This document shows positions 1-64,000 of a stretch of 64,000 nt of DNA, one piece after another. The translations under genes were made by a program, and so were the position numbers. The notes under the pieces were generated by a model. The model ran no database searches. It worked only from the letters and a program-made list of their open reading frames with translations, and was not told the DNA's origin. The DNA comes from an uncultured Gammaproteobacteria bacterium (GTDB lineage: Bacteria > Pseudomonadota > Gammaproteobacteria > JAADHQ01). Numbering within the stretch: position 1 is the first letter of the stretch; every line of letters begins with the position of its first letter. The DNA lies in assembly GCA_947258655.1 (NCBI GenBank), contig CAMYJD010000004.1, positions 131,644-195,643 of the forward strand, written 5' to 3'.

Positions 1-171
1 ACCATCGTCAGACCGACACCGCGCATCCTGATGGGGGTAAAAAGGATCTGTCACATACTGGATGCGCACAGGCATTCCGTACAGAGTCAATAATAATCTG
101 CCGACATACATTGATTCGTTGACAGGATGCGATGCTGCATTTACGCAGCATCGGCCTGTGTTGTCACTTGA
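1..171. other. Window edge, no gene assigned
   Basis: This stretch lies downstream of btuB. One plus-strand frame is open from base 1 to a TAA at 91-93 (about 30 codons) and could be the tail of a gene cut by the window start, but nothing in it is recognisable. An inverted repeat at 131-152 (GATGCTGC, six-base loop, GCAGCATC) could fold after the btuB stop on the minus strand. No T-tract follows it, so it is not a convincing intrinsic terminator. Confidence 0.3.
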
Positions 172-2034
172 TCATTTGTTATTTCGTGGTTGATACCTGA
201 GCGTCAGCCAGATGTCCGCCTTGGGCTGGTTGTAAAATGATGCCGTCTCATAGTCCTTGTTGAACAGATTATCTATACGTGCCTGTACTAACCAGTCCCT
301 GGCAAATTGATAGGCCGTTCTCAGGTCAGCCGTTGTGTAGCCCTTTATCTTGCGGCTGTTACTCAGGTTATCATATGTACTGCCGCGCCAATGCAGGGAC
401 AGACCCGCACTGAGTTTGCCATAGTCACGATCCAGATTGACATTCAATGCCTGTTGCACACGGCGGGGCAGCTCATTGCCATGATTGATGTCCGCCGACT
501 TGTTTTCGGTATGCAGCAGGGTCAGGTTGGCATCGATATCCCAGTCGGCCAGTTGTGTCTGCAGGCGTGTTTCCAGGCCATCGATAGATGCCGAATTGAC
601 ATTGACAGGCGTAAAAGTAGTGGCATCGAACGTGATCAGGTCATCCACCCGGGTATGATAGGCTGTCACGTCCCAGCGTCCCCAGCTTGCTTTACCCCTG
701 ATACCGATCTCGATTGTGTCTGACGACTCGGGTTCGAGGTTGGGATTGCTGGAACCCGGAAAATACAGTTCATTAAAGGAGGGTGCCTTGAATGCGGAAC
801 CGTAGGCAGCGGTCAATCTGATATCACGATTGAGGCTATAACCCCAGGACAGACTGCCTGTGGAGTGTGTGCCAAATTGCTGGTTGTCATCACGGCGGCC
901 AGCGAGGATAACATCATGGTTGTGATAGTTGCCCTGATACTGGGCAAATATGGCTTTATTGTTACGTGATCTGACATTGTAAATCACAGAGCTGTCAACT
1001 GTATCATCCAGATAATCCAGGCCAAGCGTCAGTGTGTGATCGTCGAGGAACGTAATATCATTTTGCCATGTGGCAGAGTCCCGTTCGCTGTCAAAGGTGG
1101 AGCTGTACACACCGTCCTTGAAATTATCCGATTGATCCAGGCTACGTCCAAACGCTATTGTTGAATACCAGTTTTCTGTGGGGAAGAATTTTATCGAGCC
1201 ACCAACAATTTGCTGAACGGTATCACCTTCATTCTGAAAGCTGCCATCAAATTCCGCATCTCCTTCGGTGCGGCTCATGGTAAAATCGATCTCGGTTTGG
1301 TTGCTAAAACGATAACCGGCCCGCAAGGCACCTGCGCGTGAACGATAGGCGTCCCTGTCCGGTTCTATTGTGAAACAACCTGCACCGCCAGGGAAAGGTT
1401 TGCCAGTGCAGGAATTGAATCCATTTGTATTAAGGCCGCTTAATTGTAAATTGTACCATGCACGTTGTCCGCCACCTGATATGCCCATGCCGACTTTTTT
1501 TGTATAATATTTTCCCACGCTGGCGCTGAAATCCGGGCGGGTTTGCTTATTCCCCTTGCGGGTAAAAATCTGGATTACACCACCAATTGCTTCCGAGCCA
1601 TACAGGCTGGAGCGCGGTCCGCGGACTATTTCGATACGTTCAATTTGTTCAATGGGCAGGTTCTGGAAGGCAGTGGTACCACTGGTAGCCGAACCGATCT
1701 TGATGCCATCGATCAGTACCAGTACGTGATCGGATTCGGTACCGCGGATGAAGGCATTGGAGAGTTTGCCCGCGCCGCCGTTATTGGCCACACTGAAGCC
1801 AACCTCATTACGCAACAGATCCTGAACAGATTGCGCCTGCAGGCGTTCAATATCCTTGCGGGTAATGACACTAACGGATGCCAGTGTTGTATCGGCCGTG
1901 CGTGCCGTGCGTGTGGCGGTGATAACGACGGGTTCAAGTTCGTCTCCACCGAAGCCGGCTTGTGGAAAAGCCAGTAATGACACGGTCTGTAGTATGGTGA
2001 GTAGGTTTATTATTGATCTGCTTGGATTTTTCAC
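172..2034 (-). CDS. btuB: BtuB-type TonB-dependent cobalamin receptor
   Basis: Outer-membrane TonB-dependent receptor, 620 residues, that would import vitamin B12 using energy relayed by TonB-ExbBD. The N-terminus is a signal peptide ending near FPQAGFGG. A TonB-box-like stretch (EPVVITATR) follows, then the plug domain (QSVQDLLRNEVG, RGTESDHVLVLIDG, IVRGPRSSLYGSEAIGG) and a beta-barrel with the C-terminal segment SLYNQ...WLTLRYQP typical of BtuB. The start is GTG at 2034, with GAGGA upstream as Shine-Dalgarno. Assignment to cobalamin, rather than siderophore or other B12-like ligands, rests on both the protein type and the cobalamin riboswitch directly upstream. Length is normal for the family (about 600 residues). 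No downstream partner genes are visible because the gene ends near the window edge. Confidence 0.92.
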   Translation of the reverse strand: MKNPSRSIINLLTILQTVSLLAFPQAGFGGDELEPVVITATRTARTADTTLASVSVITRKDIERLQAQSVQDLLRNEVGFSVANNGGAGKLSNAFIRGTESDHVLVLIDGIKIGSATSGTTAFQNLPIEQIERIEIVRGPRSSLYGSEAIGGVIQIFTRKGNKQTRPDFSASVGKYYTKKVGMGISGGGQRAWYNLQLSGLNTNGFNSCTGKPFPGGAGCFTIEPDRDAYRSRAGALRAGYRFSNQTEIDFTMSRTEGDAEFDGSFQNEGDTVQQIVGGSIKFFPTENWYSTIAFGRSLDQSDNFKDGVYSSTFDSERDSATWQNDITFLDDHTLTLGLDYLDDTVDSSVIYNVRSRNNKAIFAQYQGNYHNHDVILAGRRDDNQQFGTHSTGSLSWGYSLNRDIRLTAAYGSAFKAPSFNELYFPGSSNPNLEPESSDTIEIGIRGKASWGRWDVTAYHTRVDDLITFDATTFTPVNVNSASIDGLETRLQTQLADWDIDANLTLLHTENKSADINHGNELPRRVQQALNVNLDRDYGKLSAGLSLHWRGSTYDNLSNSRKIKGYTTADLRTAYQFARDWLVQARIDNLFNKDYETASFYNQPKADIWLTLRYQPRNNK

Positions 2035-2042
2035 AGGGGGGA

Positions 2043-2086
2043 ATTCCTCAGTAATTTATTTGGCAATACTGACGAGAAGGAGGAAT
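2043..2086 (-). promoter_or_regulatory. Possible SD-sequestering hairpin of btuB riboswitch
   Basis: On the minus-strand transcript, ATTCCTC (2080-2086) can pair with GAGGAAT (2043-2049), which contains the btuB Shine-Dalgarno. An inner helix CAGTA (2067-2071) / TACTG (2049-2053 region) extends the stem with a bulge. This sits between the cobalamin aptamer and the GTG start, where a translational expression platform would be expected. It is inferred by eye and no folding energies were calculated. Confidence 0.5.
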
Positions 2087-2139
2087 AAGCGTGTATAGAG
2101 AACAGGACCCCGTGTTCACTCATCGCCCTCCGCGACAGT

Positions 2140-2340
2140 TACGAATGATCCAGGCCGGTCTCCGGACTCACGAGCGGGTATTCCCAGTACAGCACCTTCC
2201 CATGCAGTGCACAGTGGCGATGAAAGCTGTACCTGATCTCGTTTACCGTTGCGGGGGCAGTGCCGGAATTGATCATCTATCAGACCTCACCGGCTTCCCG
2301 TTTCACCCTGCATGACAGACTGTCAGGCTGGGCACCTGGA
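2140..2340 (-). ncRNA. Cobalamin riboswitch upstream of btuB
   Basis: Read on the minus strand, this leader has the conserved cobalamin aptamer elements in order: a GGTGAAACGGGAAGCCGGTG segment, AATTCCGGCACTGCCCCCGC, the B12 box core GCCACTG at about 2212-2218, and the 3' closing segment GAGTCCGGAGACCGGCC near 2150-2172. It lies between the btuB promoter and the GTG start, leaving about 105 nt for an expression platform. B12 binding would be expected to shut off btuB translation. Confidence 0.93.
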
Positions 2341-2349
2341 AACGCGCCT

Positions 2350-2378
2350 AATTTAGAGTTTTTACCCTTGTCTGTCAA
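2350..2378 (-). promoter_or_regulatory. Sigma-70 promoter of btuB
   Basis: On the minus strand a perfect -35 TTGACA (2373-2378) is followed by 17 bases and a -10 TAAATT (2350-2355). The predicted start near 2343 falls immediately before the riboswitch aptamer. The same hexamer pair is used by the tRNA-Glu promoter in this window. Confidence 0.75.
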
Positions 2379-2504
2379 GCAGATAGATTGTTATTGTTAT
2401 GCGATATTATGCATAATCAGCTTAAAGTCCTGTTACTATGGTATTATATGCGATTATGCGAAGGATGCCGGGTATCTATCTACCTGGTGCGGTTGGGTGC
2501 AGCG

Positions 2505-2520
2505 TGGCAGGCAACAGGCA
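2505..2520 (+). promoter_or_regulatory. Candidate sigma-54 promoter
   Basis: The 16-base segment TGGCAGGCAACAGGCA keeps the invariant GG-N10-GC spacing of -24/-12 promoters and most of the TGGCA consensus, but lacks the usual TT before GC. It lies about 320 bases upstream of the sugar transferase gene that begins the module containing the sigma-54 activator PrsR. The distance and mismatches keep this tentative. The rest of 2379-2838 shows no gene. Confidence 0.35.
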
Positions 2521-2838
2521 TGATGCAGAATCTGCTTACGTATTAAAAACCTGAGTTGTTATGCATTACTCAAATTTAGCGATTCAGATCAGGTATCTGC
2601 TATAGCAGGACAGGGCTTGATTCACCGGGAGATATATTCGAGTTGCAGTGAGACATTCCAGGCACATTGCCAATGTCGCGTTGAATGCAACAAATCTTTA
2701 TCTACATGTGCTGATTATTACTTACCTGTTAATGTATTATGTTACTAAAGCGCAGATACTGAGCGGATTTAAGGATGGTTTGTTGCTGGAGAATATTCTT
2801 GCATTATGGTTGTTTAAAATATAGGGAATGATGATTCT

Positions 2839-4242
2839 ATGCTGCGTCTGATTCGTCGTTATGTTCCTGGTTCTTTTTTGCTCCTTTCTGTAGTTGAAGC
2901 CTGTATCCTGCTGTCCGCCATTGCCGCTGGTGTGCAACTGAGCCTGCTGTTGGGCCTGGGTAATGTACAAATACCTGATTTCTCCTGGTTAGTGCCGCGC
3001 TCGATACTCTATTCTCTGGTTACATTGGCGTGCATGACTTTTATGGGTATGTACTGGCGGCACAGGAAGGAGAGTGAGGTCTTCTGGTTATTGATCAAGA
3101 TACTCTTCAGCCTGGCCTTGAGTATGACCTTGTTATCAATAGTATTTTATGCTTTTCCGATGATTGCGGTTAATCGTTCGCAGATGTTTATGGCGCTTTG
3201 TTATTCCGTGGTTATGATAGTGCTTGTCAGGTTGTTGCATTACCGCATAGCCGACCATGATGCCACCAGGAGCAGGGTGCTGGTTATTGGAACCGGTAAA
3301 AAGGCACGCATGGTTGAGGAGCTGCGCAGAAAATCCGATCTTTATGGTATCAAGCTGATGGGCTTTCTGTATGTTGTCGGCGAAAATAGCCGGGTGAGCG
3401 AGGGAAATATTCTGCGTATTTCAGAGTCATTGCTCTCGTATGTCATCAATAATGGTATTGAGGAACTTGTTGTTGCGGTGGATGACAGGAGGAGAAGTTT
3501 CCCGGTAGATGAAATTCTTGAATGCAAGATGGATGGTGTCTTGGTTTCAGAGGTCAGTGATTTTATTGAACGTCAGGTAAAAAAAATCAGACTCAATACC
3601 CTGCACCCCAGTTCGATGATTTTTTCTGAAGGCTATACACGCGCAGTAATCAATTCCTTCGGTAAAAGAACATTTGATATCATCGCAAGCAGCTTCTTGC
3701 TGATAATCACTCTACCGATAATTGCTCTAACCGCGCTGTCTATCTGGCTGGAATCAGGTTTCAAGGGTTCGATCCTGTATCGGCAGGAACGCGTGGGTAT
3801 GGATGGCAAGCCCTTTAATGTTATCAAGTTCAGAAGCATGCACGAAGATGCTGAAAATGATGGTGTTGCCCAGTGGGCGAAAAAAGGTGATCGCAGGGTC
3901 ACTAAAAACGGAAACGTTATCAGGTTATTGCGTATCGATGAACTTCCTCAGTTATATAATGTGCTGAAAGGCGAAATGAGTTTTGTCGGCCCAAGGCCTG
4001 AACGACCGGAGTTTGTAAAAAAACTGGCGCAGGTCATTCCTTTCTATAACCTCAGGCATAAAGTCAAGCCCGGAATTACTGGTTGGGCGCAGATATCATA
4101 TCCGTATGGTGCTTCAGAGCATGATGCAATCGAAAAACTGCAATACGACTTATACTATATCAAACGTTATAGCCTGATGTTCGATGCATTTATTTTGTTT
4201 CAGACTGTGCAGGCTGTGTTGTGGCAACGAGGTGGCAGGTGA
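2839..4242 (+). CDS. EpsB/WcaJ-like exopolysaccharide sugar transferase (PEP-CTERM system type)
   Basis: Polyprenyl glycosylphosphotransferase, 467 residues, that would load the first sugar-1-phosphate onto undecaprenyl phosphate to start exopolysaccharide synthesis at the inner membrane. The N-terminal third holds four hydrophobic segments (residues about 13-125). A Rossmann-like CoA-binding region follows (VLVIGTGKKARM, about 149-160), then another membrane segment near 285. The C-terminal bacterial sugar transferase domain carries YRQERVGMDGKPF, KFRSM, DELPQLYNVLKGEMSFVGPRPE and KPGITGWAQI. The subfamily usually found with exosortase systems fits because prsK and prsR follow directly. No other exopolysaccharide genes are visible, which is unusual for the initiating transferase. 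Gap to prsK is 174 bases. Confidence 0.88.
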   Translation: MLRLIRRYVPGSFLLLSVVEACILLSAIAAGVQLSLLLGLGNVQIPDFSWLVPRSILYSLVTLACMTFMGMYWRHRKESEVFWLLIKILFSLALSMTLLSIVFYAFPMIAVNRSQMFMALCYSVVMIVLVRLLHYRIADHDATRSRVLVIGTGKKARMVEELRRKSDLYGIKLMGFLYVVGENSRVSEGNILRISESLLSYVINNGIEELVVAVDDRRRSFPVDEILECKMDGVLVSEVSDFIERQVKKIRLNTLHPSSMIFSEGYTRAVINSFGKRTFDIIASSFLLIITLPIIALTALSIWLESGFKGSILYRQERVGMDGKPFNVIKFRSMHEDAENDGVAQWAKKGDRRVTKNGNVIRLLRIDELPQLYNVLKGEMSFVGPRPERPEFVKKLAQVIPFYNLRHKVKPGITGWAQISYPYGASEHDAIEKLQYDLYYIKRYSLMFDAFILFQTVQAVLWQRGGR

Positions 4243-4416
4243 ATTTGGTATATTTCTGTCACCAATCATGAATTTATTGGGGGGGTGGCAGCGACCCCGG
4301 TTGATTCGTGTAGTCAGATTAAATAATGTTTAAACTTGCCTGATTGTGCTAATTTACCTGATCTGATCATGTCCAGGGGGCAGTTTCGGTTTGACTGAAA
4401 TTCCGGTGTATAAACA

Positions 4417-6504
4417 ATGAGCCTGACAAGCGCGGGATATTTTATCAGCGCGGCTCTTTTCGTAATCCTGGAGTTGTTGTTAATTACCCACTGGCGAGGG
4501 CGCTTACAGGGCGGTCTGTTATTGCTGGTTGTGGCGTTAACGATAGCCTGGGCCTTTGCCTCGGGGATGGCAGGATATCATGAGCGATTCTTTTTCCGTT
4601 CCATCATATTCTTTGAGATCCTACGCAATATATTACTGTATAGTTTTCTGCTCGCTTTGCTCAGGCCAGTGTATCAGGCCAGACATCATCAGGTCAGCTA
4701 TCGTATTATTCAAAATCTTGTCTATACCATTTCGCTGGTCATATTGGCAGGGACCTTTTATATTAATTATAACCTCAAGATATATGAATATACTTTTCAT
4801 ATTGACTACAGGCTTGTACTTGGCAGTATTTTGTTATTGTCTGCGGTAGGATTATTTCTCCTGCTCGAGTTGTTCAGAAATTCAGATAATGCTGGTCGCG
4901 AAGGATTAAGATACCTGTTTATCGCTGCGCTGCTTATTTTTATATTAGACTTTGTCCTGTATTCAAATGCACTGGTGTTCGGGCAAATTGATAAGGAACT
5001 ATGGTCGGGGAGAGGGTATCTTATTGCAGTTGCTGTACCCTTGATTGCATTGTCAGCGCAGCGAAATCCAGGCTGGTCCATAGACGTGTTTGTATCCAAA
5101 CAACTAGTATTTCATGCAACAACGATGGTTGCTGTAGGTATATATGTTTTTCTGGTTGCCATTGTCAGTTATTACATCCAGATAAAAAGTGGCCGTTGGA
5201 GTGCAGCTATTCAGGTCGTGTTTCTTTTATCTGCTGTATCCTTGTTACTCTTCGCGCTGCTTTCGACTACGCTACGGGCCAGAACCAAGGTCTTTATCAA
5301 TAAACACTTTTTTAATTACAAGTATGATTATCGCGAGGAATGGAGCAAAATAACACGCGAGCTCTCAAGAGCTGGTGAGGAAGATGGTCTGTATATAACC
5401 GTTGTAAATTCCATTTCCAGTCTGGTTATGAGCAAGGGTGGGATGCTGTGGCTGCAGAATGAACACAAAAGCAGTTATCATATCGTTGCTAACACCATGT
5501 CTGCAGAAGTGATTGCTTCAGAGCCTGTAGATGGGGATTTTGCACGATTTCTACTGGATAAGGACTGGATTATTGATCTGCGAGAACTGCAGAATAGTCC
5601 GCAGCATTACCAGGGTCTGGATATTCCACCATGGCTGATGGATTTACACGATGCGTGGTTGGTTATCCCGCTCCGCCATCGTGATGAGCTCTATGGTTTC
5701 ATGGTTCTGTCCAGATCAATCATGATGCGCAAGCTCAACTGGGAGGACCGTGATTTGTTAAAGACAGCGAGTATGCAGGCTGTCAGTTACCTGGTATTTC
5801 AGCAGGCTTCCGATTTCCTTGCCAGGTCCGAAAAATTTGCTGTTTTTCATAGATTATCGGCTTTTATTGTTCATGATCTGAAAAACCTGATCGCCCAGCT
5901 TGACCTGATTACCCGTAATGCGGAAAAATTCAAGCATAATCCGGAGTTCGTTGATGATGCCTTTGAGACTGTCCAGCTTGCTTCAACAAAAATGGAGCGT
6001 TTGCTGACACAGCTCAAACAGGGACGATTCAGCGCCCATGCGGCAGGTAGCATCAATATACAGGATGCCATGGAAGAAGTTGTGCGCAATCATAACACCT
6101 ATCTTCCATATCCGCAGTTACAATGTTCGCTGAAAAATGTCAGAATATCGGCTAACCACGACCGTTTCCTGTCGGTCATGGGTCATATAATAAAAAACGC
6201 GCAGGAAGCAACGGAAGACGATGGCAATGTCAGGGTCAATGTCACTCATAATAATGATACGATAACAATCAAGATTGCGGATGATGGCTGTGGCATGGAT
6301 AAATCGTTTATCAGGGAGAAATTATTTACCCCGTTTTTCACAACCAAGGGAAATGCCGGTATGGGCGTAGGTGCATACGAATGCCGCGAGTTTATCGAGT
6401 CCCTTGGTGGTAATGTCGAAGTTAGCAGCATACCAGGCAAAGGTACCGAATTTATATTGAACATACCTGCTATAGCCGTGCATGAAGAACGAATAGAGGC
6501 ATAA
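4417..6504 (+). CDS. prsK: PEP-CTERM-associated sensor histidine kinase PrsK
   Basis: Membrane histidine kinase, 695 residues, paired with the response regulator two bases downstream. About eight hydrophobic helices occupy residues 5-290. A GAF-like sensory region lies around 320-470 (ITVVNSISSLVMSKGGMLWL, LVIPLRHRDELYGFMVLS). The phospho-accepting H486 sits in a FIVHDLKNLIAQLD box; HDLKN is characteristic of the PrsK family rather than the common HELRT. The ATPase domain has N-box IIKNAQEAT, DDGCGMD, the F-box FTPFFTTK and the G2 motif GMGVGAYECREF. In PEP-CTERM/exosortase genomes this kinase is thought to control surface-protein and exopolysaccharide genes through PrsR; the signal is not known. 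Confidence 0.93.
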   Translation: MSLTSAGYFISAALFVILELLLITHWRGRLQGGLLLLVVALTIAWAFASGMAGYHERFFFRSIIFFEILRNILLYSFLLALLRPVYQARHHQVSYRIIQNLVYTISLVILAGTFYINYNLKIYEYTFHIDYRLVLGSILLLSAVGLFLLLELFRNSDNAGREGLRYLFIAALLIFILDFVLYSNALVFGQIDKELWSGRGYLIAVAVPLIALSAQRNPGWSIDVFVSKQLVFHATTMVAVGIYVFLVAIVSYYIQIKSGRWSAAIQVVFLLSAVSLLLFALLSTTLRARTKVFINKHFFNYKYDYREEWSKITRELSRAGEEDGLYITVVNSISSLVMSKGGMLWLQNEHKSSYHIVANTMSAEVIASEPVDGDFARFLLDKDWIIDLRELQNSPQHYQGLDIPPWLMDLHDAWLVIPLRHRDELYGFMVLSRSIMMRKLNWEDRDLLKTASMQAVSYLVFQQASDFLARSEKFAVFHRLSAFIVHDLKNLIAQLDLITRNAEKFKHNPEFVDDAFETVQLASTKMERLLTQLKQGRFSAHAAGSINIQDAMEEVVRNHNTYLPYPQLQCSLKNVRISANHDRFLSVMGHIIKNAQEATEDDGNVRVNVTHNNDTITIKIADDGCGMDKSFIREKLFTPFFTTKGNAGMGVGAYECREFIESLGGNVEVSSIPGKGTEFILNIPAIAVHEERIEA

Positions 6505-6506
6505 GC

Positions 6507-7871
6507 GTGAAAGGATCAGATAATTCTGCCAGACCATTATTGATTGTAGAGGATGATCCAGGTCTGCAAAAACAATTGAAATGGTCGTTTGAAGATTATG
6601 ATGTACAGATTGCGGGAGCTCGTGATGAAGCGATTGCAGCACTCAGGCGTTTTTCACCTCCGGTGATTACCCTGGACCTGGGGCTGCCGCCAGACCCCGC
6701 CAATGTCAGCGAAGGATTGTTGGTGCTTGAGGAAATACTGGGGCTTGCACCAAATACAAAGGTGATAGTCGTCACCGGCAATGATGACAGGGAGAATGCA
6801 TTAAAAGCTATCAATCTCGGCGCCTATGATTTCTATCAAAAACCAGTTGACCCTGATGTGCTCAAGATTATCATCGACCGCGCCTATCAAATGTACTCCC
6901 TGGAAAAGGAGAACCGGGAACTCATAAAGAAGCAGGCATCATCGCCATTGGATGGTGTTATTACTGCCAGTCCTGAAATGCTAAAGATCTGCAGATTGAT
7001 CGAGAAGGTGGCGCCAACCAATGCAACGACACTGTTGCTTGGTGAAAGCGGGACCGGCAAGGAAGTATTGGCGAGGGCAATTCATGAGCTCAGTCAGCGT
7101 GATAGCGGACGTTTTGTCGCCATCAATTGCGCCGCGATCCCGGAAAACCTGCTTGAGAGCGAGCTATTCGGGTATGAAAAGGGCGCTTTTACCGGCGCCG
7201 CAAAGCAAACTCCGGGCAAGGTCGAAGCGGCCAACGGCGGCACCTTGTTTCTCGATGAAATCGGTGATCTGCCAATGTCCTTGCAGGCGAAGTTGCTCCG
7301 ATTTCTGCAGGAGAGGGTGATCGAGCGTATAGGCGGAAGGAAGGAAATCCCACTCGATGTCAGGGTTATTTGCGCAACCCACAGGAACCTGGACAATATG
7401 ATTACAGCAGGGACATTTCGTGAGGATCTGTATTATCGTGTTAGCGAAATAACCGTTGATATTCCGCCATTGAAAGAGCGGACCGGTGATGCCGTCTTGC
7501 TTGCCAGGACATTTTTGAAAAAATATGCCAAAGAGAATGGTAGTAAGATAAAGGGCTATAGCAAGGATGCATTAACTGCTATTGAAAAACACACCTGGCC
7601 AGGCAATGTACGTGAAATGGAGAACAGGGTAAAGCGGGCAGTCATTATGGCTGACTCTGCATATGTGGCGGCAGATGAAATGCAACTGCAATTTTCTGAT
7701 CAGGAGGAAGTGCCATTTAATCTTCGCATGGTAAGGGACAAGGCAGAGGAACAAGCAATGATCAGGGCGCTGATGCACGTCGATGGTAATGTTTCCAAGG
7801 CTGCCGCACTACTGGGTATTAGCAGACCAACACTTTATGATCTGATGAACAAGTATAATATCAAGCAGTAA
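6507..7871 (+). CDS. prsR: PEP-CTERM-box sigma-54 response regulator PrsR
   Basis: NtrC-type response regulator, 454 residues, starting with GTG two bases after prsK stops. The receiver domain has acidic pocket EDD (15-17), phospho-acceptor D57 (ITLDLGL) and K112. The AAA+ domain carries Walker A GESGTGKE (179-186), the sigma-54-contact GAFTGA loop (226-231) and Walker B LFLDEIG (D250, E251). The C-terminal Fis-type helix-turn-helix reads GNVSKAAALLGISRPTLYDLM. It should activate sigma-54 promoters once phosphorylated by PrsK. A candidate -24/-12 site lies at 2505-2520, but no binding box can be assigned inside the window. Confidence 0.95.
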   Translation: MKGSDNSARPLLIVEDDPGLQKQLKWSFEDYDVQIAGARDEAIAALRRFSPPVITLDLGLPPDPANVSEGLLVLEEILGLAPNTKVIVVTGNDDRENALKAINLGAYDFYQKPVDPDVLKIIIDRAYQMYSLEKENRELIKKQASSPLDGVITASPEMLKICRLIEKVAPTNATTLLLGESGTGKEVLARAIHELSQRDSGRFVAINCAAIPENLLESELFGYEKGAFTGAAKQTPGKVEAANGGTLFLDEIGDLPMSLQAKLLRFLQERVIERIGGRKEIPLDVRVICATHRNLDNMITAGTFREDLYYRVSEITVDIPPLKERTGDAVLLARTFLKKYAKENGSKIKGYSKDALTAIEKHTWPGNVREMENRVKRAVIMADSAYVAADEMQLQFSDQEEVPFNLRMVRDKAEEQAMIRALMHVDGNVSKAAALLGISRPTLYDLMNKYNIKQ

Positions 7872-8228
7872 TGTATAAATTACTGCAGCAAGGCGGGTAT
7901 AAAGTGTCGAAATGCGCGCAGGGGTGTATCAGCGGTTAAATCAGATCATAACAAGAATTAATATAACCGCATGTTTTTTATATAAAAACCAGTCCGATAT
8001 CAATAATGCCCGTGATCTGTGGGCTTATCAGCATGTGAATCCGCTACGGATGCAGAACAGTTCGACGTTTTTGAAATTCAAAAGGATTTTCTCCAGTAAA
8101 TAAGATATATTTCTACCATGGCCAGTTATTACATTAATACTTATGCAATTAACCTGCATTAGAATTGGTATTGATCTGGCATCAGGATTAATTCACTAAA
8201 AGAAATAACTTCAAGGTCAAGGAATAGT
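7872..8228. other. Intergenic region, no supported gene
   Basis: These 357 AT-rich bases separate prsR from the XrtA-type ATPase gene. A 63-codon frame (7912-8103) is present but has no clear ribosome binding site and an unremarkable composition. I see no repeat, RNA gene or terminator hairpin with a T-tract. A promoter for the ATPase gene is likely near 8130-8220 but no strong hexamer pair stands out. Confidence 0.4.
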
Positions 8229-9233
8229 ATGAAGTACGAAGAATTTTATAAATTAACCACCAAACCGTTTGGACTGAATCCTGATCCTACATTTTATTAT
8301 GACAGTAAAGAACACAGCAGGGTTCTTGCCTATCTGCGTTATGGGATTAACCAGGGTGAAGGATTTATCGTTGTTTCGGGTGATGTCGGTGCGGGTAAGA
8401 CAACATTAATCGCTGCATTACTTAATGAGATATCGAAAAATGACGATATCATTGCTGCGCAACTGGTGACCACACAGCTGGAACCAACCGATTTATTGCG
8501 CATGGTGGCAAGCGCATTTTCATTACCTTCTGCGAAAATAAGCAAATCGGAATTGCTCAATACAATAGAAAAATTTCTCAGGAAGCAGGCTGATGCCGGG
8601 AAGCGTGTGTTACTTATTGTGGATGAGGCGCAGAATCTCGAACTGCATTCACTGGAAGAACTGAGAATGCTGTCCAACTATCAGATTGGAACAAAATCGC
8701 TATTGCAAAGTTTTATGCTTGGACAGGCCGAGTTCAGGGATACCTTGAGAAGGCCGGATCTGGAGCAATTCAGGCAAAGGGTCATTGCCTCATACCATCT
8801 GGGCCCGATGGATAAAAGCGAGACCAGAAAATATATTGAACATCGTTTGCGAGTGGCCGGATGGCGCAATGATCCACAGTTCAGTATGGAAGCCTATGGC
8901 ATGATCTACGATTATACAGACGGCATTCCCAGGAGAGTGAATACCCTGTGTGACAGGTTGTTGTTATTTACCTCGATGGAGGAGATCCATGAAATCGATG
9001 AGGATGTCGTTGCCCAGTTGGTAGATGAACTGGACGAGGAGATTCACTTCAACAAGGATGATGACGAGGAAGCTGGTGTCAGTGTAGTTGCTGAGAGCAC
9101 GGGGCATGGACCATCACGATCAGCAAAATCTGCTTCTCGAGCATCGGGGGATATCGAGGCCAGAGTCAGGCGGTTGGAAAATATCGCCGATAAGGCGCAT
9201 GATCTGCTGCAAGCGATTCTGGCAAAAGATTAA
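8229..9233 (+). CDS. XrtA/PEP-CTERM system-associated ExeA-like ATPase
   Basis: AAA ATPase of the ExeA/GspA family, 334 residues. It opens with FYKLTTKPFGLNPDPTFYY, the typical N-terminus of this group. Walker A is GDVGAGKT (51-58), Walker B is LLIVDEAQNL (D132, E133), and sensor/arginine motifs follow in PRRVNTLCDRLLL near 238-250. The C-terminal 80 residues are acidic and then end in a short coiled-coil-like segment (ARVRRLENIADKAHDLL). Proteins of this type sit in exosortase/exopolysaccharide loci and probably power assembly or export at the envelope; the exact role is unproven. It lies 357 bases past prsR, so it may have its own promoter. Confidence 0.88.
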   Translation: MKYEEFYKLTTKPFGLNPDPTFYYDSKEHSRVLAYLRYGINQGEGFIVVSGDVGAGKTTLIAALLNEISKNDDIIAAQLVTTQLEPTDLLRMVASAFSLPSAKISKSELLNTIEKFLRKQADAGKRVLLIVDEAQNLELHSLEELRMLSNYQIGTKSLLQSFMLGQAEFRDTLRRPDLEQFRQRVIASYHLGPMDKSETRKYIEHRLRVAGWRNDPQFSMEAYGMIYDYTDGIPRRVNTLCDRLLLFTSMEEIHEIDEDVVAQLVDELDEEIHFNKDDDEEAGVSVVAESTGHGPSRSAKSASRASGDIEARVRRLENIADKAHDLLQAILAKD

Positions 9234-9415
9234 CAGGACATGCAGCCCGGAGTATTATCCCAGGCTTTCGGGTATCCCGTGCTGACCACGCCAGAATGAT
9301 ATATTTTCGTAAGCCGGCTATCCTTCATTATCTTGATAGCAAGGCTAATCAATACAGGGTTTACGCGTAGATCCAGGCCTTAGTTTAAGGATTATGATTA
9401 TGTTCACTGTTATTC

Positions 9416-9444
9416 TTGACACTAAGATATATTTAGCGTAAATT
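9416..9444 (+). promoter_or_regulatory. Promoter of tRNA-Glu
   Basis: Perfect -35 TTGACA (9416-9421), 17-base spacer and -10 TAAATT (9439-9444). The predicted start lies about 10 bases before the mature tRNA 5' end. Confidence 0.75.
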
Positions 9445-9461
9445 TCGCACTTCATTTTCCA

Positions 9462-9537
<76 letters not shown>

Positions 9538-9549
9538 TAAATAAACAAA

Positions 9550-9577
9550 AGCCCGCGTTTAAGCGGGCTTTTTTTGT
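9550..9577 (+). terminator. Intrinsic terminator of tRNA-Glu
   Basis: Stem AGCCCGC / GCGGGCT with loop GTTTAA is followed by seven or more Ts, the canonical Rho-independent form. Confidence 0.92.
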
Positions 9578-10487
9578 TTCCTATAGGCTGAGAACACCGG
9601 TTTCGACATTGTACACTAGCAATTTTCAATAGTGGAGCGAAGTGGCCACTCCGGTCCATCCATGGAATCGCGGCAGAAGCACATCCTTGGGTAAAACGTT
9701 GGCCCGTCGGGGTGAGGGCGCAGCTCGAATAAATCCCTCGGGGATGTCATATAAAACAAACACTTAGTATTTATCCGTATGCTGGTTATGAGCAGGAATC
9801 CGCGTATTTCGGCATTGCTGCCCATAGTTTTTCCTTGCAAATCCAGAACCGTGATGGTGCGCAGATCCTGGGTACACATCTTCATCGCCTGCACGATTTA
9901 TTATAGTAATGTGTTGTCACAAATTGTCCTGCCAAAGTCAGTTTGCGACGAAGGCTTGGGCAGACGGTATTTTTCGGGAATCTCCCCGGACATTCTTTGT
10001 TAACAATACAGAGGCACGCCGACCAATCACAGTCTGAAGATACGTTGTATAGCGATGAAGCTTGCGCGCGACCTAAGGATGGATTCACACTGATCATTCT
10101 TCCAAACATCATTCAACATCTGATTGCAAATACATATTTATTATCCATATCTTTATGTTCCTCTCATGGATATGAATGATCAAAAAAAGTCCAATGGCTA
10201 TGGTTAGGTTTTCCAAATAACTAAGTATCATGCAAATGATATTGCATGATATTTAGTAAAGGATTGTTATAGTTGCAACTGGTCGTGCAGGTTTTTGAAG
10301 ACTACGTAGTGTGTTGTATTGCGAACGCAATGAATATACACATCTATCAGCCGGCGATAAATCATGTTCATTTCAACAATGTAAATTCATGCCGAATGAA
10401 ATTCGAGTGTAAGCTAATTCGTGGCAAACACTCAGGCTATAATGAATTATTTATTGCATTTTTTTGTGATTATTTTTACAAAAATAT

Positions 10488-10503
10488 TGTGATAATTATC
10501 ACT
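10488..10503. promoter_or_regulatory. CRP/FNR-family-like palindrome
   Basis: TGTGATAATTATCACT contains a perfect 14-base palindrome and matches the CRP pattern TGTGA-N6-TCACA at nine of ten positions. A TATACT hexamer at 10547-10552 would place the site near -63 of a start at about 10559, a class I-like geometry. It lies about 410 bases upstream of the first protease gene. Confidence 0.4.
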
Positions 10504-10532
10504 TGGATATAGTGAATTTTTCCCAGGTTAAA

Positions 10533-10622
10533 ATGGAAGGATTCGTTATACTACTCACCATGGAAAACAAAATTAAGCTAAAGGAATTAGTTAAACAATT
10601 ATCATTAATCTGCTTTAAGTAA
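10533..10622 (+). CDS. Possible 29-residue peptide ORF
   Basis: A short frame opens with ATG at 10533 and contains a second in-frame ATG at 10560; it ends in LSLICFK. It lies just after the CRP-like palindrome and a TATACT box. The Shine-Dalgarno (AGG) is weak and nothing identifies the product, so this may be chance. Confidence 0.15.
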   Translation: MEGFVILLTMENKIKLKELVKQLSLICFK

Positions 10623-10914
10623 TAACTTTGGTAATCACTGGTCTATTGAATAAGATTTTCTGACCAGAAAGGATTGTTTTTCAAACCGGGTTTTCTAACC
10701 CAATCACGTTTTGCATGGGGCTGTATCCTGGTGTTAAGGATCGTAAGCTTGTATCACTAAGCCTGATTAGTTGTTGCCAGTGTGCGTTCATGTAATTCGT
10801 TGCAGTAAGAGTTGTATGCGCTGTAAACACACGTGATGTATCTGGAGTGTTAATACAAATCACGTTGTGTTCATTTACTATCATTAAGATTCTACAATAT
10901 GGAGAGAGTTAGTT

Positions 10915-11886
10915 ATGACAAAGCAAAGCAAATTTTATAGTTTACCTCTGGCGCTGATTATGGCTGGAGCAATGGTTCCGCTACATGCGTATAGTGGCCA
11001 GGAAGATCGTTTGTCTGATGACGGTACCATAGAGGCCGTTGCAGGAACAGAGGCAACGGGCACACAAAGTTTAAAACCTTTCAGTGGCAGTGCTGCTGTA
11101 ACGAACGAGGCGCTGAACAGTGAAGGTGTGTCTGTATATGACGGTTCCGGTGGTAAATTTACTGATGAAGAGTTTGCACGTCTGTCGGCGCTGCCCGTAC
11201 CGGGTGCAACCGAGGCCGGCACCGAAATCATATTGGGTAAAGATACGCGCGAGCGTACCTACACCACGACCTATCCTGCCAGGGCCAAGGTGCTGATCAC
11301 CTTCAGTGCCGGCAGGTGCAGTGGTGTTATGATCGGCAAAAACACAGTAGCGACAGCAGGCCATTGTATACACACCGGTAGTGGTGGTAGTGGTGGCTTT
11401 TACCCGAAATCCAGCTTCCGCATCTATGCCGGAGCCGATGGCGCTTCCAAACCGTTCGGTTTCTGTACGGCCAAGTCCCTGCATACTGTTGTAGGCTGGG
11501 CAAATGGTGCCAACGAGGAATTTGACTATGGTGCTATCAAGCTGAATTGCACGGTCGGTAATACGGTTGGATGGTACGGTTTCTCAACCGTGAAGCCAAA
11601 AGGCAAGCCATCCATTGTGCAAGGATATCCGGGTGACAAGCCATTGCAACAGTGGTTCAGTGCGGACAAGGTTGCGCAGATGACAACCAATCAAATCTTC
11701 TACAAGAATGATACCACTGGTGGTATGAGTGGAAGCCCGGTCTGGTATGACAAAAAGGGACCGTTCATGATTGGTATTCATGGCTATCGCACTCATGGAA
11801 GTAGTGTTCACAAGAAATTCAATCATGGCAAGCGCATCACGAGTGCTACATTCAATAACCTTAAAAACTGGAAGAGTCTACCATAG
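10915..11886 (+). CDS. Secreted V8-like (S1B) trypsin-fold serine protease, copy 1
   Basis: Secreted serine endopeptidase, 323 residues. A signal peptide (residues 1-27, hydrophobic LALIMAGAMVPLHA then YSG) precedes a roughly 90-residue acidic propeptide-like region. The trypsin-fold domain shows H150 in TVATAGHC, D204 in EFDYGAIKL and catalytic S272 in GGMSGSPVW, the glutamyl-endopeptidase (V8) pattern. Cysteines at 135/151 and 184/212 could form disulfides. It has a Shine-Dalgarno GGAGAGA. A lipoprotein gene follows after 110 bases and a strong hairpin. A close paralogue with the same downstream partner lies at 13008-13970, so the pair arose by tandem duplication. It could process surface proteins or degrade external ones; the substrate is not evident, and no PEP-CTERM or LPXTG tail is present. 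Confidence 0.88.
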   Translation: MTKQSKFYSLPLALIMAGAMVPLHAYSGQEDRLSDDGTIEAVAGTEATGTQSLKPFSGSAAVTNEALNSEGVSVYDGSGGKFTDEEFARLSALPVPGATEAGTEIILGKDTRERTYTTTYPARAKVLITFSAGRCSGVMIGKNTVATAGHCIHTGSGGSGGFYPKSSFRIYAGADGASKPFGFCTAKSLHTVVGWANGANEEFDYGAIKLNCTVGNTVGWYGFSTVKPKGKPSIVQGYPGDKPLQQWFSADKVAQMTTNQIFYKNDTTGGMSGSPVWYDKKGPFMIGIHGYRTHGSSVHKKFNHGKRITSATFNNLKNWKSLP

Positions 11887-11894
11887 TAGCTAAT

Positions 11895-11928
11895 GCCACG
11901 GGGCCGGCTTCATGTCGGCCTCGTTGGC
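11895..11928 (+). terminator. Hairpin after protease copy 1
   Basis: Long inverted repeat GCCACGGGGCCGGC / GTCGGCCTCGTTGGC around TTCAT, followed by TTTACTTT. It could be a leaky terminator or mRNA stabiliser between the protease and the lipoprotein gene. The equivalent hairpin is kept after copy 2. Confidence 0.6.
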
Positions 11929-11996
11929 TTTACTTTCATAAATATGCTTTTAAGATGCCGGGTATAGACCGGCAGCTTTCGATAGGAGTAAGTGTT

Positions 11997-12404
11997 ATGT
12001 TGTTAGCACGATGTCTGGTCTATTGCCTGTTAGTACCGGGGCTGATGTCCGTTGGTTGTGCCCAGGAAGGTCTTGAAATTACTGTAAGTAACGATGTAAA
12101 AAATTCAGAGGAAACCATGCCGGGAATAACTCAAGGACTGACAGGTCTGGTCGAGACCGGTGATGGGCGTCCTGTAACAGGTGCTATGATTGTACCGGTA
12201 CCTCTCGGGGATGACACGCCTGCTATTCCCGAGATTGCGATCCTGACTGACGCAGCAGGCCGATATAACTGGCCGTTGCCGCCAGGCACATACGAAGTCA
12301 GCGTATCCGCCGAGGGATATCGCACGGCGAAGCGACGTGTGGAAGTAGGGGCGGATAAGCTTGTTACGTTGAATGTCATGTTGAGCAGCATCCATAAGGA
12401 GTGA
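11997..12404 (+). CDS. Small lipoprotein with carboxypeptidase regulatory-like domain, copy 1
   Basis: Protein of 135 residues from the ATG at 11997, chosen because AGGAG lies nine bases upstream; a longer frame begins at 11955. The N-terminus is a signal peptide with a lipobox-like SVGC, followed by a short linker. A beta-sandwich of the CarboxypepD_reg type begins near LTGLVETGDGRPVTGAMI and includes TDAAGRYNWPLPPGTYEVSVSAEGY, the classic pattern of these adhesion or carbohydrate-associated modules. It sits next to a secreted protease, and the pair is repeated at 13008-14476, suggesting the two products work together or are co-expressed. The role is unknown. Confidence 0.78.
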   Translation: MLLARCLVYCLLVPGLMSVGCAQEGLEITVSNDVKNSEETMPGITQGLTGLVETGDGRPVTGAMIVPVPLGDDTPAIPEIAILTDAAGRYNWPLPPGTYEVSVSAEGYRTAKRRVEVGADKLVTLNVMLSSIHKE

Positions 12405-13007
12405 TCCATAATGCCATTAGCTGTATTGTTGTGATGTAAACTAACAATTGATTTTATCTATATAAATATGCTTCACGATGACACGGAGAAAAAATATTAT
12501 TTCTGGCTTATTGAATAACCGCCGTGCATATCTCCCGCAGTCATCTGATTAGTTAATAATTTCAATTACTTGTATATAACCAGCATTTGATCTGAAACGG
12601 GCAAGCATGGGTTCCATGTGTGATTGCAGGTCGGGTGCAGATCGATCGTTATTACTGCGTGTCTTTGTGGTTATGCTCTATATCTGATCAAGTAGCAATA
12701 TTACCCACTTATTATCGGGCAGGCAGGATTGTATATGGATGATGTTATCTGCAATCCTGATTATGCATCGCCACTACACATCCCCTGTTAAAGTCATATT
12801 CATCTCTTTGATATGGTGCAAACGTACTGATATATGTACAGGTTTATTTAATAACAATTAGGTCGTACTTGATCTATGTCAATACAAAATTGCGCCAATT
12901 ACTTTATGGTCATACATAACAATAATAATAGTGATATGGACAGTAAGATAAGCAAGTCCTAATAACAAGCACTTCATTATAATCTCAAAAATTGGAGGAG
13001 ATTTACC
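12405..13007. other. Intergenic region before second protease
   Basis: About 600 AT-rich bases without a gene. It carries an FNR/DNR-like box at 12869-12882 with a TATGGT hexamer at 12905-12910, and a TATAAT at 12978-12983 close to the start codon without a matching -35. No copy of the sequence upstream of protease copy 1 is obvious. Confidence 0.4.
12869..12882. promoter_or_regulatory. FNR/DNR-like box upstream of protease copy 2
   Basis: TTGATCTATGTCAA fits TTGAT-N4-(A/G)TCAA exactly. Its centre (12875.5) is 41.5 bases from a start predicted from TATGGT at 12905-12910, the class II activator spacing. It would link protease copy 2 to oxygen or nitrogen-oxide status if real. Confidence 0.45.
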
Positions 13008-13970
13008 ATGAAACAACAAAACAAGATGTTGAGTTTATCTATTGCTACAATCCTGGCCGGAGCATTGGTGCCATTACCTGCGTATAGTGGTCAAAATGAT
13101 CGGGTGTCTGACGACGGCACCTACGAGGCCGTTGGGGAAGCAGGGGCAACGGGTGCACAAAATTCTGTACCCTTCAGGGGTAGTGCTAACGTAACGAACG
13201 AGGCCCTGCACAGTGAAGGTGTATCGGTTTATGATGGTTCGGGGGGCAAATTCACCGATGAAGAGTTCGCGCGTCTCTCGGCACTTCGCGATCCGGGTGC
13301 GCCCGAGGCGAGTACGGAAGTGATCATTGGTCAAGACACACGCGAGCGTACCTACACGACTACCTATCCTGCCAGGGCCAAGGTTCTGATTACCTTCAGT
13401 GCAGGACGCTGCAGTGGTGTGATGATTAGCAAAAGCACAGTTTCGACGGCCGGACATTGTCTCCACAAGGGTAGTGGTGGTAGTGGTGGCTGGTACCCGA
13501 GATCAAGCTATAAAATCTACGCCGGTGCTGACGGGGCCAGCAAACCGTACGGTGTGTGCACGGCCAAGTCACTGCATTCTGTCACAGGCTGGACCAATAG
13601 CGGCAACGAACAATTTGATTACGGTGCTATCAAGTTGAATTGCACGGTCGGTAATACGGTCGGATGGTATGGCTTTACAACTCAGAAGCCCAAAGGAAAA
13701 CCATCCATCGTGCAAGGCTATCCAGGCGACAAGCCGCTGCAGCAGTGGTTCAGTGCGGACAAGGTTGCCAGGATGGATACTAATCAGATCTTCTACAAGA
13801 ATGACACCACTGGAGGTGTGAGCGGCAGTGCGGTCTGGTGGGACAAGAAAGGTCCGTTCATGATCGGCATACACGGCTATGGCAAGCATGGTAGTGGTGA
13901 TCACGCCAAATTTAACCATGGCAAGCGCATCACCAGTGCCACTTTCAATAACCTTAAAGCCTGGAAATAG
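13008..13970 (+). CDS. Secreted V8-like (S1B) serine protease, copy 2
   Basis: Paralogue of the protease at 10915, 320 residues and collinear with it throughout. Signal peptide (1-27), propeptide and catalytic residues H150 (TVSTAGHC), D204 (QFDYGAIKL) and S272 (GGVSGSAVWW) are all kept, so it should be active. Differences cluster in the propeptide and around the active-site serine (SGSAV instead of SGSPV), which may alter specificity. A strong GGAGGAG Shine-Dalgarno precedes the ATG. A GC-rich hairpin and a second lipoprotein gene follow, as in copy 1. Neither sorting nor anchoring signals are visible, so secretion to the periplasm or outside is the inference. Confidence 0.88.
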   Translation: MKQQNKMLSLSIATILAGALVPLPAYSGQNDRVSDDGTYEAVGEAGATGAQNSVPFRGSANVTNEALHSEGVSVYDGSGGKFTDEEFARLSALRDPGAPEASTEVIIGQDTRERTYTTTYPARAKVLITFSAGRCSGVMISKSTVSTAGHCLHKGSGGSGGWYPRSSYKIYAGADGASKPYGVCTAKSLHSVTGWTNSGNEQFDYGAIKLNCTVGNTVGWYGFTTQKPKGKPSIVQGYPGDKPLQQWFSADKVARMDTNQIFYKNDTTGGVSGSAVWWDKKGPFMIGIHGYGKHGSGDHAKFNHGKRITSATFNNLKAWK

Positions 13971-13978
13971 CCTATAAT

Positions 13979-14012
13979 GTCGCGGGGCCGGCTTCGTGCC
14001 GGCCTCGATGGC
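13979..14012 (+). terminator. Hairpin after protease copy 2
   Basis: GGCCGGC-TTCGT-GCCGGCC core with flanking pairs, followed by TTTCT. It is the counterpart of the hairpin at 11895-11928. The short T-tract makes partial termination or 3'-end protection more likely than full termination. Confidence 0.6.
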
Positions 14013-14047
14013 TTTCTGAGTTTGAGTATCAGTTATTGGTGGGGGCT

Positions 14048-14476
14048 ATGTATCTTCGCAATGGTTCAGGGATGATGCTGGTAGAGCGTTGCTTGCTCAG
14101 TTGCCTGCTGTTTTTCGGGCTGCAGTTCGCTGGATGCACGCAGGAAGGAATGGAAAATACTGTAAGTAGCAATGCTGCAAATACAGAGGAAACCATGTCA
14201 CGAATTACTCAGGGCTTGAGCGGTCGTGTCGAGACCGAGGATGGGCGTCCCGTTACGGGCGCGATGATCGTGCCGGTACCTCTCGGGGACAATACGCCTG
14301 CTATCCCCGAGATTGCGATTCTGACTGACACAGCAGGGCGATATAACTGGCCGTTACCAGCGGCCACATACGAGGTCAGTGTGTCCGTCGAAGGTTATCG
14401 CGCGGCGAAGCGACGTGTGGAAGTCGGGGCAGGAGCGGTCGTTACGCTGAATTTCGTATTGAGCAAGAGCCCATAA
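14048..14476 (+). CDS. Small lipoprotein with carboxypeptidase regulatory-like domain, copy 2
   Basis: Paralogue of the lipoprotein at 11997, 142 residues from the ATG at 14048 (GGTGGGGG just upstream); an ATGATG at 14071 is an alternative. The signal peptide ends in a clean FAGC lipobox, better than that of copy 1. The CarboxypepD_reg-like domain keeps GRVETEDGRPVTGAMIVPVP and GRYNWPLPAATYEVSV. The last bases of the gene run toward the convergent cysC. The protease-lipoprotein pair is intact here, supporting a functional partnership, though nothing shows what the domain binds. Confidence 0.8.
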   Translation: MYLRNGSGMMLVERCLLSCLLFFGLQFAGCTQEGMENTVSSNAANTEETMSRITQGLSGRVETEDGRPVTGAMIVPVPLGDNTPAIPEIAILTDTAGRYNWPLPAATYEVSVSVEGYRAAKRRVEVGAGAVVTLNFVLSKSP

Positions 14477-14505
14477 GGGGCGATCCTTATTGCAGCTGGG
14501 GTGAC

Positions 14506-14529
14506 GTCTATGTTGGTCTATACATAGAC
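14506..14529. terminator. Hairpin between convergent genes
   Basis: GTCTATGT / ACATAGAC with an eight-base loop lies between the lipoprotein gene and the convergent cysC. No T-tract follows on either strand, so termination is only a possibility. Confidence 0.3.
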
Positions 14530-14620
14530 ACCGCCAGAATTCGCCCGTTCAATCCCAGGGGCTCGAGCAGATTTTTCTCCCGCTTACGTCAATTGACCGA
14601 GGCAAACTTTTCTACCTGAT

Positions 14621-15301
14621 TCAATCGACTTCATTCAGCAGACTTTCCTGGCGAATGATGCCGCGTTTAAGCAGGGCGAGGATCACCACGTCTACGCAGC
14701 TTTCCAGACTATCATTTCCTGTATTGACCAGGATTTCTGGCTTTACAGGTTCTTCATAAGGTGAAGAGATACCGGTAAATTCCTTGATGGCTCCTTCACG
14801 GGCCTTTTTATATAAACCTTTGACATCACGCTGCTCGCATGTCTCGAGGTCTGCTTTGCAATAGATTTCGATAAAATCCCCATGAGGCATCATGTTTCTG
14901 ACCAGGTCGCGGTCGGATTTGAATGGGGATATAAAGGCCGTGAGTGTAATGACACCGGCTTCAAGGAAGAGCTTGGCGACATTCCCAACTCTGCGAATAT
15001 TCTCCTTCCTGTCTTCGTCCGAAAAACTAAGGTCACCACACAGGCCATGCCTGACATTATCACCGTCAAGAACGAAGGTCGAGCACATATAGTGGTGGAG
15101 TCTGTCCTCAACCGCATGTGCAAGTGTGGACTTGCCGGAACCAGAGAGTCCGGTAAACCAGAGCGTTACACTCTTATGCTTATTAATGTCTTCTCTGTTT
15201 TTACGTGTGATAGTGGCGGTATGCCACACAACATTACTACTTTTGGCGTCGGTATTGCTTTCGATATCCGAACTACTTTTGTCTTCTGACTTGCTGCTCA
15301 T
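14621..15301 (-). CDS. cysC: Adenylylsulfate (APS) kinase
   Basis: Cytoplasmic kinase, 226 residues, that phosphorylates adenylyl sulfate to PAPS. The P-loop is GLSGSGKST (51-59). Other family marks are [43 protein letters not shown] and [11 protein letters not shown]. The catalytic part starts at [10 protein letters not shown]; the first 22 residues are a Ser/Asp/Lys-rich extension not needed by the family, so a later start is conceivable but no internal Met is available there. No cysD, cysN or cysH neighbour is present. An isolated cysC may supply PAPS for sulfation of surface polysaccharide rather than only assimilation; this is inference. Confidence 0.93.
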
Positions 15302-15342
15302 GATAAGGACCTTTGGAAATATTACATAAGTTACTGGTAATT

Positions 15343-15420
15343 TAATACTTTAACAGGCATTTGTCTATCGACCAGAATGCCTAATACTTTAACCGGCATT
15401 TGTCTATCGACCGGTATGTC
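15343..15420. repeat. Tandem 39-base repeat in divergent promoter region
   Basis: Two adjacent copies (15343-15381 and 15382-15420) of a unit beginning TAATACTTTAAC and containing GGCATTTGTCTATCGACC differ at only a few positions. In copy 1 AGGCATT and AATGCCT can form a stem. They lie between the divergent cysC and DHH genes and may be a duplicated operator. Confidence 0.8.
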
Positions 15421-15466
15421 CGCCTGGGTTATAGTACTGACATTACGAATCAATTACAGGTGAAAT

Positions 15467-16420
15467 ATGGCAAATTTTGATGTATTTAACGGGGATGCCG
15501 ACGGAATTTGTGCCTTGCATCAGCTCAGGCTCAACGAGCCGGTCGACAGCACGCTGGTTACCGGGGTCAAGCGTGATATCAAGCTTCTGGATGGTGTGGA
15601 GGCCGGTCAGGGAGATATTGTGACGGTACTGGATATATCACTGGACAAGAACCGCGATGGCCTGCTGGGCCTGCTGGACAAGGGCGCCAGGGTAACCTAT
15701 TTTGATCATCATTTTGCCGGCGAGATTCCCGAGCATGACATGCTGGACGCGCACATTGATACGGCAGCAAATGTATGCAGCAGTCTGCTTGTTAATGATT
15801 ATCTGCAAGGGAAGTATCTGTCATGGGCCGTGACTGCAGCATTTGGGGATAATTTGTTTGACAGCGCCATTAATGCCGCGAAGCCACTTAATCTCACAGA
15901 TGCTCAGCTGGATCTCCTCAAGGGGCTGGGTACATATATAAATTACAACGGCTATGGGGCAACTATCGAGGATCTGCATTTTGCTCCGGCGGAGATGTAC
16001 AGACTGATCTCGCCTTATGCGGATCCTTTTGGCTTCATTGAGGAAGCGCCTCAATACACGGTCCTGAAGGACGGCTATCAGCAGGATATTCAAAGCGCGG
16101 CGGATATCAAGCCGGAGCTGGAAAAACAGGCCTTTGCAGTGTATATCCTGCCTGATGCCTCCTGGGCACGTAGGGTCAGCGGTGTTTTTGCCAACCAGCT
16201 TGCACATGACTTTCCTGATCGCGCGCATGCCATATTATCACAGAAGCATGATGGCGCATTCCTGGTCAGTATCAGGGCACCGTTGAGTAGTCGTGAAGGT
16301 GCAGATGATGTTTGCCGTCAGTTTCCGAGTGGTGGTGGCAGAAAGGCAGCCGCTGGCATCAATAACCTGCCGCAACAGGACTTTGATCGCCTGATTACCG
16401 TGATGACGGAGGTATTCTGA
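15467..16420 (+). CDS. DHH-family phosphoesterase
   Basis: Protein of 317 residues of the DHH superfamily of metal-dependent phosphoesterases. Motif I is FNGDADGICAL (D10, D12), motif II has D56 (VLDISLDKN), the DHH signature is FDHH (D80-H82), and the C-terminal DHHA1-like motif reads FPSGGGRKAAAGI, with Arg where many members have His. The substrate (nanoRNA, cyclic dinucleotide or other) cannot be told from sequence. It is divergent from cysC across a tandem-repeat region and is followed by a small convergent membrane-protein gene, so it is likely a single-gene transcript. Confidence 0.85.
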   Translation: MANFDVFNGDADGICALHQLRLNEPVDSTLVTGVKRDIKLLDGVEAGQGDIVTVLDISLDKNRDGLLGLLDKGARVTYFDHHFAGEIPEHDMLDAHIDTAANVCSSLLVNDYLQGKYLSWAVTAAFGDNLFDSAINAAKPLNLTDAQLDLLKGLGTYINYNGYGATIEDLHFAPAEMYRLISPYADPFGFIEEAPQYTVLKDGYQQDIQSAADIKPELEKQAFAVYILPDASWARRVSGVFANQLAHDFPDRAHAILSQKHDGAFLVSIRAPLSSREGADDVCRQFPSGGGRKAAAGINNLPQQDFDRLITVMTEVF

Positions 16421-16451
16421 TTTAGATTAGAAGTGCTGGTTTGCAGGTATT

Positions 16452-16643
16452 TTAGCTATCTGTCCTTAATGCGCGTTGACGCTTGCGGTAACCCTTGCGC
16501 ATCCTCCAGACCATCCAGCTTGCACACAGGAACAGGAATGCTGAAATCAGCGAAAACGGTCTTTCGATGAGCGCTATACTGACGAGCCCGCCGGCTATAT
16601 ATATGACGGGCACTGCCTCATATAACGGACGTGGTAGGTGCAT
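16452..16643 (-). CDS. Small membrane protein, unknown
   Basis: A 63-residue protein from the ATG at 16643 (AAGGG upstream; a TTG two codons earlier is also possible). Two hydrophobic helices (about 12-30 and 32-47) are followed by a strongly basic tail RMRKGYRKRQRALR, indicating an inner-membrane hairpin with its C-terminus in the cytoplasm. No family is recognised. It lies next to the sortase regulators but is oriented as if transcribed after pdsS, 178 bases downstream of it. Confidence 0.55.
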   Translation of the reverse strand: MHLPRPLYEAVPVIYIAGGLVSIALIERPFSLISAFLFLCASWMVWRMRKGYRKRQRALRTDS

Positions 16644-16820
16644 TTTCAACCCTTATCGTTTCACAATAGTTTGATATCGCAAGTTTCTGATCCGGAATTA
16701 TATCTTATAGTCTTTGCGTAATACAGACCCAAAGATAACATTTCTGTAACATATCAGCGAAGATACTGACGCGCATGTATCATGGCATACATTAAGAGCT
16801 GGATAAGGGATTCTCGTAAT

Positions 16821-18953
16821 TTATAATGTTTTGAAATACAAAACAAATTCTACGCCATCCGGATCATGCAGGTTACTGGCCTCAACACGTCCCATGTGAT
16901 ATTCAATAATAAGCCTGACAATATAGAGTCCCAGGCCAAGATGACTTGCCCTTGTGCCCGTTGGACGCACTGATATCATTGAATCAAATAGATTTTGTTG
17001 CATTTCCGTGGGCAGGTGCTGCCCCTGGTTGAATACACTGAGACGTATCCACTGATCGTCGACGCGACGCAGTTTGATGTCAATAGCGGTGTCTGGCAGT
17101 GCAAAATCCGCCGCATTGGCAATCAGCTTATCCAGCATTTGCACAATCAACTCGGGTGCTGCCCGTGTCATCATGGTTTCGTCACTGCTGTTCAGTACGA
17201 ATCGATGCTGTGGATAGGCGCTTTTATAACCACCTACACAACTCTCTACCAGAGCCTTCAGGTCCATATCCTCCTTTTCAGCCTGTTGCATGGCCTGTTC
17301 CAGTCTGGAGGCCTCACTGAGACGATTGAGAATGTTATTGAGCCGCTCCAGCCCCTCTTTAGCACGATGTAAATAGGTATCATCAGCGGTTTCCGGACGT
17401 ACCTGCTCGAGATTTTCCAGTGAGCTGCGTACAACAGATAGTGGCGTCCTGAGTTCGTGTGAGAGCTTGCTGGCCATGCTTTCCAGATAGCGGTTGTATT
17501 GATGCAGGCGCTCCAGTAAATCGGAGAAGGTGCGTGACAGGTCGCCAATTTCATCATTGCTGCTGGAGGCCTTGAATACAGAAGCGATCTTGCCATCGCT
17601 TGTTATAGCTTGCTCAGTCTGGTTACGTAGATGGCCGATTCGGGTAGTGAGGCGGCCGGCAAACAGGACTATCAGTAAGGTCCCACCAAGAAATACCGGG
17701 ATGCTGAGATTAATCAATTCCTCCATGGCACGGTTTTGCAATAATAGTATACGCTGGCTGTTTTGTTCCAGCATGACGGCGCCTATGACTTTCTCGTTGA
17801 CGAGGACAGGATGAGTAGCAGTCAGTATGGTTGCATTCTTGTCCGCGGTTTCGCGCCAGCTCACCGTTGGTTTTCCCTTTAGTGCAGTTTCGATCTCACG
17901 CCCGTTAAGTTTTGAGGCTCCTGACAATATGTCTTCAAAAGTGCTTGCCGGTTGTTGCAGAATCAGCCTGTAAAGCAAGGCCAGGAGTCTGGCCGGTATC
18001 GTGTCGCGGGCTTCAAAATTATTGCCTGATGCACTGAGGTTGCCTGACAGGGCCAGTACACGTTTATTATTATCAATAACCCATATGCGTGAAGAATCCA
18101 TGCCCAGTGTGTGCAGTAATCTTTCCAGTCGACTGGATGGCACCATAATCGTCGATAATGCAGATAACTGCTCGGTGCTGGCGGGGCCGATGATACTACC
18201 GCCATGTTCTGTATCAGGGTCATCTATGTCGTTGATCGCAAAAGATAATTTACTGCCGATCATCGATAGGGGGAGACGAATTTCCAGCGTATAACCTTGT
18301 GCGGTTTCCTGCCATGCGCCTTGTATGCGTGTTTCCGCTTTTATTGGTCTGCTGTCGTCCGGATCATTTGGCATCAGCCGGGCGATCAAGCGCCCGGGTG
18401 CAGCGGTACTCAGATAGTAGCGTTGGAATTCACCGTCAGGTGTCAACAGGGCAATACGTAAATGGTCGCAGTTTTCGATGCCTGTGCTGGTGGGCTTGTG
18501 ATAAATGACATGGTCATCGCTGACCCTGAAAATGGCGTAGAGATGCTGTTTGTAGCTACCCGTGGCCTGACTGTAATGGAGCGATCCCGGTTTGTGGGTG
18601 CTGGATTTGCTGATAACATGTTGCTCGCTGTATTCCTGAAACAGGTCCTGATTAAAATGCCAGTCATCTGTATAACCATCCAGTTGTACCGGATTGTCCA
18701 ATGTGCGCAGATATAGATGTTCACTGTTGCTATCGATATCAACAACTGCAGCCTGTGTTGAAAGAATACCGGTCTGTTGTTGCAATACAATGGCCAGGGA
18801 GTGGGCGCGGTTGCTGAGGGATTCCTCCATGGATGTTTTCAGGAAAGTCTCCATGCCACGTACATATTTATAGCCAATCCATGGTATTAACAGGATTGTT
18901 ATAGAAAACAATATTAATTTTGTTTTCAGGCTGAAGCGTAACTTTCTCATCAT
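16821..18953 (-). CDS. pdsS: Dedicated-sortase-system sensor histidine kinase PdsS
   Basis: Membrane histidine kinase, 710 residues, the sensor of the proteobacterial dedicated sortase system. A first transmembrane helix (about 11-30) and a second (about 418-438, PVFLGGTLLIVLFAG) bound a periplasmic sensor of nearly 390 residues that looks partly carbohydrate-binding-like (DGYTDDW, TLEIRLPLSMIG). A HAMP-like linker, the H-box with H499 (KLSHELRTPLSV), an N-box (LDKLIANAADFA) and GLGLYIVRLI follow. The N-box and G1 region are short, but the kinase appears intact. It lies downstream of pdsR on the same strand (58-base gap) and is divergent from pdsO. The whole locus probably responds to its signal. 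Confidence 0.88.
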   Translation of the reverse strand: MMRKLRFSLKTKLILFSITILLIPWIGYKYVRGMETFLKTSMEESLSNRAHSLAIVLQQQTGILSTQAAVVDIDSNSEHLYLRTLDNPVQLDGYTDDWHFNQDLFQEYSEQHVISKSSTHKPGSLHYSQATGSYKQHLYAIFRVSDDHVIYHKPTSTGIENCDHLRIALLTPDGEFQRYYLSTAAPGRLIARLMPNDPDDSRPIKAETRIQGAWQETAQGYTLEIRLPLSMIGSKLSFAINDIDDPDTEHGGSIIGPASTEQLSALSTIMVPSSRLERLLHTLGMDSSRIWVIDNNKRVLALSGNLSASGNNFEARDTIPARLLALLYRLILQQPASTFEDILSGASKLNGREIETALKGKPTVSWRETADKNATILTATHPVLVNEKVIGAVMLEQNSQRILLLQNRAMEELINLSIPVFLGGTLLIVLFAGRLTTRIGHLRNQTEQAITSDGKIASVFKASSSNDEIGDLSRTFSDLLERLHQYNRYLESMASKLSHELRTPLSVVRSSLENLEQVRPETADDTYLHRAKEGLERLNNILNRLSEASRLEQAMQQAEKEDMDLKALVESCVGGYKSAYPQHRFVLNSSDETMMTRAAPELIVQMLDKLIANAADFALPDTAIDIKLRRVDDQWIRLSVFNQGQHLPTEMQQNLFDSMISVRPTGTRASHLGLGLYIVRLIIEYHMGRVEASNLHDPDGVEFVLYFKTL

Positions 18954-19011
18954 CCGGGTCTATTCATTGAAATCGTTTTATATGTACTCTGGAGTCGATG
19001 GACTGCTGCGT

Positions 19012-19707
19012 TTATTCTTTCCATCGATAGCCCATGCCATAGACTGTATCGATTGCAGCAAATTCTGAGTCGATGGCTTCGAATTTTTTCCTGATCCGTT
19101 TAATATGTGAAGTAATAGTGCTGTCATCAACATAAATATTCGCATCCTGCATCAGTTGTTCGCGTTTTTTCACATGACCCGGATGCAGTGCCAGGGCATA
19201 TACAATCCAGAATTCCGTCAGGGTCAGGTCTATGGCCTGTTGGCGCCAACTGGCGGTCAGGCGATCCAGATCCAGACTCAGGTCGGCACGGACCAGTGTG
19301 TTGTTACTGCTGCTATCACCTGGCTGCTGCATTGCCTCCAGTCTTCTGAATAAAGCTGAGATACGTGCCATCAGTTGTGGCAGGCTGGTATCTTTGGTCA
19401 GGTAATCATCGGCACCAAGACGCAGACCGGAAATGGTATCAAAATCACTGTCGCGCGCGGTCAGAAAAATAATCGGCAATGTCGGCGAGAGCCCACGCAG
19501 TTCACGACAAAGTTCAAAGCCACCATCGATTTCATCTTCCAGGCCTATATCGAGCAGGACCAGGTCCGGTAAGACCTTGCTGAAGGCCGTACGCGCATTG
19601 CTGCGGTTGGCATAGGTCTGCACCTGGTAACCATGTCGTCTGAGGACATCGGCATAGTTTTCGCGGATGCTGGGTTCATCCTCAACAATGGCAATCGTTT
19701 TTGGCAT
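19012..19707 (-). CDS. pdsR: Dedicated-sortase-system response regulator PdsR
   Basis: OmpR/PhoB-type regulator, 231 residues from the ATG at 19707, chosen because the receiver begins at once (MPKTIAIVEDEPSIRENY); a longer frame starts at 19746. Phospho-acceptor D53 (VLLDIGLED), T-loop TARDSD and K102-equivalent YLTKD are present. The winged-helix C-terminus shows LTLTEFWIVYAL, the recognition helix VDDSTITSHIKRIRKKF and the wing YGMGYRW. It should bind direct repeats; two CATATTTC copies 10 bases apart lie in the divergent intergenic region at 19806-19823. It most likely controls pdsO, the sortase target and the sortase. Confidence 0.93.
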   Translation of the reverse strand: MPKTIAIVEDEPSIRENYADVLRRHGYQVQTYANRSNARTAFSKVLPDLVLLDIGLEDEIDGGFELCRELRGLSPTLPIIFLTARDSDFDTISGLRLGADDYLTKDTSLPQLMARISALFRRLEAMQQPGDSSSNNTLVRADLSLDLDRLTASWRQQAIDLTLTEFWIVYALALHPGHVKKREQLMQDANIYVDDSTITSHIKRIRKKFEAIDSEFAAIDTVYGMGYRWKE

Positions 19708-19805
19708 ATAGTTTCTATCTGTTTTCAGGTTCCAACAGATTATCATGATATCGTTGATCAGGCCTAGCAGACCGTATTGCTAACTTATTGATTGTTCGTG
19801 CCTGC

Positions 19806-19823
19806 CATATTTCGTCATATTTC
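19806..19823. promoter_or_regulatory. Candidate PdsR binding site (direct repeats)
   Basis: CATATTTC occurs at 19806-19813 and again at 19816-19823, a 10-base period typical of OmpR-family operators. The site lies about 100 bases from both the pdsR start and the pdsO start, so it could control both directions. Confidence 0.55.
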
Positions 19824-19935
19824 ACCTCCACATTGCCATTTTTTCAGCCCGATTGGGCCACTTCCAGGTGTTTGAATTAAGCACATGGGCGAAGACAAAA
19901 GTCTTCGTGAATTTAGTCTAAGTGGAGGATTGCAC

Positions 19936-20703
19936 ATGAGCGTATCAAAGTTGACAAAAAAAGTAATGCTGGGTACAGCAATAGTCACCTGTTTTTCATC
20001 GTCAGCAGGCTTTGCCAGTGACTGGGATGAGGAGCCGGCAGACAGCAGCATAGTAAACTACCAGGAGGGTCATTTAGGTATGGGTGCGGGTGCCATCAGT
20101 GGTGCCGCTGTCGGTGGCCCTCCGGGACTTGTTATTGGTGCCTTCGTCGGCAAGATCGTGGGTCGCCATCAGGGTATGCAACGTACAATTGAACAACGTG
20201 ATGCACAACTGCAGGAACTGCATACACAACTCAATAACAGGGACAGGACCATTGCATCATTGCAGCAGCAGGAAAAACAAAACCGGTTGATGGTAGCCAG
20301 TCTGGCGAACGTATCGGTACAGGGCAAGCCGGATTTCGAACAACTGCTGAAGCAGGGATTTACCTATACGGTCCATTTCAAGACCGCCAGCGACCGCATC
20401 GAGGATCATTTGATTGATCATTGCCGCGCATTGGGCCGTCTGTTGGCATCGGTTCCGGGCCTGCGGGTTAATCTCGCGGGCTTTGCAGATGCAAGAGGAG
20501 ATGCATCCTATAATCTGACACTATCCGCAAATAGAATGCTGGCCGTGAAAGCATTGTTGATTCAGGAGGGTGTTGCGGAAGAAGCGATTCACATCACAGC
20601 AAAAGGAGAGCAGCAACTTTTGAACCTGGGCGATGATCACGACAGTCTGTCGTTTGATCGTCGTGTTGTGATTACACTCGGCCTGCAGGACGCACAGTCA
20701 TGA
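19936..20703 (+). CDS. pdsO: Sortase-associated OmpA-like protein PdsO
   Basis: Envelope protein, 255 residues from the ATG at 19936 (GGAGG just upstream). A signal peptide (cleavage probably after SAGFA) is followed by a glycine-zipper segment (GMGAGAISGAAVGGPPGLVIGAFVG region, about 46-72), then a coiled coil (about 78-112). The OmpA-like domain ends the protein (FKTASDRIEDH, LAGFADARGDASYN, LSANRMLAVKALL, FDRRVVITL), which would bind peptidoglycan. It belongs to the family always found with the proteobacterial sortase. The glycine zipper may insert in a membrane, so PdsO could link the sortase substrate to the wall; that is inference. Its stop codon overlaps the start of a short ORF as ATGA. 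Confidence 0.88.
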   Translation: MSVSKLTKKVMLGTAIVTCFSSSAGFASDWDEEPADSSIVNYQEGHLGMGAGAISGAAVGGPPGLVIGAFVGKIVGRHQGMQRTIEQRDAQLQELHTQLNNRDRTIASLQQQEKQNRLMVASLANVSVQGKPDFEQLLKQGFTYTVHFKTASDRIEDHLIDHCRALGRLLASVPGLRVNLAGFADARGDASYNLTLSANRMLAVKALLIQEGVAEEAIHITAKGEQQLLNLGDDHDSLSFDRRVVITLGLQDAQS

Positions 20704-20876
20704 AATCCCTGAAGCCACTGTCTAAAGACTTTTTATACGGGGATCCGGATGACATAAACAACAGCCATCCAGTGATTGGCATGGAGGGTAATGGGCGAGT
20801 CGGTCATCGTGCTTGTCTGCCATATGGTTGCGACAAACAGGCATGTGCGGAGGTGAATGATGAAAAGCCGGCTTGA
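20700..20876 (+). CDS. Possible small ORF between pdsO and sortase target
   Basis: A 58-codon frame whose ATG overlaps the pdsO stop codon (ATGA), so it would be translationally coupled. It runs 20 bases into the target gene in another frame and contains three Cys residues (ACLPYGCDKQACAE region). There is no signal peptide or hydrophobic segment. The ATGA overlap argues for a gene; the lack of a recognised family and the absence of a strong Shine-Dalgarno argue for chance. Confidence 0.35.
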   Translation: MKSLKPLSKDFLYGDPDDINNSHPVIGMEGNGRVGHRACLPYGCDKQACAEVNDEKPA

Positions 20877-23007
20877 AAGTGATTTTGGCGTTGAACTGCT
20901 GCTGGGTTTGCTGATGAGTGTTATGGCGGGCTTTCTGGTTTCGCTGTTGCTGGCAGTGGTGGTCATGTTTCTGCCTGGCTTGAGCCAGGCAGCCGTGGCC
21001 GCTGGCGATACGGAACTGGTCAGAAAAAATGAGGTGACCAGTGGCAGTATATTGTTACATACAGAGAAGCGCGGCCTGTATCGTCTGGCACCGGTGTTGA
21101 ACACCGATGTGCATATGCGTGTCAATGGAATGCTGGTTCGTACCCGTGTTGTGCAGCGTTTCAAAAACCCCGGGCAAGACTGGCTGGAAGGCATCTATGT
21201 GTTCCCATTACCCGACAAGGCTGCTGTGGACCATTTACGCATGCGTATCGGCGACAGGATTATCGAGGGCAAGATCAAGGAAAGACAGCAGGCGAAAAAG
21301 ATCTATACGCAGGCAAAACAAGCGGGACGCAAGGCCTCTCTGATAGAGCAGGAACGTGCCAATATGTTCACAACCTCGATTGCCAATATCGGACCCGATG
21401 AAACGATATCGATCGAAATCGAATATCAACAAATGCTGCATTTCGACAAGGACCGATTTCGCTTGCGTTTTCCATTGGTCGTGGCACCCCGATATATTCC
21501 CGGCACGAGCATGGATATTAATGAACAGGTCCAGGGATTCACGGGTGCAGGTTGGGCAAGGAATACAGACCAGGTAGCGGATGCGTCACGCATTACCCCG
21601 CCCGTATTACATCCAGGCCAGGGCAAACTTAATCCGGTCACCTTGCGTGTCGATCTGGATGCCGGTTTTCCAGTGGACGAAGTTCACAGTAGCTATCATC
21701 GAATTCACAGGGAAGTCCGGTCGCCATCGAAGATGGTGTTAAGCCTGCAGGACCGTCAGCTACCTGCGGATCGTGATTTTGAACTGGTATGGCTGCCACG
21801 TAGCGGGCATGTGCCGAATGCTGCCATGTTCAGCGAGCGCAAGGGTGAACACGATTATCTGATGTTGATGATTATGCCGCCGGATGTCGAGCAGGTAGCG
21901 CAACAGGTGCTGGAGCGTGAGGTTATTTATGTCATCGACACGTCAGGTTCGATGGGCGGGACCTCGATCAGGCAGGCCCGGCGCGCATTGCAATATGCTA
22001 TCAGGGAGTTAAAACCGCATGATTATTTTAATGTCATTCAATTCAATTCCACAACCAGTCGCCTTTATCCGCAGTCAATGCCGGCAGATCATGTAAATAT
22101 CAACGAGGCGCTGCAATATGTGCAATCACTGCGCGCATCGGGTGGAACTGAAATGGCCACCGCGCTGCATGCTGCGTTGAACCGGGACAGTGAATCAGGA
22201 CGCTTGCGTCAGGTAGTCTTCCTGACCGATGGCAGTATCGGTAATGAAGATGCGCTGTTTTCCATTATCAGGGACAAGCTGGCAGATAGCCGTTTGTTTA
22301 CGGTCGGCATCGGTTCCGCACCCAACAGCCATTTTATGCATAAGGCAGCTCAATATGGTCGCGGTACGTATACCTATATAGGTAAAATTCAGGAGGTCGA
22401 TGCTAAGATGTCGGCGCTGTTTCGCAAGATCCAGATGCCGGTGTTATCCAACCTCGAGGTACTATGGCCCGACAATGCCGAGGTGGAAATGTGGCCAGAG
22501 CGCCTGCCGGATCTGTATGCAGGTGAGCCCCTTGTATTGAGCGCAAGACTACCGGTGCAGCAGGGCACACTAACGATCAAGGGCAAACGTCTGCAGCAAC
22601 ATTGGCAGATCAGTGTGCCACTGCATGCCGAGCAGCAGTCACAGGGCGTGGCGGTATTGTGGGCGCGGGAGAAAATCGCATATCTGATGGACCGCCTGCG
22701 AGATGGTGTCAGCGTAGATGTTATCCGCAAAGGCGTGACAGACCTGGCCCTGGAACATCATCTGGTCAGTCGCTATACCAGCCTGGTCGCCGTGGATGTT
22801 AACCCGGCAAGGAATGCAAGTGAAAAACTGGTCACAAGGGCTAACAAAGTGAACCTGCCTGCTGGCTGGCAACACAGCAAGGTATTTGCCAATCTGCCAC
22901 AAACGGCAAACGGTTCATATCGTGACCAGTTGCTGGGTATGTTGTTGACCCTGCTCAGTTGTCTGTTGGGACTGTATTTCCACAGGAAAAATACCCATGA
23001 AGCGTAG
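20857..23007 (+). CDS. Proteobacterial sortase target protein (VIT + VWA, LPQTA)
   Basis: Surface protein of 716 residues and the presumed single substrate of the neighbouring sortase. An N-terminal hydrophobic segment (about 17-48) ends at GLSQAAVAAG as signal peptide. A VIT domain (about 70-200; DWLEGIYVFPLPDKAAVD) precedes a von Willebrand A domain (about 350-520) with an intact MIDAS start DTSGS at 361. The C-terminus has sorting motif LPQTA at 680-684, a hydrophobic helix and the basic end FHRKNTHEA. This is the inter-alpha-inhibitor-like architecture. GGAGGTGA precedes the ATG. The last 11 bases overlap the sortase gene. It may be a metal-dependent adhesin. Confidence 0.93.
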   Translation: MMKSRLESDFGVELLLGLLMSVMAGFLVSLLLAVVVMFLPGLSQAAVAAGDTELVRKNEVTSGSILLHTEKRGLYRLAPVLNTDVHMRVNGMLVRTRVVQRFKNPGQDWLEGIYVFPLPDKAAVDHLRMRIGDRIIEGKIKERQQAKKIYTQAKQAGRKASLIEQERANMFTTSIANIGPDETISIEIEYQQMLHFDKDRFRLRFPLVVAPRYIPGTSMDINEQVQGFTGAGWARNTDQVADASRITPPVLHPGQGKLNPVTLRVDLDAGFPVDEVHSSYHRIHREVRSPSKMVLSLQDRQLPADRDFELVWLPRSGHVPNAAMFSERKGEHDYLMLMIMPPDVEQVAQQVLEREVIYVIDTSGSMGGTSIRQARRALQYAIRELKPHDYFNVIQFNSTTSRLYPQSMPADHVNINEALQYVQSLRASGGTEMATALHAALNRDSESGRLRQVVFLTDGSIGNEDALFSIIRDKLADSRLFTVGIGSAPNSHFMHKAAQYGRGTYTYIGKIQEVDAKMSALFRKIQMPVLSNLEVLWPDNAEVEMWPERLPDLYAGEPLVLSARLPVQQGTLTIKGKRLQQHWQISVPLHAEQQSQGVAVLWAREKIAYLMDRLRDGVSVDVIRKGVTDLALEHHLVSRYTSLVAVDVNPARNASEKLVTRANKVNLPAGWQHSKVFANLPQTANGSYRDQLLGMLLTLLSCLLGLYFHRKNTHEA

Positions 23008-23590
23008 AATCCCTGTCATAGTCGCGCTGTGCACGGGTTTGCTCGGCTTGGTATGGTTTTCCCAGGGAGCCTATATCCAGGCCAAGGCCATCCTTGCACA
23101 GCAATTGTTGCAGTCTGCCTGGGAACAGACCTTGAACGGCGATTCGAAAGTAAAACCATGGGCTTGGGCCGATACCTGGCCCGTGGCCAGGTTGAGCATG
23201 CCGTCCAGGCAGATTGACCTGATTGTACTCGAAGGTGCCTCGGGCAGTTCATTGGCCTTTGCGCCGGGACATCTGCAGGGCACACCGGCCCCTGGCGCTA
23301 TCGGATTTTCGATCATCAGTGCGCACAGGGATACACATTTTTCGTTTCTTCGACATGTACAGCCAGGTGAGATGCTGTTTCTGCAATCTGCTAACGGGGA
23401 TACACGTACATATCAGGTTTCGGCTATGGAAGTGGTTGATAATAACGCTGCAAGGATACCGTTACATAGCCCTGTGCGCGGTATCGTCCTGGTAACCTGC
23501 TATCCATTTGACAGTCTTGGTAGCGCCAGCAGTCAGCGCTATCTTGTGTATGCAGTCGCAACAGCGCCTCCTTTGGGTGCGGATGTATAA
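22997..23590 (+). CDS. Class-GN (Gram-negative) sortase
   Basis: Membrane-anchored transpeptidase, 197 residues. One N-terminal helix (5-22) anchors it, and the sortase domain carries the full catalytic triad: H110 (ISAHRDTHF), C168 (LVTCYPFD) and R181 (SQRYLVYA). TLVTCYPF-type sequence is characteristic of the sortase class dedicated to marine proteobacteria. It overlaps the target gene by 11 bases, so the enzyme and its one substrate are co-translated. It should cleave the target at LPQT-A and join it to an amine acceptor, which in Gram-negatives is not firmly known. A good intrinsic terminator follows at 23645. Confidence 0.95.
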   Translation: MKRRIPVIVALCTGLLGLVWFSQGAYIQAKAILAQQLLQSAWEQTLNGDSKVKPWAWADTWPVARLSMPSRQIDLIVLEGASGSSLAFAPGHLQGTPAPGAIGFSIISAHRDTHFSFLRHVQPGEMLFLQSANGDTRTYQVSAMEVVDNNAARIPLHSPVRGIVLVTCYPFDSLGSASSQRYLVYAVATAPPLGADV

Positions 23591-23644
23591 CAGCGACCGA
23601 AGGATGGGTTTTGCAATGTAATATATGCCGGGTGCTCCCCGTTT

Positions 23645-23670
23645 GCCTCCTGTTTACAGGGGGCTTTTTT
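23645..23670 (+). terminator. Intrinsic terminator after sortase gene
   Basis: Stem GCCTCCTG / CAGGGGGC with loop TTTA is followed by six Ts. It closes the pdsO-target-sortase operon. Confidence 0.9.
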
Positions 23671-23774
23671 ACATCGACTGCCCAGATAAGGCAAGGATTC
23701 GGCTATCGGGGAACACAGTGATTAGATACAATAGTGGCATCCGGCTAATTCATTATCGTTGAGTAGAATATTTT

Positions 23775-26096
23775 ATGGCAGCTAAGAAGAAAAAGCAGAC
23801 AAGGCGCAAAAAAACAGGACGTTCGCGACGCAAGCCGGTCAAAAAAAGGAGTGGATGGTTACGCTATATACTGCTGCCGGCCTTACTGCTATTTGTTGTC
23901 TACGCGATTTATCTGGACTACATCGTTCGCGATCGTTTTGAGGGCAGGCGTTGGGAGATCCCGGCACGGGTATATGCGAGTCCACTGGAGCTGTATGCCG
24001 GTCTGGGGCTAAGCAAGGCGGCACTACTTGAGGAGTTGAAACGGCTTAACTACCGCAGGGTCAGTAATCCGAAAGAAGCCGGCACCTATATGAGCCGCGC
24101 TGGCGAAATCCAGTTGAGCAGCCGTCCGTTCAGCTTCTGGGATGGTGCGGAACCATCAAGACGTCTGCGCATCCAGTTTGACCAGCAAGGTGTCAGTCGA
24201 GTTGTACAGTTACCAGGGCAAAAGCCGGTCAGCCTGGTGCGGCTCGATCCGGCTCATATTGCCAGTATTTACCCACGTCACAAAGAGGACCGCATACTGG
24301 TGCAATTAAAGGATGTGCCGGATTCGTTACTGGACGCCTTGATCGAGGTGGAGGATCGAAAGTTCCATACCCATGCCGGCATTGACTTTATTGCGATAGC
24401 GCGGGCCTTGTACAGCAATATCAGGGCAGGGAAGACAGTGCAGGGTGGAAGTACACTGACCCAGCAGCTGGTAAAAAACTATTTTCTGTCTTCCGAACGC
24501 ACGTTGAGCAGAAAAATCAATGAAGCCATCATGTCAGCTCTGCTGGAGTTGCACTATGATAAGGAAGATATTCTTGAGTCCTACCTGAATGAGGTTTATC
24601 TGGGCCAGGATGGTCAACGATCCATTAATGGCTTCGGTCTGGCCAGTCAATTTTATTTTGGTCGCGCATTGAAGTACCTGAAGCCACAGCAAATGGCATT
24701 GTTGATAGGTATGGTCAAGGGGCCTTCGTATTATGATCCGCGCAGATATCCGGAGCGGGCAATGAGCAGGCGTAATCTGGTTCTGGATATCATGCATGAG
24801 CGCGGGCTGCTGGATAAAAAAACCAGGGATAAATACAAGAAGTCGCCATTATCGGTAACCCGGGCGCAGAAAAGCGCATTGACGGCTTATCCGGCATTCC
24901 TGGACCTGGTCAAGAGGCAACTGCGCCGTGATTATCGGGATGAGGATTTATCGAGCGCAGGTCTGCGCATTTTTACAACGCTCAAGTCTGATATACAGCT
25001 GCAGGCCGAACAGGCATTGGCAGGGAAAGTAACGGCGCTCGAACGCGGTTATCGCTTGCCATCAGGCCGTTTGCAGGGGGCTGTCATCGTAACCGATGTC
25101 AATAACGCAGAGGTGCTGGCAGTTGTCGGTGACAGAAGGGCACGATATACGGGATTTAACCGAGCCCTCGATGCAGTGCGCTCAATCGGGTCCTTGATAA
25201 AGCCCGCAGTCTATCTGGCGGCATTAAAGACTGGTAAATACACACTGGCGTCCATGTTGAATGACGACTTCCTCGAGGTCGAGCAGGAACATGAGGATGA
25301 AACCTGGGCGCCGCAGAACTATGACAAGGAATATCATGGTCAGGTGCCATTATTTCAGGCGCTGGCGAATTCCTACAATGTAGCAACGGTACGTCTGGGC
25401 CTGGAGGTTGGTTTATCCAGGGTCGTCAGCCTGTTGTCCGATCTGGGTGTGCGCCGGCCGGTTAACAGGTTTCCGTCTACATTGCTGGGGACCCTGGCGT
25501 TATCACCGCTCGAAGTTGCGCAAATGTATCAGACCCTGGCGAATTCAGGCTTCTATTCCCCGCTGCGCAGTATCCGTGCTGTGCTGGATATCAACGGCGA
25601 ACCGCTGAATCGTTACCCCTTGTCAGTCTCGCAGGTGGTTGATGCCAGTGACAGCCTGTTGATCAATTATAATTTACATCTGGTGACGCAGTTTGGTACA
25701 GCCAGTCAATTGCAGGGATTATTGCCACAAGGCCTGAAGGCTGCAGGCAAGACCGGAACTACCGACAATCTGCGTGACAGCTGGTTTGCCGGCTATACGC
25801 AGGATTATCTGTCCGTGGTCTGGCTGGGACATGACGATGATAGCCCCACAAAATTTACCGGTAGTAGCGGGGCCATGCAGGTATGGGCGTCTCTGTTTAA
25901 CAAGATTGACGCGCAACCCTTGCATCTGGATGTCACTGATACCATTGAAATGGCCTGGGTTGATGTACTCAGTGGAAACAGGACTGATGAAAACTGTAAA
26001 AATGCGGTAGAATTACCCTTCAAGCGCGGTACAGTTCCTGATCAGTTCAGTGACTGTAGTCCCGCTATCATTGACTGGTTGAACAGGATTTTCTGA
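23775..26096 (+). CDS. mrcB: Penicillin-binding protein 1B
   Basis: Bifunctional class A peptidoglycan synthase, 773 residues, anchored in the inner membrane. A very basic cytoplasmic N-terminus (residues 1-32) precedes the helix YILLPALLLFVVYAIYL. A UB2H-like region follows, then the GT51 glycosyltransferase with catalytic glutamate in EVEDRKFHTHAG and GGSTLTQQLVKNYFL. The transpeptidase has the SxxK motif (SIGSLIKP, S455 region), SYN and KTGTT. All catalytic motifs are intact. The next gene is a TPR lipoprotein, in line with an envelope role (for example an LpoB-like partner), though it is not recognisably LpoB. Confidence 0.95.
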   Translation: MAAKKKKQTRRKKTGRSRRKPVKKRSGWLRYILLPALLLFVVYAIYLDYIVRDRFEGRRWEIPARVYASPLELYAGLGLSKAALLEELKRLNYRRVSNPKEAGTYMSRAGEIQLSSRPFSFWDGAEPSRRLRIQFDQQGVSRVVQLPGQKPVSLVRLDPAHIASIYPRHKEDRILVQLKDVPDSLLDALIEVEDRKFHTHAGIDFIAIARALYSNIRAGKTVQGGSTLTQQLVKNYFLSSERTLSRKINEAIMSALLELHYDKEDILESYLNEVYLGQDGQRSINGFGLASQFYFGRALKYLKPQQMALLIGMVKGPSYYDPRRYPERAMSRRNLVLDIMHERGLLDKKTRDKYKKSPLSVTRAQKSALTAYPAFLDLVKRQLRRDYRDEDLSSAGLRIFTTLKSDIQLQAEQALAGKVTALERGYRLPSGRLQGAVIVTDVNNAEVLAVVGDRRARYTGFNRALDAVRSIGSLIKPAVYLAALKTGKYTLASMLNDDFLEVEQEHEDETWAPQNYDKEYHGQVPLFQALANSYNVATVRLGLEVGLSRVVSLLSDLGVRRPVNRFPSTLLGTLALSPLEVAQMYQTLANSGFYSPLRSIRAVLDINGEPLNRYPLSVSQVVDASDSLLINYNLHLVTQFGTASQLQGLLPQGLKAAGKTGTTDNLRDSWFAGYTQDYLSVVWLGHDDDSPTKFTGSSGAMQVWASLFNKIDAQPLHLDVTDTIEMAWVDVLSGNRTDENCKNAVELPFKRGTVPDQFSDCSPAIIDWLNRIF

Positions 26097-26109
26097 CGTG
26101 TCTGATTAT

Positions 26110-26583
26110 ATGAAGCGATTACTATTCTTGTTGGTGGGAGCAATGCTCATTAGCAGTTGTACAACTATGCCGAAACAGAAAGCACCGGTGATTGATATTG
26201 TTGACAGAAGTCCGGCGCCATCCACGCGCGTCATCAAGCCGCGTGCTGATAGCGATCCACTGGTGGTCGCCGGTCTGCAAAAAAATGCCACCGAGCTGAG
26301 CCGTAAGGGTGAACCGGCCAAGGCCGCTTCAATACTGGAGCGCGCTATCCGTATCCAGCCACGCAACCCGCGACTATGGCATGAACTGGCCCAGGTGCGT
26401 TATTCACAGCAGCGTTATCAGCAGGCCGAATCCCTGGCCCTGCGATCCAATCAATATGCATTGCGCAATCCTGATATACAGCGTATGAACTGGTTATTGA
26501 TTGCCAGGGCGCGGCAGAAACAGGGTAACAGCCGCGGTGCAGCCAATGCGCGAAGACAGGCACAAAAGTTCGCAGACAGGTAA
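26110..26583 (+). CDS. TPR-containing lipoprotein
   Basis: Lipoprotein of 157 residues from the ATG at 26110; a GTG at 26098 directly after the mrcB stop is an alternative. The signal peptide ends in LISSC. After a Pro/Arg-rich linker come about two tetratricopeptide repeats (LSRKGEPAKAASILERAIRI, LWHELAQVRYSQQRYQQAE) and a basic tail. Its position two bases to 14 bases after mrcB suggests co-expression and a possible role in PBP1B function or division. No specific family is recognised beyond TPR lipoproteins. Confidence 0.8.
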   Translation: MKRLLFLLVGAMLISSCTTMPKQKAPVIDIVDRSPAPSTRVIKPRADSDPLVVAGLQKNATELSRKGEPAKAASILERAIRIQPRNPRLWHELAQVRYSQQRYQQAESLALRSNQYALRNPDIQRMNWLLIARARQKQGNSRGAANARRQAQKFADR

Positions 26584-26706
26584 TCGGCGATTCATACTGT
26601 ATTATTTAATTCATTGAAGTACCTAGGTTTTTGGCTAATTTTCTTTGCAGGCCCTGCAATTTCGTATTATCATGCAACATGACATAACCGGTCCGGGCCT
26701 ATCATC

Positions 26707-27219
26707 TTGAGCGTATTTTCTGTAGACAAACTGATTTCGGAGGCACGCAGGATTGCTGCTGATTATCGCCGTGCTACGGGTAAAACCCTCGGTGGCGTGA
26801 CCGGGGAGATCGCTGAAAACGATGCCGCACGTTTACTCGATCTCGAATTAAGCAGTGACAAGAATAGCGGTTATGATGCAATAGGCAAGGGCAAGCGCGC
26901 GGGCAAGAAAATACAGATCAAGGGCCGGGCCATCTTTGACCAGGCGAAAAGCGGTCAACGTATAGGTCAACTAAAAGTCAATCAGGAGTGGGACAGCGTC
27001 GTGCTGGTACTGATGAATGAAGATTTCGAGCCCGTGGAAATCTACGAAGCGGAACGCACTGTGCTGATGGATGCACTCGATGAAACCAGTGACAGTAAAC
27101 GTAGTAAACGCGGCGCCATGTCCGTCTCACGTTTTAAACATCTAGCCAGGCTGGTCTGGACCAATGCAGATGGCGTGATCGAGGACGGCGAGGTCTGGGA
27201 TAATCGCGGCAATGCCTAG
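26707..27219 (+). CDS. Hypothetical protein, possible PD-(D/E)XK-like fold
   Basis: A 170-residue soluble protein starting with TTG at 26707. An N-terminal helix (ISEARRIAADYRRATGK) precedes GGVTGEIAENDAARLL. The pattern D (GYDAIGK) followed about 14 residues later by QIKGR resembles the catalytic D-x(n)-(Q/E)xK core of restriction-endonuclease-like nucleases, with a Glu (TGEIAEND) upstream as a possible extra metal ligand. It reminds me of the DUF6998 group, but I cannot confirm that. No methylase or defence partner lies nearby; the next gene is the YoaA helicase, so a DNA-repair role is one idea. Confidence 0.65.
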   Translation: MSVFSVDKLISEARRIAADYRRATGKTLGGVTGEIAENDAARLLDLELSSDKNSGYDAIGKGKRAGKKIQIKGRAIFDQAKSGQRIGQLKVNQEWDSVVLVLMNEDFEPVEIYEAERTVLMDALDETSDSKRSKRGAMSVSRFKHLARLVWTNADGVIEDGEVWDNRGNA

Positions 27220-27277
27220 TCAATATCATCGTCAATAAGCTAATAACACCAACACTATTAATACTCACCCGAACAGT

Positions 27278-29191
27278 ATGTTTAAGGCCGCTGAAATCCT
27301 GGGACCACAGGGCCCTTTTACATTGCAGCTGGAACATTTTGTCCCGCGCGAGCAGCAGTTGCAAATGGCCGACGTCGTGCAGCAGGCGCTACAGGACGGT
27401 TCAACACTGGTGGTCGAAGCCGGGACCGGAACCGGCAAGACCTTCGCTTATCTAGTGCCGGCCTTGTTGAGTGGGCAAAAGGTCATCGTCTCTACTGGTA
27501 CAAAGAACCTGCAAGATCAGCTATATCACCGTGATCTGCCCAGTGTCCTCGATATTCTGAAACTGCCGCTCAGGGTGGCACTGCTGAAGGGACGCGCCAA
27601 TTATCTGTGTAAATACCGCCTCGATATCAGTGTGCTGGAAGGGCGCCTGCGTTCGCGGACCCAGGTATCCTATCTACACACAATCAGGCAATGGTCAGGA
27701 CGAACCGATAGTGGCGACATCGCCGAGGTGCGTGACGTGCCTGAAGATGCGCCGGTGTGGCCAATGGTGACATCTACCGTGGATAACTGCCTAGGTGCAG
27801 AATGTCCTTCCTATAAGGGCTGCTATGTCATGGAAGCCAGACGCAAGGCGCAGGAGGCCGACCTGCTGGTTATTAACCATCACCTGATGTTTGCCGACAT
27901 GGCACTAAAGGAGTCGGGTTTTGGGGAACTGTTACCCGGGGCCAATGCCTTTATCATCGACGAGGCCCATACCCTGCCCGAAGTTGCGACCCAGTTCTTT
28001 GGTCAGTCTCTCAGTGGGCGTCAACTGCATGAACTATGCAAGGACACGCGTACAGAACACCTTGGCGCAGGTGGTGATATGACCGATCTGGCGGATGCCT
28101 GTGACCAGTTGGATAAGGCCGTCAACGATTTTCGACTGGCACTGGGCAAGGACCAGGGGCGGATGGCCTGGGGGCAAATCAAAAACACAAAAAAAATAAA
28201 AGATGCGCTCGCCCAGATGCAGCAGAAGCTGGGCGCCTTGTCGGACTGGCTTGAACATGCCGCCGCCCGTAGCAAAGGACTGGAGAGCTGCTGGCGCCGG
28301 AGTCAGGAGTTTGGCGGGCGCATGGAGAAGTTAATCCGCTCAGAGGATGAAAATCATATTCAATGGCTGGATGTGCATAAGCGCTCATTTGTATTTCACT
28401 TGACGCCACTGGACATTGCACCTGCTTTTCAGGAACACAAGCAGGCACACTCAAGTGCGTGGATATTTACATCGGCAACATTGGCGATTGACAATGACTT
28501 CTCGCATTTTACCCGTCGCCTGGGCATCGAGGAGTGCACAACGCGCCAGTTCGATAGCCCGTTCGATTATGCCCGCAATGCGATGTTGGTGGCGCCACAG
28601 AATATGCCGGATCCGAATAGCGAGCACTATACCGACGCGGTCATAGACTATGCCATGCCATTGATCGAGGCGAGCAAGGGACGCACCTTTCTATTGTTTA
28701 CCAGTTACAGGGCCTTGCGACGTGCGCAGGACTTACTCGATGGCAAGCTCGATTACCCGCTGCTGGTGCAGGGCGATAGCCCGCGCGATTTGTTACTGGA
28801 AACATTCAGAAAGGAAGGTAATGCCGTCCTGTTGGGGACCAGCAGTTTCTGGGAGGGCGTGGATGTACGCGGGTCGGCGTTGTCATTGGTGATAATAGAT
28901 AAACTACCATTCGCGTCACCGGGCGACCCGGTACTACAAGCGCGCATCGAGCAGATCAAGAAAAGCGGCCACAACGCTTTTTTTGATTTCCAGTTACCAA
29001 ATGCCGTGATCAATCTGAAACAGGGAGTGGGGCGATTGATTCGCGACGTGTCCGACAAGGGTGTCATGGTCATTTGTGACCCGCGCCTGACCGGCAAGTC
29101 CTATGGCAAGGTGTTTCTGAAAAGCCTGCCACCAATGCGCCGCGTGATTGATACCGCAATTGTCACATCGTTTCTTCAACAACTGGATTAA
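27278..29191 (+). CDS. yoaA: YoaA-type ATP-dependent helicase (DinG family)
   Basis: XPD/DinG-like 5'-3' DNA helicase of 637 residues, near the length of E. coli YoaA. Walker A is EAGTGTGKTFAYL (about 46-58), the iron-sulfur cysteines lie around C118 and in CLGAECPSYKGC (about 172-183), the DEAH box is IIDEAHTLPE, and motif VI is KQGVGRLIRD. It would help repair stalled or damaged forks. Placement directly before tsaB matches the yoaA-tsaB neighbourhood of other gammaproteobacteria and supports YoaA over DinG. Confidence 0.93.
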   Translation: MFKAAEILGPQGPFTLQLEHFVPREQQLQMADVVQQALQDGSTLVVEAGTGTGKTFAYLVPALLSGQKVIVSTGTKNLQDQLYHRDLPSVLDILKLPLRVALLKGRANYLCKYRLDISVLEGRLRSRTQVSYLHTIRQWSGRTDSGDIAEVRDVPEDAPVWPMVTSTVDNCLGAECPSYKGCYVMEARRKAQEADLLVINHHLMFADMALKESGFGELLPGANAFIIDEAHTLPEVATQFFGQSLSGRQLHELCKDTRTEHLGAGGDMTDLADACDQLDKAVNDFRLALGKDQGRMAWGQIKNTKKIKDALAQMQQKLGALSDWLEHAAARSKGLESCWRRSQEFGGRMEKLIRSEDENHIQWLDVHKRSFVFHLTPLDIAPAFQEHKQAHSSAWIFTSATLAIDNDFSHFTRRLGIEECTTRQFDSPFDYARNAMLVAPQNMPDPNSEHYTDAVIDYAMPLIEASKGRTFLLFTSYRALRRAQDLLDGKLDYPLLVQGDSPRDLLLETFRKEGNAVLLGTSSFWEGVDVRGSALSLVIIDKLPFASPGDPVLQARIEQIKKSGHNAFFDFQLPNAVINLKQGVGRLIRDVSDKGVMVICDPRLTGKSYGKVFLKSLPPMRRVIDTAIVTSFLQQLD

Positions 29192-29192
29192 C

Positions 29193-29897
29193 ATGAAAAT
29201 TCTTGCCATTGATACATCGACGGAGGCCTGCTCTGCAGCCATTTATATAGACGGCGAAAGCCGTGAACGCTTTGAGATAGCCAGACAACGGCATACCGAG
29301 TTGATCCTGCCGATGATTGAATCGTTGTTGGCCGAGTCCGGACTGAACAGTGTTAATGACTTTGATGCGCTCGCTTTCGCTCGTGGTCCGGGCAGCTTTA
29401 CCGGTATCCGCATCGGTACCGGTGTTGTACAGGGGATCGCGCTGGGTACGGGCCTGCCGGTCGCGCCGATATCGTCACTGGCAGCGATTGCGCAGGGTGT
29501 ATATCGTCAACAACAACAGACGCATGTCCTTGCCGCAATTGATGCGAGGATGGAGGAAATCTACTGGGGCTGTTATGAGCTCGATGGACAAGGCTATATG
29601 CGCGCTCTGCAGGCCGAGGTGGTTGGTAGGCCCGACACACTGCCATTGCCTCAGCAGCATCATGCCGTCTGGTTCGGCGCAGGTAGTGCGTGGACGGCAT
29701 ACGAGCACGACCTGTGCCGGATCAGTCAGGCTTACCTGAGTGCATACGATGGCGGCTGTCTGCCACACGCGATAGATGTTGCCCATCTGGCCTGTGATGT
29801 CATTGCCAGAGGTGAACTGGTCATGGCGGAGAATATAGAGCCTGTGTATCTGAGAAATGAAGTGGCGTGGAAAAAGCCTGAGCAGACCAATCTGTAA
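29193..29897 (+). CDS. tsaB: tRNA threonylcarbamoyladenosine protein TsaB
   Basis: Cytoplasmic protein of 234 residues from the ATG at 29193, one base after the yoaA stop; a longer frame begins upstream inside yoaA but the family starts at MKILAIDTSTEACS. It has the ASKHA-fold marks FARGPGSFTGIRIG and LPVAPISSLAAIAQG. TsaB pairs with TsaD and TsaE to put t6A on tRNAs reading ANN codons. Those partners are not in the window. Confidence 0.95.
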   Translation: MKILAIDTSTEACSAAIYIDGESRERFEIARQRHTELILPMIESLLAESGLNSVNDFDALAFARGPGSFTGIRIGTGVVQGIALGTGLPVAPISSLAAIAQGVYRQQQQTHVLAAIDARMEEIYWGCYELDGQGYMRALQAEVVGRPDTLPLPQQHHAVWFGAGSAWTAYEHDLCRISQAYLSAYDGGCLPHAIDVAHLACDVIARGELVMAENIEPVYLRNEVAWKKPEQTNL

Positions 29898-30160
29898 ACG
29901 GAATATTAAATACTAAATAGCAATAGTGTATAAGCAGAAATTTCTAATAAATGACTGATGAATAAGTCACCAAATAATTAAACCACAGTATTCGTCAGCA
30001 TAATACTATCAAATTGAATCTGTTATTGTTAGGTGATTGAAAGTAATTCAAAATACTCGACAGGGTCACACTACCGACCAATAGCGTTGACAGGAATTTG
30101 TGTGATATGGAAACTTAAGCTTACACAATTATAAGTTTAAAAATTTAGCAAGGACAGAGC

Positions 30161-32422
30161 ATGCTTAGAGTTATGATAGTGATGTTTGTAGTGGTGATGG
30201 TATCTGCGTGTGGAGGCGGTGGCGGTGAGCCTCCACCGAACTCGGGGCAGGTTCCTCCGCCCGTACCCCAACCGCAATTTTTGACCTTGAATTATCCTGC
30301 TGATTTCCCCTACACGATACAAATGGATGGAATGTTGCAGGGTATTATCGTCAATGGTCTGACAGAAGAAAGCGCTTACAATTTCAGTTATCAAACCGAT
30401 TCGCAAGATATTAAACTGCTGATTGTTAATAACCAGGCTCAGTCTATCACAGTCTGCAATACGTTTGTTCAAAATGGAAGCGAGTACAACTGTATCGGCA
30501 CTGTGCATAGTGAAAGCGTATTGTACAATGTCAGTAATTTTAGCAGCACAAGCCAAACAGTCATTCTGGATATCACACCCTCATCGTCCACGCCACTTTT
30601 GAACCATGGCACGCAACAAAACCCTGTCGAGCTTAATGCTGGAAACGCTCTGCCTCATAGCACAACTGTGGCTGCAAATGGTGAGAGTTTTTATCGGATC
30701 AATAACTTGATTACAGGCTCTCGCTATCAACTGAAAATCAGCAATCAAAGTGATTCAGTTGCAATGCAAACGTATCGAGATCTGTTTGTCACTGATGCAC
30801 AATGTGATCCCAATTATTCCGCTGGCGATATTTGTAATTTTGTCAGTGAGGGTACGAGCGTGGCGCTTCATGTTGATGGGACCTTCGCATTTACGGGAGC
30901 CAGTTTCGATATTGCTCTAAGCCGCCTGAGTCAGGCCGGTGAATTTGAAGGCACCTGGTATCGTCCCCAGGTACATGATGTCGTCAATAATGATTTACCT
31001 CGGGTCGCGATAGTCGATGACTATAACAGTTATTACAAGTTGACCGGACTGCAAACGGGATTGTTCTATAACTTGGAATATACCAGTAAAACGGATGCGG
31101 CTTCGTTACAGTTTTTTGATCCCGTGACCGGTCGCGCAATTGGCAAGAGCTGCAATCCTGATACGCGCACTAATTTAACGGCTGCGGCCGATGAGGCCTG
31201 CACCTTTCGGGCGGACAGTAGCGATCTGTATATGATAGCAAAGGGTAATGCGGTTAGTCCTGACAACAGCAAATTTATAGTAAAAATCACGCCCGGTCCG
31301 GTTGCGCAAGGTATAAGTTCCACGCCTGTTTCACTGACACTGATCAATGATCGTTTACAACACCAGGCAAGTGTCGATATCAATGGCAGTTATTATCATG
31401 TCAATGGGATGATGAGCGGAGTGGAATACATGGTGAGGCTTTCCGGAAACGAGGCCTTGCCTGTGAATCTGTCTGTCTATGATGGTGATAGTAGTTATGC
31501 AACACCGGTAACATGTACAGTAGAAAATCAATTTGGTAACAAGACTTACTGCATATTAACTGCGAACAGTGCAGATTTGTATATCAAGGTTGATGGGCCG
31601 ACAACCCCTCCGGGTATTGAATATACGTTGAATGTCACACCCGCGCCAGTGATTGAAGCGAATCAACAACTGCAGGTATCCGACTTGCCCTATGCGGGCC
31701 AGGTAAACGATTTCTTCAGCAAATATACCGTTTCTGGTCTGGTGCCGAATAGTTTATACATCGCCAGGCTAGCCGAGGCCAATGGTATATTTGTGCTGGA
31801 TGCCTGGGATGACGCTTCCAGTGTGCTCTCCTGCAGTGTACGGACGCGCGTCAGCGGAGGTTGTCTGCTCGATTCAGGCCCTAACGGGAATATTAATATG
31901 CGTGTCGGGACAGGTGAATTAGGTAGTGATAATAATGAACCCGGCGGGTTTTTCAAACTGGATCTGTTGCCTGCGCCTGTATTGAAGTCGAACTATCAGT
32001 CAACTGATACGCCCTTGCTTGTGCCTGACAATGCTATTGCAGGCGTTAGTAGTCAAATTACCGTTAATAGTCCGGTCAGCGCTATTACGGATATAACCGT
32101 AGAAGTGATTGTTGAGCATGGCTATACACCCGATGTTACCATGCAGTTAACGGCGCCTGATGGAACCACCATCCCCCTTGTCGCAAACATACTTGGAACG
32201 GAATACATCAATACGGAATTTAATGACTATGCAACACAGTTAATTAATAATGCAGTGGGTCTGCGCTATAACAACACTTTTCGCCCCATAAGTCCTATGC
32301 ATGTATTGAATGGACTCGCCGCATCAGGGACATGGACATTGAATGTAGCCGATTCGGCCTATACCAATCGCACGGATGCACTGGGTGGCACACTGCATGC
32401 GTGGGGCTTGAGTTTCAAATAA
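30161..32422 (+). CDS. Large lipoprotein with PPC-like repeats and P/Homo B-like domain
   Basis: Secreted lipoprotein of 753 residues. The signal peptide ends in VSAC followed by five Gly and a Pro-rich linker, typical of a surface-exposed tether. The body has four to five similar modules of about 115 residues, each with a hydrophobic YxVxGL-like strand, Cys pairs and an end like VTPAPV or ITPGPV, resembling prepeptidase C-terminal (PPC) beta domains. The last 125 residues look like a P/Homo B domain (TPDVTMQLTAPDGTT, SGTWTLNVAD, GGTLHAWGLSF). Such tails normally follow a protease, but no protease catalytic domain is present. TATA-poor upstream sequence holds TTGACA at 30087 without a good -10. 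Confidence 0.72.
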   Translation: MLRVMIVMFVVVMVSACGGGGGEPPPNSGQVPPPVPQPQFLTLNYPADFPYTIQMDGMLQGIIVNGLTEESAYNFSYQTDSQDIKLLIVNNQAQSITVCNTFVQNGSEYNCIGTVHSESVLYNVSNFSSTSQTVILDITPSSSTPLLNHGTQQNPVELNAGNALPHSTTVAANGESFYRINNLITGSRYQLKISNQSDSVAMQTYRDLFVTDAQCDPNYSAGDICNFVSEGTSVALHVDGTFAFTGASFDIALSRLSQAGEFEGTWYRPQVHDVVNNDLPRVAIVDDYNSYYKLTGLQTGLFYNLEYTSKTDAASLQFFDPVTGRAIGKSCNPDTRTNLTAAADEACTFRADSSDLYMIAKGNAVSPDNSKFIVKITPGPVAQGISSTPVSLTLINDRLQHQASVDINGSYYHVNGMMSGVEYMVRLSGNEALPVNLSVYDGDSSYATPVTCTVENQFGNKTYCILTANSADLYIKVDGPTTPPGIEYTLNVTPAPVIEANQQLQVSDLPYAGQVNDFFSKYTVSGLVPNSLYIARLAEANGIFVLDAWDDASSVLSCSVRTRVSGGCLLDSGPNGNINMRVGTGELGSDNNEPGGFFKLDLLPAPVLKSNYQSTDTPLLVPDNAIAGVSSQITVNSPVSAITDITVEVIVEHGYTPDVTMQLTAPDGTTIPLVANILGTEYINTEFNDYATQLINNAVGLRYNNTFRPISPMHVLNGLAASGTWTLNVADSAYTNRTDALGGTLHAWGLSFK

Positions 32423-32541
32423 ATATTTCACGACTGCGTAAATGGCCTGATATACGCTTTTAACAAGGCATTCGTGTGACGGTGTAGACCAGGCCGGGAT
32501 CGCTTATATGGACTGGGTATTGCTTCGGCGATTCATCAGGG

Positions 32542-34015
<1,474 letters not shown>

Positions 34016-34016
<1 letters not shown>

Positions 34017-34837
34017 TAAATGTCACGCAGTAGTTCGTTAATACCCACCTTGCCACGTGTTTTTTCATCCACCTGCTTGACGATGACGGCACAATAAAGG
34101 CTGTAGGTTCCATCCTTTGATGGCAGGTTACCGGAGACAACAACGGAACCGGCAGGGATGCGCCCATAGGTGATTTCACCGGTCATGCGATTGAAGATCT
34201 TGGTACTTTGACCGATGTACACGCCCATTGAAATAACCGAACCCTCTTCGACGATAACGCCTTCGACGACCTCTGAGCGCGCACCGATAAAACAGTTGTC
34301 TTCGATGATGGTCGGCCCCGCCTGGATCGGTTCGAGTACACCACCGATACCTACCCCGCCAGATAAATGAACGTTTTTGCCAATTTGCGCGCAGGAACCA
34401 ACCGTAGCCCAGGTATCGACCATCGTGCCGGAATCGACATAAGCACCGATATTGACATAGGAAGGCATCAATACAACACCTGATGAAATATAACTGCCTT
34501 TTCTTGCCGCAGCCGGTGGCACAATGCGTACACCGCCCTCACGCAAATCACGTGAGCTGCAATCGGCATACTTGGATGGTACCTTGTCATAATAGTTGGT
34601 AAATCCGCCCTTCATGAAGCTGTTGTCTTCAATGCGAAAATATAACAGTACTGCCTTTTTCAGCCACTGGTTAACGACCCACTCACCATCCTTTTTCTCG
34701 GCAACACGCGCACTGCCTGAGTCGAGCATGGCAATGGCTTCCATGACCGCCTCCTTTACCTGAGGCTCGACGCTGCGAGGGGTGATATCTGCACGTCGTT
34801 CAAATGCTTCTTCAATGATTTGTTGCAAGTCACTCAT
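34016..34837 (-). CDS. dapD: Tetrahydrodipicolinate N-succinyltransferase
   Basis: Left-handed beta-helix acyltransferase, 273 residues, that moves succinyl from succinyl-CoA to tetrahydrodipicolinate. Hexapeptide-type repeats occupy about residues 105-235 ([28 protein letters not shown], in parts). The family signature [16 protein letters not shown] is intact. Coupled to yffB by a one-base overlap. The gap to dapC upstream is 299 bases and holds an inverted-repeat element, so dapD may have its own promoter. Confidence 0.96.
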
Positions 34838-34878
34838 GTTGTTACCTATTCAAATTTAGAGGCACCCTGAATTCTATT

Positions 34879-34999
34879 TGTCATTGCGAGGACAAGCTGT
34901 CATTCATTGGAAACCATAATGAATGGCACAGAAGCGACGAAGTAATCTGTAATAATTTGATTCAATTCAACAGATTGCCGCGCTGTACTCACAATGACC
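34879..34999. repeat. MITE-like inverted-repeat element
   Basis: The ends TCATTGCGAG and CTCACAATGA are inverted repeats, and the interior holds paired AAGCGACGAAGTAATCTG and CAGATTGCCGCG segments. This matches the widespread small palindromic bacterial repeat built on TCATTGCGAG...AATCT. It sits in the dapC-dapD gap. No other copy is apparent in this window. Confidence 0.7.
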
Positions 35000-35136
35000 T
35001 GAAGGTTTTTCATCAATCAGATGTGCCAGGTCAATAGTCGAAAGTCTGGTGTATCAAAAATAATGGCGGGAATTGTAAGCCAGATAAGTCGTTAAAACCA
35101 GCTTTGTATGACCTATCCTGCTGTTTAATGCGCATA

Positions 35137-36333
35137 TTACAGGGTGTTGATGTAATTTTTGATACGCAGTGCTGCTTCGACACATTCATCCAGTCCGGCG
35201 ACCAGGGCCATGCGTACCCTGTTAGCACCGGGATTTATGCCATGTGCCTGTCGTGACAGGTAACTGCCAGGCAAGACGGTGACATGCTGTTCGGCGAACA
35301 GGCCGCGGGCGAAGTCTGTATCGGCTACAGGCGTCTCTACCCATAGATAAAAGGCGCCATCGGGGAGGGCAACGTGAAGTACCGGAGCGAGGATATCAAT
35401 CACCGCACCGAACTTTTCCCGGTACAGTCTGCGGTTTTCAATCACATGCGCTTCATCTCGCCACGCCTGTATGCTGGCCATTTGCGCGGGAGGGGACATC
35501 GCACAGCCATGGTAGGTCCTGTAGAGCAGAAATTGTTTCATGATTTCGGCATCACCGGCGACAAAACCGGAACGCAGGCCGGGGGCATTGGAACGCTTGG
35601 ACAGACTGTGAAAGACCACGCAGCGTGTATAGTCATGGCGTCCCATCATTGCGGCGGCCTGGAGCAGGCCAGGTGGTGGTCTGTCTTCATCGGGATAGAG
35701 TTCCGAATAACATTCATCCGAGGCAATGATGAAATCATGCCTGTCGGCCAATCTGATCAGTTTCTGCAGCACCGCGATGTCCATGACGGCACCAGTGGGA
35801 TTGCCCGGGGTGCAGATATAAAGGATCTGGCAGCGTTCCCATACCTCCTCGCTGACCTGGTCGAAATCGGGGATGAAGCGATTGTCAGCAAGTGTATTGA
35901 GGAAATACGGTGTTGCGCCGGCGAGATAGGCTGCACCTTCATAGATCTGATAAAAGGGATTGGGCATGACGACATAGGGATCCTGGTTCCTGTCGATCAT
36001 GCACTGGGCAAATGCAAACAATGCTTCACGGGTTCCGTTGACAGGTATAACATGCCGATGAATATCAATACTGTTATCGTGCAGCTGAAATCGCCTGATC
36101 AACCAGTCAGCGATGGCCCGGCGTAATTCATCACTGCCGCGCGTCAGCGGATAACGGGTCAGGCCCTCGATATTATGACATACGGCATCGGTGATAATGG
36201 CCGGTGTCGGGTGTTTGGGTTCGCCAATGGATAATGCGATATGAGGCAAGTTAGCGGGTGGTGTGCAATTGGCCTTCAGTGTCGCCAGCTTCTCGAAAGG
36301 GTAGGGTTGCAGCTTGTTCAGGTCCGGATTCAT
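35137..36333 (-). CDS. dapC: Succinyldiaminopimelate transaminase
   Basis: PLP-dependent class I/II aminotransferase, 398 residues, converting N-succinyl-amino-ketopimelate to succinyl-diaminopimelate with glutamate. The start reads MNPDLNKLQPYPFEKL, as in DapC proteins. PLP contacts are visible: NPFYQIYEGAAYLAGA, CTPGNPTGAVM, SDECYSELY and the Schiff-base lysine in FHSLSKRSNAPGLRSGF. It heads the dap run on the minus strand. The gene lies divergent from the EamA transporter gene. Confidence 0.93.
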   Translation of the reverse strand: MNPDLNKLQPYPFEKLATLKANCTPPANLPHIALSIGEPKHPTPAIITDAVCHNIEGLTRYPLTRGSDELRRAIADWLIRRFQLHDNSIDIHRHVIPVNGTREALFAFAQCMIDRNQDPYVVMPNPFYQIYEGAAYLAGATPYFLNTLADNRFIPDFDQVSEEVWERCQILYICTPGNPTGAVMDIAVLQKLIRLADRHDFIIASDECYSELYPDEDRPPPGLLQAAAMMGRHDYTRCVVFHSLSKRSNAPGLRSGFVAGDAEIMKQFLLYRTYHGCAMSPPAQMASIQAWRDEAHVIENRRLYREKFGAVIDILAPVLHVALPDGAFYLWVETPVADTDFARGLFAEQHVTVLPGSYLSRQAHGINPGANRVRMALVAGLDECVEAALRIKNYINTL

Positions 36334-36410
36334 GGGGAAATAAATCTGTCTTTAAATTGTTACGATTCCTGCATTATACTGGATATTCCGTTGCATGAGC
36401 ACTGTTATCC

Positions 36411-37289
36411 ATGAGTCATTCCCGTTCATCATATCTGTTGGCCGACCTGGCATTGTTATATGCCGCGACAATGTGGGGTATTTTCTGGTATCCGTTGCGT
36501 CTTTTCGAAGCAAACGGCATGCCGGCGATATGGGTAACCCTGGTAGCCTTTAGCTGTGCCTTTTTGATTGGTGCCGTCTATACCTGGAAAAAATGGCATG
36601 TGTACCGTCAGTATCCATTAATATTACTGCTGATTGGATTATCTGCGGGTTGGTGTAATGCTGCATTTCTGGTAGCACTGGTCGAGGGTAATGCGATTAG
36701 GGTCATACTGCTTTTCTATCTGTCTCCTGTATGGACCGTCATACTCGGCCATTTTATTTTAAAGGAAAAGCTTAACTTGCAGGAATTTATGATCTTTGCC
36801 CTGGCCTTTGTCGGCGCGATGATCATGTTGTGGGATGTCGAAATCGGTTTTCCATGGCCGCAAAACCAGGCCGACTGGCTGGCCCTGTCCTCAGGCTTCG
36901 CCTTTGCCTTGAGTAATGTCCTGATACGAGCCTTACAGGACGCCAGCATCGCCGTCAAAACCACGGCCAGCTGGTTGGGTTGTATCATCATTGCCGGGGT
37001 ATGGATCCTGGTGACCGATACAGGAGCAGAGAGCATTCCGGATCAGGCCTGGTATTACAGTATACTGCTGGGTTTTTGCGCGATAGTATTCATGACGCTT
37101 TCCGTTCAGTATGGTGTCACGCATATGCCGGTCTATCGGTCAGCTATCATATTGTTATTCGAAATACCGGTTACTGCTATGTCGGTGTACTGGTTAGCAG
37201 GTGAGACAATGAATGCGCTGGAATGGACAGGTGGTGTAATCGTCGCCATCAGTTCCTTGCTGATCGCCCGTGCGAGTAAAAAGACATGA
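36411..37289 (+). CDS. EamA-family (DMT) transporter
   Basis: Inner-membrane protein of 292 residues with about ten hydrophobic helices arranged as two EamA repeats (about 12-141 and 155-287). Acidic and Trp-rich ends of helices (ATMWGIFWYPLRL) are typical of drug/metabolite superfamily exporters. The substrate is not predictable. The last four bases overlap the VOC gene (ATGA), so the two are co-expressed. Confidence 0.9.
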   Translation: MSHSRSSYLLADLALLYAATMWGIFWYPLRLFEANGMPAIWVTLVAFSCAFLIGAVYTWKKWHVYRQYPLILLLIGLSAGWCNAAFLVALVEGNAIRVILLFYLSPVWTVILGHFILKEKLNLQEFMIFALAFVGAMIMLWDVEIGFPWPQNQADWLALSSGFAFALSNVLIRALQDASIAVKTTASWLGCIIIAGVWILVTDTGAESIPDQAWYYSILLGFCAIVFMTLSVQYGVTHMPVYRSAIILLFEIPVTAMSVYWLAGETMNALEWTGGVIVAISSLLIARASKKT

Positions 37290-37663
37290 CAGATAATATA
37301 TATGCAATACACCATGGCAGTGTGATCGTAGAGGATACGCAAGCGGCCCTGAATTTCTACTGCGACATTCTCGGGCTCAGACAAAATATGCAGCGCCCGT
37401 CGCTTGGATATCCGGGCGCATGGCTCGATGTCGGTGAGCAGCAGCTTCATTTACTCGAGCTTGATAATCCTGACCCGCGCGAGGGACGACCACAGCATGG
37501 CGGGCGTGACAGGCATATTGCGTTGTCGGTCAGTAATCTGGATGTGATTATTGCACGCCTGGAACAGAGCAAATATCCTTATACAACCAGTTCCTCGGGC
37601 AGGCGCGCCCTGTTCTGTCGCGATCCGGACGGTAATGCAATCGAGTTTGTCGAGACAGGCTAG
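37286..37663 (+). CDS. VOC-family (glyoxalase/dioxygenase-fold) protein
   Basis: A 125-residue single-domain vicinal-oxygen-chelate protein. The two beta-alpha-beta-beta-beta modules are clear: IHHGSVIVEDTQAALNFYCDILGL and HIALSVSNLDVIIARLE, with candidate metal ligands His (IHH), His/Glu (HLLELDNP), His (RHIALS) and Glu (AIEFVETG). The reaction is unknown. It overlaps the transporter gene by four bases and converges on glnD with a five-base gap. Confidence 0.88.
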   Translation: MTDNIYAIHHGSVIVEDTQAALNFYCDILGLRQNMQRPSLGYPGAWLDVGEQQLHLLELDNPDPREGRPQHGGRDRHIALSVSNLDVIIARLEQSKYPYTTSSSGRRALFCRDPDGNAIEFVETG

Positions 37664-37668
37664 TTTGC

Positions 37669-40323
37669 CTATGTGTCCAGTACCTCAAGCAGGCAATCGC
37701 GCAGCTGCATGAACTTCTCGGTATCAAGAGGCTCGCGCTCCTTGTTGGTGATATAAAAAATATCCTCGATACGCGCCCCGATTGTGGCAATCTTGGCTTT
37801 TTGCAGCCTGATTCCGCATTGTTTAAAGGCCTGGCCTATGAGCGATAACGCGCCGGGCCGATCAGCCGTTGTGACTTCCAGAATCGTGCGAGGATAATGA
37901 TCATCCTGGGAAAAGCTGATTTCCGTATTGATATTAAAATGTTTGTATTGTCGTGGCAGGCGCCTGTCGACAACAATTTCGTCAATGTCATCGCCTGTCA
38001 GGTCCTGCTGTAACGCTTCCCCGATTTCATCGAGGCGATGCTTGTTGTGCACTGTATTTAAATTCTGCTCAAGCACCTGATAGGTGTCCAGTGTATAATC
38101 ATCATCGGTGCCTATTATACGTGCGTCAACTACATTCAGGCCTATGCGCTCAAGACAGGCTGTGGTTGTTGCAAACTGGTTAAATCGCGTTGGCCCATAG
38201 ATGAAGATGCAGGTAGTCCCGCGGATCTCATCCTCACGTACCCGAATGATGGGCAGGTCCGCGCTGTCCGTGTTGCAGATGGTTTGCAGATGCCAGGCCA
38301 TCACATCCGGGTTGTAGCGAACAAAATATTCCTGTGGCAGGCGTGACCAGATGTTATCGGCCATATCCCTGCTGTATTCCGTGTCCTTGAGTAACTTTAG
38401 CGCGTCATTTTTCTTGCTCTCAATAATCTCCTTGCTGGTAAACAGTTCCACGGTACGCATGCGCAGTGTTTTTCTGGTGGAATAATACAGTTCGCGTAAC
38501 AAGGCATCCTTCCACGAATTCCATAACTCCGGGTTGGTGGCACGAATATCGGCGACTGTCAGCAGGTAAATATAGTCGAGATGGACCTGGTCATCGACGA
38601 GTGCTGCAAACTCCTGGATGACCTCGGGATCACTGAGGTCCTTGCGTTGCGCTGTCATTGACATCAGCAGATGGTTTTTTACCAGCCAGGCGACCAGACG
38701 GGTATCATACTCTCCCAGTCCATGTGAGCGGCAAAATTCTATGGCTTCATCCTCGCCCAGTTCCGAGTGGTCGCCACCGCGGCCCTTGGCAATATCATGA
38801 TAGAGCCCGGCAATGTACAGCAGTTCGGGTTTGGCAATGGTCTGGATAAGCTCGCTGCATAGCGGGAATTCGTCATAATGCTCGGGGATCGTAAATCGAC
38901 GCAGGTTACGCACGACGAACAGTATATGCTCGTCGACGGTATAAATATGAAACAGGTCGTATTGCATACGCCCGACGATATTCTCAAATGCCGGCAGATA
39001 GGCCGCCAGGATTCCATATCGATTCATGCGTCGCAGTTCATGGGTGATGCCATTAGGCTGACGCAGGATTTCCATGAAAATGCTGTTGGTGCGTAAATCA
39101 TTCCTGACTGTATCATCGATCAGGTCCTTGCTTGCGCGTATTAACCTGATGGTTGTGGCACGTACGCCTTTCAGTTCCGGGTGTTGCTGCAATAACAGGG
39201 ATATTTCCAGTAGGGCATAAGGGTAGTGCCTGAAGACGTCGTCATGCGTGACTTCAATAAAGCCCTTGGTTGCCTGAAAACGGCTGTTCAGGGGTGTCGG
39301 TGTGGGGGATTCCTCGGCATACAGTATGGCTTCCTTGAAATGCTGCAATAACATTTCATTGAGGCGATCCAGCTCCATTACGGTACGATAATATTGCTGC
39401 ATGAACTGTTCTACGGCCATATTATGATCGCCATCGCGAAAACCGAACATCAGGGCCAGGGTATTCTGATGATCGAACAACAGGCGGTCTTCACGGCGCC
39501 TGGTTACCGTGTGCAGGGCATAGCGTATCTTCCATAACAGTTTCTGCCCTTCGATAAGGGAATGATATTCGTCTTCACTGAGGAATCCATGGCTGACCAG
39601 TTCGTACAGATCCCTGGCGCCAAAGTGGCGTTTGGCTACCCAGCCAATCATGTGGATATCCCTCAGACCTCCGGGACTTTCCTTGATATTGGGCTCCAGT
39701 TTATAGGCGGTATCATCGAAGCGCAGATGGCGCCGTTTTTGTTCTTCGTGTTTGGCTTCAAAGAAACGGTCACTGGGCCATAGTTTGTCAACTGACGTGG
39801 CCGCAATCATTTGCTCGAACAGTTCCTGCTCACCGCACAGAAAACGCGATTCAACCAGATTGGTTATGACGGTTACATCCTGATTGGCCTCGTTAACGCA
39901 ATCGTCGATGGTACGTACGCTTTGCCCGACTTCCATGCCTATGTCCCAGAGCATGGTCAGGAAGGTCTCGATGGTAGTGCGACTGTTCTCAAGCGCATTG
40001 TCCTCAAACAGCAGCAGCAGATCGATATCGGAGCCCGGATGTAATTCCTGACGACCGAAACCGCCCACGGCAATCAATGCGGCCCGATGCGACGATTCGT
40101 CGAAGTTGAATTGCCATGCGCGTTGTAATATTTCATCGATCATGCGTGCATAGTCATGCACAATGGTTTCGATATCATCATCACGATCGAAACGCTCCTG
40201 TAATGTCTGTTTTCCCTGACGTAGTGTTTCACGGAATATGGCCACCGGATCCGTTGTCGTCGACAGATCGCTATCAAGTTGGCGGGTATCAAGCACGGGG
40301 TGCTGCTGGTTCATGTTGGGCAT
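37669..40323 (-). CDS. glnD: [Protein-PII] uridylyltransferase/uridylyl-removing enzyme
   Basis: Nitrogen sensor of 884 residues that uridylylates PII at low glutamine and removes UMP at high glutamine. The nucleotidyltransferase site is GGFGRQELHPGSDIDLLLLF (G-G...DxD). The HD hydrolase domain has GLYHDIAKGRGGDHSELG. Two ACT domains end the protein (TTCIFIYGPTRFNQFATTTACLE and ILEVTTADRPGALSLIGQAF in part). All parts are intact. Together with map it forms a minus-strand pair divergent from rpsB, a standard gammaproteobacterial order. Confidence 0.96.
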   Translation of the reverse strand: MPNMNQQHPVLDTRQLDSDLSTTTDPVAIFRETLRQGKQTLQERFDRDDDIETIVHDYARMIDEILQRAWQFNFDESSHRAALIAVGGFGRQELHPGSDIDLLLLFEDNALENSRTTIETFLTMLWDIGMEVGQSVRTIDDCVNEANQDVTVITNLVESRFLCGEQELFEQMIAATSVDKLWPSDRFFEAKHEEQKRRHLRFDDTAYKLEPNIKESPGGLRDIHMIGWVAKRHFGARDLYELVSHGFLSEDEYHSLIEGQKLLWKIRYALHTVTRRREDRLLFDHQNTLALMFGFRDGDHNMAVEQFMQQYYRTVMELDRLNEMLLQHFKEAILYAEESPTPTPLNSRFQATKGFIEVTHDDVFRHYPYALLEISLLLQQHPELKGVRATTIRLIRASKDLIDDTVRNDLRTNSIFMEILRQPNGITHELRRMNRYGILAAYLPAFENIVGRMQYDLFHIYTVDEHILFVVRNLRRFTIPEHYDEFPLCSELIQTIAKPELLYIAGLYHDIAKGRGGDHSELGEDEAIEFCRSHGLGEYDTRLVAWLVKNHLLMSMTAQRKDLSDPEVIQEFAALVDDQVHLDYIYLLTVADIRATNPELWNSWKDALLRELYYSTRKTLRMRTVELFTSKEIIESKKNDALKLLKDTEYSRDMADNIWSRLPQEYFVRYNPDVMAWHLQTICNTDSADLPIIRVREDEIRGTTCIFIYGPTRFNQFATTTACLERIGLNVVDARIIGTDDDYTLDTYQVLEQNLNTVHNKHRLDEIGEALQQDLTGDDIDEIVVDRRLPRQYKHFNINTEISFSQDDHYPRTILEVTTADRPGALSLIGQAFKQCGIRLQKAKIATIGARIEDIFYITNKEREPLDTEKFMQLRDCLLEVLDT

Positions 40324-40342
40324 AATTCAGGATAAGGGCTGT

Positions 40343-41125
40343 TTAATTGGCTGGCAGGATAGGTTCTTCATCGGCTCTGAGCGTCAACACCTCGAAGCCA
40401 GCGGCAGTTACCAGGATGGTATGTTCCCATTGTGCCGATGCCTTGTGGTCCTTTGTGACCACGGTCCATTGATCACCGAGTAACTTGACGTTACGTTTAC
40501 CCAGGTTGACCATCGGCTCGATCGTGAAGGTCATGCCTTCTACCAGTTCATCGCCGCTCCCCGGTGTGCCGTAATGGACGACCTGTGGATCCTCGTGAAA
40601 ATTACGCCCAATACCATGACCGCAATATTCGCGGACCACCGAGTAATTACGCGATTCGACATATTTCTGGATCAGGCTGCCGATATCACCCAGGCGGGTA
40701 CCCGGCCTGACGATCGCGATCGCACGGCGCAGGCTCTCATAGGTTGTCTCGACCAGGCGTTTGTTATGGGTCGTGGGTGTGCCGACATAGAACATCTTGC
40801 TGGTATCGCCATGAAAACCATCCTTGATGACCGTGATATCGATGTTGATGATGTCGCCGTTTTTTAATTTCTTTTTTCCAGGTATCCCATGGCAGACCTG
40901 GTGGTTGACCGATGTACAGATGGACTTCGGGAATCCCTTGTAATTGAGCGGTGCAGGGATGGCCTTTTGTTCATTGACGATGTACTGATGGCAAATCTGG
41001 TCCAGTTCCTCTGTCGTAATTCCTTGTTTTACATGGCCTTCTACCATTTCCAGCACTTCAGCGGCAAGGCGGCCGGCGACTCTCATCTTGTCTATTTCGT
41101 CGCCTGTCTTGATTGTTACTGCCAT
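40343..41125 (-). CDS. map: Methionine aminopeptidase type I
   Basis: Metalloprotease of 260 residues that removes the initiator Met from nascent proteins. The five metal ligands are in place: two Asp (INIDITVIKDGFHGDTS), His (GHGIGRNFH), Glu (FTIEPMVN) and Glu (WEHTILVT). Divergent from rpsB and upstream of glnD. Confidence 0.96.
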   Translation of the reverse strand: MAVTIKTGDEIDKMRVAGRLAAEVLEMVEGHVKQGITTEELDQICHQYIVNEQKAIPAPLNYKGFPKSICTSVNHQVCHGIPGKKKLKNGDIINIDITVIKDGFHGDTSKMFYVGTPTTHNKRLVETTYESLRRAIAIVRPGTRLGDIGSLIQKYVESRNYSVVREYCGHGIGRNFHEDPQVVHYGTPGSGDELVEGMTFTIEPMVNLGKRNVKLLGDQWTVVTKDHKASAQWEHTILVTAAGFEVLTLRADEEPILPAN

Positions 41126-41209
41126 TCGTTGGCTCCTGATGCATTCTTGTTCTGTATGTATAATTGCCTAATAGTAACATGAACCGGCAGTGCGTGGAGC
41201 AGGCAGACA

Positions 41210-41238
41210 TTGTTGTCGGGGCAGGATTATGGTATAAA
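41210..41238 (+). promoter_or_regulatory. rpsB promoter with GC discriminator
   Basis: -35 TTGTTG (41210-41215), 17-base spacer and -10 TATAAA (41233-41238), followed by a GCGCGCGC discriminator typical of promoters under stringent (ppGpp) control. The predicted start near 41245 leaves a leader of about 114 bases. Confidence 0.7.
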
Positions 41239-41244
41239 GCGCGC

Positions 41245-41358
41245 GCTAACTTTAGCAAATTCACACATGTACTGTAGCGTGCTGCTGGGTGCCTGATGAT
41301 ATCGGGTTGTAGTACGAGGTACATGGAGGCCTAACCCTTAAAAAATTGGAGTTTTATC
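41245..41358 (+). promoter_or_regulatory. rpsB leader, possible S2 autoregulatory element
   Basis: The untranslated leader is long and G-rich, with blocks GGTGCCTGATGATATCGGG and ACATGGAGGCCTAACCC near the start codon. In gammaproteobacteria the rpsB leader is known to mediate repression by S2. I infer the same here from position and length; a structure was not computed. Confidence 0.4.
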
Positions 41359-42204
41359 ATGGCAAACGTAACTATGCGCCAGATGCTTGAAGCAGGCGTA
41401 CATTTTGGACATCAGACGCGCTACTGGAACCCGAAAATGGCACCCTACATTTTCGGTGAACGCAGCAAAATCCATATCATTAACCTGGAAAAATCCCTGC
41501 CGATGTACAATGACGCCACTAATTTTATTAGTAGCCTTGCGTCAAGAAACGGCAAAATCATGTTCGTGGGCACGAAGCGCTCGGCACGTCAGGCTATTTC
41601 GGAAGAGGCTATACGCGCCGGTATGCCGTATGTCAATCACCGTTGGCTGGGTGGCATGCTGACCAATTTTAAAACAGTCAAGCAATCCATCAAACGTCTG
41701 AAGGATCTCGAGGCGATGCAGGCGAGTGGCGGTTTTGACCGTCTCAGTAAAAAAGAAACCCTGATGCGCACGCGTGAAATGGAGAAACTTGAAAAGAGCC
41801 TGGGTGGTATCAAGGACATGAAAGGGCTGCCCGATGCGTTGTTTGTTATCGACGTTGAACAGGAAAAAATTGCCGTTCAGGAAGCAGTAAAACTGAATAT
41901 ACCCGTTATCGCTATAGTAGACAGTAACAGTTCGCCGGATAACGTTGATTATATAATCCCGGGTAACGATGATTCTATCCGCGCTATCCAGCTCTACACC
42001 AGAGGTGTCGCTGATTCTGTCCTTGAAGGCAAGGCATCAGCATCCACGGTGGCTGACACAGAAGACGAATTCGTTGAAGTGGAAGAAAGCAACGCTGGAA
42101 AGCCGGAGCGGAAAAAATCATCAGCCAAACAACAGGCGAGCAGCGAAGAGGCGGATAAAACAGCCTCTGGCGATGAGTCTGGGGCGGCTGAGGCAGGAGC
42201 ATAA
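41359..42204 (+). CDS. rpsB: 30S ribosomal protein S2
   Basis: Ribosomal protein of 281 residues. The S2 signature [20 protein letters not shown] opens the protein, and [15 protein letters not shown] and [25 protein letters not shown] (in part) are standard. The family is usually about 240 residues. Here about 50 extra C-terminal residues are acidic and low-complexity ([11 protein letters not shown], then Lys/Ser/Ala/Glu-rich), probably disordered. It is the first gene of the large plus-strand cluster. Confidence 0.97.
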
Positions 42205-42260
42205 GGCTTCTGTAGATTCAGTATCAAGATATATAGATATTTTTCAGGGGATAAACAGTT

Positions 42261-43136
42261 ATGGCTATAACAGCAGCCTTAGTTAAAGAACTACGTGAAC
42301 GCACCGGTGCCGGCATGATGGAATGTAAAAAGGCACTGGTCGAAACAGGCGGTGATATTGATGCAGCCATTGATGCGATGCGCAAGTCCGGACTTGCCAA
42401 GGCCGACAAAAAGTCGGGTCGTGTCGCTGCTGAAGGTGTGATCGGGATTCGTATATCGGATGACAGCAAGCAGGGTGTCATGGTTGAGATCAATAGTGAG
42501 ACCGATTTTGTTTCCAAGGGTGATGATTTCAAGGACTTCGTTAATGCTGTCATGCAATGTGCGAGCACGAATGACATCAGTGACATAGATGATTTGCAGT
42601 CTGCTACTATGGAAAATGGCGACTCGGTAGCTAATAATCGCCAGGCATTGGTAGCCAAGATCGGTGAAAACATTCAGGTACGACGTATGCAAAAGATTGC
42701 CGGTGATAACCTGGTCATATCTTACCTGCATGGAGACCGAATTGGTGTTATGGTCGAGCTCAAGGATGGGGATGAGGCGTTGGGCAAGGATATAGCCATG
42801 CATATTGCTGCCAGCCGCCCGGTTTGCGTGAAGCCCGAAGATGTTCCGGCAGAAGTTCTGGAGAAGGAAAAAGAGATCTTCATTGCCCAGGCCAGGGAAA
42901 GCGGCAAGCCTGACAATATCATCGAAAAGATGATTGATGGCCGTATGCGTAAATACCTGTCAGAAATAACCCTGTTGGGACAAGCCTTTGTCAAGGAGCC
43001 GGATCTGACGGTCGAGAAGCTGTTGGCTTCAAAGGGCGCAGAGGTTGTCAGTTTTGTGCGCATGGAAGTCGGTGAAGGCGTCGAGAAGAAAACAGAGAAC
43101 TTTGCGGATGAAGTCATGGCGCAAGTAAAAGGCTAG
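42261..43136 (+). CDS. tsf: Elongation factor Ts
   Basis: Guanine-nucleotide exchange factor for EF-Tu, 291 residues. The N-terminal UBA-like domain and [10 protein letters not shown] loop are intact ([34 protein letters not shown]). It is the usual partner of rpsB, 56 bases downstream. A long hairpin separates it from pyrH. Confidence 0.97.
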
Positions 43137-43167
43137 TAGACTTTCTGACAAATTGTTATTCTTGTAA

Positions 43168-43199
43168 ACATGGGTGCCTGTTGATACAGGCACCCATGT
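43168..43199 (+). terminator. Perfect hairpin between tsf and pyrH
   Basis: Thirteen base pairs ACATGGGTGCCTG / CAGGCACCCATGT with loop TTGATA. No T-tract follows, so it is more likely an attenuating or mRNA-protecting structure than a full terminator. Confidence 0.55.
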
Positions 43200-43250
43200 A
43201 CATGTCAGGGACGGATAAAAAATAACGCTAATTAAATAAGGGTGTGTGCC

Positions 43251-43970
43251 ATGTCAGAGAAAGCTTCCCGGTATAAACGCATTCTGCTCAAACTGAGCGG
43301 TGAGGCATTGATGGGGGGTGGCGATTACGGCATAGATCCCGATGTTATTACCAGAGTGGCGAGTGAAATCAGCGATGTCGTATCGCTGGGTGTGGAAGTC
43401 GGTGTGGTTATTGGTGGTGGCAACATCTTCAGGGGGGCAGGCCTCGCCGAAGGTGGTATGGACCGGGTCACCGGTGATCACATGGGTATGCTGGCTACTG
43501 TCATGAATGCACTCGCCATGCAGGATGCACTGGAAAAGCTAAATGTCCCCGCGCGTGTCATGTCCGCACTGAGTATTCACCAGGTTTGCGAGGATTATAT
43601 TCGCCGAAAAGCCATTCGTCACCTTGAAAAAGGGCGTGTCGTTATGTTTGCTGCCGGTACCGGCAATCCGTTTTTTACTACTGATTCAGCTGCCAGCCTG
43701 CGTGCGATCGAGATTGGTGCCGATATTGTCATCAAGGCAACCAAGGTTGACGGTGTTTACAGTGATGATCCGGTGAAAAACCCTGATGCAGTTCGCTATG
43801 ACAGGCTTGGGTATGATGAAGTGCTGGACAAAAAACTGATGGTCATGGATGCGACCGCAATCGTACTTTGCAGGGACAGTAACATGCCCCTGAATGTATT
43901 TAGTATCAACAATCACGGCGACCTGTTACGTATGATGCAGGGTGAATCCGTCGGAACTGTGGTGGAGTAG
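43251..43970 (+). CDS. pyrH: UMP kinase
   Basis: Bacterial UMP kinase of 239 residues from the ATG at 43251, preferred over a GTG at 43242 because AAGGG is well placed before it. Motifs: [37 protein letters not shown] and [15 protein letters not shown]. It makes UDP from UMP. It ends seven bases before frr. Confidence 0.96.
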
Positions 43971-43977
43971 TCAGGAC

Positions 43978-44535
43978 ATGATCGAAGATATCAAGGCTGA
44001 CGCAGCAAGTCGTATGACCAAAAGCGTCGAGGCGTTCAAGCATGAATTAGGCAAGATCCGTACGGGCAGGGCACATCCCAGTCTGCTTGAACAGATTTTG
44101 GTAGAATATTATGGCAGTGATGTACCGATAAGCCAGGTAGCCAATGTTGTCGCCGAGGATGCACGCACCTTGCTGGTAACACCGTGGGAAAAAGACATGG
44201 TCAAGGTGGTTGAAAAGGCCATTCTTACTTCTGATCTTGGCTTGAACCCGGCAACGGCAGGGACGGCCATTCGTGTGCCGATGCCACCACTGACCGAGGA
44301 ACGCAGACGTGATCTGGTCAAGGTGGTCAAGCAGGAAGCAGAGAATGGTAAAATTGCTATTCGTAATATCAGACGGGATGCCAATAATGACCTCAAGGAA
44401 CTGGTCAAGGAAAAGGAAATATCCGAGGACGATGAGCGCCGAGGACAGGACGCCATTCAGAAACTTACCGATAAGTATGTTGCAGAAATAGACCAGTTGC
44501 TGGAAGTCAAGGAAAAGGAGTTGATGGAAGTCTGA
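43978..44535 (+). CDS. frr: Ribosome recycling factor
   Basis: Protein of exactly 185 residues from the ATG at 43978, the usual family length; an upstream in-frame extension inside pyrH is a frame artefact. It opens [20 protein letters not shown] and contains [11 protein letters not shown]-like [20 protein letters not shown]. With EF-G it splits post-termination ribosomes. Confidence 0.97.
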
Positions 44536-44607
44536 TGGCAGCAATACGCTATTGCATCGTTTGACAACCTTTCATAAAGTTATTCTTATGCCGCACAGGG
44601 AATCAGT

Positions 44608-45342
44608 TTGAATAGTATGCCACGTCATATTGCCATTGTTATGGATGGAAATGGACGTTGGGCGAGAAAACGGTTCCTGCCCCGTTTTGCTGGGCATAAA
44701 TCTGGGCTCAATGCTACTCGTGATATTGTTCAGGCGTGCTCAGATCTGGGCATAGAAGCACTTACCCTGTTTGCCTTTAGTAGTGAAAACTGGAAACGAC
44801 CGAAGCTTGAAGTGCGTCTGTTGATGGACCTTTTCGCCAGTTCGCTACAGAAAGAAATGTCGCGTTTGCACGAAAATAATGTACGCATTCGTTTTATCGG
44901 CGACCTTTCCGCTTTTTCCGGCAAACTACAGGAACTGATTGCAGAGTCGGAGCGACAGACGGCTGGCAATACGGGTCTGGAACTAAGCATTGCGGTGAAC
45001 TATGGCGGTCGTTGGGATATCGTCAATGCTGTCCAGCAGATCTCGTCTGCGTTAGTGGATGGGACGATCAGCAAAGAACAGATCGACACAGACCTGGTTT
45101 CCAGCTACATGTCATTGTCTGACCTGCCTGATCCCGACCTTTTCATTCGTACTGGCGGAGAACAACGCATCAGTAATTTCCTGCTATGGCAGCTGGCCTA
45201 TACGGAACTCTATTTCAGCGACACTTTATGGCCGGATTTTGACAAGGCCGAATTACAACAGGCACTGGAAGCTTTTAGCAAGCGCCAACGCCGTTACGGA
45301 AAAACGGGTGACCAGGTTGAAGGAAATGAGCTGAATGCTTAA
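44608..45342 (+). CDS. uppS: Undecaprenyl diphosphate synthase
   Basis: cis-Prenyltransferase, 244 residues, that makes the C55 lipid carrier. Catalytic motif VMDGNGRWA (Asp), AGHKSGL, FAFSSENWKRP and the C-terminal RTGGEQRISNFLLWQLAYTE are complete. A TTG at 44608 (CAGGGA seven bases upstream) is the probable start; an ATG three codons later is an alternative. Overlaps cdsA by eight bases. Confidence 0.95.
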   Translation: MNSMPRHIAIVMDGNGRWARKRFLPRFAGHKSGLNATRDIVQACSDLGIEALTLFAFSSENWKRPKLEVRLLMDLFASSLQKEMSRLHENNVRIRFIGDLSAFSGKLQELIAESERQTAGNTGLELSIAVNYGGRWDIVNAVQQISSALVDGTISKEQIDTDLVSSYMSLSDLPDPDLFIRTGGEQRISNFLLWQLAYTELYFSDTLWPDFDKAELQQALEAFSKRQRRYGKTGDQVEGNELNA

Positions 45343-46159
45343 GCAACGAATACTCACTGCGTTGATACTGATTCCGCTGGTCATCAGCGGAATCCTGTAT
45401 CTGCCTGTGGCAGCGATAGCAGCCATACTCGCTATATTGATGCTGCAGGGTGGCTGGGAATGGAGTCGTCTTGCGGGTATGCAGTCCGGTGCAATGCGTG
45501 GTGTTTACGTGGCTTTTCTGGCAGTCGTGCTCGGACTTGTATGGTGGCAGATGAAGCCGGGCATGTTAATCCAGGGCCTGGTTACAGCATCGGCCATATT
45601 CTGGTTGCTGGCGACGCTGTGGATTTTTTTTCCGCAGCTGGGAAAGTCGAAAACAATCGTGAATATGCTTATTAAACTGGGTGCCGGCATCCTGGTTCTG
45701 CTGTTGTCCTGGTACGCGCTGCTGGCTGTACAGGCTACACCGCAACAGGGGCCGGTGTGGATTCTTTATTTTCTGTTCCTGATATGGATAGCGGACAGTG
45801 GTGCCTATTTTGCAGGTCGCGCTTTCGGTCGTCATAAACTGGCGGCAGTCGTGAGTCCGGGCAAGACCTGGGAGGGTGTGGCGGGCGCGCTGGTGCTGGT
45901 ATTTCTGTATTCACTGACGGCACCATACTGGCTACCGCTCACAGAGGGGCAGGCAGGCACAATCATCTGGATAAGTCTGTTGCTGGTACCGGTATCTGTT
46001 ATTGGTGATTTATTTGAAAGCCTGATGAAAAGGCAGAGTGGTATAAAGGATAGTGGTCAGTTATTACCGGGGCATGGTGGTGTGATGGACCGGATTGACA
46101 GCCTGACAGCGGTATTCCCCGTCTACCTGTGGATGGCGAGTGTGGCGGGTCTGATATGA
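45335..46159 (+). CDS. cdsA: Phosphatidate cytidylyltransferase
   Basis: Inner-membrane enzyme of 274 residues with about eight helices, making CDP-diacylglycerol. The signature [13 protein letters not shown] and [20 protein letters not shown] are intact. Its start overlaps uppS and its stop overlaps dxr (ATGA). Confidence 0.95.
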
Positions 46160-47337
46160 TCGGTATAGCTATCCTGGGTGCAACAGGCAGTATAGGGGTC
46201 AGTACGCTCGACGTTTTATCACGTTATCCTGATGAATATCGCGTTGTTGCGCTGACAGCTTATCGTGATGCGAGACGACTGTTCGAACAGTGTGTACAAC
46301 ACAGACCTGATTATGCAGTACTTGTCAATGAAGAGGCCGCGACGGAGTTTGCGCGCTGGCTTGAGGATTCAGATTTACCCACAGAATTATTGACGGGAGC
46401 ACAAAACCTCGAAAAGGTGGCAGCGCTGGCGAGCGTGGATTATGTTATGGCCGCTATTGTCGGTGCAGCCGGATTATTGCCAACATTGTCCGCTGCCCGC
46501 GCTGGTAAGCGCATACTGCTGGCCAACAAGGAATCGCTGGTGATGTCAGGCAAGATCCTGCTGGACGAGGTGCGCGCCAATGATGCTGAATTATTACCCA
46601 TCGATAGTGAGCATAATGCAATATTCCAATGCTTACCATCGAATTTCAACAAGGGGCTCGAACAGACCGGGGTAACAAATATTCTATTGACCGCTTCGGG
46701 TGGCCCGTTTAGAAAATTGTCGCTCGACCAATTGCAAAATGTCACTCCGGAACAGGCCTGTGCACACCCTACCTGGGATATGGGCCGCAAGATCTCTGTC
46801 GATTCGGCAACCATGATGAATAAAGGGCTGGAAGTCATTGAGGCCTGCTGGTTATTCAATACGACAACGGACAAGGTCCAGGTGGTGCTGCATCCACAGA
46901 GTGTCGTCCATTCAATGGTACAGTATGCGGATGGTTCAGTATTGGCACAATTAGGCAATCCGGACATGCGCACGCCTATTGCGCATGCATTGGCGTGGCC
47001 GCAGCGTATTGATTCGGGTGTTAAACCACTGGATATCTTCACAGTGGCACGACTGGATTTTGAGGAACCGGACATTGAACGTTTTCGCTGTTTGGGGCTG
47101 GCCTATCAGGCTATGCAGCGCGGTGGTACTGCGCCGACGATATTGAATGCAGCTAATGAGGTGGCTGTGGACAGCTTTCTGCATAACGAACTTTCCTTTG
47201 TAAAAATTGCCGAAGTAATTGAGGCATGCCTGGATGCCGTCGATATTCGGGATGCCGATGAACTTGACAGCATTCTCGATGCAGACAGGAAAGCGAGGGA
47301 AAAGGCCATGCAAATTATCACAGCAATGAATCATTAA
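46156..47337 (+). CDS. dxr: 1-deoxy-D-xylulose 5-phosphate reductoisomerase
   Basis: MEP-pathway NADPH enzyme of 393 residues. Start chosen at the ATG overlapping the cdsA stop, where the Rossmann motif begins ([20 protein letters not shown]). Other marks are [31 protein letters not shown] and [14 protein letters not shown]. It feeds isoprenoid precursors to uppS. Confidence 0.96.
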
Positions 47338-47350
47338 GGCGGTAATCTGA

Positions 47351-48703
47351 ATGCTGGAATTGCTGATCTACCCGATGTCCTTCATTGTCGCACTGGCACT
47401 ACTGATTGCCGTGCATGAATTTGGTCATTTCTGGGTAGCGCGAAAACTGGGTGTAAAGGTTTTGCGCTTTTCGATCGGTTTTGGCAAGCCATTATGGCGA
47501 CGAAAATCGCGCGTGGATGATACCGAATATGTCATTGCTACGATACCTCTCGGTGGTTATGTCAAGATGCTCGACGAGCGCGAAGGCGAAGTGGAGGAGC
47601 ATGACAAGCCCCTTGCATTTAATAACAAGTCGGTGTGGGTGCGTTTTGCCATTGTCGCTGCCGGACCGATGTTCAATTTCCTGTTTGCTATCCTCGTGCT
47701 CTGGGTCATGTATATGAGTGGTATTCATGGCCTCAAGGCCATGGTAGGCGATGTTGTCGAAGGTTCCCATGCCGCGCGTGCCGGTTTTCAGCATGGCGAT
47801 CAGATCCTGCGGATTGATGATATTGATACACCCACATGGAACCTGGTGCGCATGAATCTTCTGGATGCTGCGCTGGACAGTAAGACAGTGCGAATCGAGG
47901 TTCGTGACAGTGCGGGTGAAATCAGTCAGCGCAGCATGAAGCTGGATACGCTTGGCGACCCGGTCGAGAACAAGGACCTACTCGGAGACCTCGGCCTGAA
48001 GCAGTGGTCACCACCGGCCGAATTAGGTAAGCCGATTGCAGGAGGCGCGTCAGAACGTGCCGGTCTCAGGGAAGGCGATATAATCATCTCCGTCGATGAC
48101 AAGCTCATCAAAAACTGGATCGAGTGGGTTCAGGAAGTGAGGAATAGTCCCGGCAAGAAAGTGGAAGTGCTTGTTGACAGGAATGGCAGCCGGATGACCC
48201 TTCCACTGCAAATTGATGCAGTAAAAACCAAGGGTCAGATGATAGGGCGTGCGCAGGTAGCATTGCCGGAAAAATACTGGGATACACTGGATGTCAAGAT
48301 AGAATACAACGTGTTTGAGGCATTCAAGGCGGGCGTTGTACGTACCTGGGATATGTCGGTGCTGATGCTGCGGGTACTGGGCAGGATAGTGATGGGTGAT
48401 TCTTCCGTTAAAAACATCAGTGGCCCATTGACGATCGCACAGTACGCAGGTACTACAGCGAGTCTGGGCCTGATCCCGTTCCTGTCATTCCTGTCTATCG
48501 TCAGTATCAGCCTCGGTGTGCTGAATTTATTACCGATCCCGGTACTGGATGGCGGCCATCTTTTCTATTTTCTGATAGAAATGATCACCGGTAAACCGGT
48601 ATCCGAACAGTTTCAGGCGACGGCGCAGCAATTTGGTATCTTCTTATTGGTAGCATTAATGGCGCTGGCTTTTTATAATGACATCCTGCGATTGTTCGGA
48701 TAA
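47351..48703 (+). CDS. rseP: RIP zinc metalloprotease RseP
   Basis: Site-2 intramembrane protease, 450 residues, that cuts RseA in the sigma-E envelope stress pathway. HEFGH (H22, E23, H26) supplies zinc ligands; the second site is LLPIPVLDGGHLF. Two PDZ domains lie between (about 115-300). The neighbouring bamA-skp genes are targets of that response in related species. Confidence 0.96.
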   Translation: MLELLIYPMSFIVALALLIAVHEFGHFWVARKLGVKVLRFSIGFGKPLWRRKSRVDDTEYVIATIPLGGYVKMLDEREGEVEEHDKPLAFNNKSVWVRFAIVAAGPMFNFLFAILVLWVMYMSGIHGLKAMVGDVVEGSHAARAGFQHGDQILRIDDIDTPTWNLVRMNLLDAALDSKTVRIEVRDSAGEISQRSMKLDTLGDPVENKDLLGDLGLKQWSPPAELGKPIAGGASERAGLREGDIIISVDDKLIKNWIEWVQEVRNSPGKKVEVLVDRNGSRMTLPLQIDAVKTKGQMIGRAQVALPEKYWDTLDVKIEYNVFEAFKAGVVRTWDMSVLMLRVLGRIVMGDSSVKNISGPLTIAQYAGTTASLGLIPFLSFLSIVSISLGVLNLLPIPVLDGGHLFYFLIEMITGKPVSEQFQATAQQFGIFLLVALMALAFYNDILRLFG

Positions 48704-48837
48704 TCGCACAGATGTTGGCCCGAGCTAATAATACCATTAAAAACAATCAGTTAATATAATATGATCAGAATAATTCAACGCAATCCCGCCCTGGTGCAAT
48801 CTTCGCTTTGCCGGTTTCACAGCAGTATGGCGCTATA

Positions 48838-51111
48838 ATGAACAGAGCGCTGTTTACTTTCCTGCTCTGGACTCTTGTCTGCGATCTGGCGCTGGCCTTT
48901 GAGCCCTTTAATATCAAGGATATACGTATCGACGGATTACAGCGTATTTCTGCCGGTACTGTCTTCAGCTATCTCCCGGTCAAGGTCAATGAGACCTTTG
49001 ATAATAAAAGGTCATCGCAATCCATAAAGGCACTGTTCAAGACCGGTTTTTTCAAGGATGTGGCTCTAAAAAGAGAAGGTGATGTGCTTGTCATAGAAGT
49101 CATTGAACGGCCTTCGATTGCGCAAATCGAAATCAGTGGTAACAAGGACATAGATACAGAGCAGCTACTCGAGGGCCTGAAAAATGTTGGGCTTGCTGAA
49201 GGGCGCGTATTCAATCGGTCCTTGCTCGACAAGGTTGAGCAGGAGTTAAGAAGGCAGTATTTCAGTAATGGAAAGTATGGCGTTAAGCTAAAGACGAGTG
49301 TTTCGCCATTGGAAAGAAATCGGGTGGCCGTTTTTCTGAAGGTGTCTGAGGGGAAGATTGCCAAAATAAGAGAAATCAATATTATTGGCAACAAGGTGTT
49401 CAAGGACAAGGAATTGACCAAGTTGTTCACCTTGAGTACACCAACCTTTTTTTCCTCCTATAGTGGTAATGACCAGTATTCCAAACAAAAGTTGGGCGCC
49501 GATCTGGAAGTGCTTCGTTCTCATTACCTGAATCGTGGCTACCTGAATTTCAAGATCAAATCTACCCAGGTTTCCATTTCTGCTGACAAGAAATTCATTT
49601 TTATATCGATCAATATAGAAGAAGGAGACCAATACAGGATCAAGGACCTGAAACTGGCCGGACATCTGATCGTGCCGGATGAATTGATCAAGCAGTTCAC
49701 AGTCTCTTCCGGCGAGATTTTTTCACAAAAGAGTATCGCCAAAACTGTAACCAGGATCTCGGACCGCCTGGGTGATGAAGGCTATGCCTTTGCGAACGTG
49801 AACACGGTGCCAAGTATCGATAAGGAAAACAAGGAAGTCAGTCTTACGTTCTTTATTGATCCGGGTAAACGTGTCTATGTCCGGCGCATCAATATGAGCG
49901 GCAACATCAAGACCAGTGACGAGGTCCTGCGACGAGAAATGCGACAAATGGAAGGCGGTTGGTTTTCGACCAGGAAGGTGAACCGCTCGAAGACGCGCCT
50001 GGATCGCCTGGGGTATTTTGAAGATGTTAATCTTGAAACGCCGGTGGTACCGGGCACCACCGACCAGGTAGATGTCAATTACAAGGTCACGGAAAGACCG
50101 TCCGGTAATTTCCTTGCCAGTATTGGTTACTCGCAATCGGGCGGGGTTATCCTGTCGGGCAGCATCAACCAGGATAATTTCCTCGGTTCGGGAAAGCGTG
50201 TCGGTATCAGCGCTAATAACAGTGATATAAATACGGGATTCAGTATCAGTTACCACAATCCTTACTACACCGTCGATGGTGTCAGTCGTGGATTCTCGCT
50301 GTCTTCGCAGGAGACCGATGCGTCGGAGGCCAATCTGGCCGACTATATTACCGATGTTGACCAAGTATCAATGACTTACGGCGTCCCGATTAACGAAAAC
50401 GATCGTATCAATTTCAGCCTTTCCTATGCACTGACGGATCTGACTGTCATTGACACCAGCTTTCAACCGGCTGTCGCCTTTACTAACCAATTTGGCAATA
50501 CTTTTGATACACTTACATTTGGTATGGGTTGGGCGCATGATACCCGTAACAAGGCAATCTTCGCAACGAGCGGTATCCTCCATAGCCTGTCGGCGGAAGT
50601 TGCATTACCGGGCCAGGATCTGGAGTATTACAAACTTAGTTATCTGCAACGGCGCTATATACCGTTGACGAAGAAGTTAACCCTTCTCATGCGTGGAGAA
50701 ATCGCTTATGGTAACGGCTACGGCAAAAATGACAGCCTGCCATTTTTCGAGAATTTTTATGCGGGCGGGGTAAAAAGCGTTCGTGGATATCGTGATAACA
50801 GCCTTGGTGACAAGGCCGGTGGAGAGCCTGTTGGCGGCAACCTGAAAACGGTTGGAGCAATCGAGCTTTTGTTTCCACCACCCTTTGCAACCGATAGCAA
50901 GGCGGTCAGGATGAGCGCATTTTTCGATGCAGGTTATGTATTCAATGGAGTTGACAATTTCAGCATAAAACAGTTGCGTGGTTCGGCAGGATTGTCTTTA
51001 TCATGGTTATCACCGGTAGGCCCATTGCTGTTCAGTCTGGCGACGCCTGTGAACGATCGCGCCAGTGATGATACCCAATCATTCCAGTTCTCATTGGGTG
51101 GGTCGTTTTAA
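48838..51111 (+). CDS. bamA: Outer-membrane assembly factor BamA
   Basis: Omp85 insertase of 757 residues, from the ATG at 48838 where the signal peptide begins (MNRALFTFLLWTLVCDLALA). Five POTRA domains (about 22-420) precede the 16-strand barrel; the loop-6 motif RGY is in KSVRGYRDNSLG, and the protein ends with the Phe expected of outer-membrane proteins (FSLGGSF). Essential; followed by skp. Confidence 0.97.
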   Translation: MNRALFTFLLWTLVCDLALAFEPFNIKDIRIDGLQRISAGTVFSYLPVKVNETFDNKRSSQSIKALFKTGFFKDVALKREGDVLVIEVIERPSIAQIEISGNKDIDTEQLLEGLKNVGLAEGRVFNRSLLDKVEQELRRQYFSNGKYGVKLKTSVSPLERNRVAVFLKVSEGKIAKIREINIIGNKVFKDKELTKLFTLSTPTFFSSYSGNDQYSKQKLGADLEVLRSHYLNRGYLNFKIKSTQVSISADKKFIFISINIEEGDQYRIKDLKLAGHLIVPDELIKQFTVSSGEIFSQKSIAKTVTRISDRLGDEGYAFANVNTVPSIDKENKEVSLTFFIDPGKRVYVRRINMSGNIKTSDEVLRREMRQMEGGWFSTRKVNRSKTRLDRLGYFEDVNLETPVVPGTTDQVDVNYKVTERPSGNFLASIGYSQSGGVILSGSINQDNFLGSGKRVGISANNSDINTGFSISYHNPYYTVDGVSRGFSLSSQETDASEANLADYITDVDQVSMTYGVPINENDRINFSLSYALTDLTVIDTSFQPAVAFTNQFGNTFDTLTFGMGWAHDTRNKAIFATSGILHSLSAEVALPGQDLEYYKLSYLQRRYIPLTKKLTLLMRGEIAYGNGYGKNDSLPFFENFYAGGVKSVRGYRDNSLGDKAGGEPVGGNLKTVGAIELLFPPPFATDSKAVRMSAFFDAGYVFNGVDNFSIKQLRGSAGLSLSWLSPVGPLLFSLATPVNDRASDDTQSFQFSLGGSF

Positions 51112-51126
51112 AGAATTAACAGAGTC

Positions 51127-51690
51127 ATGATTATGATAAAAAAATTGTTGTTTGTTTGCGGGATCCTGTTTGGCATGTTGAGTCTATCTGCAGCAGTGCA
51201 TGCCGAATCCACCCGCTTTGCTGTCGTGAACGTAGCTAAGGCGCTGGAGGAATCACCGCAGGCAATTGCCGCTAACAAGAGGCTGGAAATTGAATTTGCA
51301 CCGCGTAACCAGGTGTTATTGGCGATGCGCAAGAAATTGCGTGACTATGAGGACAGGCTGGCCAAGCAGGGAATGCAGATGAGTGAGACCCAATTACGTG
51401 AACTTGAACGTAATGTACGTGATACCAAAAGGGAAATTCGTCGGGCGCAGGAAGATTATCGTGAAGACCTCAATATACGCCGAAACGAAGAGCTGAGGAA
51501 ACTGCAAAAAAGGGTCAAGCGTGCAATTATCAGCGTGGCCTCGCAGAAGAAGTACGATATTGTTATGGGTGAAGGTGTATTGTATTCATCAGACCGTGTG
51601 GATATTACCCGCGATATTCTCAAGGTTCTCGAAGATGAATTCAAAAGTGCACCCTCTGCTACACCCGAAGCGGATATTGATAATCAGTAA
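51127..51690 (+). CDS. skp: Periplasmic chaperone Skp/OmpH
   Basis: Protein of 187 residues with a signal peptide ending AAVHA. The OmpH domain begins [16 protein letters not shown] and continues as a long charged coiled coil (about 60-130) forming the tentacles of the trimer. A short acidic tail follows. It delivers unfolded outer-membrane proteins to BamA. Confidence 0.94.
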
Positions 51691-51704
51691 ACGGGGCCAG
51701 CTCC

Positions 51705-52724
51705 TTGGGATATACCCTGCAAGAACTCGCTGATGCTGTTGGTGGCACAGTATACGGACAAACAGAGACGCCAATAGATCGTGTGGCGACAATCCGTAAT
51801 GCCGATGAGAACTGTATAAGTTTTCTGGCCAATCGCAGCTACTATAAATACCTGGCAGAAACCCGTGCCGCGGCCATAATCCTGGCTGAGAGCGATTTGC
51901 AGGATTGCCCGGTATCGGCGATCGTAGTCAAAAACCCCTACCTCGCCTATGCAAAGATTGCGGCCCTGTTGAATCCGACGCCGGCAATCGTCGCCGCTAT
52001 CCATCCGAGCGCCAGTGTCGCGGAAGATGCCACAATCCATGCCAATGTTGCAGTTGCTGCAAATGCTGTAATAGAAGCAGGCGCAACTATCGCCGAGGGT
52101 TGTTCAATTGGCCCTGCCTGTGTAGTGGGCAGAAATGTCAGTATCGACAGGAATACCCGATTGGTAGCCAGTGTTACCCTTTGCCATGATGTGAAGATAG
52201 GTAGTAACGTCATTTTGCATCCCGGCGTTGTTATCGGCGCCGATGGATTTGGTATCGCCAATGATCAGGGCGAATGGACAAAGGTACCGCAACTGGGTTC
52301 GGTCGTTATTGGTGATGATGTTGAAATAGGCGCCAATACCACGATAGACCGTGGTGCGCTGGAAGACACGGTAATAGAGCAGGGAGTTAAACTCGATAAC
52401 CAGATTCAGGTAGCGCATAATGTTACAATTGGTGCGCATACCGCAATTGCAGGTTGTACCGGCATTGCCGGTAGCACCAGCATCGGCGCGCACTGCGCGA
52501 TTGGCGGGGCGGTTTCCATTGTTGGACATCTGGAGATTGTGGACAACGTGCAAATAACGGCGGCCTCGACGGTGACACAAAGTATCAAGCAAGCGGGCCT
52601 GTACTCATCCGGTACGCCATTACAGGAAAACGCCCTCTGGCACAGGAACTATGTCCGCTTTCGCCAGCTGGACCAAATGGCCAAAAAATTACGTAAACTT
52701 GAAAAACAAATTGAAAATAAATAA
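51705..52724 (+). CDS. lpxD: UDP-3-O-acylglucosamine N-acyltransferase
   Basis: Left-handed beta-helix acyltransferase of lipid A synthesis, 339 residues, third step of the pathway. The likely start is TTG at 51705 ([18 protein letters not shown]). The N-terminal substrate-binding part is followed by hexapeptide repeats from about 105; catalytic His lies in [11 protein letters not shown]. The C-terminus is a short helical tail. Confidence 0.95.
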
Positions 52725-52738
52725 GCAGGATAATTTTT

Positions 52739-53197
52739 ATGTCGTCTGAAAAAACCATGGACATACATGCCATTTTAAAACACTTGCCTCATCGTTACCC
52801 GTTCCTGTTGATCGACCGTGTAACGGATTACAAGGAAGGTGAGTATTTAACCGCCTACAAGAATGTGAGCTATAATGAAAATTATTTCACCGGGCATTTT
52901 CCGATCAGACCGGTTATGCCCGGTGTACTTATTCTCGAAGCATTGGCACAGGCAACCGGCATCCTCGCGTTTAAAACAAATAATACATTGCCATCTGACA
53001 AGTCACTGTATTATTTCGTTGGTATTGACAAGGCGCGTTTCAAGCAACCGGTCGAGCCGGGTGATCAACTGGTGCTTGAGGTGAAACTTGACAAGAAGAA
53101 AGGTCCGGTGTGGAAATTTATCGCTGAAGCCAAGGTAGATGGCAAGGTAGTAACATCTGCCGAGTTGATGTGTGCAGAGAAGGAAATTGAATCTTGA
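52739..53197 (+). CDS. fabZ: 3-hydroxyacyl-ACP dehydratase FabZ
   Basis: Hot-dog-fold dehydratase of 152 residues in fatty-acid elongation. [13 protein letters not shown] opens the domain; catalytic His is in [13 protein letters not shown] and Glu in EALAQATG. The stop overlaps the lpxA start (TTGA). Balance between FabZ and LpxA/LpxD use of hydroxyacyl-ACP explains the gene order. Confidence 0.96.
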
Positions 53198-53964
53198 TAC
53201 ATGAGAGCGCTATTGTCGATCCGCGCGCACGCCTCGCAGAAGGTGTGGAAGTAGGGGCTTTTTCCATTATTGGTGCGGATGTCGAGATCGGCAAGGATAC
53301 GGTCATTGGTCCGCATGTTGTTATCAAGGGGCCGACGACAATAGGCGCAAACAACCAGATCCTGCAATTTTCGTCTATCGGTGAGGATCCCCAGGACAAG
53401 AAATATGCTGGTGAACCGACACGGTTGGAACTCGGTGACAACAACCTGATACGCGAATCCTGCACTATTAATCGTGGCACCATGCAGGGTGGTGGTGTAA
53501 CCCGGGTCGGATCCGATAATATGATCATGGCCTATGTTCATATCGCCCACGACTGCACTGTTGGCAACAATACTATTTTTGCCAACGGTACAACATTTGC
53601 CGGGCATGTAACGGTAGAGGATCATGTTATTCTGGGCGGTTTCACGATGGTGCATCAGTTTGTTACCCTTGGTAGGAACTGCTTTACAGCCATCAATAGT
53701 GTCGTGTTGAAGGATATCCCTCCATATGTCATGAGCGGAGGACAGCCGGCCAAGCCGCATGGGCTTAATACCAGAGGGCTCAAGCGGCATGACTTTGCAC
53801 CTGATGCCATCCAGGAGATCAAGCGCGCCTACAAATTGTTGTATCAATCCAATTTATTGTTCAAGGACGCCCGGGACAGGATACGTGAGATGAGTGAACA
53901 CTCGGAAGCGATCCGGCATTTCGCAGAGTTCCTGGATAACAGTCAGCGCGGAGTTGTCAGATAA
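53194..53964 (+). CDS. lpxA: UDP-N-acetylglucosamine acyltransferase
   Basis: First enzyme of lipid A synthesis, 256 residues. It starts with TTG overlapping the fabZ stop and reads [21 protein letters not shown]. Hexapeptide repeats run to about 185, with catalytic His in [15 protein letters not shown]. The helical C-terminal domain is complete. Confidence 0.96.
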
Positions 53965-53988
53965 ATTCTGACATGAACGAAACCGGGG

Positions 53989-55137
53989 ATGGTATGTATA
54001 GCGCTTGTAGCAGGTGAAGCATCCGGGGACCTGCTAGGGGCCTCGCTTATCGATGCATTAAAGGAAGAATACCCTCACGCTGAGTTCATCGGTATCGCCG
54101 GTCCGCAGATGATTAAGGCCGGTTGCCATTCGCTTTACCCGATGGAAACACTATCCGTGATGGGCCTGGTTGAGGTCCTCAAACATCTGCCGGAGCTTCT
54201 GAAAATACGCAAACAGCTTTATCATCAATTATTGCAGAAAAAGCCGGATGTGTTTATCGGTATCGATGCGCCGGACTTTAATTTACCATTAGAAAGAAAA
54301 CTGAAATCCAGCGGTATAAAGACCGTCCATTATGTCAGCCCTACGGTCTGGGCATGGCGTCAGGGGCGGATAAAAACCATTGCAAAATCCGTCGACCTGA
54401 TGCTGACCCTGTTCCCGTTTGAAGTGGCTATATACAAGCAGCATCAAGTAAAGACACATTTCGTCGGACATCCATTAGCGGATATTGTGCCACTACAGTC
54501 TGACCAGGGGCAGGCCCGGGTCAAGCTTGGTGTAGGGCAGGATCAACGTGTTGTCGCCATGCTGCCCGGTAGTCGAATGAGTGAACTGGAGAGGCTGGCC
54601 GAAGCCTTTATTGAGACGGCTGCTGCATGTTCTCGCCAGGCAGCGGATCTGCAATTCATTGTGCCCTTTGCCAATGACAAGACTCGTGACTATTTTCAAG
54701 GCATCATTGACAGCATGCAATTACAGGTCAGGATAAAAACAGTAGCAGGGCAATCGCGTCTGGTTATGCAAGCCAGCGACGTCGTGTTAGTAGCCTCCGG
54801 AACCGCCTCGCTCGAAGCCCTGTTGCTGAAACGGCCTATGGTCGTCGCGTATAAATTGTCAGCTCTTACGTTCTGGATATTGAAAACATTCAGGATGCTC
54901 AAGGTCTCGAATATTTCCCTGCCCAATCTGCTTGCAGGAAAAAAGATTGTCGAGGAGTTTATTCAGCAAGATGTTAGCTCAGAAAAACTGGCGCCTGCGT
55001 TGTTGCAATTACTGGACAACAGGTCAGCCAATCAACAATTGCTGGATACCTATGATGAGATTCACCGCTCATTGAAAAAAGATGCTAGCCATGAAGCGTC
55101 CAGGGCAGTGGCAGCATTGATAGGGAAGGCAGACTAA
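53989..55137 (+). CDS. lpxB: Lipid-A-disaccharide synthase
   Basis: GT19 glycosyltransferase of 382 residues that joins UDP-2,3-diacylglucosamine to lipid X. Motifs: GEASGDLLGA, FIGIDAPDFNL, YVSPTVWAWRQGR, LPGSRMSEL and ASGTASLEALL. Start ATG at 53989 with GGGGA upstream. Ends three bases before rnhB. Confidence 0.96.
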   Translation: MVCIALVAGEASGDLLGASLIDALKEEYPHAEFIGIAGPQMIKAGCHSLYPMETLSVMGLVEVLKHLPELLKIRKQLYHQLLQKKPDVFIGIDAPDFNLPLERKLKSSGIKTVHYVSPTVWAWRQGRIKTIAKSVDLMLTLFPFEVAIYKQHQVKTHFVGHPLADIVPLQSDQGQARVKLGVGQDQRVVAMLPGSRMSELERLAEAFIETAAACSRQAADLQFIVPFANDKTRDYFQGIIDSMQLQVRIKTVAGQSRLVMQASDVVLVASGTASLEALLLKRPMVVAYKLSALTFWILKTFRMLKVSNISLPNLLAGKKIVEEFIQQDVSSEKLAPALLQLLDNRSANQQLLDTYDEIHRSLKKDASHEASRAVAALIGKAD

Positions 55138-55140
55138 TCC

Positions 55141-55740
55141 ATGTATGATGAAAGCAGGGTATACCCACTATTGACGGCAGGTGTCGATGAAGTGGGGCGA
55201 GGACCACTGGCCGGGCCTGTCGTTGCTGCTGCCGTTATCCTCGATCCGCACAAGCCGATCTCGGGTCTGGCCGACTCAAAAAAATTAAGTGAAAAAAAAC
55301 GTGAGGCTCTGTATCCACTGATAAAGGAAAATGCATTGTACTATGCAGTTGCCGAAGCCAGTGTCGAGGAGATTGACCGGATTAATATTCTCCAGGCGAG
55401 TTTGTTGGCTATGCAGCGTGCAATCGAGGGACTGGGCGTCATACCCGAGCATGTCCTTGTCGATGGTAACAAGGCGCCTGCCGTCAACATGCCGGTCGAT
55501 ACTGTAGTCAAAGGCGACAGCAGAGTGGCTTCAATCAGTGCCGCGTCGATAATAGCAAAAGTGGACAGGGACCGGATGATGCGTGAATATCATGACAGGT
55601 ATCCTCAATTTTCATTTCATAAACACAAGGCCTATGGTTCCAGGCAACACCTGGACGAACTGCTTGAGCATGGGCCGACTCCGGTGCATCGCAAGACCTT
55701 CGCACCGGTGCGAAAATTACTTGATGAAGATGGGGAATAG
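55141..55740 (+). CDS. rnhB: Ribonuclease HII
   Basis: RNA-DNA hybrid nuclease of 199 residues that initiates ribonucleotide removal. The active-site motif is [15 protein letters not shown] (Asp-Glu), followed by ILADSKKLS-type GLADSKKLS, an Asp in HVLVDGN, and DRDRMMREY. Last gene of the plus-strand cluster; dnaE, often next, is absent here. Confidence 0.96.
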
Positions 55741-55782
55741 TTCTTAAAGCAGGGCGAGTATCTGCCTAAGCGTACAGTCAGA

Positions 55783-56505
55783 CTAGACGAATGCTGTAAC
55801 TACCCACAGCACGCCAAACAATAATGGCTGATGCAGCATGTATATCCACAGACTATAACGCCCGGCCAGGTTCAATAGTGTTGAAGTGGAGAAACCGTTG
55901 CTGGAGCCCAGCAGGCGTTTACCTGCGCTGGTATGGATGAGCAGATGTCCTAATGTGATACCGCATAACACAACACCCAGCCATGGTAACAGTGGTACGT
56001 AGTCTTCGGTGAGCGGTTTGTAGGTCATTAGCCCGATCCAGTGCAGCCATGGTTGATTAAACTCGATCAGGGTAACGGTATTGCCAAAGATGATCAGTGT
56101 GATCCCGATAATTAAGCTATAGACGGGTTGATTAACAAACAGAATCGCCAGCAAACTGGCAACGGCGATGAAATGCAGGATTCCAAACCATATCGTTCTA
56201 CCGGGAAACAACCAGTATGAAACTATACTGATCAATAGCGAGCAGGCCACCAATACCAGTACCCGTTGTAGTGCGCGTCGCCAGCGAATACCCTTATGGT
56301 GGGCAAGCATGAGGCTGATGCCGACCAGGGTCAGGAACAGGCTGACGATGAGGGTACGAAAGTTTACCCAGAAAAGGCCATCGTGAAAGTCGAAGCTAAC
56401 AATTCTGAAATGATCAAGGTCATAACAGAAATGATATATCACCATGAAAACAACGGCAGTACCGCGCATGCTGTCAATAAGGTGTGAACGACGTGCTGGC
56501 GACAT
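55783..56505 (-). CDS. Heparan-alpha-glucosaminide N-acetyltransferase-like membrane protein (DUF1624)
   Basis: Inner-membrane protein of 240 residues with about seven helices. It opens RSHLIDSMRGTAVVFMVIYHFCYDLDHF, the start of the DUF1624/HGSNAT-like acyltransferase group, where the His is thought to be catalytic. The last helices (YSLWIYMLHQPLLFGVLW) also match. It may acylate a surface glycan; substrate unknown. The convergent neighbour is rnhB; csrA-like lies 131 bases upstream on the same strand. Confidence 0.82.
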   Translation of the reverse strand: MSPARRSHLIDSMRGTAVVFMVIYHFCYDLDHFRIVSFDFHDGLFWVNFRTLIVSLFLTLVGISLMLAHHKGIRWRRALQRVLVLVACSLLISIVSYWLFPGRTIWFGILHFIAVASLLAILFVNQPVYSLIIGITLIIFGNTVTLIEFNQPWLHWIGLMTYKPLTEDYVPLLPWLGVVLCGITLGHLLIHTSAGKRLLGSSNGFSTSTLLNLAGRYSLWIYMLHQPLLFGVLWVVTAFV

Positions 56506-56636
56506 GTAAGGTAAGTGTATTCTTATTTAATATAAGTAAATATACTATACCTGCGTCGCCGATGCGAGTACTACATGTGCCCGCATTTGTTTGATGCCGG
56601 TGGCCTTGCGCGATGTATGTGCGCGGTTACGCGCCG

Positions 56637-56846
56637 CTATTTTATCCTGTCGAGTAATTCATAGCGCAGTATTTTCATGTTGTAGGGGGCATCGATGGCC
56701 AGTTTGATGGCAGACTGATCCCGGCATTTTACGGCGACTTTTATAGGTCCTTTTGAGAACAATTCACCGACGGTCATCTCCGGTCGAATATCCTCATTGG
56801 GGTATATAAGTATAGACTCGCCAGTCTTTCTTTCTAGCACCAGCAT
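56637..56846 (-). CDS. Divergent CsrA-like RNA-binding regulator
   Basis: A 69-residue protein that starts MLVLERKTGESILI like CsrA/RsmA and ends with APYNMKILRYELLDRIK, keeping the Arg of the RNA-binding site (usual HREE) and the alanine-proline turn. Between these halves the loop is about ten residues longer than in classical CsrA (MTVGELFSKGPIKVAVKCRDQ). It would bind GGA motifs in mRNAs and control translation. A housekeeping CsrA (about 60 residues) is expected elsewhere, so this looks like an accessory paralogue, perhaps tied to the pilin-kinase region next to it. Confidence 0.75.
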   Translation of the reverse strand: MLVLERKTGESILIYPNEDIRPEMTVGELFSKGPIKVAVKCRDQSAIKLAIDAPYNMKILRYELLDRIK

Positions 56847-56963
56847 GTGCTGAACTCCTTTTCACTGTTATTTGAGATAAAGCATGATTTGGGGGATGCA
56901 TGCTCAAATAAACGTAACAGAAAGTCTATACGATTTACTACCAAATACAACAGTAGATAAGAG

Positions 56964-57749
56964 TTATATATTGTTTAGTTCCAATAATGCTTGATGCGCA
57001 GTTTGATAGCGCTTGTTGATATCAACGGATAATATCCTGTTAATAAATTCATGGTAATGACAATCGATTCCGCGCAGTTCCAATGCAGGTGGATTGGCAG
57101 CCAGCGGTAACATGTCTCTGGTAGTGTTAGCATTGTTTCTGCGCATTCCGGTCAGCATCTCATAGAATAGTAGTCCTACCTGATACAGGTCACTTTGCTG
57201 TGTCCATTGCAGACCCTGTGCCTGTTCCGGTGACAGGTAGGCATGTTTGCCGATCCAGGTGTGGGCGGCGTCATTGTATTGCTGAGGTATACAGGCGCAG
57301 CCGAAATCAATCAGGTATACCTGCCCCTGTTTCGATAAGATTATATTGTCTGGGGAAATATCCGAGTGAATGAGCCTGCCGTCACGATCATGCAGGTTAG
57401 ACAGGATGGTCAGGAGTTGACGGATTATGTCCACGCTTTGTGATAGTGATACCGTACCTGCCTTTAATATTTTATCCAGATTGGTACCTTTTATATATTC
57501 ATAGGCGAAATATGGACGCTTAATGTCCACCCGGCTTTTTATCAACGCAAGTGTGTTGCTAGTTTGCAGTGACTGCAGGATTTCTACCTCGCTAATGAAA
57601 CGTGACTTCAATGCCGGTATGTTGCAGTATTCTGGCTTAAGGCTTTTTACGATCAAAGATTTCCTCCCCTTGACAAGAAACAGCTGACAAATACTGCCGT
57701 TAAAAAAAGGGGAAATGTCGACAAGCCCGCTGTACTTTAAATGTCCCAA
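56964..57749 (-). CDS. Ser/Thr protein kinase, non-RD type
   Basis: Soluble Hanks-type kinase. I place the start at TTG 57749 because CAGGAG lies just before it; an ATG at 57791 gives 275 residues and a 55-base overlap. Numbering from that ATG: K49 (LIVKSLK), alpha-C Glu near 70, catalytic loop HSDISPDN (D144) and DFG at 162-164, followed by a Glu of the APE-like region (LSPEQAQG). The glycine-rich loop is degenerate (SPFFNGSICQLFLV), and Ser replaces the Arg of HRD. It is translationally coupled to the Lnt-like gene (13-base overlap). There is no membrane or sensor domain, so its input must come from partners. Confidence 0.85.
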   Translation of the reverse strand: MGHLKYSGLVDISPFFNGSICQLFLVKGRKSLIVKSLKPEYCNIPALKSRFISEVEILQSLQTSNTLALIKSRVDIKRPYFAYEYIKGTNLDKILKAGTVSLSQSVDIIRQLLTILSNLHDRDGRLIHSDISPDNIILSKQGQVYLIDFGCACIPQQYNDAAHTWIGKHAYLSPEQAQGLQWTQQSDLYQVGLLFYEMLTGMRRNNANTTRDMLPLAANPPALELRGIDCHYHEFINRILSVDINKRYQTAHQALLELNNI

Positions 57750-59743
57750 GGCCTGCTCCTGGCAGATAGTGTTAGTGTTTTTCCTGTCCATTTGTGCAGG
57801 AAAGCCTTCGTTTTTACCGAAAGTATTTGGCCGTAATAAGGTGAAAAAAAGATAACACCATTGTCTGTTATATCGGTTATAACAACCGTTTCACCTGTCT
57901 CCAATAGTACAATGCAGGGTGTCTTTATGTGTGTGTGAATGGCAGCGTGGGTGTCTGAGAAATTCTCGCTGGTTGAATCATACCCGAACCTGTCCGTAAT
58001 AGAACTTATATCTATGGCACTTTTGGTAGCGTTACTATCAACGATGATACTGCTTAATTCAGCCCTGATATGCGTCAGATTGACATCATTACCAAGGTCC
58101 CTGAGGAGGTAGGTGATTGCAGAGAGTAGGCTATCGATGGGGGTGTCAACCTTAAGCTGTTGGTACGGTAAGGTATCGTTAATATGTCCGTGCTGAAAAT
58201 TGACAAAGGTATCGGGTAGGTTGTTGCCACTACTGATTTGATAGATATGGCGCATATAATAGTGCTGAAAAACCAGAGCACTGCCCAGCAAGGTAATTGC
58301 ACTCATAATACCTCCGACTCTGAAAGCTTGTCCGGATCGCTGAAAGTGGCATGAGCGTGCACAGCTAGCAAGGAAAATAATAACGGCCACTGATGACAGC
58401 ACCCACAATGCTATCTGTATGTTGCGAAAATGCCTGACAAAAAAAGTCGTAGTATAATTTGCCTGAATACGGGCATGCAAGGTGCCGCTTGTGAACAGAG
58501 CAAGACGTTCCCCGACTCTGCCGTTGGCAGTAATAACTGTCGACGGGCCTGCATTCGCGGCCCGGATAATGGTCTTGCCTGTCTCCACTGCCCTGAGCCT
58601 GGAAAACTGCAGATGTAGATAAGCCAGGATCGATGGTCCGGCATAGGCATCATTGGTGGCCAGAGATATAAAACCTGCGCCAGCAGCAGACAGCATCACA
58701 GCCGGACGTGAAAAAACAGATTCATAACAAATAATGCTGCCGGGACGACCGGGTAATTTATCATGAATACTCCAGTCGTTTTGCCCGTTTGTTTCATCTT
58801 CGATGAAGGGAATCAGGATGTTTTTGTTATATCGATGGAGTACTGTTCCTGATGATGAGAGTGAAAAAACAGAATTATAGGTCTGCCCGGATGCTGACAA
58901 GTCAGGGCTTGCGACCAGTATGGGGATGCCGAATAGCGCGGCCTGTTGACTGATATTGGATTTGTTACGGAACTCGTATTTGCCAATACTGACCTCGGGC
59001 AATATGATCAGTTCGGGTTTAAAACGTTCACTGAAAGCATCTTGTAGAAGGCTTAGGCGCTGATGGGCAAGACTTTCAAGCATATCGTCGGATGCCAATG
59101 CCAGAGTGTTGCGTGGATGAGCATTGGTCTGGACAATGCTAATATCGATAATGTCGCCCTGAGTTTGCGTAGTTCCATTAATTAACGCAGGAAGCAAAAA
59201 CGTTGACGTGATTGCAACCAACGAACTAGCGGGGACCACAATGGACAGTCTTGCATGCTGGCGCTGATGAAGTACAACAATAGTCAGCTGAAATCCTATC
59301 AATAAAATACTGAGCAACTGCTGGCCGCCATATTGGGCTGGCATTAATAATGCCGGTGTAACTGTTAGTGGAATGACCAGTGTCACAGGCAGGTTAAAAT
59401 AGGAGAGCGTTATTTCAATAAATGTCCATAATAAGGGCGCTATCAGGAGTGCGAGTAAATCCCGCCTACTGATGATCAGAAATGTACAAAACAGAAACGT
59501 GGAAAAGAGTAATGAGAAAATGAATACGATCGCGACATAGGCATATATATCATATGTCCAGGTGCCGAAGTAGCTATAGCCTGAAATAATTAGCGCAAAC
59601 ACAAAACCATCCACTGCCACCTGTGTCGGTATATGGCCCTGGCGATTTATTAATAGAGGGACAAGAAAAAAACAGCCAACGAGCGGTATATCGAATGGCG
59701 GTAATGATGCAAGGAATAAAATTGAAGAAAGTACAGGACGCAC
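57737..59743 (-). CDS. Lnt-like nitrilase-family membrane protein with C39-like C-terminal domain
   Basis: A 668-residue protein starting with GTG. Residues 1-200 hold about six membrane helices in the apolipoprotein N-acyltransferase style (LASLPPFDIPLVGCFFLVPLL). The carbon-nitrogen-hydrolase domain (about 205-445) has the full triad: E250 (ILPEVS), K307 (YNKNILIPF) and C339 (ICYES). A further helix near 450-470 and another near 485-505 follow. The last 135 residues (534-668) are not part of Lnt. They resemble a degenerate C39-peptidase-like domain as found on type I secretion ABC transporters: IDSLLSAITYLLRDLG with Ser where Cys would be, PCIVLLETGETVVI and KAFLHKWTGKTL. The housekeeping Lnt is probably elsewhere. 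Fused domain and kinase coupling are unusual. Confidence 0.8.
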   Translation of the reverse strand: MRPVLSSILFLASLPPFDIPLVGCFFLVPLLINRQGHIPTQVAVDGFVFALIISGYSYFGTWTYDIYAYVAIVFIFSLLFSTFLFCTFLIISRRDLLALLIAPLLWTFIEITLSYFNLPVTLVIPLTVTPALLMPAQYGGQQLLSILLIGFQLTIVVLHQRQHARLSIVVPASSLVAITSTFLLPALINGTTQTQGDIIDISIVQTNAHPRNTLALASDDMLESLAHQRLSLLQDAFSERFKPELIILPEVSIGKYEFRNKSNISQQAALFGIPILVASPDLSASGQTYNSVFSLSSSGTVLHRYNKNILIPFIEDETNGQNDWSIHDKLPGRPGSIICYESVFSRPAVMLSAAGAGFISLATNDAYAGPSILAYLHLQFSRLRAVETGKTIIRAANAGPSTVITANGRVGERLALFTSGTLHARIQANYTTTFFVRHFRNIQIALWVLSSVAVIIFLASCARSCHFQRSGQAFRVGGIMSAITLLGSALVFQHYYMRHIYQISSGNNLPDTFVNFQHGHINDTLPYQQLKVDTPIDSLLSAITYLLRDLGNDVNLTHIRAELSSIIVDSNATKSAIDISSITDRFGYDSTSENFSDTHAAIHTHIKTPCIVLLETGETVVITDITDNGVIFFSPYYGQILSVKTKAFLHKWTGKTLTLSARSRPWDI

Positions 59744-59941
59744 GTTAATTAACTATCCCTGTTAAAATCGATGGTAAAGATTATACAGAGCATGATGTAT
59801 TTAAGCCATCCATGCTCACGGAATAAAATTATTCAGAAATCGTTTACTAGGCTTGAAAGTTTTGCTATACATTACACTTGAATGAGGACGAAGATGGATC
59901 ACATTCACATATTACACACACGGAAATAACAGGAGAGTGAA

Positions 59942-60220
59942 ATGAAGCGCATCAAGAATACAAGTTTTGTAGGAAAAATCCGACAACGCGGTCAGGGAAT
60001 GTCTGAGTACCTAATCATCGTTGCTCTGATAGCCGTCGCAGCAATTGGTGTGGTAGGCTTTATGGGAGACACGGTAAGTAACCAGATGGCCAGCATGGCA
60101 ATGGAGATTTCCGGCCAGGACGGAGGCAACGCAACCAAAAATGCGCAGACACAAGCCACTGCTGCCGAGAACAAAGCCAAAACCGGCAAGACAATGGCAA
60201 ACTTCTCTTCTGCTAACTAG
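59942..60220 (+). CDS. Flp-like (class III) prepilin
   Basis: A 92-residue prepilin. The basic leader (17 residues, ending RQRG) is followed by G^QGMSEY, the G-xxxx-E-Y cleavage pattern of Flp/class III prepilins with Glu at +5 and Tyr at +6, and a hydrophobic stretch (LIIVALIAVAAIGVVGFMG). The mature tail is polar, Ala/Lys/Gln-rich and lacks Cys. It has a strong AGGAGA ribosome binding site and is the first gene of the plus-strand operon. A large hairpin after it may set a high pilin-to-downstream ratio. No prepilin peptidase, TadA ATPase or secretin gene lies in the window. Confidence 0.85.
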   Translation: MKRIKNTSFVGKIRQRGQGMSEYLIIVALIAVAAIGVVGFMGDTVSNQMASMAMEISGQDGGNATKNAQTQATAAENKAKTGKTMANFSSAN

Positions 60221-60236
60221 CCAGCTCCATAAATGA

Positions 60237-60279
60237 ATGCGTAATCACCCGGTTATCTCATAAACCGGTGGTTACGCAT
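60237..60279 (+). terminator. Strong hairpin after pilin gene
   Basis: ATGCGTAATCACCCGGTT and AACCGGTGGTTACGCAT form a stem of about 16 pairs with a bulged C, around TATCTCAT. No T-tract follows, so it may attenuate or stabilise the pilin mRNA rather than end it. Downstream genes are therefore probably read at lower level. Confidence 0.65.
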
Positions 60280-60322
60280 CAGCAATGGTCAATGCATAGT
60301 ATTGACAGGGAAGGTTTGCGTC

Positions 60323-61531
60323 ATGAAAAAATACGGAACTATACTTTACCATCGCCAAAAAGGGCAGGCGCTGGTGCTTGGAGTATTTCTGGTTCTGACA
60401 ACGGTCATGACGGCGGTTTTGATGTACAACAATGGCCAGACGACTTCCGAAAAGAGCCGTCTGGTTAATGCCGCCGATGCCGCGGCCTACAGTGGTGCAG
60501 TGTTTGTTGCCAGAAACCTCAATTTTCTCGCCTATACCAATCGAGCCATGATAGCCAATCATGTGGCGGTTGGGCACTTTGTCAGTTATGTGTCATGGAT
60601 CAGATATGTTGAGGATTCCATTACAGAACTTGATAAATATACCAGATTTGTCCCGTACGTCGGCCAGGCAGTGGCATATGCCAAGCAAATTATGGAATAT
60701 GTAAAAGAAGGTACAGAAACGGTAGCGCCATGGATTGTGAAAGGGGCAGATTCAATAAACAGGATAATACATATCGCCCAAAATAAAAGTCGCGCAACAA
60801 TAAACGGAGTGATGTCAGTCACCAGTGGCGTGCTCAATGTTAGGATTATGGATAAGGTTGCCAAAACATATGATCCAGCAATTCGAGTTAATTATAAGAA
60901 AGATGTCAATACAACCGGTGGTAAGATAGCCGCTCTTCAGGTGACAACAGACATCGCTAAAATTTTTCAATATGTAAAAGGATATACAGCAAAAAATGAT
61001 AAAGGTCGGCTAAAGAAGATGGTTGAAAGTAGCTATAATGTCTCTAAACCATGGATTGAAGGAAACCGTGGCTGGGGTGTCAATCTGGTGGCATTCAAGC
61101 TGAATAAGGATGGTAGTACCAAACATACTTTGTCAAAGAATAAAACCGATTGGGAAGCCCAGGATACATTGGTCTATAAGTGGTGGACAGTAAAGGGTTG
61201 GAAGAGTACGGTCGTCGCAGAGGGTGATGCCAGTGCAAGCGAATTCGATAGTAAATACAAGGGCATCTATGGTTACCATGGTCTGAGGAAGCAGGGCAAA
61301 GAGTCAGCTCAGATACTGAATGTATCAGCGCTGGCAACGATGCCTGTATCTAGTACACGTTTTATGCAATTAATGGGTATGAAGCCGGGGGCGCAACGCC
61401 TTGCAGCATTATCCCGTGCGGAAGTATTTCACAACAGGCCAGAGAAGGGATTTGTCAAAATTACTAAGGGAGAATATTCGAATCTGTATAACCCGTTCTG
61501 GCAGGTAAGGTTGACCAAGAATCAAATATGA
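60323..61531 (+). CDS. TadG-like pilus-assembly (Tad) protein
   Basis: A 402-residue protein from the ATG at 60323 (GGGAAGG nine bases upstream); a TTG at 60302 is an alternative. The N-terminus has KGQALVLGVFLVLTTVMTAVLMYNNG, the single helix of Tad/TadG-like proteins, then NAADAAAYSGAVFVARNLNFLAY, the conserved start of the exported part. There is no Glu at +5 after G14, so prepilin processing is uncertain. The rest is polar with Trp-rich stretches and no clear VWA MIDAS. Overlaps the next gene by four bases. Confidence 0.78.
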   Translation: MKKYGTILYHRQKGQALVLGVFLVLTTVMTAVLMYNNGQTTSEKSRLVNAADAAAYSGAVFVARNLNFLAYTNRAMIANHVAVGHFVSYVSWIRYVEDSITELDKYTRFVPYVGQAVAYAKQIMEYVKEGTETVAPWIVKGADSINRIIHIAQNKSRATINGVMSVTSGVLNVRIMDKVAKTYDPAIRVNYKKDVNTTGGKIAALQVTTDIAKIFQYVKGYTAKNDKGRLKKMVESSYNVSKPWIEGNRGWGVNLVAFKLNKDGSTKHTLSKNKTDWEAQDTLVYKWWTVKGWKSTVVAEGDASASEFDSKYKGIYGYHGLRKQGKESAQILNVSALATMPVSSTRFMQLMGMKPGAQRLAALSRAEVFHNRPEKGFVKITKGEYSNLYNPFWQVRLTKNQI

Positions 61532-62418
61532 TGGAGTTCAATCACGTTATTTTATGGATCAGCAAGTTATCTGTACTGACTGTTTTATTTTCATCCACAC
61601 AGATACTTGCGAAGACCTGTCCAGGTAATGATATGCCGAAAACAGTTCAAGCGGTCTACGTAAAATACAAGATCACTGACGAGGTATATATAAAACTTAA
61701 TAAACAGTGGGGGGCGCCTTCCAATGTTGTGGGGGATGAATTGAAAGAGCTCATTCTGTGGAAGAATTACCGATGGAAACGCAGATTCGGAAAATACTGG
61801 AGCACCGATGATGAGAAGGAGGTAAAATATCAGGATGCGCATTTAAAGAAATGGGAGAGTATTGAACTACGGCAATCTAAAGGTGTAGAAGTACCTATGG
61901 ATGAAATAGATAAGCTGGCGATTGAGTATATGAACCATAGGCCAGAACAAAAAGTCTACGAATATGACTGGATTGATGTCGATACCCCTGAGTATTCATT
62001 GTACTACAACAGGTCTAATGAAAAAGGCTATGGTGTGTTGGGCCGTCAATTAACTAAATCAGATAGGAAGCGTCTGGACAAACGGACCAGGTCACAGCTT
62101 GATAACTGGTTGGGCTCAAATTATAAAGATACAAAAAAGATATTAGGAATCGAAAAAATATCAAAAAGGAAATCAAAAATACTGGGATATGACGTGGTCT
62201 GCGAGACGATCAGGACCAGTGTTAAGGACTTTTCGCGAACTAATGATCAGATAGAATTCTGTAAGGCTAATATCTCCGGTTTCGAAGTAGATCTGTATAG
62301 TAAGGCAGGAAAAACAGGGCAACAACATATCATGCAAGCTGTAGAGGTAAATACAGCGTACAGCGTAAATAAAGATATATTTTGTGCTCCAGGCTATGTG
62401 AAGTTGAGAACACCCTGA
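61528..62418 (+). CDS. Secreted protein of unknown function in pilin operon
   Basis: A 296-residue exported protein with signal peptide (hydrophobic LSVLTVLFSSTQ, cleavage near ILA-KT). The mature part is highly charged and Lys/Tyr/Trp-rich, with Cys in TCPGND, VVCET, EFCKAN and DIFCAP, probably forming two disulfides. The last 75 residues recur in the shortened ORF at 62594. Its start overlaps the TadG-like stop. No family recognised. Confidence 0.72.
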   Translation: MMEFNHVILWISKLSVLTVLFSSTQILAKTCPGNDMPKTVQAVYVKYKITDEVYIKLNKQWGAPSNVVGDELKELILWKNYRWKRRFGKYWSTDDEKEVKYQDAHLKKWESIELRQSKGVEVPMDEIDKLAIEYMNHRPEQKVYEYDWIDVDTPEYSLYYNRSNEKGYGVLGRQLTKSDRKRLDKRTRSQLDNWLGSNYKDTKKILGIEKISKRKSKILGYDVVCETIRTSVKDFSRTNDQIEFCKANISGFEVDLYSKAGKTGQQHIMQAVEVNTAYSVNKDIFCAPGYVKLRTP

Positions 62419-62593
62419 TGCAATATGTTTATAGATATTGTATCGACAATCCTGTATCTAATAAAACTGTGTATGGATATGCAATAGTCAAAATTGTCGT
62501 AACTGCAATAAATAAAGATACATCAGTCAAGCAAATCACGGCTTGATACATGGAAAATAATTATTTTATAGACGCCTGCAAGATAATTAGGTT

Positions 62594-62860
62594 TTGATAA
62601 TTTACTGCAGAAAAACCAGGACGTCGGGTAATGATGTCACGTATGAAATGGTCGAGACAAGATTATATGGTGCCCTGAGAAAATATGGACAGATGAAGGT
62701 ATGTATGGAAAATATAACTGGTACCGAAGCAAATTTGTATGGAGGGATGGGCAAACTCGGAGAGCGCTCTATTGTCCAGGCTATAGAGGTCAATTCGGCG
62801 TGTCCAGTTAGAAGAGATATCTTTTGTTACCCGCACTATGTAAAAACGGGGTTATCCTGA
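62594..62860 (+). pseudogene. Shortened paralogue of the upstream secreted protein
   Basis: An 88-codon frame with similarity to the last 75 residues of the preceding gene: ENITGTEANLYGGMGKLGERS against KANISGFEVDLYSKAGKTGQQ, and AIEVNSACPVRRDIFC against AVEVNTAYSVNKDIFC. It lacks a signal peptide and the N-terminal two thirds. The start would be TTG at 62594 without a clear ribosome binding site. The 175 bases before it hold no coding remnant. It is either a gene fragment left by tandem duplication or a truncated but translated domain. Confidence 0.65.
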
Positions 62861-62872
62861 TGGAGGCTGCAA

Positions 62873-63814
62873 ATGGATTTTGCTTATAAACATAAACGAC
62901 TATCCAGACGCAAAGCGTCAGGTACCGCTACCACTGAGTTCCTGGTGTCACTGGCATTCTTCGTACCACTCTTTGTTACTGTGCCTGTTATTGGGAAATA
63001 TATATCGTTCAAGCAGAAAAACATAGAATCAAACAGATATGCTGTCTGGGAAAGAACGGTCTGGGCAGATGAACAAGGACGTTGGAACGATAACGAAAAT
63101 ACCAAATCGGATGATGGCATAGCCAGGGAAGTCGACAGGCGTCTATATGGTAGCCAGATTCAGGGATTGTCCAGTTCTAGTATTACCGACAATAACATGT
63201 GGTCAGATAGAAATAGTGAAAGAATGCTTGCCCTGGCAACCAAGGGCAAACATCGAATAACTGTTTCCCTGAATGCCGATGTATCACCAGTAAAAGATCA
63301 CTTTACGGATAATCTGGCCTATAAAGGTATTCCTTATATTGGCGACGGGATGAGTAAGATCACCGAAGTGGTCAATAGTACCCTGGGTAATTTTGTATCG
63401 GATTGCAAGGATATACCAGGTGTCGATTTGAAAAAAGGCATGAATCTGGGCTCAAAAACATATGCCTCCATTACTGTCTCGGCAAATGCAAAGAATATAC
63501 TTCCTTCTGTTAACAATGGTGATTCGCAAATAATATTAATTGAGAACGAGAAAGAGCCAAAAACCACGATTGAAGATAAAAAACACTTTACGTTTTCATC
63601 CAGTGGTTCAATATTGTCAAATGCATGGACTGCCCCAACAGAAGCCATCTTCAACGAACGGGTTGGTAAGCTGGTTGTTGACGAATCAGTACGATGTATT
63701 TCCTCGCCGGCACGTCTGTTATCGCTATTTCCGATATACAAGGAAGGGAACGATGCAAAGAATGTTGTATCGGCCGAAAAGAGTACAATATTGCTTGAGA
63801 CATATAAAAAATGA
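62873..63814 (+). CDS. TadE-like pseudopilin
   Basis: A 313-residue protein with GGAGG six bases before the ATG. Basic leader of 17 residues ending KASG, then G^TATTEF (Glu at +5, Phe at +6) and the helix LVSLAFFVPLFVTVPVIG, the TadE pattern and the same G-xxxx-E spacing as the pilin at 59942. Both cut sites fall after residue 17, suggesting one peptidase handles both. The remaining 260 residues are polar and exported. The stop overlaps the next gene (ATGA). Confidence 0.8.
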   Translation: MDFAYKHKRLSRRKASGTATTEFLVSLAFFVPLFVTVPVIGKYISFKQKNIESNRYAVWERTVWADEQGRWNDNENTKSDDGIAREVDRRLYGSQIQGLSSSSITDNNMWSDRNSERMLALATKGKHRITVSLNADVSPVKDHFTDNLAYKGIPYIGDGMSKITEVVNSTLGNFVSDCKDIPGVDLKKGMNLGSKTYASITVSANAKNILPSVNNGDSQIILIENEKEPKTTIEDKKHFTFSSSGSILSNAWTAPTEAIFNERVGKLVVDESVRCISSPARLLSLFPIYKEGNDAKNVVSAEKSTILLETYKK

Positions 63815-64000
63815 ATAGCAGACTAATAATTAGTGGTTTTCTGTCGTTCATGCTGGTGACACTTTCAGCTCAGGCAGAAGATCTGTCCGGGCTTCATATG
63901 CCGGAATTTGAAACGATGCCGGGAATGAAAGTTGAATGGGTCGCAGAAAAGATGATTTACAACGGCCATCCGATGACGATACGGAATTTTAGTTCCAACA
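63811..64000 (+). CDS. Secreted protein, N-terminal part (cut by window end)
   Basis: At least 63 codons, running off the window. A clean signal peptide (IISGFLSFMLVTLSAQA) is followed by EDLSGLHMPEFETMPGMKVE and KMIYNGHPMTIRNF. Its ATG overlaps the TadE-like stop, so it belongs to the same operon. The family is not identified. Confidence 0.75.
   Translation, partial: MNSRLIISGFLSFMLVTLSAQAEDLSGLHMPEFETMPGMKVEWVAEKMIYNGHPMTIRNFSSN

Follow-up and report, generated by a model that had tools for sequence, protein, structure and literature searches.

Gene content at the end of the window

The region analyzed covers positions 56964 to 64000 of the window, i.e. the whole 64,000-nucleotide stretch of DNA under study, and contains, in this uncultured bacterium of marine type, a kinase/Lnt gene pair on the minus strand that diverges from a pilin gene and its followers on the plus strand (Table 1). 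The intergenic region separating lnt-C39 from the pilin gene presumably holds the promoters of both divergent genes, and a promoter scan of these 198 nt yielded nothing above chance.

Table 1. Features at the divergent locus (coordinates refer to the window)
Feature	Coordinates	Strand	Basis
Non-RD Ser/Thr protein kinase, soluble, HSD replacing HRD	56964..57749	-	Pfam Pkinase, catalytic residues
Lnt paralogue with C39-like domain	57737..59743	-	NCBIfam/Pfam matches, PDB matches, hydropathy
Divergent intergenic region, 198 nt, lnt-C39 to pilin gene	59744..59941	.	Coordinates
Flp-like major pilin, predicted cleavage site G17/QGMSE	59942..60220	+	Flp_Fap below cutoff; conserved position
TadG-like protein, N-terminal Tad domain	60302..61531	+	PF13400 32 bits, cutoff 22
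orf5, exported, Cys-containing, no assigned family	61528..62418	+	Pfam; G003 and G080 homologues
Partial duplicate of the orf5 C-terminal part	62594..62860	+	phmmer E 8e-17 to orf5
orf7, TadE-like pseudopilin, predicted site G17/TATTE, one TM segment	62873..63814	+	Sequence, hydropathy
orf8 start; 230 aa, exported	63811..64000	+	Complete past the window, L002:10455-11147

The plus-strand genes are the start of a Tad/Flp (type IVc pilus) locus. Within the 9 kb downstream of the window, genes for CpaB, the secretin, TadA, TadB, TadC, an FHA-TM-TPR protein, TadD and TadE follow, the first five in this order at L002:11330-16932, and the tadE gene of the window's genome is cut by the contig end. 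The Flp_Fap match of the pilin (E 3e-4) lies under the Pfam cutoff; the gene is followed by that of the Tad-domain (PF13400) protein, which exceeds its cutoff, and a Flp-like pilin is encoded at the same position in the genus and in relatives. As originally predicted from the sequence, two proteins carry a G-xxxx-E prepilin site after residue 17, namely QRG/QGMSE in the pilin and ASG/TATTE in the TadE-like protein, and the predicted TadG-like and Cys-containing secreted proteins were likewise recovered, the latter as orf5, with a signal-peptide-like start, several cysteines and no Pfam family above cutoff. Homologues of orf5 are present in the G003 and G080 loci, and orthologues of orf7 and orf8 in most loci encoding an FHA-TadA.

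Tad loci frequently, if not as a strictly defining feature, carry tadZ between the secretin and tadA genes; in this locus the two genes are 9 bp apart and no ORF separates them. Of the genes originally to be looked for beyond position 64000, those for TadA, TadB/C and the secretin follow there, and that for a prepilin peptidase lies elsewhere: Peptidase_A24 is encoded elsewhere than the locus in all 11 kinase-positive genomes searched, and is a candidate prepilin peptidase available to it. Several related genomes encode Rhs or HINT polymorphic-toxin proteins with a TadE-like pseudopilin at their head, a hint of toxin delivery.

A non-RD kinase overlapping an Lnt paralogue

The kinase matches Pfam Pkinase with an E of 8e-29 (101 bits) and has all Hanks-type hallmarks, i.e. 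the VAIK Lys, the alpha-C Glu, the catalytic Asp and Asn and the DFG Asp. Since HSD and the full catalytic set (K49, E68, H142-S-D144, N149, D162-F-G) are invariant across four species of the genus, the enzyme is predicted to be an active kinase of the non-RD type, in agreement with the original assignment. Its start is most likely the TTG at 57749 and not the ATG at 57791 that opens the longest ORF, as suggested by an AGGAG just upstream and by the ATG of the G003 homologue at the matching residue. With this revised start, the kinase gene overlaps the 3' end of the Lnt gene by 13 nt, in line with the predicted coupling of the two genes.

Using a threshold of at least 222 bits (next best match, 163), we found this kinase subfamily in 11 of 370 genomes of the class, ten of which also have the locus, and no additional member in 399 genomes searched phylum-wide. 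G116 encodes a subfamily kinase with no Tad genes nearby. Kinases near L110, L113 and L120 are of the RD type, fall outside the subfamily and were left out of the count. The window's genome encodes three further Pkinase genes and has 14 FHA matches.

The Lnt-like protein, which is the second Lnt copy in the window's genome, scores 152 bits against the NCBIfam lnt equivalog (cutoff 133), and its CN_hydrolase, LNT_N and Peptidase_C39 matches each exceed the Pfam cutoff. An N-terminal TM region is followed by CN_hydrolase (about 228-432), two TM segments and the C39-like part (about 537-662), a topology taken from hydropathy alone (an AlphaFold2 run of Lnt-C39 with four sequences gave a mean pLDDT of only 36). 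Its best PDB matches are Lnt structures (E about 1e-28), and the Lnt triad E250-K307-C339 is invariant in alignment A5; in the G066 Lnt the catalytic Lys is apparently Gln, read by eye. The predicted C39-like domain is confirmed as a domain match, but its catalytic residues are all replaced: by eye, Ser, Ala, Pro or Gly takes the place of the catalytic Cys in the aligned members, with substitutions at the His and Asp positions as well. Lacking the Cys-His-Asp/Asn set of a C39 peptidase, the domain is, judged by these residues, a pseudo-protease. A profile of it had zero matches among solved structures, and weak C39-profile matches in other genomes were, where sequences were read, to type I secretion ABC transporters. 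A contig scan with Lnt-C39 recovered three other members of the genus only, because the search patterns are genus-specific; the wider relatives were reached via a TadA search. The role of Lnt-C39 in the locus is uncertain.

Linkage to Tad genes and conservation of FHA motifs

In each of the four genus species examined, and in five other families (G058, G080, G137, G212 and G066), the kinase-Lnt pair adjoins Tad genes. In G013, from a seventh family, the kinase alone lies beside Tad genes at a contig end and no Lnt-C39 was found, and in G235 the pair is split across contigs. In most loci the Lnt and pilin genes point away from each other; orientation changes in G066, and in G002 the place past the kinase is taken by a gene other than the csrA found there in the other three genus species, the pair still accompanying the Tad genes. 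TadA is only about 50-60% identical across the seven linked families. This recurrent linkage argues that the divergent halves belong together, as originally proposed: they co-occur repeatedly, and the operon does continue as a Tad locus, but one with which the kinase side is connected.

TadA of the window's locus has an N-terminal FHA domain, a phosphothreonine-reading module. When loci from genomes that encode a kinase of this subfamily (kinase-positive) were compared with loci from genomes that do not (kinase-negative), two FHA motifs of TadA, S-[KR]-x-H and S-[TR]-N-G, were both intact in 10/10 of the former and 0/23 of the latter; in G235, the intact motifs were read first and the kinase was found afterwards. 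The arginine of the FHA pocket 'GR' is Lys or Ser in kinase-positive TadA (G-K or G-S). With two of its binding motifs intact in these loci, the TadA FHA is a candidate phosphothreonine binder. Kinase-negative TadA sequences fall mostly in one clade (SH-aLRT 100), so the match between motifs and kinase reflects few independent events.

The FHA-TM-TPR protein was detected in kinase-positive loci only, its FHA motifs being degenerate in G001 and partly degenerate in G066 and G080. A PP2C phosphatase is encoded between tadD and tadE in G013 and beside tadD in G235; none was seen in the genus's own locus.

A putative phosphorylation-gated Tad apparatus

Taken together, the observed gene content and linkage and the joint occurrence of intact catalytic motifs with intact phosphate-binding ones favor, with a probability of roughly 60%, a model in which the region is the end of a Tad locus packaged with its own Ser/Thr phospho-signaling module and gated by kinase and FHA. 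Both the phosphorylation itself and its target are inferred here: the soluble kinase would phosphorylate a threonine on some component of the machine, the FHA fused to TadA would bind the phosphothreonine, and the TadA motor ATPase would thereby be recruited or activated at the envelope. The same phosphothreonine may, in the majority of members, also be bound by the FHA-TPR protein, which spans the membrane and has its FHA on the cytoplasmic side, such that filaments would be assembled only upon a signal, and PP2C, in-locus in two relatives and otherwise presumably acting in trans, would reset the switch. The Lnt paralogue, whose gene overlap with the kinase may ensure co-expression, is probably the N-acyltransferase of a lipoprotein belonging to the apparatus, TadD being the obvious candidate substrate, and its dead, periplasmic C39-like domain could serve as a substrate-holding module.

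The presence of this package in seven families makes it probable that phosphorylation switches the machine on. The original suggestion of a phosphorylation switch is plausible for assembly, and FHA-TadA, the FHA-TM-TPR protein and PP2C in the loci of two relatives support it better than could be seen from the window; for switched acylation we obtained zero evidence. The machine comes with genes for a kinase and two FHA proteins, joined in two relatives by one for a phosphatase, and genomes lacking the kinase have lost the FHA motifs; the switching of FHA-type Tad machines thus becomes directly testable with defined genes.

Alternatively, kinase and Lnt-C39 could form a separate pair for envelope or lipoprotein modification that has merely been kept beside Tad genes in one lineage, the TadA FHA being structural or read by other kinases. 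The kinase-positive TadA sequences are indeed tree neighbors, the additional kinase genes and FHA matches of the genome offer other partners, and the G116 kinase occurs without Tad genes. However, adjacency persists across seven families at the TadA divergence given above and through the rearrangements in G066 and the far flank of G002, and kinase-negative loci have decayed FHA motifs, leaving this explanation doubtful. A role of the Lnt paralogue in making lipidated pili, by acylation of the Flp pilin or pseudopilins at the amino terminus left after processing, is very improbable. The divergent arrangement of the Lnt and pilin genes would suit such a role, and alpha-amines are what Lnt enzymes acylate, but we rejected it on topology: prepilin cleavage leaves the amine in the cytoplasm, and the Lnt active site is periplasmic.

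A different possibility, tentative and rather unlikely, is that the Tad apparatus delivers toxins on contact, with TadE-like pseudopilins heading Rhs/HINT toxins and the kinase and FHA acting as trigger in the manner of type VI PpkA-Fha-PppA. The G003 locus ends in TadE-PT-HINT, TadE-DUF6531-Rhs immediately follows TadD in G039, TadE-Rhs proteins with a Tle1-like lipase domain occur in G058 and G080, with repeated C-terminal cassettes in G058, and the killing apparatus of Myxococcus includes the FHA protein KilF. Against this, the toxin-like genes of G058 and G080 sit away from the Tad locus, TadE is of ordinary size in G066, G013 and G212, the contig end interrupts TadE in the window's genome, and, with G039 being kinase-negative, the link to toxins is not kinase-specific. 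No matches to the TadE-Rhs head turned up in a search of plasmids. The full combination, i.e. a phosphorylation-gated Tad apparatus delivering TadE-headed Rhs/HINT toxins to neighbor cells, its lipoproteins completed by an acyltransferase of its own, would be the Tad equivalent of type VI attack under kinase control, and we consider it unlikely. If functional, TadE-toxin fusions would represent a toxin-display route not found in the open-access papers searched.

Comparison with known systems

Lnt-C39 shares the LNT_N and CN_hydrolase domains and the catalytic triad with Lnt, and adds one TM segment (by hydropathy) and the C39-like pseudo-protease domain. With the Aggregatibacter tad and Caulobacter cpa loci, the locus has in common a Flp-like pilin, a Tad-domain protein, CpaB/RcpC, secretin, TadA, TadB, TadC, a TadD-like TPR lipoprotein and TadE; it differs by the FHA on TadA, the FHA-TM-TPR protein, the divergent kinase, the second Lnt, the lack of an ORF at the usual TadZ place and a prepilin peptidase encoded elsewhere. 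In type VI secretion, the PpkA-Fha-PppA set consists of a Ser/Thr kinase, an FHA reader and a PP2C-type phosphatase encoded with the secretion machine, whereas here the machine is Tad and PP2C is in-locus in two relatives only.

Class III CpaF proteins, mostly betaproteobacterial, have an N-terminal FHA fused to the Tad motor ATPase, and the report names no kinase partner (PMC12019362); the fusion is the same here, and in our sample its motifs are intact only alongside the kinase subfamily. The Tad-like Kil machine of Myxococcus xanthus also has an FHA-ATPase fusion, KilF, together with further FHA proteins and a suggested signaling cascade; no kinase is named, and TadG and TadD are said to be lacking (PMC8460266). 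FHA is fused to a Tad-like ATPase in both systems, but TadG-like and TadD-like genes are present here; Kil is further defined by prey-contact assembly and prey killing. The operon is thus a Tad locus with an already published type of ATPase (PMC12019362, PMC8460266), and the original term 'undescribed system' does not hold in its strong sense. Searches of open-access papers yielded no Tad locus with a linked kinase or Lnt. Overall, FHA-TadA/CpaF and the suggestion of signaling in Kil were known before, and the putative cognate kinase and dedicated Lnt, named in none of the open-access papers found, are what this locus adds.

The Tad locus and its linkage to the kinase–Lnt pair

Contig C4 of the window genome (3.48 Mb, 92 contigs) extends 9.3 kb past the window end, and the operon continues there, in order, with orf8, CpaB/RcpC, a secretin, a TadA with an N-terminal FHA domain (FHA-TadA), TadB, TadC and a DUF192 protein, followed by an FHA protein that has one transmembrane (TM) segment and, judging by its pattern, a TPR-like C-terminal part, then a TadD-like TPR lipoprotein and a TadE that the contig end truncates. 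The gene calls of the original prediction were borne out by sequence and domain reading, and its question of whether Tad genes follow beyond position 64000 is answered by CpaB/RcpC, the secretin, TadA, TadB and TadC, followed by TadD and TadE; the plus-strand half is therefore a Tad locus. For the kinase the best start is TTG 57749, and with it the gene overlaps the Lnt gene by 13 nt. Two TadE copies of this genome stop at an identical residue at contig ends, which suggests a near-identical long repeat behind them, not resolved by the assembly; repetitive ARSPATTRSPKP-like peptides are encoded where the tadE ORF begins, and probably represent a short repeat element within tadE or immediately upstream of it.

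Co-occurrence of the two divergent halves was recovered within the genus and in further families, seven in all for the kinase/Tad linkage (by family codes, counting G235). In the other genus members (G001, G002 and G003), the kinase–Lnt pair is likewise divergent from the same pilin and TadG-like genes; three relatives are Gammaproteobacteria MAGs, one labelled HyVt-415. The gene beyond the kinase in G002 is not the csrA found in the other three genus members, and the linkage is therefore not merely an unbroken chromosome region. Using FHA-TadA as query against 370 Gammaproteobacteria and reading the neighbourhoods of the matches, we found the pair adjoining Tad genes in G058, G080 and G137, and a search with the C39-like region found it adjoining Tad genes in G212 and G066, whose FHA-TadA were already known. 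The G013 kinase is divergent from a pilin at a contig end, and Lnt-C39 was sought in that genome and not found. Among the 370 genomes, 11 carry the kinase subfamily (≥222 bits; next best ≤163 bits), ten of them with this Tad locus; Tad genes were looked for near the kinase of the eleventh, G116, and none were seen. Gene content and linkage are well supported. In the window genome, as in G001 and G003, the csrA-like gene immediately follows the kinase gene in the same orientation, a possible regulatory link. A second Tad-type locus is present in G003, with a TadA lacking FHA and its own Peptidase_A24 gene nearby.

Coordinates of the features discussed
Feature	Genome	Coordinates	Strand
Window	G000	G000:C4:131644-195643	
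csrA-like gene	G000	56637-56846 (window)	-
TadE copy	G000	G000:C4:204575-204925	
TadE copy (L170)	G000	G000:C46:1-585	
Repeats, start of tadE ORF	G000	L002:19411-19590	
Second Tad-type locus (L130)	G003	G003:C8:5000-24999	
Lnt-like gene	G344	L127:5783-7666	
TadE–PT-HINT	G003	L027:7410-9602	
TadE–DUF6531–Rhs	G039	L173:5549-10948	
TadE–Rhs, Tle1-like	G080	L168:3969-9698	
TadE–Rhs, Tle1-like	G058	L169:2280-7931	
Repeated TadE–Rhs cassettes	G058	L169:897-2316	

FHA motifs and a proposed phosphorylation gate

FHA domains read phosphothreonine via G-R, S-R-x-H and N-G motifs. When 33 full-length FHA-TadA were compared, the 10 from kinase-positive genomes all had S-[KR]-x-H and S-[TR]-N-G intact, and none of the 23 others had both (Fisher test, ~1e-8, a figure that ignores relatedness); the G-R arginine is replaced by Lys or Ser in these TadA. 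The pattern is strongly consistent with a kinase–FHA pairing, but since 22 of the kinase-negative TadA group in a single clade (SH-aLRT 100), it represents few independent events. The G235 motifs were read as intact while its kinase status was unknown (the Tad contig ends early), and a later search located a kinase of this subfamily on contig C65, where it follows the end of an Lnt-C39 that begins on C33 beside a TadG-like gene. We infer a phosphorylation gate on the Tad apparatus by reasoning, with G235 as one prediction come true; the favoured mechanism would have the Tad motor itself gated. The FHA-TM-TPR protein was detected in kinase-positive loci only; most copies have intact motifs, those of G001 are degenerate, and the sets in G066 and G080 are incomplete.

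A PP2C phosphatase, between TadD and TadE in G013 and adjoining TadD in G235, rounds out the signalling set in these two relatives. The three PP2C matches of the window genome lie near, beside or in-frame with its three other kinases, so that any phosphatase serving the Tad kinase would have to act in trans.

The Lnt paralogue

Lnt-C39 scores above the NCBIfam Lnt cutoff, and E250, K307, E315, C339 and E341 are kept in seven aligned members; G066 has, as read by eye, Gln at the catalytic Lys position. A further Lnt-like gene on contig C26 of the window genome is presumably the housekeeping Lnt. By hydropathy, the CN_hydrolase domain is followed by two TM segments, and the C39-like domain should therefore be periplasmic. 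This domain, which in the window protein and G212 scores above the cutoff for Peptidase_C39, is without catalytic residues, as is that of HlyB-type exporters. The most economical guess is that Lnt-C39 would acylate a lipoprotein, TadD first; acylation of the pilin is unlikely, as its amine after processing lies on the cytoplasmic side. In G344, a Lnt-like gene (627 aa) lies between tadD and the pilin gene of a kinase-less FHA-TadA locus, possibly a separate Lnt–Tad link.

TadE-headed candidate toxins

The TadE that closes the G003 Tad locus is extended by a PT-HINT domain and additional C-terminal sequence, and in kinase-negative G039 the next gene past TadD encodes a 1799-aa TadE–DUF6531–Rhs protein; in both genomes the gene belongs to the Tad locus. 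G080 and G058 encode TadE–Rhs proteins with a Tle1-like lipase domain away from it. In G058, repeated C-terminal TadE–Rhs cassettes are interleaved with small lipoprotein-like genes, and such alternation is the layout of toxin/immunity arrays in polymorphic toxin systems. The TadE-headed PT-HINT and DUF6531–Rhs proteins are candidate Tad-delivered polymorphic toxins. The accessible part of the large polymorphic-toxin survey of 2012 (PMC3482391) makes no mention of pilins. We regard the fusions as a lead that points to toxin delivery, outside the proof.

Comparison with known systems

Searches of an open-access library turned up no paper on a kinase-linked or Lnt-linked Tad locus. Among published systems, the closest are class III FHA-CpaF, with FHA on the Tad ATPase as here (PMC12019362), and the Myxococcus Kil apparatus with FHA-KilF, for which an FHA signalling cascade was suggested and no kinase named (PMC8460266). 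The window locus may work like Kil; however, it keeps TadG-like and TadD-like genes, both of which Kil is said to lack (PMC8460266), and so falls outside Kil as defined there.

Follow-up and report, generated by a model that had tools for sequence, protein, structure and literature searches.

Which process is served by an enzyme that combines the fold of an apolipoprotein N-acyltransferase (Lnt) with a domain related to C39 peptidases, and what would such an enzyme acylate? These questions are raised by a gene at positions 57737-59743 (minus strand) of the stretch of DNA analysed here (“the window”: 64,000 nucleotides of contig CAMYJD010000004.1 from an uncultured gammaproteobacterium). The preliminary description of the window gave these coordinates correctly but not the strand. 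The gene starts with a GTG codon at 59743 and encodes a protein of 668 amino acids, for which the computed architecture consists of an LNT_N membrane domain (residues 6-150, 59294-59728, minus strand; Pfam PF20154, 6.4e-7), a nitrilase-type (CN_hydrolase) acyltransferase domain (residues 228-432, 58448-59062, minus strand; PF00795, 5e-19) and, C-terminally, a degenerate C39-like domain (ca. residues 532-662, 57758-58150, minus strand), the last being delineated by Pfam profile, predicted fold and alignment. The protein passes the NCBIfam cut-off for lnt (TIGR00546; 152 bits, cut-off 132.9) and its residues 537-662 match Pfam Peptidase_C39 above the cut-off (4e-6; 27.1 bits, cut-off 22). Since the same architecture occurs in 12 genomes of six families, at 21-59% identity, it is neither due to chance nor an assembly artefact. 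Specifically, a chance C39 match was ruled out because the profile of the domain retrieves C39-type ABC transporters elsewhere and the predicted fold agrees, and a chimera of lnt and a transporter gene formed during assembly was ruled out because the full-length architecture is present again in other genomes.

The fusion was searched for in 94 relatives and then in 369 gammaproteobacterial genomes. The domain-architecture search that the preliminary description had proposed shows that the full-length combination recurs in 12 of these 369 genomes, which represent six family-level groups (21-59% identity to the window protein). A profile of the C-terminal domain, built from 11 fusions, retrieves the same 12 genomes; the copy of G260 is divided between two contigs. 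An even, thin draw of 398 genomes from the whole phylum yielded only the fusion of the window's own genome and a C39-like domain in G382. The latter (G382:C38, L204), the strongest non-fusion match in this draw, lies in a protein encoded beside an RTX-repeat protein. A scan of contigs for relatives produced Lnt matches only, all of which stop before the C39-like region. No plasmid copies of the fusion were found in the search. In a quick tree, in which some rows have an odd composition and one branch is long, the fusions form one deep clade (100% SH-aLRT) separate from 40 other Lnt sequences, which rules out that they are recent duplicates of a resident lnt. At least nine of the 12 fusion genomes also contain a separate, full ordinary lnt, and G260 has a partial match to ordinary lnt at a contig end; a separate lnt was not found in G069, nor in G209 (87% complete).

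The involvement of the fusion in the system of a Tad/Flp pilus, a bacterial adhesion pilus, is supported by computed gene linkage and co-occurrence. Divergent from the fusion gene lies a Flp pilin gene (59942-60220, plus strand), which was identified by its GQGMSEYLIIVALI motif, a Flp_Fap match (3e-4) under the Pfam cut-off and synteny. It is followed on the plus strand by a TadG-like gene (60302-61531; Pfam Tad, 1.5e-7, and co-occurrence), a gene for an exported protein that is conserved in this type of locus and belongs to no known family (61528-62418; synteny) and a TadE-like gene (62873-63814), assigned by its position and N terminus as it has no Pfam match. Past the window (in L113) the locus of this genome (G000) encodes RcpC, a secretin, an FHA-TadA ATPase, TadB, TadC, a DUF192 protein, an FHA protein and a TadD-type product, i.e., a TPR lipoprotein. 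Two uncharacterised exported proteins are encoded in the G000 locus as a whole. The Flp pilin, RcpC, secretin, TadA, TadB, TadC, TadE/G and TadD genes of other Tad/Flp loci are thus all present. Beyond these, the locus includes genes for the Lnt/C39 fusion and a Ser/Thr kinase, its TadA ATPase bears an FHA domain, and it also encodes a second FHA protein and the DUF192 protein. The kinase gene (56964-57791, minus strand; Pkinase, 8e-29) overlaps the 3' end of the fusion gene and is, by synteny, its conserved partner.

This arrangement is not restricted to the window. All 12 fusions adjoin Tad genes, and the kinase gene then follows in all 11 cases that can be read, the contig of G260 stopping before the kinase position. 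In nearly all other members the fusion-kinase pair is situated at the Flp gene; in G069 the fusion, kinase and TadG-like genes follow each other on one strand, and in G234 the fusion adjoins a different Tad-locus gene. The TadG-like subfamily, counted from near full-length profile matches or strong matches at contig ends, is present in 14 of the 369 genomes, and all 12 fusion genomes are among these. The naive probability of this co-occurrence, which ignores relatedness, is about 8e-21. Conserved linkage together with co-occurrence, as would characterise an accessory gene of a Tad/Flp system, was therefore found. In two genomes (G258:C28 and G276:C7; L198 and L199) the same type of Tad locus occurs without an adjoining fusion or kinase and, consequently, the module is accessory and not required for such a pilus. 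An ABC transporter gene, expected for type I secretion, was not found in the annotated Tad locus.

FHA domains are located N-terminally on the Tad ATPase and on a second Tad-locus protein (L113:13468-15171 and L113:17248-18885). Together with the kinase they suggest, from their sequences, that the same Tad pilus may be under phospho-control, possibly by a phospho-threonine switch. The FHA-TadA combination also occurs without an adjoining kinase in G276.

What would an acyltransferase do in such a system? The preliminary description considered the nitrilase triad E250-K307-C339 to be intact, and an alignment with E. coli Lnt indeed maps E267, K335 and C387 to exactly these residues (58994-58996, 58823-58825 and 58727-58729, respectively, minus strand). 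For the ACYLTRANSFERASE part, a full-length AlphaFold2 model based on a 12-row alignment (pLDDT 84, pTM 0.86) has Lnt structures as its top matches, with a TM-score of up to 0.79 by target. In a comparison with 114 other Lnts, the residues at E. coli positions E267, E343, C387 and E389 were found in all 12 fusions and that at K335 in 11, the exception being G069, where Q replaces the catalytic lysine. With this one substitution, the fusions possess the domains (LNT_N and CN_hydrolase), the E-K-C triad and the E343/E389 residues of the Lnt fold family, and in these respects resemble E. coli Lnt (5n6h).

In contrast to Lnt, all 12 fusions lack the aromatic residue at W237, P346, F358 and ca. 20 residues of the 345-365 arm. 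The spacing between E343 and C387 is 23-24 residues vs. 41-71 in the 114 other Lnts, and position W415 is occupied by Y or F, while 113 of the 114 have W. In Lnt, W237 and F358 are reported to be required only for the second step, in which the apolipoprotein receives the acyl chain, whereas W237, P346, E343 and W415 have been proposed to frame the opening through which it enters (PMC6971011). The hallmarks of a functional apolipoprotein N-acyltransferase (the 345-365 arm, W237 and W415) are therefore missing from the whole family. Since the residues of the first step are kept and those of apolipoprotein acceptance are lost, the loading side of the Lnt half looks intact and the acceptor side rebuilt. 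The earlier expectation that catalysis is likely thus holds, as judged from these residues, for the acyl-enzyme step but not for apolipoprotein acceptance. For the same reason, the fusion would probably fail in the proposed complementation of lnt, a result that would not mean that the enzyme is inactive.

It could still be argued that the fusion is a conventional lipoprotein N-acyltransferase, acting on the N-terminal S-diacylglyceryl cysteine of TadD or a few other lipoproteins, with a C39-like domain that only sharpens specificity. A lipobox is found in the TadD-like lipoprotein of G000, G003 and G057, the sole product of the locus in which we observed one, and the score of the window protein above the lnt equivalog cut-off fits this explanation as well. 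However, several distant members of the family score below that cut-off, the parts that accept apolipoproteins are gone from every member, and most fusion genomes already have a separate lnt. We therefore consider this explanation unlikely, though not negligible.

The other component of the fusion is the C-terminal domain. The preliminary description held that the last 135 residues resemble C39-like domains that bind but do not cut substrates, and regarded an unrelated fold or disorder as evidence to the contrary. Neither was found. A model of the isolated domain (residues 503-668; 11-row alignment) has a pLDDT of 78, with a core of 91-95 and values <50 in short stretches only, and its fold matches the C39 peptidases 6mpz (VIA Z 14.9, 2.5 A over 125 residues) and ComA (peptidase domain, 3k8u; Z 14.2) and the C39-like domain of HlyB (3zua; Z 11.9). 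In an alignment of 11 family members with transporter domains, the Cys-His-Asp triad of C39 peptidases was not recovered: the Cys is present in none, the His in one and the Asp in two. With no Cys in the nucleophile column and the other two residues so rare, proteolysis is, on these sequence data, very unlikely. The domain thus has the fold of C39 peptidases and a sequence relation to them without the catalytic Cys, as is the case for the C39-like domains of type I secretion ABC transporters. After the 12 fusion genomes, its profile next retrieves, more weakly, mostly proteins of ~700-750 amino acids with ABC-transporter motifs; most of these transporter matches are themselves degenerate (DTGLACL instead of DCGxACL), while active-type C39 sequences score lower. 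Hence, the nearest gammaproteobacterial relatives are mostly non-cutting domains of type I transporters, in agreement with what had been proposed.

One partner that had been suggested on the basis of this resemblance, a leader peptide of type I secretion, is not supported. With the Pfam profile, a second C39 domain was found neither in G000 nor in six other fusion genomes, the conserved neighbouring genes are Tad genes and a kinase, and the predicted location of the domain is the periplasm. In type I systems such domains are N-terminal on an ABC transporter, whereas here the domain is C-terminal on an acyltransferase. Of the earlier reading as a whole, the Lnt-family fold, the intact triad and the degenerate C39-like domain stand, but the type I leader is not supported.

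The topology was predicted by applying the positive-inside rule to a hydropathy analysis. In ordinary Lnt, a single membrane helix follows the nitrilase domain. The fusion has a helix in this position (residues 439-463, 58355-58429, minus strand; hydropathy and model) and an extra, last membrane helix (residues 476-505, 58229-58318, minus strand; hydropathy and model), and in most members a short basic loop connects the two (e.g., RAQRRKGGRRVSAAR in L087). If the nitrilase domain faces the periplasm, as that of Lnt does, the two helices and their basic loop predict that the C39-like domain lies on the same side of the membrane, next to the acyltransferase domain, whereas its counterparts on transporters are cytoplasmic. 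There it might, rather than recruit a substrate, be a structural or regulatory part that touches the Tad apparatus or detects a signal. Its sequence has diverged rapidly (19-58% identity within the family), with few invariant positions, and a C39 fold alone does not imply binding. On the other hand, the C39-like domain of HlyB, to which it is related, is known to bind cargo, and we regard a purely structural or regulatory role as rather improbable.

In our preferred reading, to which we give about even confidence, the fusion is a dedicated Lnt-type acyltransferase of the Tad/Flp pilus with a changed acceptor, in which the C39-like domain serves as a docking module. From the fold and the conserved residues, a phospholipid acyl chain would first be loaded onto C339 on the periplasmic side of the inner membrane, E250, K307 and E315 acting as they do in Lnt. 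The chain would then go not to bulk apolipoproteins but to a different acceptor, since the elements with which Lnt admits and holds apolipoproteins are missing. The C39-like domain, kept periplasmic by the extra membrane helix, would dock this acceptor in the way that C39-like domains hold cargo without cutting it; such a protease-derived, non-cutting domain thus probably holds a protein of the pilus system for lipidation. Candidate acceptors encoded at the Tad locus are the TadD-like lipoprotein, the pilins and the exported proteins. A more specific version, in which the Flp pilin, TadE/TadG-type minor subunits or a co-exported surface protein is lipidated by this pilus-dedicated enzyme with its retired protease domain, we consider a long shot. 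If true, the proteins concerned would form a new class of acylated surface proteins that do not follow the Cys-lipobox route.

The nearest working precedent, by analogy, is AatD of the Aat system, an Lnt homologue that is encoded on a virulence plasmid. It attaches an acyl chain to the glycine at the N terminus of a secreted protein (Aap/CexE; PMC7943197). It showed that Lnt paralogues are able to acylate targets besides the lipobox cysteine. By that description, both are Lnt paralogues dedicated to a secretion system in which the catalytic residues are kept, but a C39-like domain or a link to a pilus is not described for AatD in the available text. The same comparison bears on the idea that the acyl-thioester chemistry is retained with a non-protein acceptor or water, so that lipid remodelling or amidase-like hydrolysis would condition the membrane for pilus assembly. 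Conservation is limited to residues of the first half-reaction and amidases do belong to the nitrilase superfamily. However, the enzyme is fused to a periplasmic domain of a protein-binding type, and AatD, which among studied Lnt paralogues with an altered acceptor is the nearest, acts on a protein, which makes this idea distinctly improbable.

In the literature searched, which included only a small part of the subscription journals, no paper describing an Lnt/C39 fusion or a link between Lnt and Tad was found. A second, Tad-linked branch with a built-in putative acceptor-holding domain would suggest that the lipidation of components of secretion systems is a recurring invention, and would offer a testable handle on how enzymes with an Lnt fold choose their acceptor. 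The fusion-free Tad loci of G258 and G276 are natural comparisons for the identity of that acceptor.

Two further observations concern the Tad locus itself. The DUF192 gene (L113:16944-17294) lies between those for TadC and the FHA protein, and is conserved in G003, G057 and G276. An 88-amino-acid open reading frame at 62594-62860 repeats the C-terminal part of the exported protein encoded at 61528-62418 (same cluster) and is apparently a partial tandem duplication; the related genome G003 has one copy of this type of exported protein.
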